64,000 nt of DNA from an uncultured SAR86 cluster bacterium (GTDB lineage: Bacteria; Pseudomonadota; Gammaproteobacteria; Magnimaribacterales; D2472): positions 599,334-663,333 of the forward strand of contig CAJIYN010000001.1 of NCBI GenBank assembly GCA_905181645.1. Direction: 5' to 3'. This document shows, piece after piece, positions 1 to 64,000 of this stretch (its first letter is position 1; each line of letters begins with the position of its first letter). The notes beneath the pieces are model-generated. The model saw nothing but the letters and a program-made list of their open reading frames with translations. It had not been told where the DNA came from and made no database searches. The translations under genes and the position numbers were made by a program.

Positions 1-1
1 T

Positions 2-412
2 TCTGAAGCAGCCTCTCAAGCTGTAGGAAGTGACAAAGTTGAAGATATAGATTTAAAAGATGCGCGAGGTGTTCTGGTTAATATTACTGGTAAAGAGCCC
101 ACCCTAAATGATTACGAAGAAGTGAGTAATATTGTTGAAGAATTTACCGCTGAAGATGCTTATGTTATTTATGGGACTGTAATAGATAAAGATATTGGTG
201 ATGACTTATTAGTAACTATTGTTGCTACAGGTGTTAATCAAAAAGCTCCAACATTAGCAGTGGATAATAAAAGAAGCGCTTCTATAAAACTAAATCCAGT
301 AGGATTAGGAAGAGAAGTTCAAGTTAATACAAGTCAAGAAGTTGGCACATCGTCTGCAGAGGCATTAGATTTCCTTGATGTGCCGACTTTTATGCGAAAA
401 CAAGTAGACTAA
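2..412 (+). CDS. ftsZ: Cell division protein FtsZ, C-terminal part (5' end outside window)
   Basis: Open frame from base 2: SEAASQAVGSDKVEDIDLKDARGVLVNITGKEPTLNDYEEV...LLVTIVATGV...LDVPTFMRKQVD; matches the FtsZ EDIDLSGARGVLVNIT and C-terminal LDIPxFLRKQ motifs. Confidence 0.93.
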   Translation, partial: SEAASQAVGSDKVEDIDLKDARGVLVNITGKEPTLNDYEEVSNIVEEFTAEDAYVIYGTVIDKDIGDDLLVTIVATGVNQKAPTLAVDNKRSASIKLNPVGLGREVQVNTSQEVGTSSAEALDFLDVPTFMRKQVD

Positions 413-413
413 A

Positions 414-1313
414 ATGCTCCATTTTCCAGTATTGCTGGAAGAATCTATTGGTTTTCTAGTTGATAATAAAAGTGGCTCATTCCTAGATTGCACATTTGGG
501 AGAGGTGGCCATTCTAAATCTATTTTAAACACAATCACTGATCAAGGTGAACTCACGGCTTTTGATAAAGATCCTGATGCTGTTCAGTATGCAAATGATT
601 CAATTAATGACTCTAGATTTAAAATTATCCATAAATCTTTTAATGAAATAGATTCAATTTTTCAAGAAAAATCTCTAGATGGAATATTGTTTGATTTAGG
701 TACTTGCTCCACTCATTTTGATGAAGGCAACAGAGGTTTTAGTTTCCTCCATGATGGTCCTTTAGATATGAGATTTAATGTCACGAAGGGTATCCCGTTA
801 TCTGATAAAATATATAAGCAAGAAATAAAAGAATTAATAGATGTTTTATACAAGTATGGTCAAGAAAAAAACGCTAGATCAATTGCAAAAGCTATTTGCG
901 CATTTAGACAAGAATCTGAAATCAAAACAACATCTCAATTAGTAAGCATTATTGTATCTGTTTCATCAAAGAAATTTTCAAAGATTCATCCCGCAACGAA
1001 ATCATTTCAGGCATTCAGAATTTTTATAAATAATGAGTTAGAGGAATTAGAGCAAGCTCTTGAAAAATCTAAGCAACTAATCAAGATAGGTGGAAAAATT
1101 GTTGTTATTTCATTTCACTCTCTTGAAGATTCAATTGTTAAAAATTCTTTTAAAACAAAGATAAAGGCATTTCCAAGAGAAATACCTATAAATCCAATAG
1201 TTACAAAAGAATTTGATTGTATTGCAAGAAAGATAAGGCCATCTAATATAGAGATTAATAGAAATAAACGCTCCAGAAGTGCAATTATGAGAGTTTTTAA
1301 AAAACTTCCATGA
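414..1313 (+). CDS. rsmH: 16S rRNA (cytosine1402-N4)-methyltransferase
   Basis: Intact 299 aa; HFPVLLEESIGFL, DCTFGRGGHS, GILFDLGTCS, ISFHSLEDSIVK. Confidence 0.95.
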   Translation: MLHFPVLLEESIGFLVDNKSGSFLDCTFGRGGHSKSILNTITDQGELTAFDKDPDAVQYANDSINDSRFKIIHKSFNEIDSIFQEKSLDGILFDLGTCSTHFDEGNRGFSFLHDGPLDMRFNVTKGIPLSDKIYKQEIKELIDVLYKYGQEKNARSIAKAICAFRQESEIKTTSQLVSIIVSVSSKKFSKIHPATKSFQAFRIFINNELEELEQALEKSKQLIKIGGKIVVISFHSLEDSIVKNSFKTKIKAFPREIPINPIVTKEFDCIARKIRPSNIEINRNKRSRSAIMRVFKKLP

Positions 1314-1556
1314 ATGCAAACTATCTACTAATACTCTTTATTCAAATATCTTTAATATTATTTTTATCCTTCTTATATTTATTAAACAGATGGGAAATAA
1401 GTCTTCTATATGGAAATCAAGACAAAATTAATCTTGAATATCAGAATTTAAGAGATGGAGCGTTGGTCTTTTAACCTTCAAGTTTATTTTTTAAATTCTC
1501 CTGCAAGAAAACTTACTGCAGATCAAAAACAATTAATTTCAAAAGATAAAACCTAA
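1310..1556 (+). CDS. ftsL: Cell division protein FtsL (frameshifted)
   Basis: ATGA overlap with rsmH; short TM protein then LEYQNLRDGAL...LNSPARKLTADQKQLI between rsmH and ftsI. Confidence 0.65.
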
Positions 1557-1573
1557 GATAGTTAAAATACAAT

Positions 1574-3202
1574 AATGAAGAAATTAAATTATTTTAATTC
1601 GATTTTTTCTTATTATAATTTTTTTAATTGCTTCTATTGTAGCAATTTTTACTCGAGTTATTTATCTCCAGATAGATAAGGAAAATTTTTTAAAAAATTG
1701 GGGCCAAAATCAACATATTGCATACAGAGAAGTTCCTTCAATAAGAGGAACTATTTACGATCGAAATAATATACCTCTTGCCATTTCATTAACTCATTAT
1801 GATTTATATGCTTTAAGAAATTTTAGTAAAATGATTTTAAAGAAGTTAAAAAATATAATATAATTAATGAATTAATATAATTAAAGCTAGTTTAAAAAAT
1901 AAGAAAATACTAATTCAAAAGAGTTTGTCACCTGAAGATATAAATTTAATTAAAGATTCTTCTTTAAAGCATTATGAAATTGAAATTAGGTTCTCAAGAC
2001 ATTACCCCCTTGCAGATCAAATTGCGCCTTTAGTTGGCTTTTCCGGTAAAGATAATTATGGCCTTGAGGGGATTGAGAAAAGTTATAACTCTTTTTTATC
2101 CGGAAAGGATGGCAAGGAACAATATTATAAAAATAGAAAAGGTGAAATTATTTCAAAAGCTATTAGCATTCATGCTCAAGAGCCAGGACATGACTTGCAT
2201 TTAACCATTGATAGTAATATTCAATTTTTTGCTTATAAAAAACTAGCTGAAGCAATAGAGGAAACTAAAGCTAAAAGTGGGACCGCAATTGTTTTGGATA
2301 ATACAAGTGGTGAAATTTTAGCAATGGCTAGCTATCCTTCATACAATCCTAATAACCCCAACAGAAAGCCTCAAAAAAATGGCGCACTTCTTGATAAATA
2401 TGAACCAGGATCTGTTTTAAAACCAATTGCTATGGCTAAGGCCCTTGATATGGAGCTAATTAATATAGATGACCCTTTTGATACCTCACCTGGATATATT
2501 TCTTTAAATAATTATTCTATTAGTGATTATAAAAATCATGGAGTTTTGAAAGCATATGAAATTATTACTTATTCAAGTCAGGTTGGAGCATCTAAGGTCG
2601 CCTTAATGCTTGGTGCTGATAATATTATTTCAACATACAAAAAATTTGGTTTCAGTAAACCAATTAATGTTAATTTTCCATCTGCAACATTTGGTCAAAT
2701 TAATAATAGAGAAAATATGTCAGATATAGAAATTGCTAATCTTGGGTTTGGCTATGGTCTTGATGCTAGTCCATTTCAAATTGCATCGGCTTTTTCAGTC
2801 TTTGCAAATGAAGGTGTTTATAAAGAATTTACATTAATCATGAATGATGAATATAAATATGAAGAAAGAGTTATCTCCAAAGAAACAGCAAATAAAATAT
2901 TATTTTCTTTAAAAGATGTTGTTGAGAACGGATCAGGCCGAAAAGCAAAAGTACCAGGATTTAATATAGGTGGTAAGACAGGAACATCTCATAAGAGTGA
3001 AAAGGGAGGCGGATATGCAAAAAGTATCTATACAGCATCATTTGCTGGCATAGCGCCACTAGATAGTAAAGATCTTACTATTTTTGTTTCTATTTATCAG
3101 CCTGGCTTGAATGCATACACAGGTGGGGACATAGCAGCACCTTTGTTCTCAGAAATTGCTTCTGATACCCTTAATTATTTAGGATATTTTGAGAGTGAAT
3201 AA
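1574..3202 (+). CDS. ftsI: Peptidoglycan D,D-transpeptidase FtsI/PBP3 (frameshifts near 5' end)
   Basis: REVPSIRGTIYDRNNIPLA, GYGLDASPFQIASAF, GKTGTSHK; dcw position. Confidence 0.9.
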
Positions 3203-3224
3203 ATTAGAGAAAATAGAAAAGGCT

Positions 3225-4634
3225 AAAGTGAAAGAAGTATCAATGCAACCAATTCAACAAAAAAAGTTATAAAGAATTCAATTTTTTTTGGTCTGCAAGG
3301 TACTAAAGTTCATGGTAGTAAATATATAGAAGAGGCACTGGATTTAGGTGCGTCAATTGCTGTTCATGATGACCCTAATTTTAAATCTAATCTAAAAAAT
3401 ATTTTTTATGTAACAGCGGTCTTTCATCTTCATTTCAGTTTTTAAAAGTAGTAAATTATTATCTGTTTTTAAATCAATATAACAATGCAAATGATAAGAA
3501 TTTTATTATTCATTCTGTTACTGGAACTAATGGAAAGACCACTACCACTTTAATTAGCACGAAAAAGAAAACAAAGAATAAAAAAAGTAAACGAAAAAAT
3601 AAACTTTCTAAAGTTTGATGAGGAAATAATAAATCAATCCATAAGTTTAAAAACCACTCCAGATTTATTTGAATATTTTGAACATAAATATGATATAAAA
3701 GTTAATGTAGTTAAAGCAAAATAATCAACTTTCGCAGCTTATGGTATTGCCAGAAAAGCAATGGCCTCATCTGCTCTTCTTAATATTGGAAAAGATCATC
3801 TTGATTACCATAAGAACATAAGTGCATATAGAGATACTAAATTTCAGATATTTAATCAAATTACCTTAATTAATCTTATTGATGATGAGCTTAAGCCTTC
3901 TGCTGTTAAGCGAGGAGTGCAGTCATTAATTTCAATAAGTAATAAAAATGAATTATCAAATATATTTTCAAAAAAATTAAATGTTTTGTATTCAAAAAAC
4001 AATATTTGAAATAACTACAGATAAAAGTTTTGATGGTATGAGGAGGAAATATAAATTTTCCTGTTTGTTATTTCCGGAATTCAACATAAATAATCTTGTT
4101 TTTGCAATTTCATCTATATATAAAGGATATGATGAATTTTCAGAACACAAAGTTAATGATCTATCTTACTTAAAGCTTCCAAGAGGCAGATCAGAACTTA
4201 TCAATGATTTACCTAAAAATATAATAATAGATTATGCTCATAATCCAGATAGTTTTAAGTTATTCCTGTCATCAATAAAAAATTATTTTAATAATTTAGT
4301 AATAGTTTTTGGGTGTGGAGGCAATAGAGATAAAACCAAGAGACCTGAAATGTTAAAAATAGCTACTGAAAATAGTAATCAAGTAATTTTTACTTCTGAT
4401 AACTCACGAAGTGAAAGTTTTTATGATATTTTCAAGGATGCATCTAATGGAAATAAAATAGATGATGTCCTTGCTATTGAGGACAGAAAGGATGCAATAA
4501 TTTATGCAAGCACTTTAATAGGTGATAATGATTGCTTGGTAATTCTTGGAAAAGGGCACGAGGAAACGCAGGAAATAGATGGAAAGATAATACGTTTTAG
4601 TGACCATGAGGTAATAAATGAAATTTATAAGTAG
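3225..4634 (+). CDS. murE: UDP-MurNAc-tripeptide synthetase MurE (multiple frameshifts, possible foreign patch about 3555-3760)
   Basis: FFGLQGTKVHGSKYIEEA, VTGTNGKTTTT, NIGKDHLDYH, IIDYAHNPDSF, GCGGNRDKTKRPEM, KGHEETQEI. Confidence 0.85.
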
Positions 4635-5969
4635 TTCAGAGGATTTGTCTAAATATCTAGAAATTTCAATAAAGAAAAGTATAGAAATAAAAAGTATTTC
4701 CACTGACACAAGGACATTAAATAAAGGCTCTCTATTTATAGCGATTAAAGGAGAATTTTTTGATGGTAACAATCATATTGATGAAGCTATAAAAAAAGGC
4801 GCCTCTCTAATTATTTCAGATAGTAAAGAATATCTGGATTCTAAGAATAAAAGAATTATTTATGTTAAAAATTCAGTTCTTGCCCTGAAAAAAATCGCTA
4901 AAAATATAATTAAAGAATATCAAGGTAATATTATTGGAATTACTGGAAGTAATGGTAAAACGACCACAACTCAGTTAATTACAAATTCTATCAAGAGAAG
5001 CTCAAGTACGCTTAAAAACTTTAATAATGAAATTGGTATGCCATTAAGCATAATTCATGCCAACCCTAAATCTAAAACTTTAGTAATTGAGATGGGAGCA
5101 TCAAAACCAAAAGATATTCATTATTTAAGTTCAGTTTTAAAGCCTAGTATTGGAGTCATAACTAATATAGGTAATTCACATCTAAAAAATTTAATAAATA
5201 TTAAAGGAGTCCTTAAAGTTAAGTCAGAATTAGTTTCTAACATAAAAAAGAATGGCTATTTAGTTGTTCCTAGTGAGAATTCAACTCACTTAAAATTTTG
5301 GCGCAAAATAAGAAATGATATTCATATTATGACTTTTGGGCTTAAATCAGATGCAGATTTTTATCCTAAAAATATTAGGAGTTATTCAAATAAAATAATT
5401 CTTGATTATTAGACTCTATAAGTTTCTTAGATATTAAAATTTCTACAACTCTATTAGGAGATCATAATATTAAGAATATTTTAGCTACCTTTGCTGTAGG
5501 TTTTTGTATTAATAATCCAATTGGTTCTTTCTTAAGAGGGCTGGAAAATTATTAGTTAATGACATGAGACAAAAAAAATCTAAATGGATAAGAGGTTCTC
5601 TCCTAATTGATGATACTTATAATGCAAATCCTGAATCTGTTAAAAAATCTATAGATCTAACTAAAAACTTCAACAGTCAAAGAACTGTTTTTATCTTAGG
5701 TGATATGAAAGAACTTGGCAGATCTGATAACTCTAACTCGCTTTAAGAGTCTATATTACAAATTTATAAATAAAAAGGTTTTTATAGGTTTTGGAAACTT
5801 AACTTTTAGAGTAGATGCTTTTGGTAAAAATGGCTTTTTCTTTAGTGATAAAGAACAAATGCACGAATTTTTAGTTAATAATATTGAAAGAAAAGATTTA
5901 GTAATTTTAAAAGGCTCAAGGGGAATGCAAATGGAACAATTCATTAATACTCAAAGAGGAGATTCCTAG
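4618..5969 (+). CDS. murF: UDP-MurNAc-tripeptide--D-Ala-D-Ala ligase MurF (frameshifted)
   Basis: SISTDTRTLNKGSLFIAIKG, GITGSNGKTTTTQLI, IDDTYNANPESVKKSI, LKGSRGMQME. Confidence 0.9.
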
Positions 5970-7054
5970 ATGTTTGAGTATTTAGGAACAGTTTTAGTAG
6001 ATTTTGATCCAGGCTTTGATATTTTAAGATATCTTACTGTTAGAACAATTGGCGGCACCGTTACCGCACTTCTTATATCTATTTTATTGGGTCCTTTAGT
6101 TATAAATCTTTTAAAGAGATTTCAGTTTGAACAACATGTCAGAGTTGATGGACCTAAAAGTCACTATAAAAAAACTGGTACTCCCACCATGGGGGGATTG
6201 CTTATTCTAATGTCACTCGTAATATCAACATTACTTTGGGCTGATTTAAGTAATCGTTACATATGGGTAGTTCTTTTTGTGACTATCTCATTTGGTGTTG
6301 TTGGATTTTTAGATGACTTCATTAAAATTAAATCAAAGAGCTCTGATGGATTATCAAGTAAACAAAAAATCATCCTTCAAAGTTTATTTGCATTTATTGC
6401 AACTACGTTTCTGTATTTCTCTGCTGAGACGTCACCTGAAACTGCTTTTATTGTTCCTTTTTATAAAGATCTCTTGATAAGCATGAGTCCATTTTTTTCA
6501 TATTTTTAGGGTCTTTTGTTGTTGTTGGTTCTTCAAATGCTGTAAACCTGACTGATGGCTTAGATGGATTGGCAATTATGCCTACAATTCTTATAGGTGG
6601 CGCTTTGGGTCTAATTGCTTATGGAATGGGGAATGTTCTGATTGCAGATTATTTATATTTACCTCATCTTAAGATATCTGGTGAACTAGTGGTATTTTGT
6701 GGAGCACTGGTTGGTTCTGGTATTGGCTTTCTTTGGTACAACACTTATCCGGCACAAATTTGGACTGGTGATGTTGGTTCTTTAACTCTTGGTGCAATAC
6801 TGGGCATACTTGCGGTTATTCTTCGACATGAACTAGTGTTTGCAATAATGGCAGGTGTTTTCGTAATGGAAACCCTAAGTGTAGCGATTCAGGTCATATC
6901 ATTTAAATTAAGAGGCAAAAGAGTGTTTCTTATGGCGCCAATTCACCATCACTTTGAATTAAAAGGCTGGGAAGAGCCAAAAATAATAGTTAGGTTCTGG
7001 ATAATAACAATCATTTTAATATTAGTTGCTTTAGCAACATTAAAAATTAGGTAA
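5970..7054 (+). CDS. mraY: Phospho-MurNAc-pentapeptide transferase MraY (frameshift about 6508)
   Basis: [54 protein letters not shown]. Confidence 0.93.
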
Positions 7055-7066
7055 ATACCAAGCTTT

Positions 7067-8095
7067 GTGAAGTCTTTAATATATGGCTACGGGATTACTG
7101 GAAAATCAATAGAAAGATATCTCATAAAAAATAATATTGATTATAAAATATATGATGATAATAAGGACCTCTATACTTCAGATTACTTCACCAACGACTT
7201 AGAAAATAATTGGGATGTAATATATTGCAGCCCAGGAATCAGTAAAAAAGATTTTAAAAAGTTTCAGTGATATTGCTTCTATAGAAGTTTTAAAAGGAGC
7301 TTCTGCTGCTGCAATTTACGGTACTGGTGCTGCGAATGGAGTATTAGAAAAAGCACAACTTGTTTTCATCTTCATCAACTTTTAAGTAAAGATTATGCTG
7401 TAAATTTAATAGGTAATATTGGAGAGCCTGTTCTTGATTACATTAATAGTGGTGTAGATTTTTCGGTTATAGAACTATCAAGTCAGCAATTGGATAAATT
7501 TAAAGAAAATAAACTTGATTACGGAGTTTTATTAAACATAGCCCCAGATCATATTGATTATCATGGAAGCTTTGATGAATATAAGTATGCAAAAGAAAGA
7601 ATAGTATTTGAAAGGACTATAGGAGAAAATCAAAGTATTCAAACACATCATCATTATGATCATGTTGGTGGAAATGTAGATTTAAATAATTTACCTTTTA
7701 GATTTGAGATGATTACAGAATCTATAATTAATGACTCTAAATCAACCAATATGCATTCACTAGATTATGCAATTGATAAGGCGAATATTTATTTTAAATG
7801 CAGCAAATATCATTTAATTATCTGTGGAAACCCAGTAAAAGAAGGCTTTAATAACTTTCATCCTGAGGGTCCTGACCTTTTTTATTTTTTGATGAAGTAA
7901 TAATCATCTTTGGAAAATCTTCCCAATAATCTGAAAGTTGTTTTTTTAAAGTTTCTAACCTTTTATCAAATCTCAAATAATAAAAATCAGAATATTTTAT
8001 TTTCACCTGGTTATCCAAGTGGAGATGATTTTAAAAATTTTGAAGAAAGAGGAGAGTATTTTAATAAATTGGTTCATGAAATTTTACTTAAATGA
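7067..8095 (+). CDS. murD: UDP-MurNAc-L-Ala--D-Glu ligase MurD (frameshifted; interrupted by foreign fragments)
   Basis: GYGITGKSIERYL, LSSQQLD, NIAPDHIDYHGSFDEYKYAKERI, LFSPGYPSGDDFKNFEERGEYF. Confidence 0.85.
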
Positions 8096-9166
8096 TTTAT
8101 AGAAATAATATTTTTCTTTCAGTTTCTTTTATTGGATTAATTAGTCTTGGGCTAGTAATGGTCACTTCTTCAAGTATCTATATTGCAGATAATTTAACTG
8201 GAAATCCTTTCTATTTTGCAACCAGGCAAGCTTTATTCATTGGAATTGGTATTTTAGTATTTACTATTTTTATATCTCTACCATCTTCCTTTTTAGAAAA
8301 AACAGACTGGCTTTTTTTGCTCATAAGCATATTACTTCTGGTTGCTTTATTGATCCACTGGTTTCAGGTAGTGAGGGTAATGGGGCATTCGCTGGACCCA
8401 AGATTAGGACTCATTGATCCAATGTCCTGCTGAAGTTTGTAAATTTAGTATGATTTTATATACCTCTGGATATTGTGTTAGAAGAATGGGTGAGATAAGC
8501 ACTCTAAGAGGTTTTCTTAAACCTTTATTATTGCTAGGATTAGTCTCTTTTCTAATATTATCTCAACCAGATCTTGGAACTACAGCAATAATATGTGCAG
8601 TAGTAGTAGCTATTTTATTCTTTGCTGGAATATCTTTTTTTCAATTTGTATTGCTTCTTCTTTTAATGGGAACTTTAGGATTTATTGCAATCTATTTCAC
8701 ACCATTTAGATTAACGAGAGTTATGTCATTTATGGATCCATTTTTAGTACAACAAGGTGCAGGATGGCAACTAAGCAATGCTCTGCTTGGTATTGGGCGA
8801 GGAGAATGGTTTGGAGTAGGTTTGGGAAATGGAATACAAAAAAATTTGTATCTTCCTGAGCCACATACAGACTTTATTTTTGCTGTACTTGTAGAAGAGT
8901 TTGGTGTGACAGGTAGTTTAGTTTTACTTGCCCTGTATGCAGCTTTAATTTTTGCCATCTTTTCAACCGCTATTCAATCTTTAGCCTTAAAGAGGTTTTT
9001 TCAGGGTTTTGTTTCTTTTGGTATTGGTTTTTTAATATCAATACAAGCGCTTTTTAATTTAGCAGTTAATATAGGCCTTCTTCCTACAAAAGGTTTAACA
9101 TTACCCTTTATAAGCTATGGGGGAACTAGTATTATCATAATGATGTCTTTAATGATAATCCTTTAG
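8092..9166 (+). CDS. ftsW: Lipid II polymerase FtsW (frameshift about 8375-8430)
   Basis: SEDS family: QPDLGT, GWQLSNALLGIGRGEWFGVGLGNGIQKNLYLPEPHTDFIFAVLVEEFG, LPTKGLTLPFISYGGTSII. Confidence 0.93.
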
Positions 9167-9175
9167 ACATACTTC

Positions 9176-10215
9176 ATGAAACAATCGATTAACATATTAA
9201 TTTCTGGAGGTGGAACTGGCGGACATATTTATCCAGCAGTATCAGTTGGAAGTGAGCTTATTAATGGCGGTCATAATGTTATTTTTCTAGGTTCAAATAG
9301 TCTTCTTGAAAAAAATGCTATTAAGAATGTTCCTGAAATTCAATATGAATCAATATCAATGAAAGGTTTTAGAGGGAATGGTTTAGTAAATAAGATGCTG
9401 GTTTTACTAAAACTTCCCATAAATATTTTCAGACTATTAAGTATTATAAAAATCAATAAAGTTGATTCTGTAATTGTTTTTGGTGGCTTTATAACTATTC
9501 CTGTTTCTTTAGCAGCACTTATTCTTTTTAAGCCCATATATGTTCATGAGCAAAATACAGTTTTAGGTTCAGCTAACAAGCTATCTGCAAAGATTGCTAA
9601 GAAAATTTTTTTAGGCATGCCACTTCATCATAATCAGATAAAAAGATCAGAAGTTGTTGGCAATCCAATTCGCAGTTCATTTATACCCTCATTACAAAAG
9701 CCAGACGATGAAAATATTAAAATATATATAACTGGAGGAAGCCAGGGAGCAAAGTATCTCAATGATAATCTTCCTATAATTTTAAAAAACACTAATTATT
9801 CAATATCTATCAGACATCAATGCGGCAAAGACAAGAAACAAGAATACCCATATCTCTTGTTTGTGATAGAAGAGTTTTTTGATAAACCTAATTTATTAAT
9901 TGATTGGTCTGATTTTGTAATATCCAGATCAGGTGCATTAAGCTTGTCAGAAACAATGTCAATGAATAAAGGCTTGCTGATGATACCTTTGCCTAATGCT
10001 ATAGACAATCATCAGTTATTTAATGCTAAATATATTAATAAAGTTTCTGCAAGTAATTTGGCGATGTAAAAGATCTTGAGGATCTTGAGAAAAAAATTAA
10101 CTCTATTTTAGAAGATAAAAAATACCTAACTTGGCAACAAATGAATTCAGAAACTAATCATAACGAGGCTGCAAAGAATATTGTTTCTTCAATCTTAAAC
10201 AAGAATATTTTATGA
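9176..10215 (+). CDS. murG: UDP-GlcNAc:lipid II transferase MurG (C-terminal frameshift)
   Basis: ISGGGTGGHIYPAVSVG, GFRGNG, YVHEQNTVLGSANK, TGGSQGAKYLN, ISRSGALSLSE. Confidence 0.93.
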
Positions 10216-11588
10216 ACCCTCTAAAGAAAATTAAACATATACATTTTGTTGGCATTGGAGGCATTGGGATGAGTGGCATAGCATATTTACTTTTAAGAAA
10301 AGGCTATAAAGTAAGTGGATCAGATATAAACAAATCAAAACCTCTTAGTGATCTAAGAAAAATAGGGGCAAAAGTTTCTTATACGCATAATGAAGGAAAT
10401 GTTGGCAAAGCAGACTTGCTGGTAATGTCTTCAGCAATAAAACCCTCTAATCCAGAATATAGAATTGCAAAAAGAAAAGGTATTACAATTATTCCAAGAG
10501 CGCAGATGTTAGGAAGTTTAATGCGAGGCTATGAAAGCATAGCTATAGCAGGAAGTCATGGAAAGACAACTACAACGAGCATGATTGCAAATATATTTAG
10601 TGAAGCTCTTTTGAGCCCAACATATATTGTGGGTGGAAAAGTTTTAGGTATGGAACTAATGCTAAGCTTGGAGCGAGTGCCTATTTAGTTGCTGAAGCAG
10701 ATGAAAGCGATGCTTCGTTTTTACATTTGCAGCCGTTAACGTCTATTGTCACCAATATTGATGCCGACCACATGTCCACCTACGAAGGCGATTTTAATCG
10801 TTTAAAGAAAACCTTTGTGGAATTTTTGCATAATTTACCCTTTTATGGACTTGCCATTGTTTGTGTTGATGACCCAGTAGTATGGGAAATATTACCTCAA
10901 GTGAGTCGACCATTGATGACCTATGGTTTTGATGACAATGCTGATATCAAGGCCGTTAAAAATAATTACCAAAGTTTTAATTTAGCTGACCATATTGAGA
11001 AAAAGAATTACCTATTTAGTTTGCCAATGCCTGGAAAACATAATTTGTACAATGCTGCGGCAGCTATTGCTGCAAGTATCGAAGAAGGCATTCCAATAAA
11101 ATCTATACAACAAGGCCTTAAGAATTTTAAAGGTGTCTCAAGAAGATTTGAAAAACACGAAATAAAGATTAATAAAAAGAAAATAATTTTAATAGATGAT
11201 TATGGGCATCATCCAGAAGAAATAAGATCAACAATTAATGCAATCCATCAAGCATTTCCTAAGAAAAAGATTTGTATGATTTGTTCCCCTTATAGCTTCA
11301 GGCGGAGCTGGTTCAGTTAATGATTTTATTGATGTTTTATCTATGCCAGATTCACTTTTATTATTTAATATTTATCCAGCAAGCGAGGTCCCTATAAAAG
11401 GGATATCCTCAAAAACGCTTCTAGAAAGTATTAAGCAAAAAGGAAAACTTAATGCGAGCCTTACCTCTGATAAATCAATATTAAATGATATTAAAAACTC
11501 ATCTGCTGATTTTGATATTCTGGTTACCCAAGGAGCTGGCAGTATTTCATCTATTTGTGAAGCAATACAGAAGAAATGGCAGAAATAA
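10212..11588 (+). CDS. murC: UDP-MurNAc--L-alanine ligase MurC (chimeric middle, frameshifts)
   Basis: IHFVGIGGIGMSGIAYLLL, AGSHGKTTTTSMI, AEADESDASFLHL, TNIDADHM, DDYGHHPEEIR. Confidence 0.9.
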
Positions 11589-12500
11589 AAAAAATTATAG
11601 TTCTTTATGGAGGAGCATCTTCAGAAAGAGAGGTCTCTCTTAATAGTGGAGAAGGAATATATAAAGCTCTCTTAGATTTAGGTTACTCAGTTAGCTTAAA
11701 AGACTTCAATGATGTTGATAAATTAGAAAACTTAAAAGAATATGACCTAGTTTTTATAGCCTTACATGGATTTGAAGGAGAATCAGGTATCTTACAAAAA
11801 AATTTAGATAACCTCGGTATTCTTTATACGGGTTCAAAATATCTATCCTGTAAAAATACATGGAATAAAACTAGATTTAAAGATATTTTAGAATCTGCAC
11901 TTATACCGACACCAAGAGGTTTTTCAGTAGAGAGAACATTCATTTTGACATGCAATCTCCTTTTGATATTTTTAATACAAAGCATGATTCAGATATTAAA
12001 AAATTATTCTTAAAACCATCAAGATATAATTGCATCACACTATGATTATCTTTTGGCATAACTGGTAGCCATATATGAATTCCTGCAAGAGGATTTTCCT
12101 CTAGAGCTTTTATTTTTGAAGAAGCGGTGTCCGTATGGAACTCTATCTGGTTATTTTTTCGAATAACAAATGCTTGCCAGTAATTGAAATCAAGACCACT
12201 AATAGTTTTTATGACTATGATGCAAAATATATTTCAGAGACTACTCAATTAATAGAGGTAGAGCTTGATCAATCAACTAAAAAAGAAATTAATAATTTAT
12301 CTTTACAAGCTTTTAATAAATTGGGCTGCTCAAATTGGGGGAGAGTAGATATTCTTGAGGATGCAATTGGAAATTTTTATGTTTTGGAAATTAATACTGT
12401 TCCTGGTATGACTTCTCATAGTTGTGTGCCCAGATCTGCTGAATTAGCTGGCATTTCTTATAAAGAGCTAGTTCAATTAATAATTAAAGATGTTCAGATT
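11576..12500 (+). CDS. ddl: D-alanine--D-alanine ligase (chimeric centre)
   Basis: VLYGGASSEREVSLNSGEGIYKAL, ALHGFEGESGILQ...YTGS, NFYVLEINTVPGMTSHSCVPRSAELAGISY. Confidence 0.88.
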
Positions 12501-13108
12501 TTAATCATATTTTTAGTAACTTTTTTAATAATTTTGACCTCCTGTAGTAAATCTAAAAATATTGAGATAATTGGTCATGAAAATAAAACTTTTCATATTG
12601 AATTAAAGAATTAATATTTGAATTAATCTTTTCAAATAGAAAAAGATATAAAAAATAAATTAATACTTCTGTAAGTCGAATTCTAAAATTAATTTTAGAA
12701 TCAAAAAAAATGAATAATTACCAGTATAATGAAAACCCACCTCTTAACGAGTTTGCAAAAAAACCAGAAGAAGTATCAATACTTTTAAATTTTGATAAAA
12801 CAAATAATCAGTTAATAAAAGTTTTTTGTCCGAGTAATCAGCTAAATGACGCAATGAATCTAATTGATTTTATTAATATTAAGAGATAACAGAATAAAAA
12901 AAAGGATACAAATTGTATCCTTTTTTTATGAGTATAACATTTGATTTTCTAAAAATAATACAGAAATAAAAGGTGTTCGATCTGCACATTTACGTGATGG
13001 TGTAGCTCTATAAAAGATACTCTAAATTACTTGTACGAAAGAAGATCAATACCTAGTATGATAGATCTAAGATACAAAGACGGAGTTGCATTGGATTATG
13101 GCAAATAA
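12490..13108 (+). CDS. ftsQ: Probable FtsQ remnant, heavily frameshifted or chimeric
   Basis: Position between ddl and ftsA; IEIIGHENKTFHIELKN (POTRA-like start) and terminal RRSIPSMIDLRYKDGVALDYGK resembling the FtsQ DLRYPNG C-terminus; no intact frame. Confidence 0.45.
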
Positions 13109-14324
13109 CACAAAAAATTCTAATATGATTGTTGGACTGGATATTGGTACATCCAAGGTCGTTTGTATTGTAGGAAAATACAATGAATCAAATAAATTAG
13201 AAATCATTGCACTGGGCTCTTACCCTTCTAGCGGTTTAAAAAAAGGAGTTGTTGTTAATATAGATGTAACAACTGATGCAATTCAAAAAGCAGTGGAACA
13301 AGCTCAATCCATGATCGAAGAGAAAATTAAATCAGTATTTGTCGGAATCGCTGGAAATCATATTAGAAGCTTTAATTCTCAAGGTATAGAGGCGATAAAG
13401 GATAAAGAAGTGTCATCTTCTGATATAGAAAGAGTTATTGAATCAGCTCAGGCCATTGCTATACCTTCAGATCAAAAAGTATTACATGTAATACCTCAAG
13501 AGTTTGTAATAGATGATCAGGATTGCATAAAGGATCCCCTAGGAATGTCTGGAGTAAGATTGGAAGCAAGGGTTCATTTGGTAACATGTTCGAACAATGC
13601 AGTTATGAATATTGAAAAATGTGTAAAAAATTGTGGTCTTAAAGTTGAGGGTTATGTTCTTGAACAACTAGCAAGCTCTCATTCAATATTATCTGATGAT
13701 GAAAAGGACTTAGGGGTATGTTTAGTAGATATTGGAGGAGGAACCACTGACATAGCAATTTTTCAAGCTGGCTCAATTGGTTTTACAGGAAATATTCCAA
13801 TTGCTGGAGATATGGTAACTAATGATATCGCTGTTGCATTAAGAACTCCTACTCCTGAAGCGGAGGATATAAAACAAAGACAAGGATGCGCAGTTCCAGA
13901 ATTTACCAATGATGATGAAGTTATAGAAGTTAGAGGGGTAGGCGGAAGACCTCCCACGGAGCTCGCAAGAAGAACTTTAGCAGGCTTTATAGAGCCAAGA
14001 TATATTGAGCTATGTCAGCTAGTTAAAGCAGAGATAAGCAGAAATGGTTTCGAAGATAAAATTCCTGCTGGAATTGTCCTTACTGGCGGAACATCAAAAA
14101 TGGAAGGTGTTGTTGAGCTTGCAGAATCAATTTTTCAAACAAGCGTAAGACTTGGTGTGCCTTCTAAATTTCAAGGAATGGAAAATATTCTTCAAAACCC
14201 TATATATGCAACCTCAATTGGCCTAGTTTCTCACGGGCATCTTCAAAAGAAAGAGAATTATATTCTAGAAAATAACCAAAGCCTTATTTCTAAGTTTTTA
14301 AATTGGGCTAAAGGTGAGTATTGA
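13098..14324 (+). CDS. ftsA: Cell division protein FtsA
   Basis: Intact; MIVGLDIGTSKVVCIVG, LVDIGGGTTDIAIF, TGGTSKMEGVVELAE. Confidence 0.95.
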   Translation: MANNTKNSNMIVGLDIGTSKVVCIVGKYNESNKLEIIALGSYPSSGLKKGVVVNIDVTTDAIQKAVEQAQSMIEEKIKSVFVGIAGNHIRSFNSQGIEAIKDKEVSSSDIERVIESAQAIAIPSDQKVLHVIPQEFVIDDQDCIKDPLGMSGVRLEARVHLVTCSNNAVMNIEKCVKNCGLKVEGYVLEQLASSHSILSDDEKDLGVCLVDIGGGTTDIAIFQAGSIGFTGNIPIAGDMVTNDIAVALRTPTPEAEDIKQRQGCAVPEFTNDDEVIEVRGVGGRPPTELARRTLAGFIEPRYIELCQLVKAEISRNGFEDKIPAGIVLTGGTSKMEGVVELAESIFQTSVRLGVPSKFQGMENILQNPIYATSIGLVSHGHLQKKENYILENNQSLISKFLNWAKGEY

Positions 14325-14403
14325 TTGTAAAAAACAATTACATTAGAATGCACCCTCCTTGGTTTTCTTAAGTAAAAGGAAATCTTTAACCAAAAGGTAA
14401 AAT

Positions 14404-14842
14404 ATGAACAATTACGAAACAATATTAATAATTAATCCCAACCTTTCTTCTAAGGTAGGCGATTTTCAGAAGAAATTCGAAAAGCTACTTTCAGACAATT
14501 CATTTGAAGTTAAGAAAGTTGAAGATATTGGAAGAAGGCAATTAGCTTATTCTATTAACAACCACCATAAAGGCCATTACTTGTTATATCGCATGCAAGG
14601 TGATCCTCAGAATATTGCTGAAATAGAAACAAAAATTAAATATGATGAAGCTATCATCAGACATCTTATATTAGCCGTAAAAGATTTATCGGGAGAGGAT
14701 TCTGTTTTACTTACAGAAGCTCTAGAAAATAAGAATAAAAGAACAGAAATAGCTGATGAGGCACCAAAAAAAGAAGTAAAAAAAGAGCTCCTAAAAAAGA
14801 AGAAGCTAAAAAAGAAGAAACTGAAAAGAGGAGGTCTCTTAA
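14404..14842 (+). CDS. rpsF: 30S ribosomal protein S6
   Basis: MNNYETILIINPNLSSKV, RRQLAYSINNHHKGHYLLY; Lys/Glu-rich tail probably frameshifted in the poly-A tract. Confidence 0.93.
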
Positions 14843-15037
14843 ATGAAGAAGTTTCAATTACCAAATAATTTTGATTATAAAAATACAGATGTTTTAAGAC
14901 AGTTTATTACTGAAACAGGAAAAATTGTACCAGCTCGAGTTACTGGTATATCCGCTTCAAATCAAAGAAAAGTTACTAAATCCATTAAGATTGCAAGGTT
15001 TTTAGCCTTACTTCCTTACACTGACATGCATAAATAA
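14843..15037 (+). CDS. rpsR: 30S ribosomal protein S18
   Basis: [49 protein letters not shown]. Confidence 0.95.
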
Positions 15038-15039
15038 AA

Positions 15040-15486
15040 ATGAAAATTATACTATTAGATAGAATACAAAGATTGGGTGAAATTGGAGACATAGTTGATG
15101 TTAAGTCTGGTTATGCACGAAATTTTCTTATCCCTCAAAAAAAGGCTGCATTTGCAAGTGATAAAAATATAGCAGAAGTTGAATCTAGGAAAGGTGAATT
15201 AGCCGCAGCATCAGCAGATGCTCTAGCTCAAGCTCAAGGAAGAGCTGAGGCTATGGAAGGGGCTTCATGTGAAATTAAGGTTCCTATAACTGAAGAAGGT
15301 TCTTTATATGGCTCAGTTGGCACTAGAGAAATTGCAGATGCTTTTGTTGCAACAGAAATAAATATTGATAAAAGTGAAGTTCAATTACCTGATGGCCCTA
15401 TTAAAGAACAAGGCGATCATAATGTATTTATAGCACTTCATCCTGAAGTTTCTGTTGAAGTTTTAGTTAAAGTATTGCCTGAGTAG
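15040..15486 (+). CDS. rplI: 50S ribosomal protein L9
   Basis: MKIILLDRIQRLGEIGDIVDVKSGYARNFLIPQKKA. Confidence 0.96.
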   Translation: MKIILLDRIQRLGEIGDIVDVKSGYARNFLIPQKKAAFASDKNIAEVESRKGELAAASADALAQAQGRAEAMEGASCEIKVPITEEGSLYGSVGTREIADAFVATEINIDKSEVQLPDGPIKEQGDHNVFIALHPEVSVEVLVKVLPE

Positions 15487-15523
15487 TTGTGTATTTTAAA
15501 ATATGATGTAAAAATCATGTTGC

Positions 15524-16897
15524 ATGTCTGAATTAATACTAAACATAAACGAACAAGTCAGAGAGGCAGAAAGAGCTGTCTTGGGCGGCTTAATGCTAGA
15601 AACAGAAAGGTTTGATACCGTCACTCCCATTATTAATCACGAAGACTTTCAAGGAAAAGATCACCAGCTTATCTATGAATCAATGTTTGAATTGATTGAA
15701 GAAAATAAACCTCTTGATCCAATAACCGTTTCAGAAAAACTAGATAACAAAAATTTACTTAACAAAATTGGCGGAAAGAACTATCTTATTGAATTAGCAA
15801 CTAGTACGCCTACAGCAGCAAATATTGAGGCGTATGCAGAAATAGTTAGACAAAGATCAATTACTCGACAGTTAATGAAAACTAACTCTGAGATAGCCGA
15901 ACTAATAAATAATCCTCAAGGTCAAGATGGAGCTAGCTTACTAAATGAAGCTGAAAGAAAGATTTTTGCTCTTAATGAACAAGCAAGTTTATCTGATAGT
16001 GCAATGCAATCAATGCAGGAATTGATTCCAGCAACAATGGATAGATTACACAAGCTATCTAAAATGGGTAAAGGCAATATTATTGGAAACTCTACCGGCT
16101 TTAAGGATTTAGATACAAAGCTTCAAGGTGTTCAGAACGGGGATTTAATAGTAGTAGCTGGAAGACCTAGTATGGGCAAGACAGCATTTGCTATGAATCT
16201 AGCTGAAAATATTCTTTTAAACGATGATAATGATGGAGCTATTTTAATATTTAGTTTAGAAATGCCTGGCGAATCTTTAACCACAAGGCTCCTCGCGAGT
16301 AATGCTAAAATTGATCAACAAAAAGTTAGATCGGCATCAATGAATCAAAATGATTTAAAAAGATTTATGGAATCTTCTTCCAAGTTAAAAGATCTCCCTC
16401 TTTATATTGATGATAGTTCTATGCTATCTCCAATGGAATTAAGGGCTAGAGCCAGAAGAATACATAGGCAGGAACCAAATGGCTTATCTCTTATAGTGGT
16501 GGATTATCTTCAGCTAATGGAGCTGCCATCCTCTACTGAAAGTAGAGTGAATCAAATTTCAGAAATATCAAGATCTTTAAAAATGCTGGCAAAAGATCTT
16601 AATGTTCCTGTAATAGCACTATCTCAGCTTAATAGGGGTGTTGATTCTAGACCAAATAGAAGACCTATTATGTCTGACCTAAGAGATTCAGGTGCTATTG
16701 AGCAGGATGCTGATGTAATTTTATTTCTTTATAGGGATGAGGTTTATAACGAAGATTCTGACCAGGGAAACAAAGCTGAAGTTATTATTGGTAAGCAAAG
16801 GAATGGACCTATTGGAACTTGCTATCTAACTTTCTTGAAGGAATATACACGATTCGAAAACTTTTCAAATGATGGATTTTACGATTCATTTGAATGA
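15524..16897 (+). CDS. dnaB: Replicative DNA helicase DnaB
   Basis: Intact 457 aa; VAGRPSMGKTAFAMNLAEN, VVDYLQLM, ALSQLNRGVDSRPNRRPIMSDLRDSGAIEQDADVILFLYRDEVY. Confidence 0.97.
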   Translation: MSELILNINEQVREAERAVLGGLMLETERFDTVTPIINHEDFQGKDHQLIYESMFELIEENKPLDPITVSEKLDNKNLLNKIGGKNYLIELATSTPTAANIEAYAEIVRQRSITRQLMKTNSEIAELINNPQGQDGASLLNEAERKIFALNEQASLSDSAMQSMQELIPATMDRLHKLSKMGKGNIIGNSTGFKDLDTKLQGVQNGDLIVVAGRPSMGKTAFAMNLAENILLNDDNDGAILIFSLEMPGESLTTRLLASNAKIDQQKVRSASMNQNDLKRFMESSSKLKDLPLYIDDSSMLSPMELRARARRIHRQEPNGLSLIVVDYLQLMELPSSTESRVNQISEISRSLKMLAKDLNVPVIALSQLNRGVDSRPNRRPIMSDLRDSGAIEQDADVILFLYRDEVYNEDSDQGNKAEVIIGKQRNGPIGTCYLTFLKEYTRFENFSNDGFYDSFE

Positions 16898-17920
16898 AGG
16901 AACCATCTGCAGAACTCACAATTGATATAAATATTATTCGAAATAATATTGTCTATTTAAAATCATTTCTTAATCCAAGTACTAAATTTATGGCTGTATT
17001 AAAAGCTAATGCTTATGGTCATGGTCTTAATAAAATTGCTAAAAATATTGATGATATTGTTGAAGCGCATTCGAATACATTTAGACTAGCTCAAGAAATA
17101 TATTTTTAATCAATAACAAACTTTAATGCAGGGGTTATATAACAAAGATGACTTAGATCTGGCTACTGAAAATAATTTTGATACAGTTGTTCACAATCAA
17201 GATCAATTATTTATTTTAGATAATGTAAATATTCATGCATGGATAAAAGTTAATACTGGAATGAACCGACTTGGTTTCTCACCTGAAGATTTTTTAACCC
17301 TTTATAAAAGTAGACTAACTCAAAAAGAATTTACACTGATGTCACATCTGGCTTGTTCAGACAATCCTGCAGATGATTTGAATACCAAGCAATTTAATTC
17401 ATTTAATGATATTTCAAAATCTTTAAAAGAAACTACACCAAAAAGCATTGGTAATACTGGATGTATCTTAAATTTTCCACAAAAAACCTTTGATTGGGTT
17501 CGATCAGGCATAGGTTTGTATGGAGGATTCGTTGGAAATGATACTTTAGAGCCTGCAATGACATTTAAATCTCAGATTATTGAGATAAAAAAGATAAAAA
17601 AAGGCGATAGAGTTGGCTCCTGACGTAGTTTCACCGCATTATCATCTATCCCAGATTAAGGGCAGATTAATTAGCCAAGATCACTTGATAATACGAAAGT
17701 ATCTATAAATAATTTTTCAGCAAATATTTTTGGTCAGGTAAGCATGGATTTACTCTCTATAGACATTACAAATATTCCAAACTCCAAGATTGGTGATTGG
17801 TGTATTTTTTGGGATAAAAATAATTCTATTAAAAACTTAGCAATGAGAAATAATTTGATTTCATATGAACTTATGACTAGGATAAGTCCAAGAGTAAAAG
17901 TTATTTATAAAAATTCATGA
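16894..17920 (+). CDS. alr: Alanine racemase (frameshifted)
   Basis: FMAVLKANAYGHGL, WIKVNTGMNRLGF, VRSGIGLYG, FGQVSMDLLSIDIT. Confidence 0.88.
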
Positions 17921-18989
17921 AAATTAATTACATACAAGAAAATTTAGATTACCTATGAGGAAGATCTTCCTGAGTACATGACTGAAAAGCATGCTGAAGA
18001 CATAGCTGAGGTATTTCATACACCACTCCAGGGAACCTATAACTGGGATTATAGAATCCAAGATAATAGGATTAAAAGATTATATGAATTAGGTAAAGAA
18101 TTAAATTGGAATGTCGAGATGGATATTGACTGGAATAGACCGTATGAAGAGCTTAAGGAACCTTTTCCAATTTTTTGGGATAACTATCCTCCTTATCAAA
18201 AAATGTCAGATGAAAAGAAAGTTGAATTTTTAAACGGACCAAAAGTAGTATGAGCCAATTTTTACACGGAGAACAAGGTGCTGTTTTAGTTGCCTCGCAG
18301 CTAACGAGTTGCGCCCCTACTTTTAATGCAAAACTATATGCTGCATCACAAACTTTTGATGAGGCTAGACATGTCGAAGCATTTAATAAATATATTCAAA
18401 CTAGAACAAAGTTAATGTATCCAGTTGGCAATGAGCTTAAATCAATTCTTGACAAAATTCTTACAGATGAAAGATGGGATCTTAAATTTATTGGTATGCA
18501 AATTATTATTGAAGGTTTAGCATTAGCAGCATTTCAATCCTCTCGAGACTTAACTCCGGATCCAGTGTTAAAAGATATGCTTGGATTAATAATAAGAGAC
18601 GAAGCAAGACATGTCACTTTTGGAATTAATTATTTAGAAGAATTTGTTGAAACTTTAACCGAAGAAGAAAAAGAGGAAAGAGCTCAATTTGCTTATGAGG
18701 CATGCTGGTTGAGTCGAGAAAGACTCTGTATCAAATGATGTTTTTGATCATTTTGGATGGGATAAAGAAGAATCACGAATATTTCAACAATCTTCAGATA
18801 TTACTAAAATGTTTCAAAAATTACTCTTCCAAAGAATTGTACCTAATCTATCTAGAATTGGTCTTTTAACTGATAATGTTAGACCTAAATTTGAGGCACT
18901 TGGATTGCTTGAGTATGAGCATGCACCAGATGACTTTCGATGTAGATTGGGCTGATTTATCTAGACCTTTATTTGAAGATTCTGCTTAA
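17917..18989 (+). CDS. Ferritin-like diiron protein of unknown substrate (frameshifted)
   Basis: Two DEARHV motifs (QTFDEARHVEAFNKY; LIIRDEARHVTFGINYL), typical of diiron ferritin-like or oxygenase folds; ATGA overlap with alr. Confidence 0.7.
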
Positions 18990-19051
18990 TTATATTTATC
19001 AATCAGTAATTATCTGATATTCTGTTATCCCATCATAAACAAGTAAATTGA

Positions 19052-20665
<1,614 letters not shown>

Positions 20666-20669
<4 letters not shown>

Positions 20670-21505
20670 AAGATATTAAGTTAAGAAATTTTACAATTGC
20701 TAACAACAAACCTTTTACTCTAATGGGTGGAGTTAATGTTCTGGAATCTGAAGAGATGGTTATGCAAGTTGCAGAAAAATTTAAAACCATTTCAGATAAA
20801 CACAATATTAATTGGATTTTTAAAGGTTCATTTGATAAAGCAAATAGGAGCTCTATAGATTCTTTTAGAGGCCCTGGGATGGATGAAGGTCTAAAATTGC
20901 TTGAAAAAGTATCATCTAATTTTGATTGTCCTGTCATTACGGATATTCATGAGCCCAATCAAGCTATGCCTGTAAGTGAAATTTGTGAGATTATTCAAGT
21001 TCCTGCTTTCTTAGCAAGACAGACTGATCTCGTTATAGCGGCAGCAAAAACTAAATCCATTGTTCAGTTTAAGAAGCCTCAATTTTTAGCTGCACCAGAG
21101 ATGAAAAATATAATAAAAAAATGCTCTGAAGCTGGTAATGATAATATTACTCTTTGTGAAAGAGGTAATAGTTTTGGTTATAACAATCTTATTGTTGATA
21201 CTTTAAATTTCCAGATTCTTAAAGATTTTAGTTATCCTGTAATTTTTGATGCAACTCATTCCCTTCAACTGCCTGGTGGTCTAGGTAATGCTGCTGGCGG
21301 AAGAAGAGAGTTCTTATTGCCTCTTGCAAAAGCTGGTTTAAGCCAAGGTATTGCTGGTTTATTTCTTGAAGCTCATCCTGACCCAGATAATGCTAAGTGT
21401 GACGGCCCATGCGCATTAAGACTTGACATGTTAGAGCCATTTTTAAATCAAATTAAAAATCTAGATAAATTTATAAAAAATCAAGAAGACTTAGATATTT
21501 CTTAA
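20666..21505 (+). CDS. kdsA: 3-deoxy-8-phosphooctulonate synthase
   Basis: [66 protein letters not shown]. Confidence 0.96.
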
Positions 21506-21510
21506 AATCA

Positions 21511-22767
<1,257 letters not shown>

Positions 22768-22777
22768 AGTAAAGAAG

Positions 22778-23035
22778 ATGGAAGTGAACCCAGAAGATGT
22801 TCTTTTTATTTTTCTATCAATATTAATTTTAGTTCTTTTATATAATCTACTTATTAGCTCTAATGGTTATGAGGAAAGAGAAAATTTAATGGATGAAAAT
22901 ACCGAGCTATCTCTTAGAAACGGCACTTTAAGGGACAGTAATGAAGAATTAAGATTTGAAATCATCAATGCACAAGATAATAAGAGCTCTCCTTTTTTAA
23001 GAGTAAAATTTAAATCTTTCAATGCCAAATTTTAA
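22778..23035 (+). CDS. ftsB: Cell division protein FtsB-like septum protein
   Basis: Short TM plus coiled-coil (ENLMDENTELSLRNGTLRDSNEELRFEIINAQDN) between eno and ispD. Confidence 0.65.
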   Translation: MEVNPEDVLFIFLSILILVLLYNLLISSNGYEERENLMDENTELSLRNGTLRDSNEELRFEIINAQDNKSSPFLRVKFKSFNAKF

Positions 23036-23073
23036 ATTTATAAAATTTAATGAAAAAGAAGTATAGAAGTAAG

Positions 23074-24202
23074 ATGAAAAATAATATTTTAGCCATTATC
23101 CCTGCTGCAGGAATAGGAGAAAGGTTTTCATCGGAACAACCTAAACAATATTTTAAAGTTGATGATTCTACTCTAATCGAAAAAACAATATCAATTTTTA
23201 GCTCCTGTGAATTAATTTCTAAAATTATTATTCCTATCCATAAGAATGATCAATTTATTAAAGATCAAGACTTTTACAATGATCCAAAGATTCATTTAAT
23301 TGAAGGAGGGAAAACTAGAGCTATTTCAGTTCTAAATGCCCTTAAGAGTGAAGTATTAGATAATTATGACTATGTATTAACGCATGATGTAGCTAGACCT
23401 AATATTGAGGCCAAAGATATTAAATTGCTATTAGATAAAATTCAAAATGATAAATCAGACTGCTCATTTTTTTATACACCCGTTAGAGAATCTATTAAAA
23501 AATTCTCTCTTAAACAAGATGTAACAGTTAATAAAGATGACTATTATTTAGTTCAAACACCTCAGGCGTTTAATTATAAAAAATTATATCTGCTTTAAAG
23601 ACCTGCGTAAAAGATGGAATTAATATTCCTGATGAATCTTTTGTAATGGAAAAGATGAACTATGTATTAACAAGAATTAAAGGAAGCTCGGCAAATATCA
23701 AGGTTACATATCCTGAAGATATTGATTTATTGAAGAAATTTAATACTAGGGTAGGGACAGGATTTGATTTACATACCTATTTACCTGGAAATGGATTTAT
23801 TTTAGGTGGGTGTTTTATTGAATGTGATCATTCGATTAATGCGCACTCTGATGGTGACGTCCTTTTGCATTCTATTGCTGATGCAATATTAGGTGCGAGC
23901 GCTCTTGGTGATATAGGAATCTTTTTTGCAGATACAGATACTGCCAATAAGAATTTAGATAGTAAAACCATTATTGATTTTTGTATTAATAAAATTTCTA
24001 AATTAGGATTAGAAATATTTAATATTGATGCAACTATAATTCCAATTAAAGCACCATGAAATGACATTCCTCCTTGCCAAATCTTACTTCACTTTCTAAA
24101 ATTTTAAAAATTGATCAATCTAATATTGGACTAAAAGCCACAACCTCAGAAAAGATTGGTATTATTGGCGAAAATAAAGCAATAGCTGTTCCATTGAAAT
24201 AA
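23074..24202 (+). CDS. ispDF: Bifunctional IspD-IspF: MEP cytidylyltransferase / MECDP synthase (frameshifted within each half, fusion joint in frame)
   Basis: IspD: AIIPAAGIGERFSSEQPKQYF, VLTHDVARPN, VKVTYPEDIDLLKKF; directly in frame with IspF: NTRVGTGFDLHTY, AHSDGDVLLHSIADAILG. Confidence 0.8.
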
Positions 24203-24212
24203 TTTATTAAAA

Positions 24213-24936
24213 ATGAAAATATTACTAACTGGAGCAACTGGATATATAGGAAAACGACTGCTCCCTCTTTTAATAGAAGAGGGTCATGAAGTTGTATGCT
24301 GTGTTAGAGATTTGGATCGTTTTCATCCTCCAAAGATACTGAAATAAAGAAGATTAATGATTACACTTTTGCAGTAGATGGAACCCCAGCAGATTGCACT
24401 TATTTTGGTTTATTAAGCGTCTTAGGCTTTGAGCCTGATATGGTTGTAGCAGGAATCAATCATGGCGCTAATCTTGGAAATGATGTTCTTTATTCTGGAA
24501 CTGTAGGCGCTGCAGTTGGCGGAAGAGCTTTAAAATTCCCACCAGTTGCTATATCAGTAGCGTCCTATAATGCAATTGATCCAGATTATATTTCAAATAA
24601 ATCTGCAGAAATTATAAATACAATTTTTGAAAATTAGTAGATATACAAAATAAAGTAATTAATATTAATTTCCCTGATTTAGTTGAGTCCGAAGTTAAGG
24701 GAACTAAATTTACAAGGCTTTCAAGAAGAGGGATTCCAACTAAACCAACTGAGATATCTTCCTCATCTAATTCAAAAACCTATAGATACAATCTTCAAGG
24801 TGAAGCAATTAAAGAATCTTATCTTTCAGATGTTGAAGCAGTTCAATCGGGTTATATTTCACTATCAATTTTAGATTACAACTTAACTAAAGCTGAAGAA
24901 GATACTAATCTTGTAAGGATACTTTGTAGTGAGTAA
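24213..24936 (+). CDS. surE: 5'/3'-nucleotidase SurE (N-terminus replaced by an epimerase-like patch; frameshifts)
   Basis: [69 protein letters not shown]. Confidence 0.85.
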
Positions 24937-25570
24937 TTCTGGATTTACATTTAGACGAGTAAGAGAGGAGATGATTGAAAACTTGCTTGAAATGGGAATA
25001 AAAGATTTTAGAGTTCTTGATGCCATGTCTCAGGTTCCAAGACATATTTTTTTAGATGAAGCTTTAAGATCAAGAGCTTATGAAAATAGATCTTTAACAA
25101 TCGGGTACAAGCAAACTATATCTCAGCCATATATTGTTTTTAGAGATGAATAAATATGTTTATGTCTTTGCACTAAGGTCATATTTTTAAAAATGTCACT
25201 AACAACAACAAGCTTGAAGTGTGACTCAGAATCTTTAGGTACATTATGCATAAAGCTTTCATTTACCAATTCAACATACGAGGGATTATAAGACTCCTCA
25301 ATTATTTTATTAATAGTAGATGCATATCAAGACTGGGATAATAAAAAACAATATGAAGGCATAATTTGTGCTGCTGCGCCTCGAGCATTTCCAGAAGAAT
25401 TGCTTAATTGCTCCTTAGAAAACTCTAAAATAGTCATGCCTATTGGAGACTCTAAAGAGCAAAAGCTGCTTGTAGTAACTAAAACAAATACTGGATTTGT
25501 CCAAGAGTTTCATGATGAGGTTGCATTTGTGCCTATGCTTCCAGGAAAATCTAATGATGGGAATAATTAA
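24929..25570 (+). CDS. pcm: Protein-L-isoaspartate O-methyltransferase (central portion replaced by foreign sequence)
   Basis: N-term FRRVREEMIENLLEMGIKDFRVLDAMSQVPRHIFLDEALRSRAYENRSLTIGYKQTISQPYIV; C-term YEGIICAAAPRAFPEEL...VMPIGDSKEQKL. Confidence 0.85.
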
Positions 25571-26292
25571 TGAATGAAAGAATAAAGTTTGTATTAGCAG
25601 GCTTTTGTGTTGGTTTTGCAGAGCTTCTTCCTGGAATCTCAGGCTCTACTGTAGCAATATTTTTTGGTATTTATGAAAAAATTATCAAATCCTTAAGTTC
25701 AATAAGGCTTAAGAATATAAGTTTTAATGTAAGTAAATTAAATCAAATATTTGCTCTTGATCTAATGATCCCATTTATTATTTCTATGATTATAAGCGTA
25801 TTAGTTTTTTCTAAATTTATCTTATTTTTACATAATGAATTTACATCAATTTTTAATGTCTTTCTTGGAATTATAATGATTGTTGGCGGTTATTTATTGG
25901 CTCATAAAGAAATTATTAAATTTAAACTGAAAACAACTTCACTATACATAATAGGTTTTATTGCAAGCTTTATACTTTCAACTCTAGCCATTGATTCTAT
26001 TGATATAAGCTTTATTAATCTAATATTTGCTGGCTTTGTAGCTTTTTCCTTTTTTCTTATTCCGGGGATTTCAGGAAGTGCCATTCTTCTAGTATTTGGA
26101 CTTTATTCAACAATAATAGAATCTATAGCCAATTTTAATTTTACTGTTCTAGTCCCTTTTGCAATTGGTGCGTCAATTGCACTTTTAACTATGCCTAAAT
26201 TAATTTCTTATCTTTTTGAACAATTTAGAGAATTTATAATTGTTTTCTTTAGTGGATTAATTATTGGTACTGGCCTAATCCTTCTTTTTTAA
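25570..26292 (+). CDS. DUF368 membrane protein (family that includes proposed undecaprenyl-phosphate translocases)
   Basis: Two repeats: GFAELLPGISGSTVAIFFGIYEKII and FFLIPGISGSAILLVFGLYSTII; multi-TM. Confidence 0.82.
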   Translation: MNERIKFVLAGFCVGFAELLPGISGSTVAIFFGIYEKIIKSLSSIRLKNISFNVSKLNQIFALDLMIPFIISMIISVLVFSKFILFLHNEFTSIFNVFLGIIMIVGGYLLAHKEIIKFKLKTTSLYIIGFIASFILSTLAIDSIDISFINLIFAGFVAFSFFLIPGISGSAILLVFGLYSTIIESIANFNFTVLVPFAIGASIALLTMPKLISYLFEQFREFIIVFFSGLIIGTGLILLF

Positions 26293-26420
26293 TGAAAAAA
26301 CTGGCCTCATATACTAATTAATGAGTTGTAAAGGTATTAATTTTTAATATCTGATTGCTCAGCAGTATCTTATATTAGTTTCCCTTTTAAGGTATTTGTT
26401 ACACTTTTATAAAACAAAAA

Positions 26421-26447
26421 ACCTCTCACAGAAAAACCATGAGAGGT
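26421..26447 (-). terminator. Rho-independent terminator-like hairpin reading on minus strand
   Basis: Inverted repeat ACCTCTCA...TGAGAGGT; on the minus strand it is followed by TTTTTTG. Confidence 0.5.
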
Positions 26448-26487
26448 AAAAAAAAATTGCTATTAAAATGAAAAAAAAAAACCTTAC

Positions 26488-26910
26488 GTGATATACCCAG
26501 GTCAAAAACTTAACCTTTCTAATCTTGAATCAAGTAATCTTAAAAAAACCTCTTTACCAAAATGGAAATTGCCAACAATTCCAAGCATCAAGCAAAATAG
26601 AGAAGGCAATTTTTGGTTTATCTTTAATGGCAAAGTTGGAGATCCAATTTATGCTAGTAGAAAAGGTAAGGTTGTTTTATCCGGCCCAGTACTCCCAGGA
26701 TATGGCAATTTTATTATGTTAGACCATGGTGATGATTATTTAAGTCTCTATGCTCATTGTAATGATCTGTTTATAGCTAAAGGGGAAGAGGTTTCTTCCG
26801 GACAGCAGATAGCTACTATTGGTTCATCAGAGATAGACAAGCCAACCCTAAAATTTCAAATAAGAAAATCTGGAGTACCAATAAAAATTTCAGATGTAGA
26901 ATTTAATTAA
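26488..26910 (+). CDS. nlpD: M23 family peptidase, NlpD-like C-terminal domain (5' part missing)
   Basis: VGDPIYASRKGKVVLSGPVLPGYGNFIMLDHGDDYLSLYAHCNDLFIAKGEEVSSGQQIATIG; LytM/M23 fold; follows pcm. Confidence 0.75.
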   Translation: MIYPGQKLNLSNLESSNLKKTSLPKWKLPTIPSIKQNREGNFWFIFNGKVGDPIYASRKGKVVLSGPVLPGYGNFIMLDHGDDYLSLYAHCNDLFIAKGEEVSSGQQIATIGSSEIDKPTLKFQIRKSGVPIKISDVEFN

Positions 26911-27230
26911 GGTTTAAAAAAACTTTTTTATCTTTAATATTTTTATATTTCTCAGATTCAGGAAGAGGTTCTTTGGCCTCGGTAATATTTTCATAAACCT
27001 CAGAAAGTTTTGCATTAATTTCTATAAACTCAATCTGATCATTGGGGAGCTCATCGTCAGAAAAAATTGCATCTATTGGGCATTCAGGAACGCAAAGACC
27101 ACAATCAATACATTCGTCTGGATTAATTAACTAAAAAATTTGGACCTTCATAAAAACAATCTACAGGGCATACTTCTACACAATCGGTATGTTTGCACTT
27201 TATGCAGGTCTCTGTAACAACGAATGCCAT
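26903..27230 (-). CDS. fdxA: 7Fe ferredoxin FdxA (one frameshift about 27132)
   Basis: Reverse complement: [61 protein letters not shown]. Confidence 0.9.
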
Positions 27231-27317
27231 AAATAATTTTCAAAGAAAAATTGATTTTAACGTACATAAAAACAAAATTATAGAATAGTATTTGATTTAT
27301 AGAGTTTTTCTATTATA

Positions 27318-27333
27318 CTGTATAAACATACAG
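27318..27333 (+). promoter_or_regulatory. LexA (SOS) box upstream of recA
   Basis: CTGTATAAACATACAG, close to consensus CTGTATATATATACAG; 12 bp before the recA ATG. Confidence 0.88.
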
Positions 27334-27345
27334 TAAGGAGTTATT

Positions 27346-28345
27346 ATGGCTACAGACAAAACTAAAGATCTTAAAGAGACCCTAAGTCAAATTGAAAAAC
27401 AGTTTGGTAAAGGCTCAGTTATGTTTTTGGGCGACGAGGAGGCAAGAACCGACATTGAGGCCAGTTGGCTTGGATATAGCGCTAGGTATTGGTGGCATTC
27501 CTCAGGGAAGAGTTACTGAGATATATGGACCTGAATCATCAGGTAAAACCACTCTAACATTACAGATTATTGCTGAGTGTCAAAAAAAAGGTGGAACAGC
27601 TGCATTTATTGATGCAGAGCATGCATTAGACCCACAATATGCTGAAAAGCTTGGTGTTAATGTCGATGAGTTATTATTATCTCAGCCAGATACGGGTGAG
27701 CAAGCATTGGAAGTAGCTGATATGTTGGTTAAATCTAATAGTGTAGATTTAGTTATTATTGATTCTGTAGCAGCATTAGTTCCAAGAGCAGAAATAGAAG
27801 GTGAGATGGGAGACCATCACGTTGGATTACAGGCGCGTTTAATGTCACAGGCTTTAAGAAAGATAACTGGAAACATTCAAAGATCAGGAGCAACTGTGAT
27901 TTTTATAAATCAAATTCGAATGAAAATAGGAGTTATGTTTGGAAGTCCTGAGACAACAACTGGTGGAAATGCTCTTAAATTTTATTCATCAGTAAGACTA
28001 GATATCAGAAGAATTGGTGCTGTCAAAGAGGGTGACGAAGTGATAGGAAATGAAACAAGAGTTAAAGTTGTTAAAAATAAAGTTTCACCTCCTTTTAGAC
28101 AGGCAGAATTTCAAATTATGTATGGTCAAGGAATTAATTCAGAAGGTGAGATTTTAGACTTCGGTCAAAAATTAGGCGTTATTGAAAAAGCTGGATCTTG
28201 GTATAGCCATAATGGAGAAAAAATAGGCCAAGGAAAAGTTAATGCAAGTACTTTTCTAAAAGAAAATACTGCAATAAGAGATGCTTTATTAAAAGATATT
28301 AGAGCTGAATATATTGTTTCAAACGCAAAACCTTCCAAGAAATAG
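27346..28345 (+). CDS. recA: Recombinase RecA (frameshift/deletion about 27455-27470)
   Basis: [68 protein letters not shown]. Confidence 0.97.
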
Positions 28346-28367
28346 AAATTTAACATTGGCATTTATT

Positions 28368-28405
28368 CCTACTTTAGATTAGCATTATTACTAATTTAAA
28401 GTAGG
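28368..28405 (+). terminator. Terminator-like hairpin after recA
   Basis: CCTACTTTA...TAAAGTAGG inverted repeat; short weak U tract (GGATTTTG). Confidence 0.4.
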
Positions 28406-28417
28406 GGATTTTGTTAC

Positions 28418-29588
<1,171 letters not shown>

Positions 29589-29758
29589 TTTTAATTAATT
29601 TATTGACATAAATTCTTACATCTAATATATTGACATAAATTATGCCAATAGATTAATTTATGATAGCTTTTATATTAGACTCTAAAAATTTCATAATCCT
29701 TCGATCGAAGTAAGGAATATGTATTTTGATTTAAAGAATAAAAAAGGAAAAAATTAAT

Positions 29759-30571
29759 ATGACAATGATAAAAAGAGACCCTTCATTTGAACTGAAGAAA
29801 CACCTATCTTCAAATTGGGCAAACGATGATGCATTTTTAACTGCAGTTTTTAATGCTTTGAGTTTTAGTTTTCCAAAAGGTGAGAAGTTTTTTATGAATA
29901 GCGTTCGTGCATTCAAAGACGAAGTGAGCAAAGAGATGTCCGAAGAGATTCGTATGTTCTGCATACAAGAGGCAACACATACAAGAGAACACATCAAATA
30001 CAACAAACTATTATGTGAACTTAAGGGGTATGACTTAGAAGATTTAGAAGATGTATTTATAAAAAAACTTGAAAAATCTCATACAAATAAAATCGACAAT
30101 AAAATACGATTAGCAATCACAACTGCAATGGAACATATTACTGCATCAATGGGTGCAAGTATGTTAAAAGGTAATCTTGTTAAGTCAGACAATCCAGTAG
30201 CAGATATGTGGAAGTGGCATAGTTTAGAAGAAGTAGAACATAGAATCAGTTGCATACGATGTTTATAAAGCAGTAAATGGTTCAGATAGAATGATGAGGA
30301 TTGTAATGAAATTGGCATTGATTGATATGATTCATGCAAACACAAGAGTTGCAATCAAGATGTTAAGACATGACAAACAATTCTGGAAACTATCTACATT
30401 TAAAAGCATGTTCAAATTCTTCTTTTCAAAGAAAGGAGCATTAAGAATGAATTATGCAGACTATAAATTATTTTTTGACAAAGATGTATTTCTTAGAAGA
30501 CATGGCAATGATCTGGACTTAACACCTTGGAAAGAGAAATTTAGTTCTAACGAACCCATTCTAGGTAAATG
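29759..30571 (+). CDS. Metal-dependent hydrolase-like protein (PF10118-type), one frameshift
   Basis: FPKGEKFFMNSVRAFKDEV, CIQEATHTREHIKYN, WHSLEEVEHR histidine motifs. Confidence 0.68.
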
Positions 30572-30605
30572 ATATTTAATTAGATACTGTACTATATTGA
30601 TATCC

Positions 30606-32567
30606 ATGAAAAACCTAAAGATCTTTTTTGTATTAATTTTTATAATAAGTTCATGCTCTGAATCAGCTTCTCAAATAGATAACCCCCAGTCATTAAATCA
30701 AGAAAAGCCATTAACAGATAATCAGTGATATTTATCCCTCACCAAATCCTAATAAAAACGCTTATTTTGGAGATTTGCATATTCATACATCTAATTCCTT
30801 TGATGCCTATACGTTCGGAACTTTAAGCACACCAGAAATAGCATATAAATATGCTCAAGGTGAGTCAATTCCTCATCCAACGGGTTATGATATCCAGCTT
30901 CGAAGGCCGCTTGATTTTTATGCTGTTACAGATCATGGTGTTTCTAGGCTTGCTAGTAGAGGCGGCTGATACAAGTTCTAAGTTTTCTCAATATAAGCTT
31001 TCAAAGCCTTTCCATAATCTTAATGAATCTGTAAATAGTGGGCTACTTTCAATTATGAAAAGAGCAAATCTCTTTAGGCCTTTTGCAAGAGATGTTCGTA
31101 AGGGTATAGAAGAAGGTACTATAGATAATTCTGAAATACTCAAAGTTGGGAGCAGTGTTTGGCAAGAAACCATTAAGGCTGCAGATAATGCATATGTTCC
31201 TGGCACTTTTACTACTTTTGCAGGCTATGAATATTCTGAAGGAAGTGCCTCTCCGGAGCGAGAAGCCCTGCATCGCAATGTAATTTTTCGTGGCACCGGA
31301 CGCTTACCGGCACTACCCTTTACACGCTTCAATAGTATTAATCCCGAGGGCCTTTGGGACTGGATGGACAAGATTCTCAGAGCTAAGGGAGTTGAAAGTT
31401 TAGCGATTCCACATAATTCAAACCTCTCAGGTGGTCTTTCGTTTATGTTAGATGATTTTAACGGAGTTGAAATTGATGAAGATTTTGCTCAAAAACGAGC
31501 TCTCAATGAGCCACTGGTAGAAATAACACAGGTCAAAGGAACTTCAGAGACCCACCCTTTACTATCAAAAAATGATGAATGGGCAAGTTTTGAATTAGGT
31601 GAATCTATAGACCAACCTATAGATCAACCCAAAGGAAGTTTTATAAGAGATGCATATTTACGGGGTTTAGCACTTGCTGAAAAGGGCATTACCAATCCTT
31701 ATAAATTTGGTCTTATAGGAGCAAGTGACACTCATGTCGGCGGGGGCTCTGATAACGAAGAAGTATATTTTTCTAAAATTGGACTCTTAGATGGTACTGC
31801 TGAGTTACGAGGCTCTATTCCATTTAGTCGGTTTTATGGAACTATTGCAAAAGTTATTAGACCAGAGTCTCTCGATAAAGTTGATGGAAAAAACTATCTT
31901 GCTTTGAGTGATCGACTTATACAATGGTCAGCTTCTGGTGTGGCGGGGGTATGGGCTCAAGAAAATACTAGAGAATCAATTTATGATGCTTTTCGTCGCA
32001 AAGAAACATTTGCTACAAGCGGCCCTAGAATCAAAGTTCGTTTCTTTGTCTACAGCTAAAAACCTAAATTTAGATGATGATAGTGCGGCTTCAAAAGGTA
32101 CTATTGGTACTTTAAATGCAGCTCTTAAAGGAGGTATTAATGAACCAACTTTTCTTGTTTGGGCAGCTCGAGATCCTTTTGGAGCTCCCCTTCAGAGAAC
32201 ACAAATTATAAAAGGCTGGTTGGAAGATGGGGAGCATCGGGAAAAAGTTTTTGATGTCTCATGTTCTGATGGATTGAGTATTGATCCAGAGACATATCGC
32301 TGTCCTAATAATGGAGCTATTGTTGACCTTGATAGCTGTTCAATAAGTTCTAATAAAGGGGCTGTGGAACTAAAAGCTTTCTGGAAGGATCCTGATTTCA
32401 AAGCTGACCAAGAAGCTTTTTACTATACAAGAGTCCTTGAAAATCCAGTATGCAGGTGGTCAACATGGGATTCTGTCAGAGAGGGCGTTAAGCCTAGATC
32501 AGATATACCAGCCACAATTCAAGAAAGAGCATGGTCTTCACCTATTTGGTTTAAGCTAGATAATTAA
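30606..32567 (+). CDS. DUF3604 family lipoprotein (PHP-like), frameshifted
   Basis: IISSCSES lipobox; AYFGDLHIHTSNSFDAYTFGT, FYAVTDHGVS, GTFTTFAGYEYS, LAIPHNSNLSGG, GASDTHVGGGS. Confidence 0.82.
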
Positions 32568-32576
32568 AAAGTTTTA

Positions 32577-33678
32577 ATGTACCAGCTACAAACTTATAAA
32601 CAAGATATAACAAAAACAAGAATTGTTGAATCTGATTGGCCCGCGATCAATTGCAATCGGGCGATATTTTACTGCGTATAGAGCGCTTCGCGTTCACCGC
32701 CAACAACGTCACCTATGGTGCGGCTGGCGATACCATTGGCTATTGGAAATTTTTTCCAGCCCAAGATGATGAAAATATGAGTGGGGTTGTATTCCAGTTT
32801 GGGGTTTTGCAGAAGTTACTCATTCAACCAATAAAGATATAGAGGTGGGAGAAAGACTATTTGGTTATTTTCCTCCATCTGATTCATTAAACCTAAGTCC
32901 AATAAAAATTACTGATCAGGGCTTCACTGACGGAAAAGAACATCGCAAGGACTTGCCTGCTGTCTATAATAATTACGTCAGGCTTTCAGGAGATGAGAAT
33001 TATGACATCTCTATGGATCAAGTGAGATCCTTACTTTTTCCATTACATATAACTTCCTTTTGTTTATGTGATGCTCTTCAAGATGAATCTTATCTTGGAG
33101 CATCTCAAGTTATTATTGTTAGTGCTTCAAGCAAAACAGCAATAGGTCTTGCACAAGGTCTGGCTGACACAAATAAAGCTCCAAAAATTATTGGTCTTAC
33201 ATCATCAAAAAATACTGACTTTGTAACTAAGTTAGGTTGTTATGATCAAGTTATTTCATATGATCAACTATCCTCAATAAATAGTAATCTCAAGACTGTT
33301 ATGGTTGATATGGCTGGTAGTCGTGAAATCTTAGGAACACTTCATGGTTCATTGGGTGATAATATGCTCAAGTGCTATACGGTTGGGATGACTCATTGGG
33401 ACAATGAGGTAACAGCAGAAGATGCTTTAGGCCAAGCAATGTTAAGAGATAGAACAGAATTCTTTTTTGCTCCAGCTCACATTCAAAAAAGATTTAAAGA
33501 TTGGGGCTATGAAGGCTACAACCAAAGGACTAATGAATTTATGACCAAGAGATCCAATCAAAGTAAAGACTGGATGAGTGTTATTGAAATTGATGGTATT
33601 GAAAATTTTATAGAAACTTATAACAAAATTGTTGCTGGAGACATAAATCCTAAGGAAGGAATAATTGTCAAAATATAG
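32577..33678 (+). CDS. DUF2855 family protein (N-terminal patch, frameshifts)
   Basis: LGASQVIIVSASSKTAIGLAQGL, GLTSSKNTDFVTKLGCYDQVISYD; medium-chain reductase-like architecture. Confidence 0.65.
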
Positions 33679-33745
33679 AAGGCAATCGCTAGATCATATC
33701 AATTAAAGGCTTTGTAAAGAAAAAAAGACGTAAATTTTTTATTAA

Positions 33746-34890
33746 TTAAAAGTAATAGTTATTTATCTTTAAAAAATCTAAAATTGTTTCTATATCTGAG
33801 ATTGGGTTTATAGAGCTTTCTCCACTTCTAGACTTTAATTCAACTTCTTTATTTTCAATAAATTGTTTACCGATAATAATATTTAAAGGTATACCTATGA
33901 GTTCAGAATCTTTCATTTTAGTTCCATAGCCATCTTTTCTATCATCTAAAAGTACTTCATATCCCATTTCTCTAAGCTGCTCATAGAGACCATCAGCAGC
34001 TGCAGCTATTTCTTCATTTTTATCATATCCAATAGCAATAATATTAATATCATATGGAGCAATACTATGAGGCCAAATAATCCCTTTATCATCATTATTT
34101 TGTTCAATTGCTGCTGCAACTAATCTTGAAACTCCAATACCATAGCAACCCATAAACAAATCAATAGCCCTGCCTTCTTTATTGAGAACATTTGCTTTCA
34201 TTGAATCAGCATAAATTTGACCTAATTTAAATATATGACCAACTTCAATACCTTTTTTAATTTGAATTGTTCCATTACCATCAGGTGAAGGCTTGCCTTC
34301 AAGTGTTTTAATATCTTCACCATCTTTTAATAACAGCTCTGTATTTATTGCAAATTCAGAAGCATTGCTTACCGCTATAGTATCTTCTCCATTTTCTGCC
34401 AATACATGAAATTCTTCCGAGGCATCGCCACCTATCGCGCCAGAATCTGCCTTTACTATTTTATATTCTAAGCCAATTCTTTCTAGAATCTTTTTATATG
34501 TATTTCTCATGGTTAAATATGTTTCTTGAAGAGAATCTTCATCTATATTAAAACTATAAGAATCTTTCATAAGAAATTCTCTTCCACGCATAATTCCATA
34601 TCGAGGCCTTACCTCATCTCTAAACTTTGTTTGAATTTGATAAATATTTAATGGAAGCTCTTTGTAGCTTTTTACATTAGTACGAATTATATCAGTTATA
34701 ACTTCCTCATGCGTTGGACCAAGACAAAAATCTCTATCATGCCTATCCTTAAATCTTAATAATTCTGGTCCCATTTTCTCCCATCGCTTTGTTTCTTCCC
34801 ATAATTCTTTTGGTTGAACCATTGGCATAAAAACTTCTTGGGCGCCTGATGCATCCATCTCTTCTCTAACAATATTCTCAATCTTTCTAA
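33746..34890 (-). CDS. proS: Prolyl-tRNA synthetase lacking the INS editing domain (N-terminus lost in a foreign patch)
   Basis: REEMDASGAQEVFMPMVQP, LGPTHEEVITD, YQIQTKFRDEVRPRYGIMRGREFLMKDSYSF, MGCYGIGVSRLVAAAIEQ, VLLDDRKDGYGTKMKDSELIGIP. Confidence 0.93.
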
Positions 34891-35102
34891 GGTTTATTAG
34901 TTGGAGGAATTACGGGTATGATCGGTGCAGGTGGTGGATTTCTAATCATTCCAGCTCTTGTGATATTAGCGAATATCGACATGAAGGTTGCAGTAGGGAG
35001 CATCTTTTAAAGTTGGTAATAATAATTTTGAAAGCAGCATTTTATTAATTTTGTATTATAAAAATTCTTATAGTTTATAATTTTATATTTTTTTAGAGAC
35101 TT

Positions 35103-35396
35103 ATGCCGATTTATGACTATAAATGTTCAAAATGTGACCATCAATTTGAAGTAATTCAGAAGTTTTCTGATAAACCTTTAAAAAAATGTCCAGAATGCAA
35201 CTTAAATACTGTTTCAAAAATGGTTTCTGCGCCTTCTTTTAGATTAAAAGGTGGAGGATGGTATGAGACAGATTTCAAAACAGGTAAAAAGAAAAATATA
35301 GCTTCTGACGATACATCTTCAAATAATAGTTCGAAGAAACCCAATAAACAAGATAAAATTACTAAAAAGAACTCTAAAGATAAAAAGGCAGGATAA
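35103..35396 (+). CDS. FmdB-like zinc-ribbon regulatory protein
   Basis: [33 protein letters not shown] (CxxC...CxxC). Confidence 0.85.
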
Positions 35397-35398
35397 TT

Positions 35399-37126
35399 AT
35401 GCGATCTCATTATTGTGGTGAAGTTACATTAAAAGATCTCGATACTAATATTTCTATATGTGGCTGGGTCCACAGAAGAAGAGATCATGGCGGTATTATT
35501 TTCTTAGATATAAGAGATATAAGAGGAATATGTCAGGTTGTAGTGAATCCTGAAAATAACATAGCTTTTGAGATTGCAGATAATTGTAGAAATGAATTTG
35601 TAATTAAAGTTTCAGGAATGGTCTTAACAAGACCTGAAGGAACCATCAACAGCAATATGCCTACTGGAGAAATTGAATTAGAGGCAGAGAATATTGAGCT
35701 TTTAAATAAAGCAGTTACTCCGGCTTTTCCATTAGATAATTATCAGGACGTAAATGAGGATGTTAGATTAAAGAATAGAGTTCTTGATTTAAGACGTCCT
35801 GAAATGAATCATAGAATTGTTACAAGGTCTAAAATAACCTCTGTAATTAGAAATTACCTTGAAGATAATAACTTTCATGAAATTGAAACGCCCATTCTAA
35901 CAAGAGCTACACCTGAGGGAGCAAGAGACTATATTCTTCCTAGTAGAGTTCATCCGGGTGAATTCTTTGCTTTACCTCAATCACCTCAATTATTTAAGCA
36001 GCTGTTAATGATGGGGGGATTTGATAAATATTATCAGATTGCGAGATGCTTTAGAGATGAAGATCTTAGAGCTGATAGACAACCTGAATTTACCCAATTA
36101 GATCTTGAATTTTCTCTTTTACCAGGAGATATTATTTCAACAGGTACTCCGTTTGATAGTTTTATTAAATAAATTTGTTACACCCTTAAGTAGCAGAAAT
36201 TCCTGCATTAAATTGTCATAGTAACTATTTCTGGAAGCAAATAAAAAATCCCTTTAAAGCTTGTTGAAATATCTAATTTAGTTGCAAATGAAGAGTTTAA
36301 AGTTTTTTCTGGACCAGCTAAAGATAAAGAGTCTCGAGTTGTTGCCCTTAAAATTCCTAATGGAAATTCTTTATCTAAGGATATTGTTCATTCATATCTA
36401 GCAGCAGGCGCTTACATAAAAATTAATGATGTAAATGATCTTGAAAACGGCAAGCAATCTCCAATTTTAAAATTCCTTCATCAAGATACCATTAAAAGCT
36501 TAGTAGAAAATTTAGATCTTCAAAGTGATGATCTTTTATTTTTTGGTGCAGGCTCTAACAATGTTGTGAACTTGAGTATGAGTAGCTTAATCAAAAAAAT
36601 TGGAAAAGATCTAAATCTTTATACTTGCAAATGGGCACCTTGCTGGATAGTTGATTTTCCTATGTTTGAAAAAAATAAGGAAGGTAATTTAACCTCACTA
36701 CACCATCCATTTACTATGCCAAAGTCATCTCTTGATGAGTTAGTTGATTCCCCAGAAAGCGTTATTGCAGAGGCTTATGACATAGTTCTGAATGGTTATG
36801 AAGTTGGTGGTGGATCATTAAGGGTTCATAGTCCAAATATGCAAGAAGCAATCTTTAAAGCATTAAATATTTCTGATGAAGAAGCTCAAAATAAATTTGG
36901 TTTCTTCTTAAAAGCATTATCTTTTGGTTGTCCACCTCATGGAGGTATAGCATTTGGCCTTGATCGCTTAGTTATGCTTTTAACTGATACTGCAAATATA
37001 AGAGACGTCATAGCATTTCCAAAAACTCAAAGCGCTTCTTGCCTTTTAACAGAAGCACCAAACTCAGTTGATGAAAATCAATTAGAGGAATTATTTATTG
37101 AGTCTACCTATAAAGAGGAAGATTAA
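35399..37126 (+). CDS. aspS: Aspartyl-tRNA synthetase (foreign patch about 36120-36265)
   Basis: [79 protein letters not shown]. Confidence 0.95.
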
Positions 37127-37860
37127 TGGCAGGACATTCCAAATGGGCAAATATAAAGCATAGAAAAGCTAGACAAGATGCATCACGTGGAAAAGTATGG
37201 ACTAAGGTCATAAGAGAAATAACTGTTGCAGCAAAAGGTGGTCCTGATCCAGATGACAATCCAAGATTAAGATTGGCATTAGATAAAGCAAATGCAGCTA
37301 ATATGCCAAAGGATAATATTAAAAGAGCAATTCAGAAGGGCTCTGGAACTGGTGAGATGGGAGCAATTGAAGAAATTACATTTGAAGGATATGGACCAAA
37401 TGGAGTTGCTATATTAGTTGAAACAATGACTGATAATAGAAATAGAACAGTTGCTGATGTTAGACATGCTTTTTCTAAATTTGGTGGAAACTTGGGAACA
37501 GATGGCTCAGTTGCATATATGTTCACAAAACAAGGTTTTATAAGCTTTGCCTCAGGAGATGAGGATGAAATCATGGAGGTTGCTTTAGAATCTGGAGCTG
37601 AAGATATGACATCATCTGAAGATGGTTATGAAGTTATTACTAGTTCAGTAAATTTGAGTAAAGTTTTAGAAGCTTTAACAGCCAATAATATAGAAACAAT
37701 TGAAGCTGAAGTTGCAACAAGAGCAGATGTTTTAGTAGATCTAGATGCTGAAGCATCAGAAAAGGTTTTAAAGATTATGAATTTTATGGATGATCTTGAT
37801 GATGTTCAAGAAGTTCATACTAATGGAGAATTTGCAGATGATTTTGAGATTGAGGAATAA
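37126..37860 (+). CDS. yebC: YebC/PmpR family protein (TACO1-like)
   Basis: [32 protein letters not shown]. Confidence 0.97.
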   Translation: MAGHSKWANIKHRKARQDASRGKVWTKVIREITVAAKGGPDPDDNPRLRLALDKANAANMPKDNIKRAIQKGSGTGEMGAIEEITFEGYGPNGVAILVETMTDNRNRTVADVRHAFSKFGGNLGTDGSVAYMFTKQGFISFASGDEDEIMEVALESGAEDMTSSEDGYEVITSSVNLSKVLEALTANNIETIEAEVATRADVLVDLDAEASEKVLKIMNFMDDLDDVQEVHTNGEFADDFEIEE

Positions 37861-37862
37861 TT

Positions 37863-38237
37863 TTGCCAGTTAATTCAAGAGCTAAAGGTGCAAATTTTGA
37901 AAGAGAAATTGGAAATTTATTGGTCCAAGATCTTAATTTAATTAATCCAGTAAAGAGAATTCTTGAGCAGACCAGAACAAAAGAATTGCCTGATTTGAGG
38001 CTTGGCAGGTGGTGTATTGAGTGTAAAAGATATGGTGATGGTGGAGAGCCGCCAAAAGAATGGTGGGAACAAGTTTTAAAATCTTGTTCTGCAGAGTCTT
38101 TAATGCCTGCACTTATTTATAAATTTAACAGAAGACCAATCAAAGTTAGATTACTGGCATCTTCAATTAATCCAGCAATCCAAAATAAATTAATAACTGT
38201 GGATTTATTATGGGATGATTTTATAGAGATTATCTAG
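37863..38237 (+). CDS. Putative PDDEXK nuclease / Holliday-junction-resolvase-like protein at the ruvCAB position
   Basis: NSRAKGANFEREIGNLL...ELPDLRLGRWCIECKRYGDGG: conserved Glu, then PD-(x)n-ExK; small 124 aa protein. Confidence 0.65.
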   Translation: MPVNSRAKGANFEREIGNLLVQDLNLINPVKRILEQTRTKELPDLRLGRWCIECKRYGDGGEPPKEWWEQVLKSCSAESLMPALIYKFNRRPIKVRLLASSINPAIQNKLITVDLLWDDFIEII

Positions 38238-38283
38238 AATTATTTCAAAAAGATATTCAACTCCATGAAGAAACATTTCAAGT

Positions 38284-38673
38284 GTAAGGATTTTTCCTTT
38301 AACAGTATTTTGTGAAGATACTGATTTTCAAGGAATTGTTTACCATGCTAACTACCTAAAATATTTTGAAAGGGCTAGAACCCAATTTCTTATAGATCAG
38401 GATATATCTCAAATTTTACTCGAAGCATCTAAACTAGCTTTTGTTGTAAGAGACATCAATTTAAGATTTATTTCGCCAGCTAAACTTGAAGATAAACTTA
38501 TTGTCAGAAGCTCGGTTCAATTCATTTCGAAGGCAAGATTGCTATTTTCTCAGCAAATAATTCAGTTAAATAATGATACTATTATATGTCGCGGAGGGGT
38601 TGAAGTATGTTTTGTAGATTTAATAAAAAACAAACCACGATCTTTCCCTGAAAGGTTATTAAAAATTTTCTAA
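38284..38673 (+). CDS. ybgC: YbgC-like acyl-CoA thioesterase (Tol-Pal associated)
   Basis: FCEDTDFQGIVYHANYLKYFERARTQFL hot-dog thioesterase motif. Confidence 0.88.
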   Translation, partial: VRIFPLTVFCEDTDFQGIVYHANYLKYFERARTQFLIDQDISQILLEASKLAFVVRDINLRFISPAKLEDKLIVRSSVQFISKARLLFSQQIIQLNNDTIICRGGVEVCFVDLIKNKPRSFPERLLKIF

Positions 38674-38685
38674 TGGTTAACTTAT

Positions 38686-39361
38686 ATGAATGACATATCA
38701 ACAATTAACTTATTCCTTGAGGCTGGATTAGTTGTAAAAAGCGTCATGGTAATATTATTATTAATTTCATTATTCTCTTGGATAATTATTATTTAGAAAA
38801 TATTCTTTATAGAAAAATTAAAAGTCTAAACATTATTTTTGAGCGTAAATTCTGGTCTGGTGAAGATCTCAATACTTTATTTAAAGAAGTTAATAATAAT
38901 GATCTTGTCTTATCAGGTTCCTCTAGTGTTTTCAGGAATGCTTTTAAAGAATTCAATCGTTTAAAGTCTGATGAGGATGTTAATGAGTTAGATTTAGAAG
39001 GAATCAATAGGTCTATGAGAGTAGCTATTGCTAGAGATGAAGAGGATATGAACAAGCACTTACCTTTTCTTGCAAATGCTGGATCAGTAAGTCCATACAT
39101 AGGTTTACTTGGAACAGTTTGGGGAATAATGACCTCTTTTCAAGGTCTATCTGATGCAACACAAGCAACCATCAATGCTGTAGCTCCAGGTATTTCTGAG
39201 GCGCTAGTTGCAACTGCAATGGGTTTATTTGCAGCCATACCAGCAGTTGTTGCTTATAATAAATTTACTTCACAATCAGATTCTATTTCGCAAGCGACAA
39301 CTATTTTTGCTGAAGAGTTAGCTAGTATTTTTTATAGGCAGGTTTTAAAAAATAAGAAATG
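38686..39361 (+). CDS. tolQ: TolQ (frameshift about 38795)
   Basis: SPYIGLLGTVWGIMTSFQGL, VAPGISEALVATAMGLFAAIPAVVAYN. Confidence 0.93.
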
Positions 39362-39781
39362 ATTTATCGCTTAGCGAAAAGAAAAAAATTACAAGCCGAG
39401 ATTAATGTAGTTCCATATATTGATGTAATGTTAGTTCTGTTAATTATCTTTATGGTCTTATCTCCTTTACTGATTCAAGGCATAGAGGTTAACTTACCTC
39501 AAACTGATACAACAAAAATGTCAGTCCAAAATGAGCCTTTAGTTATTTCCATAGATTCCAAAGGTAATTATTATCTAAACCTTGGTGATGAGAATCTTTC
39601 AATATCAATTGAAGAGTTAAAAAGAAAAGCTTTAGTTATATATCAAGCAAATAATGATATTGAAGTGGTTTTTCAAAGTGATGAAGCTGTTAGTTTTAAC
39701 AGTGTGGCAAAAGCCATGGCAGCAGTTCAAAGTGTAGGTATTTCTAAGATTGGCATTGTTACAACTGGATATGCAGACTAG
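39359..39781 (+). CDS. tolR: TolR
   Basis: AEINVVPYIDVMLVLLIIFMVLSPLLIQGIEVNLP. Confidence 0.93.
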   Translation: MIYRLAKRKKLQAEINVVPYIDVMLVLLIIFMVLSPLLIQGIEVNLPQTDTTKMSVQNEPLVISIDSKGNYYLNLGDENLSISIEELKRKALVIYQANNDIEVVFQSDEAVSFNSVAKAMAAVQSVGISKIGIVTTGYAD

Positions 39782-40401
39782 AGCTAATTACTTACAAGCG
39801 TCCTTCTTTTCATTTTTAATTCATGCGGCCCTTTTTCTATACTTAATAGGTTTTTTTTACTCAGAAAAACAATTAAGACCAATTTTAAGCAAACCAGTTA
39901 CTGTAAACATTATTGTTGATGACTTACCAAATAAAAATATTAAGCAATCAGAGTCTACAAAAGTTCTTAAAAAAGTAACCCAAACAAGTCCAGTCACTAT
40001 AGCTAAAGATAGCGCTCTAGAAATTCCAAAAATAAGCTCTGAAGGATCAATTATTAATCTTGAAGATTTATTAAACCAAGAATTGGAAGCATTAGATTCA
40101 AATCAACTAGAGAATGAAATTAATCAATACAGCAGCCTGATCATAAACTTAATAGAGTCTGCCTGGATTAAGCCAAAGAATATTCAGGAAAATTTAATAT
40201 GCGATATAAAGATAAAAATAAACTCACGAGGAAGAATTATAAATATAAGCTTAATCCAAAGTAGTGGTAACATTCGTTTTGATAATTCAGCTCTTCAAGC
40301 AGTTAAAAGAGTAGAAATTCCATTTTTTTAATGAAATAAAAAAAGAAAAATACGAAGATGTCTTTAAAAATATTGTTATTAGCTTTAATCCCTCAAAATG
40401 A
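39771..40401 (+). CDS. tolA: TolA, unusually short (frameshift near 40331)
   Basis: N-terminal TM, C-terminal domain CDIKIKINSRGRIINISLIQSSGNIRFDNSALQAVKR; between tolR and tolB. Confidence 0.82.
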
Positions 40402-41658
40402 AAAAATTTCTTATATTAATATTACTTCCAAATTTATTATTTGCAGAATTGCTGCTTGAGATTACTAAAGGATCTGAAAATCCTTACAGAGTTGCAATAA
40501 TTCCCTTTCAAGGAACTAATAGCTCGGTAAATATAATAGTTGAGGTATTAAAGAGTGACTTGATTAGATCTGGAGAGTTTTTTATTTTAGATGAAGAGAT
40601 GCTTTTATCTATCCCAAGTAACATAGAGGAAATAAAGCCTTCTGAATGGAAATTACTGAATATTGATTTTATTGTTTTAGGTAATGTTATAGATGAAGAA
40701 CCTTTTAGTGTTGTTTCACCTTATCAAATTTATGATGTTAATAAAAAAAATAAGATTAGATCTTCAACCGTCTTTGGTATACCTGGAAAGTTGCGTCAGC
40801 TTTCTCATTATATTAGTGATGGTATTTATGAGACTGTTACCGGAATAAAGGGAGTCTCTGCTACGAAAATCCTTTATGTTAATGAAATAATCAATAGTAC
40901 TGATTCAGATTATATTTTATATGTAGCAGATGCAGATGGAGCCAATGAACAAGTGCTATTAAAAAGTAGTGAGCCAATAATATCACCAGCCTGGTCTCCA
41001 GACTCAAAAAAAATAGCCTATGTTTCATTTGAAACAGGAATGGCAAAAGTTTTTATTCAAGATATCGGAACCGGAGAGCGTGAATTAGTCTTGTTAAATG
41101 ATAATCAAATTAGCTCACCAGCCTGGTCTCCTGATGGAAAATTACTTTCTTTAACTTTATATCAAGATGGTAATGCGGAGATTTATATCTTAAATTTACT
41201 TAATAAGAACTTAACCAGACTGACAAAACATTATTCTATAGATACAGAATCAAGCTGGTCGCCAAACGGCACCAAGATTTTATTTACTTCAGGAAGGTCT
41301 GGAGCTCCTCAGTTATATGAAATAGACCTTACTAAACTCAATACAAAACCATCACGTCTAACCTTTGAAGGTAATTACAATGCTAAAGGTTCTTATTTAC
41401 CAAATAACGAAGGTATAGTTTTTCCTTCAATTTCAAATTGCTTTGAAGTACTTTAATGAAAATTTTATAAGACCATTAACTGAATCAAAAATGGATGAAT
41501 CACCCAGTGTTTCTCCTAATGGTAATGTGATAGTCTATGCAATAACAGACGACCAGTCAGGGATGATTGCAGGAGTAACCCTAAGTGGTGCAACTTTTGT
41601 TCTTCCGGCGACAAATGGTAAAGTCAGAGAGCCAGCCTGGTCTGGATTTTTAAGATAA
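40398..41658 (+). CDS. tolB: TolB (frameshift about 41455)
   Basis: YRVAIIPFQG, beta-propeller repeats SPAWSPDSKKIAYVSF, SPAWSPDGKLLSLTL, SSWSPNGTKILFTSGRSGAPQLY. Confidence 0.94.
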
Positions 41659-41677
41659 TTTTTAGGAGAAATAAACA

Positions 41678-42172
41678 ATGACAAGCAATAATAAATCAAT
41701 AATTTCATATTCCTTTATAGGATTATTTATTGCATCTTGCAGTAGCGTTCAAGTTACCGAAGAGGCCGTATATGAGGATTCTATTCAAAGTATAGAGGTC
41801 TCATCTAAAAGAGCCGAATCATCAACTCCTACAGAGTCTAAGGCTGTTCTTGCTAATGCAACAGTATATTTTGAATTTGATAGTTTTAATCTCTCTTCAA
41901 GATCAATACAAGCGTTAAAAAGTATCACTATGCTAATGCAAGATAACTCTGAAATTGAAATTACTATTTCTGGTCATGCTGATGAAAGAGGCACCAGGGA
42001 ATATAACTTAGCGCTAGGACAAAGAAGAGCAGAAAGTGTTGCCGATTATATAGAATTAAAAGGCATCTCAAGATCAAGGCTTACTATAAAAAGTTATGGA
42101 GAAGAAATGCCAATGATTCAGGGATCCAATGAAAGATCATGGGCAAGGAATAGAAGAGCTGAAATTAATTAA
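41678..42172 (+). CDS. pal: Peptidoglycan-associated lipoprotein Pal
   Basis: Lipobox LFIASC; VYFEFDSFNL, GHADERGTREYNLALGQRRAESVADYIELKGI. Confidence 0.95.
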   Translation: MTSNNKSIISYSFIGLFIASCSSVQVTEEAVYEDSIQSIEVSSKRAESSTPTESKAVLANATVYFEFDSFNLSSRSIQALKSITMLMQDNSEIEITISGHADERGTREYNLALGQRRAESVADYIELKGISRSRLTIKSYGEEMPMIQGSNERSWARNRRAEIN

Positions 42173-42178
42173 ATAAAA

Positions 42179-42844
42179 ATGCTTAAGTTAATTCTTAATC
42201 AATCAGTATTATTTAGCTTTTTAGTTTCTTTTTCCTTAGTCGCATTAGCGCAAGACTCCCAATCAACTGAATCTGATATATTATTTTTAAAGATTCAAGA
42301 GCTTGAGATGGAAATGGCTGATTTAAGAAATGAGGTAGAAGCTCAAAACTATTTACTCGAGAAGTTAATCAAAGAATCAGTAAAAAATGATGATAAACCT
42401 GCTGAAATTAAAAACATTGATTCCTCTATAGGCGATGAAGTTTACCGATTTGATGGAATCAATGATTCTAAAAGTATTAGTGAAATTTATAACGAAGCAG
42501 TTAGGTCTCTTGCAGACGAAGATTACGATTCAGCAAAAAAATTGTTCATGTATTTGATAAATAACTTTTCTGATCCAGATAAATTACCTTTATCTTTGTT
42601 TTGGTTAGGTGAAATTGAATTCTCTTCATCAAACTTTGAAGAGAGTAAGAAGCATTATATGCAATTAATTTCTTCCTTTGAAAATCACTGGAGAGTGCCT
42701 CTTGCTCATAAGAAAATTGGGGATATTTCCTTCAAACTTGGCAATATAAAAATGGCAAAACAAAAGTATCAATTTGTAATTCGTGAATTTCCTAATAATC
42801 CCGCATCATCTATGTCTTTGCAAAGTTTAGAAGATATGGAATAA
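42179..42844 (+). CDS. cpoB: CpoB (YbgF), coiled-coil plus TPR
   Basis: Signal peptide, coiled coil, SEIYNEAVRSLADEDYDSAKKLFMYLI, LPLSLFWLGEIEF. Confidence 0.88.
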   Translation: MLKLILNQSVLFSFLVSFSLVALAQDSQSTESDILFLKIQELEMEMADLRNEVEAQNYLLEKLIKESVKNDDKPAEIKNIDSSIGDEVYRFDGINDSKSISEIYNEAVRSLADEDYDSAKKLFMYLINNFSDPDKLPLSLFWLGEIEFSSSNFEESKKHYMQLISSFENHWRVPLAHKKIGDISFKLGNIKMAKQKYQFVIREFPNNPASSMSLQSLEDME

Positions 42845-42873
42845 TCACCACTTTTTATGACATGCTAAATCAA

Positions 42874-42949
42874 GGGTCGCTAGCTCAGTTGGTAGAGCAG
42901 TTGACTTTTAATCAATTGGTCACAGGTTCGAATCCTGTGCGACCCACCA
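42874..42949 (+). tRNA. tRNA-Lys (TTT anticodon), encoded CCA
   Basis: GGGTCGC acceptor pairs with GCGACCC; TAGCTCAGTTGGTAGAGC D-arm; TTGACTTTTAATCAA anticodon arm; GGTTCGAATCC T-arm; terminal ACCA. Confidence 0.97.
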
Positions 42950-43009
42950 TTTACAGCATAAAAATTTTCAATACTTTTTTAGCACCTTCATATCTAGAGA
43001 TAGACAGCT

Positions 43010-44214
43010 ATGATTAAGAGTAAAACTTTAACGCCACTTTTACTTGCAGGTGTTTTTTTCTTTTTTGTATTATCTTCCGAGATAATGTAAGGCCTGTTAG
43101 AAATGAAATGGCTGTATCAAATGTAGAAAATTTACCCTTATTATCCAAACAACAATTGGCCAACCAATTGATATTAATCCAGTTTATTCATGGCTGGCTT
43201 CTAGAAAAAATTTAAGGGGTGTTCTAATAGGCTGCTATTCTTTTTTTATTAGCAACTTACTTGGATTTATTATTTTATGGAAATTCTTTGATCTTTCATC
43301 ATCTATTGTTCTAAGTCAGATATTTTATATTTGGTGCAATGTGTATTCTTTTTTTGTTGTGTCTATATTTTGGGTTGTCATTATTAATTTGTTCAGAGGA
43401 GATAAAGACTAGAAATTTTTATGGAGTAATTATGGCTGGAGGCTCTATTGGTGCCTTAGTAGGATCCGAAATTTCAAAACGTTGTGTTATCTCATCTATT
43501 CTCATCTGGTTACTGTTGCCTTGTGTATTTTATTGTTTGCAGCTTTATAGCTCACAGAAGTATTTTTAGCAGTTATTGGATTACTACCACTGAAACTTGT
43601 ATTCATATTGCCTGTTTGTATACATTAAAAATGCTATTACAAAACAAGATATCAGATCAATTGCTATATATGTATGGCTATTTACTGGACTCATGACCGT
43701 TCATTGGATGACTGCGATATCTATTATTGATGCATGGTCGAGTAATTCAGTAGAAAGAATAGCTCTATTTGGTCAAATGGAGCAATTGGTAACAATCTTA
43801 ACTTTACCTACTCAATTGTTACTTACTTCAATTATTATTAATTTCTTAGGAGTTAAACGCATTCTATTTTTATATGGAGTAGTTTTTTTAATTGTTTTCT
43901 CTGCATATGCCATCTCGCCAACAATATCTATTGTAATATTTGCAACCGTATTTCTTAGATTATTTGAGTACGCTATAAATAAACCTACAAGAGAAATAGT
44001 ATTTAGCCATTTAAAAGAGAATGATCGATATAAATCTTCAGTCTTTATAGATACTTTTTGTTCAAGATTAGGCGATCTATCTGGTAGTTTGTTTATAACA
44101 TTTGGTAGTTTTATCGGGGTAGGTTTTTCTCTAATACCATTACTTGCTTTACCTATAACTGGTTTATTCTCTTATTTTGGTATCAAGATAGCCAAAGAAA
44201 CAAAAATTTATTGA
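43010..44214 (+). CDS. MFS-type NTP/NDP-exchange-like transporter (frameshifted)
   Basis: RPVRNEMAVSNVENLPLLF, FFVVSIFWVVIINLFRGDKTRNFYGVIMAGGSIGALVG, FLRLFEYAINKPTREIVFSHL...YKSSVFIDTFCSRLGD. Confidence 0.62.
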
Positions 44215-45600
44215 CCACGAAGTTCTTTAATAGATTTTCTGGTCGTATTAATTTTTGTAATTATAGATTCAGATACTTCAAAATTACTTTCAGTTAATTT
44301 AAGTGCAAATTGAAGTTGATTTAGAGCATCTTCATACTGACCAAGCAATAAATAGTATTCAGCTCTACTCTGATGGTAGCCAATAACATTCTTGCTATCT
44401 CTTTGGATCTCAGACAGATAAAGCCAAAGATATGGATCTGTATTCCTCCTTAAAAGTTGATCTCTAATTAACTCTTCAGCAGCAAAAAGTTTTTTGTCAT
44501 AAGCTAGAATTTTTGCCTTTAGGATTGTTAGTGGGTAATTTTTTGGAGAGATATTTAAAAAAATATTTACTATATTTAGAGCCTCTTTTGACTTACCTGC
44601 ATTTAGTAATATTTCTGCTTTAGTATTATTAAGAATTAAATTTTTGGGATTTTCGTCTATCAGTTTATCAATCTCTTTGAGACTATTTGTATGCTGGCCA
44701 CTCATCATATAAGCAATTGAAAGAGCATATCTATTTTCATTAGATGGATTTCTTCGATCAAGCTTTTCATTTTTCTTACAGAATTTAAAGGAATATTTTC
44801 ATATCTGATTTGAAGCCTTCCTCTAATAAATTGATAATTTAATGAATCTTTATTTTCGTATGGTGTTTCAACTTGATCAGCTGCATTAAAAGCATCCGCA
44901 ACTCTAGAAGAAGAAACTGGATGAGTTAAAAGAAACTCAGGAATTTTATCTCCAGCAAGTCTTCTAAGTTTTGCCATTTGTTCAAACATTTCACCCATAC
45001 TTGAAGGATCATAGTCAGCGTTAATGAGATTATTAAACCCAACTCTATCAGCCTCTCTTTCAAATAAGCGACTATACCGCAAGCTTTGCTGCTGAAGCAG
45101 CAGGTCCTATTGCCATTGCATTTGGATTATTGCTTATCAATGCGATGGCGATTGATGATGCCATTACCAAGGCGGAAGCTAGACTTGAATCCTTTGATTG
45201 CAAGACATTTCTAGCAAAATGTCTTTGACTTAAGTGAGCAAGTTCATGTGATAAAACGGATGCAAATTGTCCTTCATTCTGACTAGTCAATAACAAGCCA
45301 GTATTAACCCCAATAAACCCACCTGGTGCAGCAAATGCATTAACTCCCCGGTTCGCTACCATGAAAAATTTGAATGGCAAGCTAGGACGGTTGCTATACA
45401 TTACTAAACGTTGGCCCAACTTATTCAAATAACTATTTACTTATCCTTATTATTTTAAACTTGTTTTAAAAATTCATTGCCTATAATTTTTTCCTGGTCA
45501 GTTGAAACAACCCCTGAAACTCTATCCCCTAGTTCAGGTAATGATAAATTTATTGGGGTTGGTTTATTTGTAATATTGATGACGCCGCTTCTTAAAAAAA
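44208..45600 (-). CDS. bepA: BepA/YfgC-like M48 metalloprotease with TPR (frameshifted)
   Basis: Reverse strand: INLSLPELGDRVSG...EKIIGNEFL; NKLGQRLVMYS, NAFAAPGGFIGVNTGLLL, VLSHELAHLSQRHFARN (HExxH), EREADRVGFN. Confidence 0.92.
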
Positions 45601-45753
45601 GAATGCACGGTATTCATTAAATTTTAAAAAATTTTCATTCCCAATAAAACTAACACATATAGAGCTTATTAGGCTAATATAATTAAATAAATAGGCTTAA
45701 ATTATATATAATTATTGTTTGACAGTGATAAGTTTAAATAGTTTTCATGTTTA

Positions 45754-46916
45754 TTGAATTTAAAAGGAATAATGTCTTTTATGAGTGATCTATTAATAAG
45801 TAATGCGCTTTCGTTTATAGCCTTGGGTTTATTCGCGAGTATGGGATACTTTTTCTTTACTCAATCAGTTAAGAAAGTCTTTGTAAATGAAGAAACAATA
45901 GTCTTTTCCTTAGTTATATTGTTTGTTTTAGTACTGGTGAGCTTCTTTGGTTCAGTTTTAACACCATTCTTTATTAGTATAGTGGTTGCATATTTACTGG
46001 TAGGGCTTCAAAAAAAGATAGAATCTTTTAATATTTCATCAAATTCTTTTTTAATTTTAACTTATTTATTTTTCTTAGTTATAACGACTACTCTATTGGT
46101 ATACCTGATACCTCTAATTTATCAGCAGCTTCAAGCTCTTGTTTTAGAATCACCAAGGTTAATTAATGAACTTATTGGTTTCGTTGCAGCTCTTCCAACC
46201 TCATACCCAGATCTTATTTCTTCAGAGCAGATTTCTATATTCTTTCAAGCAGTATCGTCTGAGCTATCATCTATAACTCAGAATCTAGTTAAGTCATCAA
46301 TATCAGGGATTCAAAGTACTATTACAATTCTTTTATACATAATACTTTTTCCAATCTTGGTGTATTTTTTCTTATTTGATAGAAAAAATATAATAAATAG
46401 CTTCATGGCTATTATTCCAGGTGAAAGAAAAATGCTTTCTAACGTTTGGTTTGAAATGGACAATCAATTAAGTAACTATGTAAGAGGAAAAACAATTGAA
46501 ATATTAATAGTTGCTGTTGCTTCAGCAATTATCTTTGCTTCTTTAGGTTTAAATTACACAGCTCTTCTATCTGTCCTTGTTGGCGTTTCTGTATTGATAC
46601 CATATGTTGGAGCTTTTTTAGTTACTATTCCAGTTCTTGTAGTTGGCTTAATACAATTTGGTCTCTCAGCAGATTTTTAATATAAAATACCAACCTTTAT
46701 ATACTTCTCGATGGAAATTTATTGGTGCCTTTAATATTTTCTGATGCAGTAAAACTTCATCCAGTAATTATAATATTAGCAGTATTTATTTTTGGGAGCA
46801 TGTTCGGTTTTTGGGGAGTATTTTTAGCAATACCAATAGCAACTTTTATTAAAGCTATTTGGAATGCATGGCCATCACAAGCTTTAATTTATTTAGATAG
46901 ATTTAATTACTTCTAA
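45754..46916 (+). CDS. perM: AI-2E family transporter / PerM (frameshift about 46678)
   Basis: Multi-[86 protein letters not shown]. Confidence 0.85.
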
Positions 46917-47356
46917 AACTTCTTCAACATGACCTTTGACTTTGACTGCTCTCCACTCGTTAATAACTTTACCTTCTGTATTAATAATAAAGGTGCTTCT
47001 GTCAACGCCAATATACTCTCTTCCATACATAGATTTAAGTTTCATGACATCAAATGCCTTGCAAACTTTTTCGTCTGGATCTGATAAAAGCTCGAATGGA
47101 AAATCTGCACTATAAATTTACTAGCAGAAAAAACAGGTTCAAAAGTAATTGCTGCTGATGCTACAAATTTAGATGATTTAAATTCTTTATATGAATCTAA
47201 TCTTTCATCTTTTGTTGTGCATCCCGGAGTACTATCTTTTGGATAAAAGTAAATTACTACATTTTTACCTAAAAAATCTTCTGATGATATGTTTTTGCCA
47301 CCGGTAGATTCAGCAGTAAATTTTGGACATTTTTTTCCTAATATTTTTTTTGTCAT
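46893..47356 (-). CDS. bcp: Thioredoxin-dependent peroxiredoxin Bcp (central foreign patch)
   Basis: Reverse strand: [62 protein letters not shown]. Confidence 0.9.
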
Positions 47357-47421
47357 TTTTTTTCCTTAATTGTTAGTATAAAAATAGTGTATAGTCCTAT
47401 TTTTTACTGAAATAATTATTC

Positions 47422-48010
47422 ATGCAAGCCCTTAAAGGAAGTTTAGTAGCATTAGTTACTCCCTTATCGTCAAACGACGAGGTGGATTATATAGCTCTTA
47501 AAAAGCTTGTAACATGGCATATTGATCAAGGAACTCATGGTATCGTTTCAGTGGGAACTACTGGCGAAGCTCCAACATTAAGTCCAAAAGAGCATGCTGG
47601 AGTAATAACCAAAACAATTGAATACGTTAATGGAGCAATTCCAGTTATAGCTGGAACTGGGGGAAATTCTACCCATGAATCTATTGCTTTAACCAAACTG
47701 CTGCATCACTAGGTGCTGACTTTGCTTTAATAGTTACTCCTTATTACAATAAACCAACTCAAGAAGGTTTATATCAACATATTATATGAAGATTGCTGAT
47801 TCTGTAGAAATACCTCAAATTTTATATAATGTTCCATCAAGAACTGCTTGTGATATGCATCCCAAAACCGTAGACATCCTTTCTAGCCATAAAAACATAG
47901 TAGGAATAAAAGAGGCTGTAGATGATATGGCTAGAATTAAAGAATTAGTAGATATCTCTAAGAATTCAGAAGGTAATTTTTATATATATTCGGGTGATGA
48001 TCCATGGTTT
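47422..48010 (+). CDS. dapA: 4-hydroxy-tetrahydrodipicolinate synthase, C-terminus replaced
   Basis: [78 protein letters not shown]. Confidence 0.9.
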
Positions 48011-48299
48011 TGATAGACAAGAAGATATACTCCTAATCAATACTGAGAAAGATCATTTTATGAGTAATAAAGAAAAATATATGATAAATAATAATTTTAT
48101 TAAGGAAGAGATTGTCCCCGGGTTGGGCCATATACCTTTTATATCTGGAAGTTTTGTCGAGTCAAACCCAATGCCAATAAAGTGGATTATGTATAAACTT
48201 AATAAAATTGAAAATAATATAAGACTACCTTTAATTAATCTTAATGAAACTTTTCATGAACAGATCGAATTTTTATTGTTAAAATTAAAATTATTATGA
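48003..48299 (+). other. Foreign-looking fragment, possible alpha/beta-hydrolase C-terminus, where dapA 3' end should be
   Basis: ILLINTEKDHFMSNKEKYMINNNFIKEEIVPGLGHIPF (Asp ... GHxPF, alpha/beta hydrolase-like). Confidence 0.4.
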
Positions 48300-49276
48300 A
48301 AAACACATCTCAACTATTATTAGCAATCTTTTTTATTCATTCATGTTCTTATTTGACTGGCCCTGAAGGGATGTTTCCAGAAACTAAATATGATTTTTTA
48401 GAAGAAGAGCTTGCACCTAACTTAAATATTCCTGAGTCGCTCAACGATATTAGCAAAGACAATCATTATCCAATAGATGAAATACTCTCAGGAGTTACCT
48501 CTAAAGATGTTCCTAAGCCTAGACAGGTATTTTCTTCTGGAGGAGCTTCAGAAGTTCAGTTAAGAAGATTAGGAGAATTAATGTGGATCTATGTTGAAAC
48601 TCTTCCTTCGACCGCCTGGCCTATATCAAAAAATTATTGGGAAGCATCTACTTACGAGATCCTCTCAGCAGACGCAGAAGCTGGTGTTATAAAAATTAAA
48701 TATGATGAGAGTTCTAGTCTCGAAATGACTGTTGAGCATGGAATTAAAGAAGCATCAACTGAGATTTTCTTAAAGCAATTAAACAAAGATAATGAAAATA
48801 TTACCGAGGTTGAGTCAATAAAGCCAGAGCTTCAAATGATTGTTGATTACTTAGCAGCATCAGTTGAAAATTTTTCAGGTACATCACTTGCAGCACAAAG
48901 TCTGAACGAAAATAAAAAAGCAAGAATATTTACCCAAGATAATCAAACTGTAATTGAGCTTGATTTATCATATCAAAGAGCCTGGTCTTCAGTCAGTAGA
49001 GCCTTAACAGCTGGCAAAATTGTTACAAATGACAGAAATAGAGATGAAGGAATTTTCTACGTTAGTTACGCTAGCGAAACTAATCCTGGATTCTTTTCTT
49101 TTTTATCTTTTGGTAAAGAGGAAAATGAAGAAGGTCTTATTCTTGGTGAAGAAGCTGCATTTGAAATTCAGGTCAAATCAAGTGGAGTAAAAACTATTAT
49201 TACTGCTAAAGCCTTAAACGGTAGCATCGAAGATGCTGAAACATTACTTTCTAAAATAAATGAATCATTAAGCTAA
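48296..49276 (+). CDS. bamC: Outer membrane assembly lipoprotein BamC
   Basis: Lipobox FIHSCSYL; C-terminal [35 protein letters not shown]; dapA-bamC-purC order. Confidence 0.88.
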
Positions 49277-49994
49277 TGAATAAAATAGATGAAATAACTG
49301 CTGGAAAAGCAAAGTCTTTATTCACCACAGATAATTCTGATCAACTTATAATGCATTTCAGAGATGACACTTCTGCATTTGATGGTAAAAAGAAAGAAGC
49401 TTTCTTGGAAAAGGCTCGGTTAATAATCAATTTAATGCCTTTATAATGGATCATCTTGAAGCTAAAGGTATAGCTACTCATCATATAGAAGTATTAAATT
49501 CAACAGATTCATTGGTTCATAAATTAGAAATGTTTCCTATTGAATGTGTTGTTAGAAATAGAGCTACAGGCTCTCATATGTAGAAGACTTGGAACAGAAG
49601 ATGGTTTAATTCTTGAAGAACCATTATTTGAATTTTTCTTAAAAGATGATGATCTAGGTGACCCTTTAATAAAGAGGAGCATATATTATCCTTTGGGTGG
49701 GCTGCTGCAGAAAATATTATAGAAATGAAAGAGATAACTTTAAAGATTAATGAAATACTTTCTAAGCTTTTCTTGAATAGCAACTTAATTTTAGTTGATT
49801 TTAAAGTTGAATTTGGAATATGTGATGGAAAACTTCTACTTGCGGATGAATTTACTCCAGATGGATGCAGACTCTGGGATACCGAAACGCTAGCGAAAAT
49901 GGATAAAGATAGATTTAGGCAAGGCCTAGGCGATGTTGTTGAATCTTATCATCAAGTTGCAGATAGATTAGGCATGAATATTAAACTTGACTAA
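49276..49994 (+). CDS. purC: SAICAR synthetase PurC (frameshifted)
   Basis: [59 protein letters not shown]. Confidence 0.93.
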
Positions 49995-50007
49995 ATAAGT
50001 CAGGTAT
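49983..50007 (+). promoter_or_regulatory. Predicted IscR type 1 binding site overlapping the iscR promoter
   Basis: AAACTTGACTAAATAAGTCAGGTAT matches 23 of 25 positions of the E. coli type 1 consensus ATASYYGACTRWWWYAGTCRRSTAT by hand. Confidence 0.75.
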
Positions 50008-50014
50008 TTATAAT
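49987..50014 (+). promoter_or_regulatory. iscR promoter: TTGACT - 16 bp - TATAAT
   Basis: -35 TTGACT 49987-49992, -10 TATAAT 50009-50014, immediately before the GTG start at 50021. Confidence 0.75.
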
Positions 50015-50020
50015 TGGCGC

Positions 50021-50452
50021 GTGAAACTCACCACCAGAAGCAAATATGCTGTAAATGCGCTAACCGAACTCTGTACACTTCAGAATGACGGACCAGTAGC
50101 ACTTTCAGATATATCCATCCGTCAAAATATTGAAATAACATATCTTGAGCAGTTATTTAGAAAGCTAAGAATTGCTGGAATTGTAGAGAGTGTTAGAGGT
50201 AGAAAAGGTGGCTATGTGTATGCTAAAGATCCATTGTTAGTATCTATAAAAGATATTATGGATGCCGTTGATGAAGATTTAGATGCAACAAGCTGTAATG
50301 GCTCATCTTCTTGTCACCATGGAAAAAGGTGTAATGCCCATAATCTCTGGAGTGAGTTAAATGAAGTTGTTGATTCATTTTTAAGCAATGTAACAATTTC
50401 ACATTTAATACAAAATGATAATTCTCATATTCAAGTTAAGGAGATAATTTGA
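50021..50452 (+). CDS. iscR: Fe-S cluster regulator IscR
   Basis: [16 protein letters not shown]; ligands C-x5-C-x5-C-x2-H in [19 protein letters not shown]. Confidence 0.96.
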
Positions 50453-51627
50453 TGAAAGCAGTAAATGAACCAACAATATATTTAGATTATGCTTCTACAA
50501 CTCCTGTAGATCCAAGAGTTGCAAGTAAGATGATGGAATATCTTACTCCTAAAGGGGAGTTTGGAAATCCAGCTTCAAGATCTCATCGTTATGGATGGGC
50601 TGCAGATGAAGCTGTCGAGGAAGCGAGATCTCATGTTGCAAATCTTGTTAATTGTGATCCAAGAGAGATAGTTTGGACTTCTGGTGCTACTGAAGCAGAT
50701 AACTTAGCGATTAAAGGAGTAGCAAGATTTTATAAATCTAAAGGAAATCATATTATTACCTCTAAAATTGAGCATAAGGCTGTTTTAGATACAGCAAGAT
50801 ACAAGATGCCTATCACTATAAAAACATCTTTAAATGGACAATTATTACACCAGAAGCAATACCATAACAAGATAGCCAATCATGTTATTTTCAATGGGAA
50901 AACTGAATACGATTATGAAATTTGGAAAATGAATACATTAGAAAAAAACAAAGATATTTGGACAGGTCTTCAAAGAAAACTTTGGAACACAGCTATTAAC
51001 GATGTTTCCTCCTTGCTAAATTCTGAAATTGGTTATCCTAAGAAAACAGAAAACACAGAAATATATATGGTTAAAAAATTTCAAGATTATTCTTACGAAA
51101 AATTATTATCTGCTCTTAATTAGAGGTATGCGATCAGGTACGCTAGCAACTCATCAGATTGTAGGTATGGGTGAAGCATTTAGAATTGCACAACAAGAAA
51201 TGAGCAGTGATTTGGTAAAGATTAGTAATTTTCATGAAAAATTTCTAAAAGAAGCTATGAAAATAGAGCACGCATACATCAATGGTGATGTTAATAACAA
51301 GGTGCCAAATATATTAAATATCAGTTTTAATTTTGTAGAAGGAGAATCTTTATAATGGGTTTAAAAGATATTGCCGTTTCTTCAGGATCAGCATGCACCT
51401 CGGCAAGCCTTGAACCTTCTTATGTTTTAAGGGCATTAGGAAGAAAAGATGAATTAGCTCATAGTTCTATTAGGTTTTCATTTGGAAGATTTACAGAAGA
51501 AGCTGAAGTACAAAGAACAATAGAGATTTTGGGCAATGTAGTTGAAAGACTAAGGGAATTATCTCCTCTATGGGAAATGCATTTAGATGGCATAGATCTT
51601 GATGCAGTAGAGTGGGATACACATTAA
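50452..51627 (+). CDS. iscS: Cysteine desulfurase IscS (central catalytic portion replaced)
   Basis: [43 protein letters not shown]-term [48 protein letters not shown]. Confidence 0.93.
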
Positions 51628-51648
51628 AAATACGTATAGGAGTATAAA

Positions 51649-52052
51649 ATGGCATATAGCAAAAAAGTAGTAGATAAGTTTGAGAATACTTTAAATAATC
51701 CTCAAGCATTTAAAGTTGGAAAATTTGATCCAAAAGAAGTTAATGTTGGAACTGGAATGGTTGGTGCGCCAGCATGTGGTGACGTAATGAAACTTCAAAT
51801 AAAATGTGAACAAAAGGGCAATACACATATTATTAAAGATGTTAAGTTTAAAACTTACGGTTGCGGATCAGCTATCGCATCATCTTCACTTTTAACCGAA
51901 TGCTTATAGGTAAGACTCTGGAAGAGGCTAAAGAGATTAAAAATAAAGAAATAGTTGATGCTTTAGAGTCACCTCCTATAAAAATTCATTGCTCAGTATT
52001 AGCTGAGGATTCTATTAAGCAAGCTATTCAAGATTTTGAATCAAAACAATAA
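51649..52052 (+). CDS. iscU: Fe-S scaffold IscU (one frameshift)
   Basis: VGTGMVGAPACGDVMKLQIK, FKTYGCGSAIASSSLLTE, HCSVLAEDSIKQAI. Confidence 0.95.
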
Positions 52053-52061
52053 ATTATTTAG

Positions 52062-52395
52062 ATGGAAATTTTTAAATCAACTGAACTTAACTTCTCTGAT
52101 AGGGCTATAGAGCATTTCACAAAAAGCTTAGACAAAAGAGGAAATGGTCTTGGTATTCAAATAGGAGTTAGAAAAGCAGGTTGCTCAGGATATGAGTACT
52201 TTTTTGATTTTGTTGATGAAGTAAAAGTAGATGATACTATTTTTGAAAAAAATGGGTGTAAAATATAAAATAATTGATGGATATATAAAAGGTAGCTTGG
52301 TTGATTACTCTGAAGACGGCTTAAATAAAGGAATCAAGTTTGAAAACCCTAACGCAAAAGCTGTTTGCGGTTGTGGGGAAAGTTTCACCATATAA
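52062..52395 (+). CDS. iscA: A-type Fe-S carrier IscA (one frameshift)
   Basis: GIQIGVRKAGCSGYEYFFDFVDE; GIKFENPNAKAVCGCGESF. Confidence 0.93.
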
Positions 52396-52398
52396 GCT

Positions 52399-52737
52399 AT
52401 GGCAAAAATAAAAATTTGGCCTCATGAGGAGCTTTGCCCTAATGGAGCAAATATTGAAAGTCTACCAGAAGAAACTATCTGTGAGGCTGCATTAAGGCAG
52501 GGGATTAGAATAGAGCATGCTTGTGAGAAATCATGTGCCTGCACCACTTGTCATGTCGTTGTGCGTGAAGGCTTTGATTCAATGATTGAATCTGATGAAT
52601 TAGAAGATGACATGTTAGATAAGGCTTGGGGTTTAGAGCCAGACTCTAGACTCAGTTGTCAGGCGGTTATTGCCGAAGACAATTTAGTAGTGGAAATTCC
52701 AAAGTACAATATTAATATGGTTTCAGAGGATCACTGA
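52399..52737 (+). CDS. fdx: 2Fe-2S ferredoxin of the isc operon
   Basis: EHACEKSCACTTCHVVVREGF...DMLDKAWGLEPDSRLSCQA. Confidence 0.95.
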   Translation: MAKIKIWPHEELCPNGANIESLPEETICEAALRQGIRIEHACEKSCACTTCHVVVREGFDSMIESDELEDDMLDKAWGLEPDSRLSCQAVIAEDNLVVEIPKYNINMVSEDH

Positions 52738-52940
52738 TGAATGAATTAGATTGGCTTGATATAAATGATATAGCTATTGAGCTATATGATAATTTTCCTG
52801 ATATCGATCCACAGTGGATTAGTTTTCCAGATCTTCATAGAAAAGTATGCGAATTAGAGGGTTTTAATGGAGATCCAGCTAAATCAAATGAACAAATTCT
52901 TGAAGCAATTCAGATGACATGGATAGAAGAATTTAAATAA
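52737..52940 (+). CDS. iscX: IscX
   Basis: LDWLDINDIAIELYDNFPDIDPQWISFPDLHRKVCEL. Confidence 0.92.
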   Translation: MNELDWLDINDIAIELYDNFPDIDPQWISFPDLHRKVCELEGFNGDPAKSNEQILEAIQMTWIEEFK

Positions 52941-52979
52941 GTCTCCTATAATAGCGAAAATTTTTTAATAAGGATTAAT

Positions 52980-53396
52980 ATGACTATACAACAAACACTT
53001 TCAATAATTAAACCAGATGCTGTAGCTAAAAATGTAATTGGTAAAATTTTATCAAGATTTGAAGATAATGGATTAAAGATAATAGCAGGTAAATTAGTAT
53101 CTTTATCTGATGAGATGGCATCAGGTTTTTATGCAGAACATGAAGGCAGACCTTTCTTCCCAGCTCTAATAGAATTTATGACATCTGGCCCTGTTTTTGT
53201 TCAGGTTTTGGAAGGCGATGACGCGGTTATAAAGAATAGAGAGTTAATGGGAAGTACAAAACTCAATCATTTGCCCCTATTTGAGCGGATTTTGCAAAAA
53301 GTATTGATGCTAATGCTGTACATGGATCTGATTCTGATGAAAATGCTTATAAAAATCAATTATTTTTTTAATACAGAAGAGATTACTTCAACTTAA
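52980..53396 (+). CDS. ndk: Nucleoside diphosphate kinase (C-terminal patch/frameshift about 53265-53290)
   Basis: [50 protein letters not shown]; other frame [21 protein letters not shown]. Confidence 0.94.
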
Positions 53397-54481
53397 TTTT
53401 GCAAGATAAAACTAATCTATTAGGCTATTCTCAAAAATCTTTAGAAGTTTTTTTTAAAGATATTGGCGAGCCATCTTTTAGAGCCAAGCAACTGCTTAAA
53501 ATGGGTTCATCAAAAGGGTGAATTGGATTTCGAGATGATGACTGATTTTAATAAAATTCTAAGAGAAAAATTAAAAGATTTAGCTAGTAATAATTTATTA
53601 TTTATAGAAGTGTTCTTACATCTGAAGAAGGCACTAAAAAATATTTAGTTGAGTTAGATTCAGGTTCTTCTATCGAGATGGTTAGAATTCCTGAAAAGAA
53701 AAGAATGACTTTGTGTATATCTTCTCAAGCTGGATGTGCACTTCAATGTACTTTTTGCGCCACAGGCGCTCAAGGTTTTGAAAAAAATCTAACCTCTGAT
53801 GAAATAATAGGTCAAGTTTGGCTTGCTAATTTTTATGATAAAAACGAGGCCCCTATAACCAATGTTGTATTTATGGGTATGGGTGAGCCACTTTTAAACT
53901 TTAATCCAGTTATGGAATCTGTCGATATTATGCGGAATCAAATAGCTTATTGTTTATCAAGAAAAAGAATTACCATTAGTACCTCTGGCATAGTTCCTCA
54001 AATCGATCAACTTACAAGTTCTATAGATGTTTCCTTAGCAATCTCTCTTCATGCACCAATTGATTCGCTTCGTGATGAAATCGTGCCTATTAATAAAAAA
54101 TACCCAATAAAAATGCTAATAAATTCATGCAAGAATTATTTATCTTTTTATGAGGGAAAAAGAAGCATCACTATAGAATATATTCTTATTGATGGTGTGA
54201 ATGATTCTCCAGAATTAGCTAGACAACTAACTAAGCTCCTTTCAAATATCTCATGTAAAATTAATTTAATTCCATTTAATCCGTTTGATGGAAGTGACTA
54301 TAAAAGATCGACAGATAAAAATATTTACGCATTCAAAAATTATCTAGTTAATAAGGGCTATATTACAACTTGCAGAATCACCAGAGGGGATGCAATTGAT
54401 GGAGCCTGTGGACAGCTTGTAGGAAACTTGAAAAAGACAATTAAAGGAAAAAGCCTTATTCAGCATACAAGTATTCATTAG
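53397..54481 (+). CDS. rlmN: 23S rRNA/tRNA adenine-C2 methyltransferase RlmN (frameshifted N-term)
   Basis: CISSQAGCALQCTFCATGAQGFEKNLTSDEIIGQVW, VVFMGMGEPLLN, SLHAPIDSLRDEIVPIN, RGDAIDGACGQL. Confidence 0.95.
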
Positions 54482-54489
54482 GTGTCTAA

Positions 54490-55158
54490 ATGCCAAAAGA
54501 AATTAAATCAGTAAAAATAGGTTCAAAATTTTTAGATGAAAGATCTAAATTAAACCTAACGCTTGAAGATATTTCAAAAAATATTCATATAAATATAAGA
54601 TATCTTAAAGCTATAGAGAGTGATGATTATTCATTATTTCCGGCTAGAGCATTCGCTATTGGTTATTTTAAAAAATATTCAGATTTCCTTGGAATAAAAG
54701 ATCCATTTCCACTTAATGCGGATGAAAGAATTGTAAATTCTGAAGAGAATAAAGCTCAATCTTCAAGCAAGCAAATCTTGGAAGTTAAGTTATTTATAAA
54801 AGGAAATTTAATTCCAATATCAGCAATTTTGATATTAATACTTTCTATTATATTTATCTTAATGAATAACAAATCAAGTGATCTAGAAAAAATTTATTCT
54901 GAGACTCTTAATATTGAGCCGATCGGCGTTATTAAGGAAAAAAGTGAAGAAAAATTGATAGCTAAATCTCTGGTTAAGGATAGCAATTTAATACTAGTAT
55001 TTTCAGGTCCTTGTTGGGTTGAAATATATACAGATAATAAAAAACGTTTAATCTATAAGTTATATAATAAAGATGAAATTTTAGGAGTGGAGATTGAAAA
55101 AAGCTTTACACTTGTAATAGGTAATATTGATAATGTAAAAGCCACACTACGCTGGTAA
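54490..55158 (+). CDS. rodZ: RodZ-like helix-turn-helix membrane protein (short)
   Basis: LTLEDISKNIHINIRYLKAIESDDYSLFPARAFAIGYFKKYSDFLG, TM segment, C-terminal WVEIYTDNKKRLIY; rlmN-rodZ-ispG order. Confidence 0.8.
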   Translation: MPKEIKSVKIGSKFLDERSKLNLTLEDISKNIHINIRYLKAIESDDYSLFPARAFAIGYFKKYSDFLGIKDPFPLNADERIVNSEENKAQSSSKQILEVKLFIKGNLIPISAILILILSIIFILMNNKSSDLEKIYSETLNIEPIGVIKEKSEEKLIAKSLVKDSNLILVFSGPCWVEIYTDNKKRLIYKLYNKDEILGVEIEKSFTLVIGNIDNVKATLRW

Positions 55159-55218
55159 AAATATTAATCTCATTGATAGCGCTAATGAACAAAAAGTGAG
55201 TACAACTACATTTAAAAA

Positions 55219-56280
55219 TGAGTGATTGGATTAAAAGAAAAAATACTAAAATAGTCAATGTTGGCGGGGTGCTTAGTTGGTGGAAAAAATCCTATTGCTA
55301 TTCAATCAATGACAAATACCAATACATGCGATGTTATCTCAACAGTTAATCAAATTAACGACTTACAAGCTGCTGGAGCAGATATTGTAAGAGTATCTGT
55401 ACCAGGTTTTGATGAAGCTGCTGCATTTAAAAAAATAAAGACACGTGTTAATATCCCTCTAATTACAGATATTCATTTTGATTATAAGATTGCTTTAAAA
55501 GTTGCAGGGTATGGCGCTGATTGCTTAAGAATAAATCCTGGTAATATTGGTAAAGCGGATAAGGTCAGAGAGGTAATACAAGCTGCAATAGATAATAATG
55601 TTCCAATAAGGGTTGGGGTGAATGCAGGCTCATTGGAAAAAGATCTTCAAAAAAAATATGGTGAACCAAATGCTGATGCTTTGGTTGAATCTGCCTTACG
55701 ACATGTAGATATTTTAGATAAATTTAACTTTGAAAATTATAAAATGAGTTTAAAAGCTTCAAATATAGAGATGACGGTTGAAGCATATAGAAAAATATCA
55801 AAAATTATCAATCAGCCACTTCACTTAGGCATTACTGAGGCTGGAAGTTATAGAGCAGGAACTGTTAAATCGTCAATTGGTATTGGGATGCTTCTTTCTG
55901 AGGGTATTGGAGACACTATAAGAATATCACTCGCATCTGATCCGGTAGATGAAATAAAAATAGGCTGGGATATTTTAAGAAGTTTAAATATTCGAAGTAG
56001 GGGAGTAAAGAATAATTGCATGTCCTAGCTGCTCAAGACAAAATTTTAATGTCATAGAGGTTGTAAATGAATTAGAGAATAGATTTGAAGGAATTTCAGA
56101 GGATTTAGAAGTAGCAATTATTGGATGCTATGTACAGGTACAGGTGGTGCAGGAAAATCATCATTAGTGGATGAGTTGGTAAGAAGGTTTATTACCGACT
56201 TTCCTGACAAAAAAATTGCTATCGTATCGGTTGATCCTTCTAAAAGAAAAACTGGAGGTGCTTTGTTAGGAGAGGCTAAA
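55219..56280 (+). CDS. ispG: (E)-4-hydroxy-3-methylbut-2-enyl-diphosphate synthase IspG, 3' end replaced
   Basis: [77 protein letters not shown]. Confidence 0.93.
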
Positions 56281-57517
56281 TGACTAAAATTAATTCGTTA
56301 AGAGGCATGCCTGATTTTTACTCTGATGACTTAATTAGCTGGAGTCCTGTTGAAAATAAACTGGAAAAAATTTTTAAAGCCTAGATACTAATGAAATAAG
56401 AACACCAATCATGGAGTACACAGATTTATTTAAACGATTATTTTGATAATAATCTTTGTTAATAAAGAAATATATTCATTTAATGATAGAAATGACCAAA
56501 GTTTAAGCCTTAGGCCCGAAGGAACAGCGGGTGTTATTAGATCGATAATTGAAAAAAAATTAGATCAACAATCTCAGCATTGGGTATATGGGCCCAATGT
56601 TTAGATATGAAAGACCTCAAAAAGGAAGATATAGACAATTTCACCAAGCAGGTGTTGAAATTTTAGGATATCCAGAGGGGCAAGCAGATTTTGAGCTAAT
56701 CTCTATGATCTGCTCGATAATTAATGCCTTAAATATAAAGAATGCAAAATTAAAAATAAATCATCTTGGAGATAAAGACTCCAAGAAAGAATTTTCAAAA
56801 GCCTTAGTTAAGTATTTAATACCTTATAAAGACAAGATGGATGAAAAAGATCTAGAAAGACTTGGTAAAAATCCCTTAAGAATTCTTGATACAAAGGATT
56901 TAGGTATGCAGGAAATTCTTAAAGATGCACCTTCTCTTAATAATTTTATTTCTGATTCTGCAAACTTGCTACTTTCCTCAATTCAGAAAACGTTTAGTGA
57001 TTTATGCATTATAGAGATAGATAACACGCTCGTGAGAGGTCTTGATTATTATACAGGGTTAGTTTTTGAAGCATCTTCTTCTGATTTAGGAGCTCAAGAT
57101 GCATTTATAGGCGGAGGCAGATATGATAATCTTGCAAATACTCTTGGTGGCAAAGACATGCCAGCAATAGGGCTTGCAATAGGTCTAGAAAGATTAATAT
57201 CAATCTCATCAGTCTCTAAATTAGATGAAAAAAAGGTAGTCTTTATAAGTTCTACTAGCAATATAGCGCCATTAGCATTTAAAATAGCGAACCAGTTAAG
57301 AAATACCAATTCTAAAATCTCATTAGATATGGATTTAACTGATAGCAGTATTAAAGCTAAATTAAGAAGAGCTAATAAAACAGATGCTAGTCACGCATTT
57401 ATCTTTGGCGATGAGGAGATGAGCAATAAAAGAGTTATTGTTAAGTCATTAAGAGACGACGATGAGCAAGTTAGTATGAGTATTGAAGAATGCATAGCAT
57501 TCTATAAAAAAATCTAA
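56281..57517 (+). CDS. hisS: Histidyl-tRNA synthetase (frameshifted N-term)
   Basis: [70 protein letters not shown]. Confidence 0.95.
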
Positions 57518-57539
57518 TCTAAATATTAAGGATAGAAAC

Positions 57540-58186
57540 ATGGCTGAACACAGTAATGATGAAGAAAGACTTCTAGCAATAGTTGATTTTTTTAAGCACT
57601 ATAGAAATCTTATACTTTCTATAGTTTTATCTATTTCAGTTATTGGCATTGGAGCCTATGGTATTAAATACACTCAAGATTCTAAGAATAATTCAGCTGC
57701 AGTTATATACAGTAAATGGATGGAAGCAGTTTCTGCAGAAGATACCAACGCACTTGATGATAGTTCTTTATTTGACCAACTAATCAATGATTATAGATCC
57801 ACGGGATTTGCCCAATTTGCAATGATTAAGAAGGCGTCTGCACTTGCTTCAAACTCTCAGCTTGTGAGAGTAAAATATTTTTTAAGAAACTAATTGATAC
57901 TTCTGGTGGTTTTTTTGGTAATCCATTAGTAAATAAAATGTCTAGGGTAAGTTTAGCAAGAATCTTAATTGCAGAATCTAATTATGGCGAAGCTTTAAAT
58001 TCTATTGAAGGCTTAATGACTGGCTCAGATCCTTTGGTAAATGAACTAGCTGGCGATGCTCTAGCAGGACAGAAAAAAAATACCCTAGCTATTGAGCAAT
58101 ATAATTTAGCTAGAGATTTGTATGATGACGATGCATCAAAAAATATAGTTATTATGAAACTTAATAATATTCAACAGGTCTTATAA
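57540..58186 (+). CDS. yfgM: YfgM-like TPR membrane protein (frameshift about 57880)
   Basis: N-terminal TM after EERLLAIVDFFKHYRN, tetratricopeptide-like C-terminus; between hisS and bamB. Confidence 0.75.
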
Positions 58187-58192
58187 ACAACT

Positions 58193-59449
58193 ATGAAATA
58201 TTTCTCACATTTACTGATAATTATATTTTTAAGCTCATGCTCAAGTATGGCTTTCTGGAACGATAACGAGGAACAAGTTGAGTCTAAAGAGCCTAGAAGT
58301 TTTGTTGATATTATAACTTTTTGGAATAATGGGCCAGAAGAAGAGGTCGATTTAACTGAGCCTAAGGCTCTATTTGATATCTCTAATCAAAAAGAGCTTA
58401 TTTTAAATTGGGAGATTGCTCTTCCTTCTGATAGAAGTGCAACAGATTTTATTCCTAACCTTTCGGGCTCAGGGGATAACAAGTTAGGTGCTTTTTTGCC
58501 AGCTTTTTCTGGTAAGACAATATTTTTTGCAAATAATAGTGGAGCTATAGGCTCTTTTGATCAAGCTTCAGGTCTAGAAAATTGGACCGCGCAAGTTACA
58601 GAGCTTTCTTCAGGTATTTCTGCAGGCTTTGGTGTACTTATTGTCGCTGGATCCCAGGGTGAATTGATTTGTTTGTCTCAAGAAGATGGTTCTACTCTTT
58701 GGTCTATTGACGCAGGAGCTGAGATTCTTGCACCAGCTACTATAAATGCAAAACTGGTCTTGGTTAAGACAAGTTCAGGTGAGCTAAATGCATATAATAT
58801 ATCTAATGGTACTAAAAAATGGTCTTACAGATCACAATTACCAGCACTTACATTGCGTGGAAGTAGTCCCCCAGTTATAGAAGAAGAAATCGTTTATGCA
58901 GCTTTTGATAATGGAAGACTTGGTGCCTTCCAGATAGATACAGGCTTTTTAGTCTGGGATGGAGCTATATCATATGTAGAAGGCACATCAGAATTAGATA
59001 ATATGATAGATGCAGATGCTGCTCCAGTGCTCGAGGGTGGACTTTTATTTATTGCTAACTATCAAGGGCAAATAGCTGCTTTTGATCCAGCTCAAAGAAG
59101 AATTGTATGGGCTGAAAAAGCCTCATCGTTTTATTCTCCAGTTATTTCTAAGGGTGTTATAGCTATTCTTGAAACCGATTCAACCTTTACAACATATTCA
59201 ACTAAAACCTTTATGCCATCTTGGACAAATGAAGACTACTATCTCAGAGAGCTATCAAATGCTGATATTTATAAAGGAAGCATCGTAGTAGGTGATTTTG
59301 AAGGGTATGTGCATCTTATCAATACATTAAATGGCACAACAACCAGCAGAATTAAATTAACACGAAGTCCAATTAAGTCTATTATTGCTAGAGCTAACAA
59401 TATATATATTGTCGATGAGCAATTTAATTTATATTCAGTTAGTCACTAG
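58193..59449 (+). CDS. bamB: Outer membrane assembly lipoprotein BamB
   Basis: Lipobox FLSSCSS; PQQ-like propeller repeats SGLENWTAQV, DGSTLWSIDAGAEILAPATI, NGTKKWSYRSQLPALTLRGSSPPVI. Confidence 0.93.
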   Translation: MKYFSHLLIIIFLSSCSSMAFWNDNEEQVESKEPRSFVDIITFWNNGPEEEVDLTEPKALFDISNQKELILNWEIALPSDRSATDFIPNLSGSGDNKLGAFLPAFSGKTIFFANNSGAIGSFDQASGLENWTAQVTELSSGISAGFGVLIVAGSQGELICLSQEDGSTLWSIDAGAEILAPATINAKLVLVKTSSGELNAYNISNGTKKWSYRSQLPALTLRGSSPPVIEEEIVYAAFDNGRLGAFQIDTGFLVWDGAISYVEGTSELDNMIDADAAPVLEGGLLFIANYQGQIAAFDPAQRRIVWAEKASSFYSPVISKGVIAILETDSTFTTYSTKTFMPSWTNEDYYLRELSNADIYKGSIVVGDFEGYVHLINTLNGTTTSRIKLTRSPIKSIIARANNIYIVDEQFNLYSVSH

Positions 59450-59463
59450 AATGCAAAATAACA

Positions 59464-60844
59464 ATGTTTACTTCAATAGCAATAATTGGCCGTCCTAACG
59501 TAGGAAAATCAACTCTTTTTAATAAACTTACTAAGACGCGTGAGGCTATAGTTTCAGATTTTCCGGGTTTAACAAAAGATAGAAACTATGGCTATATCAA
59601 ACTTGGCAGCATAAAAAGCTTCATCATTGATACTGGAGGAATTGGGAAAGATGAATCTAATTTATCCCAAAATATATCAGATCAAGCCTGGATGGCAGCC
59701 AATGAATGTAATTTAATTTTATTTCTTGTAGACGGGTCTGAGAATTTAACATCAGAAGATTTTGAAATATTAAGTAGCCTAAGAAAACTAAATAAACCAT
59801 TTATAACACTTATTAATAAATCTGATAAATCATCTAAATCAGAGGCTTTAAACGATATCTCATCTAAAGGTATTAAAGACTTCTTAGACATTAGTGCAGA
59901 ACATTCAAGAGGATTGGATGATTTGAAGAAGCTTTTATTACAAATGTTACCTGATAAAACTGATGATGAAATTATTGATGGAAAAAAAATAGCAGTACTT
60001 GGGAGGCCTAATGCAGGCAAATCCACATTTATTAACAATTTTATTAAAGAAGATAGATTAGTTGTGTCAGAGGTAGCTGGAACAACCATCGATGCTATAA
60101 GAATACCATTCACTATAGATGGTAACGAGTTTGTTTTTATAGATACAGCTGGAATCAGAAAGGGATATAAACAAAATCATAAAGTTGAATACTTTTCATA
60201 TGTTCGAGCAATGCATGCAGTTGGAAGAAAGCGATGTTATTTTATTTTTAGTTGACTCAGAAGAAAGTATTGTCGATCAAGATCTCAAGCTTATTAATAT
60301 AATAGCTGAACAAGGTAAGCCGCTCTTTAATTGGATTAAATAAAGTTGATTTACTAACAAAATCAGAAAGATCAGAAATGTATGAAACAAAAAGAATGCA
60401 ATCTAACTTTTTAAAAGATTTTGTCAAAGTAGAAGTATCAGGGATGAAAGGCCTAGGATTTAAAAGACTTTTTAGAATCCTTAATAGTCTTATAAATAAA
60501 TCACAAACTAACTATTCAACTGCATGACAAATAAATATTTATATAAATTTATTGAACGAAGTGCGCCTCCATCTGTTGGAGGGCGTCAGCTCAAATTAAG
60601 ATATGTCCATTTTGGAGGCACGCAGCCAACAACTCTAATCATTCATTCTAATCAGGATAAGAAGATTCCTGCTAACTATAAAAGATACTTGGAAAACTCA
60701 TTTAGAGAAGAATTAGGTTTAAAAAGCATTCAGTTAAGAATTATTTTTAGAAAATCTGATAATCCTTTTGAAGGAAAAGTTAATAAATTAACTGATAGAC
60801 AAATCAAGAAGAAGAAAAGGTTGATGAAGCACGTAAAAAAATAG
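59464..60844 (+). CDS. der: Ribosome biogenesis GTPase Der (frameshifted)
   Basis: AIIGRPNVGKSTLFNKLTKTREAIVSDFPGLTKDRNYG; second G domain AVLGRPNAGKSTFINNFI; KH-like tail FERSAPPSVGGRQLKLRYV...RIIFRKSDNPFEG. Confidence 0.95.
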
Positions 60845-60988
60845 ATCACAAATCTTATTAATATTCATAGATAGACCAAATTTGTAGCATAACTACATAA
60901 AATAACTCATATTTATACTACACCTAAAGGTTATTTTATATATTTGACATCAATTAGCATCTCTTTATAAATCCGCACTACAGAAAAG

Positions 60989-61014
60989 TCTTATTTAAAA
61001 TAAATAAGATTTTA
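60989..61014 (+). terminator. Terminator-like hairpin between der and sdhC
   Basis: TCTTATTT-AAAAT-AAATAAGA followed by TTTTATTTTT. Confidence 0.5.
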
Positions 61015-61074
61015 TTTTTACAATTCCGTATAATTAGCTTGTAATTTGGATGTATAAGGGAACATTTGTTACTA

Positions 61075-61458
61075 ATGAAAAATGACCATAGACCAGTCAA
61101 TATAAATTTAATTAAGATAAAGCTGCCGATTTCAGCTTTAACTTCAATAACTCATAGGTTAGCTGGGATGTATATTTTTTTTATAACATACCCTTTATCA
61201 GTTTATTTATTTTTTCTTGCTTCAACTAACCAGGAGAACTTTACGTATTTAACAAATATGTTGATAAATAGCTCTTATTTAGCAACTTTTGTTGCTTTTA
61301 GTTTTTTAGTTCTTTGGTATCATATTTTAACTGGAGTTAGGCATTTAATAATGGATATGCATATAGGTGAATCTCTTCAAGCTAGTAAAGTTTCATCAAT
61401 TTTTGTTTTATGTATTTGGTTTATTTCAGTTATAGCAACTGCAATGGTTATCTTTTAG
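61075..61458 (+). CDS. sdhC: Succinate dehydrogenase cytochrome b556 subunit
   Basis: RPVNINL...LPISALTSITHRLAGMYIF; WYHILTGVRHLIMDMH (haem His). Confidence 0.9.
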   Translation: MKNDHRPVNINLIKIKLPISALTSITHRLAGMYIFFITYPLSVYLFFLASTNQENFTYLTNMLINSSYLATFVAFSFLVLWYHILTGVRHLIMDMHIGESLQASKVSSIFVLCIWFISVIATAMVIF

Positions 61459-61459
61459 T

Positions 61460-61818
61460 GAAAGGATCAACCATATGGTACCTTCAAAGATGTAGTTCTA
61501 TCTTTATATTTATATATATAATTTATGTTGTTGTATTTATTATTTCCTCACTACCAATAGCATTTAATGAATGGTTTTTGTTTAAAAGCTCATTATTATT
61601 TAAGTTGTCAACTACTACAGCATTTCTTAGTATTTTAGTTCATGCTTACATTGGTTTATGGACCATAGGAACTGACTATCTAACACCAAGAACCTTGGGC
61701 TTCCTGAATTTTACTTTATCAAAAATTGCAGATACATCTAGGCTTTTATACAACATACTCTTCACCGTTCTTGGTCTGCTCTTATACTTTTATTTACTCT
61801 TACTTGTTTGGATATAGA
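61460..61818 (+). CDS. sdhD: Succinate dehydrogenase membrane anchor subunit
   Basis: WYLQRCSSIFIFIYIIYVV; HAYIGLWTIGTDYL; between sdhC and sdhA. Confidence 0.85.
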
Positions 61819-61820
61819 TT

Positions 61821-63608
61821 TATGACAAATATAATTAATGCTAATAATATCAAAACTTTCTACAAAAGCAATAAATTCTTTTTTGGAGTAACGCTGGAAT
61901 GAGAACCTCTCTTGAATTGGCTAAATCAGGATTAAAGACAGCTGTTGTTTCTAAGGTTTTTCCAACTAGATCTCATACTGTATCAGCTCAGGGAGGTATA
62001 ACTTGTGCCATTCAAAGCGCGGATCCAAATGATGACTGGAGATGGCATATGTACGATACCGTTAAAGGTGCTGATTTTATTGGAGATCAAGATGCAATTG
62101 AATATCTTTGTTCTGAAGGACCTAAAGCTGTATTTGAGTTAGAGCATATGGGATTACCATTTTCTAGATTTGAGAATGGTAAAATATATCAAAGACCTTT
62201 TGGAGGGATGACAAAAAATTATGGTAAATGGCATAGTTCAAAGAACATGTGCAGCCGCAGATAGAACTGGACATGCAATTCTTCATACACTTGTATCAGA
62301 ATAATGTTAAAGAAGGATCAAATTTTTTAAATGAATGGTTTGCTGTTGATCTGGTACTAAATTCTAAAAATGAGGTTACTGGAGTTATTGCTTTTTCTAT
62401 TGAATATGGTGAAGTTGCATACTTAAAAGCTCAGGCAACCGTAATTGCCACTGGAGGTGCAGGAAGAATCTATGCGTCAACCACAAATGCATTAATTAAT
62501 ACTGGTGATGGCTTGGCTATGACTTTGAGAGCAGGTTTTGCAGCTCAAGATATGGAGATGTGGCAATTTCATCCAACAGGTATTTATGGTGCGGGCTCCT
62601 TAGTTACAGAAGGTTGTAGAGGAGAGGGTGGTTATCTTACGAATTCAGAAGGTGAAAGATTTATGGAAAGATATGCTCCTAATGCTCAAAGATTTAGCTG
62701 GCCGTGATGTGGTCGCTCGATGACCGACTTTTAGAAATATTAGAAGGAAGAGGTTGCGGAGAGAATAAAGATCATATCTTTTTAAAACTAGATCATCTAG
62801 GCGCAGATGTTTTAAATTCTAAATTACCTGGTATATGCGAACTATCCAAAACCTTTGCTCATGTAGATCCTGTGTATCATCCAATTCCTGTTGTCCCAAC
62901 TTGTCATTATATGATGGGAGGTACTCCAACAAACATCCATGGCCAAGCTTTTACTAGAATTAATTCTGAAGATGTGACTGTTCCAGGATTATTTGCTGCA
63001 GGCGAAGCAGCCTGTGTATCAGTTCATGGAGCTAATAGATTAGGAGGAAACTCTTTACTTGATTTAATTGTATTTGGAAGGGCTGCTGGAACTTTTATTC
63101 AAAAAGAACTCAGTTCAGGTGGAGGAGTTGAATCAGCATCTAATTCAGATATTGATAACTCTCTAGAAAGATTAAATAAATTAAATGAATCAAGCTCAGG
63201 TCATGAAACTGCCCCTGTTAAAAAAGAGTTACAAACATGTATGCAAAACTATTTTGGGGTATTCAGAAGAGGCGAGTTTATGGAAAAAGGTGTTGCTGAG
63301 TTGGAAGAAATTAGAAATAAAGCAGAAAATCTTTATTTAAGTGATAAGAGTGCTGCCTTTAATACGAGTAGAGTTGAGGCTTTAGAGTTACAAAATTTTT
63401 TTGAAGTTGCAGAGGCAACAGCTATTGCTGCATACAGTAGAAATGAAAGCAGAGGAGCTCATGCCAGAGATGATTTCCCAGAAAGAGATGATGATAACTG
63501 GTTATGCCACTCTCTATATGACCCAATTTCATAAGTCTCTTTCAAAAAGAGTAGTTAACTTTGCTCCTAAAACCATGGAAGCATTTCCTCCTAAAGTTAA
63601 GAGTTTAT
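61821..63608 (+). CDS. sdhA: Succinate dehydrogenase flavoprotein subunit (N-terminal FAD motif region disrupted; frameshifts)
   Basis: [91 protein letters not shown]. Confidence 0.95.
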
Positions 63609-63620
63609 TAGGAACTATTT

Positions 63621-64000
63621 ATGTTAAACATCAATATATACAGATATAACCCAGAGGAAGATAAGTTTCCCTACATGAAGAACTATGAGATCGAAAAACC
63701 TCAAAAAGATATTATGGTTTTAGATCTTCTTCATCTTTTAAAGGAAAGTGATTCATCCTTATCATTTAGAAGATCTTGCAGAGAAGGTGTGTGCGGTTCA
63801 GATGGGATGAACATTAATGGCAAAAATGGTTTGGCGTGCATTACAGCTTTATCTGAAGTTTTAAAAGGAGATAGGATTGATATAAGACCATTACCTGGAC
63901 TTCCAGTCATAAGAGATCTAGTTGTTGATATGACGCAATTTTATAATCAGTATGAAAAAATAAAGCCATTTCTTCAAAATGATACAACTGCACCAGAGCA
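63621..64000 (+). CDS. sdhB: Succinate dehydrogenase iron-sulfur subunit (3' end outside window)
   Basis: NINIYRYNPEEDKFPYMKNYEIEKPQKDIMVLDLLHLL...SFRRSCREGVCGSDGMNINGKNGLACITAL. Confidence 0.95.
   Translation, partial: MLNINIYRYNPEEDKFPYMKNYEIEKPQKDIMVLDLLHLLKESDSSLSFRRSCREGVCGSDGMNINGKNGLACITALSEVLKGDRIDIRPLPGLPVIRDLVVDMTQFYNQYEKIKPFLQNDTTAPE

Follow-up and report, generated by a model that had tools for sequence, protein, structure and literature searches.

A small PD-(D/E)XK nuclease of phage type is probably the core Holliday-junction resolvase of the SAR86 order, in which it appears to have replaced RuvC in situ, with loss of RuvAB. The gene was found in a stretch of 64,000 nucleotides from an uncultured SAR86 cluster bacterium (here called the window). 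We report its family, conservation, locus, predicted fold and phage context, together with the order-wide absence of RuvABC. SAR86 is a very abundant, free-living marine order and RuvAB is otherwise close to universal; in one survey <2% of bacteria were without it, and these were mostly parasites whose genomes are condensed (PMC3403352).

The nuclease gene and its locus

The open reading frame, as read, extends from 37863 to 38237 (+ strand), starts with TTG and encodes 124 amino acids. It begins 2 nt after the stop codon of yebC, with ybgC-tolQ-tolR downstream, and so lies in the slot between yebC and ybgC-tolQ where the preliminary description had placed it. The features of the region are as follows.

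27364–28345, + strand: recA, with one frameshift, approximately 10 kb upstream of the nuclease gene (recombination retained)
35399–37126, + strand: aspS, the conserved upstream neighbour, broken by frameshifts
37126–37860, + strand: yebC, the upstream operon partner, which is followed by ruvC in other gammaproteobacteria (Pfam; outgroup gene order)
37863–38287, + strand: PDDEXK_15 nuclease, candidate Holliday-junction resolvase, native extent (Pfam, phrog_244, relatives of 139–142 amino acids)
38265–38673, + strand: ybgC (thioesterase), frameshifted near 38298, its start overlapping the native end of the nuclease gene
38686–39362, + strand: tolQ, frameshifted near 38797
39359–39781, + strand: tolR

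The 124-residue protein had been taken to be intact, which proved incorrect. Compared with the 99% identical copy of a close relative (L003), one T is missing near 38234 (ATCTTAGAA in L003, ATCTAGAA in the window). This 1-nt deletion causes the reading frame to end at 38237, whereas the native frame reaches a TAA at 38285–38287, giving a protein of 139–142 amino acids, as in the relatives, with the 3′ end of the gene overlapping the start of ybgC at 38265. A sequencing error is the most likely cause of the truncation, as the window assembly contains many small indels of this kind (in aspS, ybgC, tolQ and the recG and recA fragments). The assembly, which represents a genome of 1.33 Mb with an estimated completeness of 59.8%, looks like one made from uncorrected long reads; relative to L003, indels break aspS, ybgC, tolQ and other genes at 35200–40330 of the window and elsewhere. 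The nuclease gene itself is genuine and evolves under strong purifying selection, with a dN/dS of 0.03–0.11 against relatives for which dS is near or above 1.

The nuclease is present in 177 of 199 SAR86 genomes, representing 22 of 22 genera, and in 38 of the 40 genomes that are at least 90% complete; the genomes listed as negative are drafts in several contigs. It is a single-copy gene at a fixed locus. Of the 43 loci found in a scan of bacterial genomes, nearly all come from records titled as SAR86 cluster bacteria, and yebC is immediately upstream and tolQ downstream in every one (43/43). Representatives of four families (f1–f4) have the gene between yebC and (ybgC-)tolQ, including that of f4, the family with the smallest genomes, where the nuclease is kept and ybgC was not detected. 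A linkage of recA and the nuclease similar to that in the window was seen in other SAR86 genomes. Outside SAR86, PDDEXK_15 was found in 3 of 271 other Gammaproteobacteria and 7 of 398 other Pseudomonadota, and at the one non-SAR86 locus read in detail (L086) the nuclease lies amid phage-like genes. A recent phage insertion into one genome is ruled out by the order-wide presence and synteny.

Ten outgroup RuvC loci were compared with this arrangement. In each of them ruvC comes directly after yebC, and eight have ybgC and/or tolQ at the expected downstream position, in agreement with the canonical order (yebC-ruvC...ybgC/tolQ) on which the preliminary description relied.

RuvABC and other recombination genes in SAR86

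The reported lack of ruvC, ruvA and ruvB holds beyond the locus: none of the three was found elsewhere in the window assembly or in any SAR86 genome searched. The searches were done in six frames on 61–199 genomes, single-contig and complete genomes among them, including the complete 1,325,892-bp chromosome CP097973.1 (G030). RuvC was found in 0 of 61 genomes, RuvA above the cut-off in 0 of 61 (the sole weak match being an acyltransferase) and true RuvB in 0 of 199 (genomes of 0.7–1.8 Mb). Most of the 199 genomes gave RuvB_N matches that were weak and never exceeded 36.3 bits. Five representative RuvB- or RuvA-like matches were DnaX (two), ClpX, FtsH and a YihG-family acyltransferase; a RuvB hidden among the AAA+ matches was rejected on the representatives examined, as was RarA as the identity of some of the RuvB-like matches. 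As a control, the same RuvC search was positive in 172 of 184 genomes from across the class, and three of the 12 negatives are SAR86. The other nine (G201, G202, G221, G236, G470, G252, G270, G291 and G327) are not among the PDDEXK_15-positive genomes of the class and may use other replacements.

RecA was found in 21 of 21 SAR86 genomes, so recombination intermediates are expected in these organisms. Searches for RusA were negative (0/41 genomes), as were those for RadA/Sms (TIGR00416; 0/31 above the cut-off), which gave only partial matches of 17–42 bits, interpreted as the paralogues Lon, RecA and DnaB. Matches to RecG were obtained in the window genome, where the gene is fragmented, as well as in G030 and families f2–f4. 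RecG was not found in seven f1 genomes of genera g2–g5 that are at least 93% complete (G002, G006, G010, G014, G018, G022 and G026), where the search gave only matches of approximately 340–370 bits in proteins of 1000–1100 amino acids, interpreted as Mfd. Of the known dedicated branch-migration enzymes searched for, none was seen in these f1 genomes. In the literature searched, no paper was found that connects SAR86 with ruvC, the ruv genes or Holliday junctions, and an earlier mention of RuvABC loss is possible.

Family, predicted fold and phage relatives

The open reading frame in the window matches the Pfam family PDDEXK_15 (PF24608) with 43.7 bits, above the gathering cut-off of 27 bits, and phrog_244 with an E-value of 1e-13; all 33 members of alignment A2 match PDDEXK_15. 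The early Glu and PD...ExK signature noticed at the outset corresponds to E13, D44, E53 and K55, which are invariant across the SAR86 and phage homologues and make up the PD-(D/E)XK catalytic pattern.

37899–37901, + strand: codon for E13, the invariant early Glu of the catalytic pattern (SAR86 and phage homologues)
37992–37994, + strand: codon for D44, the invariant D of PD
38019–38027, + strand: codons for E53-C54-K55 (ExK), of which E53 and K55 are invariant

Further positions invariant in SAR86 and phages are R6, K8, G9, R32, Q36, W67, W68 and Q70. At the sequence level the nuclease does not match the Hjc, RecU, RusA (PF05866) or RuvC (PF02075) families, and the Hjc profile is not among the Pfam matches of the window reading frame at E-values up to 10. 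Profiles A1 and A2 matched no chain in a PDB sequence search, even at an E-value of 10, and no NCBIfam family was matched. PADLOC gave no match, and identity as a defence gene was rejected on that result. The fold of RusA differs from that of the PDDEXK_15 nuclease, and the label carried by phrog_244, 'RusA-like Holliday junction resolvase', looks like a functional label and not one of fold homology. In the literature searched, no demonstrated activity was found for any PDDEXK_15 member, and no papers were found on PDDEXK_15 or on phage PDDEXK/Hjc resolvases.

The final AlphaFold2 model, a monomer predicted from the combined SAR86 and phage alignment, has a pLDDT of 87.2 and a pTM of 0.85. An earlier model from SAR86 sequences alone had a pLDDT of 75.7, which rose to the final value once phage homologues were added; its nearest fold was already Hjc. 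The model has the core alpha-beta fold of the PD-(D/E)XK superfamily, as judged from AlphaFold2 and the nearest PDB folds. In Foldseek comparisons with the PDB, ranks 1–13 are all archaeal Hjc/Hje Holliday-junction resolvases (best E-value 1.8e-3, probability up to 1.00, TM-scores of approximately 0.5), and several named matches among viral structures are annotated as Holliday-junction resolvases. The prediction bears out both the PDDEXK fold and, together with membership of PDDEXK_15/phrog_244, the suggested likeness to phage-type resolvase-like proteins. The best E-value just misses 0.001 and the TM-scores are close to 0.5, so another PDDEXK activity, such as that of a flap or replication-fork endonuclease, could also be accommodated.

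On viral contigs, 140 relatives scored above the threshold, and the identity to most of the marine viral homologues found is approximately 34–48%. Phages usually keep resolvases in recombination/replication gene sets. The neighbours of the phage copies include a RecE-like exonuclease and a primase/helicase (L093); the Sak annealing protein, SSB and a replication initiator (L111 and C72C1); and SSB, a PD-(D/E)XK nuclease and a primase/helicase (roseophage CRP-406). A characterised resolvase from such phage gene sets is G44P of SPP1 (PMC3485210). SAR86 is the predicted host of one subgroup of the CRP-822-type phages, according to a paper that covers CRP-406 as well (PMC12629253). The family content and phage neighbourhoods support a phage origin of the nuclease and, because the family membership is predominantly viral, we infer that transfer was from phage to SAR86 ancestor.

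In the gene tree, the SAR86 copies and one viral contig form a single clade (support 96/92, or 99/92 with long branches dropped). An exclusive clade of SAR86 chromosomal copies was rejected (p-AU 0.021), with the viral contig nested inside, and for this reason SAR86 is the probable source of the gene in this virus. The copy on this contig (L091, also L092 and L145) is 60% identical to the SAR86 protein, and the contig has tail-fibre, holin and endolysin genes; it is likely to come from a phage of SAR86 that took the gene back from its host. The nuclease there adjoins an SNase-like endonuclease and the holin. Within SAR86, f4 is the first family to branch off and f2 groups with f3, a pattern that fits a gene acquired once and then inherited vertically. 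The swap is better described as ancient and order-wide than as a local event. The earlier reading had RuvABC as a whole replaced by a possibly phage-derived protein: exchange of RuvC and phage origin are supported, but the RuvAB motor is not replaced by anything found, and the nuclease, which supplies no motor, can stand in for RuvC only.

Proposed role and comparison with known systems

We infer that the SAR86 nuclease cleaves junctions, forms a dimer and has taken over from RuvC in vivo. A phage PDDEXK_15/phrog_244 gene would have entered the lineage in a single event that predates the diversification of the order, and would have become established within the yebC-ybgC-tol operon at the ruvCAB locus, where RuvC would have been functionally replaced and RuvAB lost outright. 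The product would be a small, probably dimeric, metal-dependent PD-(D/E)XK endonuclease that recognises RecA-made four-way junctions by their shape and cuts them by paired nicks via E13, D44, E53 and K55. Branch migration, if any, may be due to RecG where present or to other helicases, or may be spontaneous. A broader proposal, which we hold tentatively and at somewhat less than even weight, is that the order carries out RecA-dependent recombination without RuvABC, RusA and RadA (in at least four f1 genera also without RecG), with a single domesticated phage-type resolvase and no known dedicated branch-migration motor as its whole dedicated Holliday-junction apparatus.

The nuclease might instead be selective for another branched structure (flaps, D-loops or stalled forks), with junctions handled by dissolution (RecQ/topoisomerase), RecG or YqgF. 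PDDEXK folds host many activities, and part of the order does have RecG. Promiscuity is common among phage resolvases, according to one report (PMC3864405), and SPP1 G44P also cuts D-loops (PMC3485210). However, the structural neighbours are specifically Hjc/Hje, the gene sits exactly at the position of ruvC and several f1 genera are without RecG as well, making this reading unlikely. Still less probable is a coincidence at the locus, in which RuvABC was lost by streamlining and the captured phage nuclease has an unrelated role in defence or restriction. The small genomes of SAR86 and the phage family of the gene would fit such a history, but retention in all genera under strong purifying selection, even in f4 where ybgC was not detected, argues against it, and a single copy at a fixed locus, unlike defence islands, and the negative PADLOC result argue against a defence role. 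An artefact, with RuvABC missed in an error-rich assembly or the reading frame spurious, can be given hardly any weight: the window assembly does have many frameshifts, but the six-frame searches of 61–199 relatives, single-contig and complete genomes among them, revealed no RuvA, RuvB or RuvC, the RuvB- and RuvA-like matches examined are other proteins, and the reading frame is conserved across the order.

If the nuclease is indeed the resolvase that took the place of RuvC, it represents a clear case of a core recombination enzyme giving way to a non-orthologous one, here a phage-type nuclease in a vacated operon slot, and an unassayed phage family, PDDEXK_15, gains a specific, testable function. 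How junctions are handled in the absence of a branch-migration motor then becomes a question of interest, and the nuclease offers a single-gene system with which motor-free resolution could be studied in ruv and recG strains of E. coli.

RuvC, of the RuvABC resolvasome, is RNase H-like. The SAR86 nuclease shares its operon slot after yebC and, presumably, its role in RecA-dependent recombination, but is of another fold and family and occurs in organisms without the RuvAB motor. RecU has the PDDEXK fold. In the Firmicutes it provides a precedent for a resolvase replacing RuvC in a bacterial lineage (PMC3403352); lineages with RecU, however, retain RuvAB and have recU distant from ruvAB, whereas in SAR86 RuvAB is gone and the gene is in the ruv slot. 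Phage RusA, whose family is not matched by the SAR86 nuclease, and SPP1 G44P, which partly complements recU (PMC3485210), are likewise small phage resolvases from recombination/replication gene sets. The closest solved folds are those of the archaeal Hjc/Hje (1gef, 2wcw, 2wiw and 1ob8), with a similar small size and a comparable order of catalytic residues; the SAR86 protein has no sequence-family match to them, is 15–22% identical in structural alignment and belongs to a bacterial/phage lineage. The phage nucleases of PDDEXK_15 (PF24608)/phrog_244 are of the same family by HMM and have the same E...D...ExK pattern, but the known members are phage genes, whereas the SAR86 copy is a single-copy chromosomal core gene at the ruvCAB locus.
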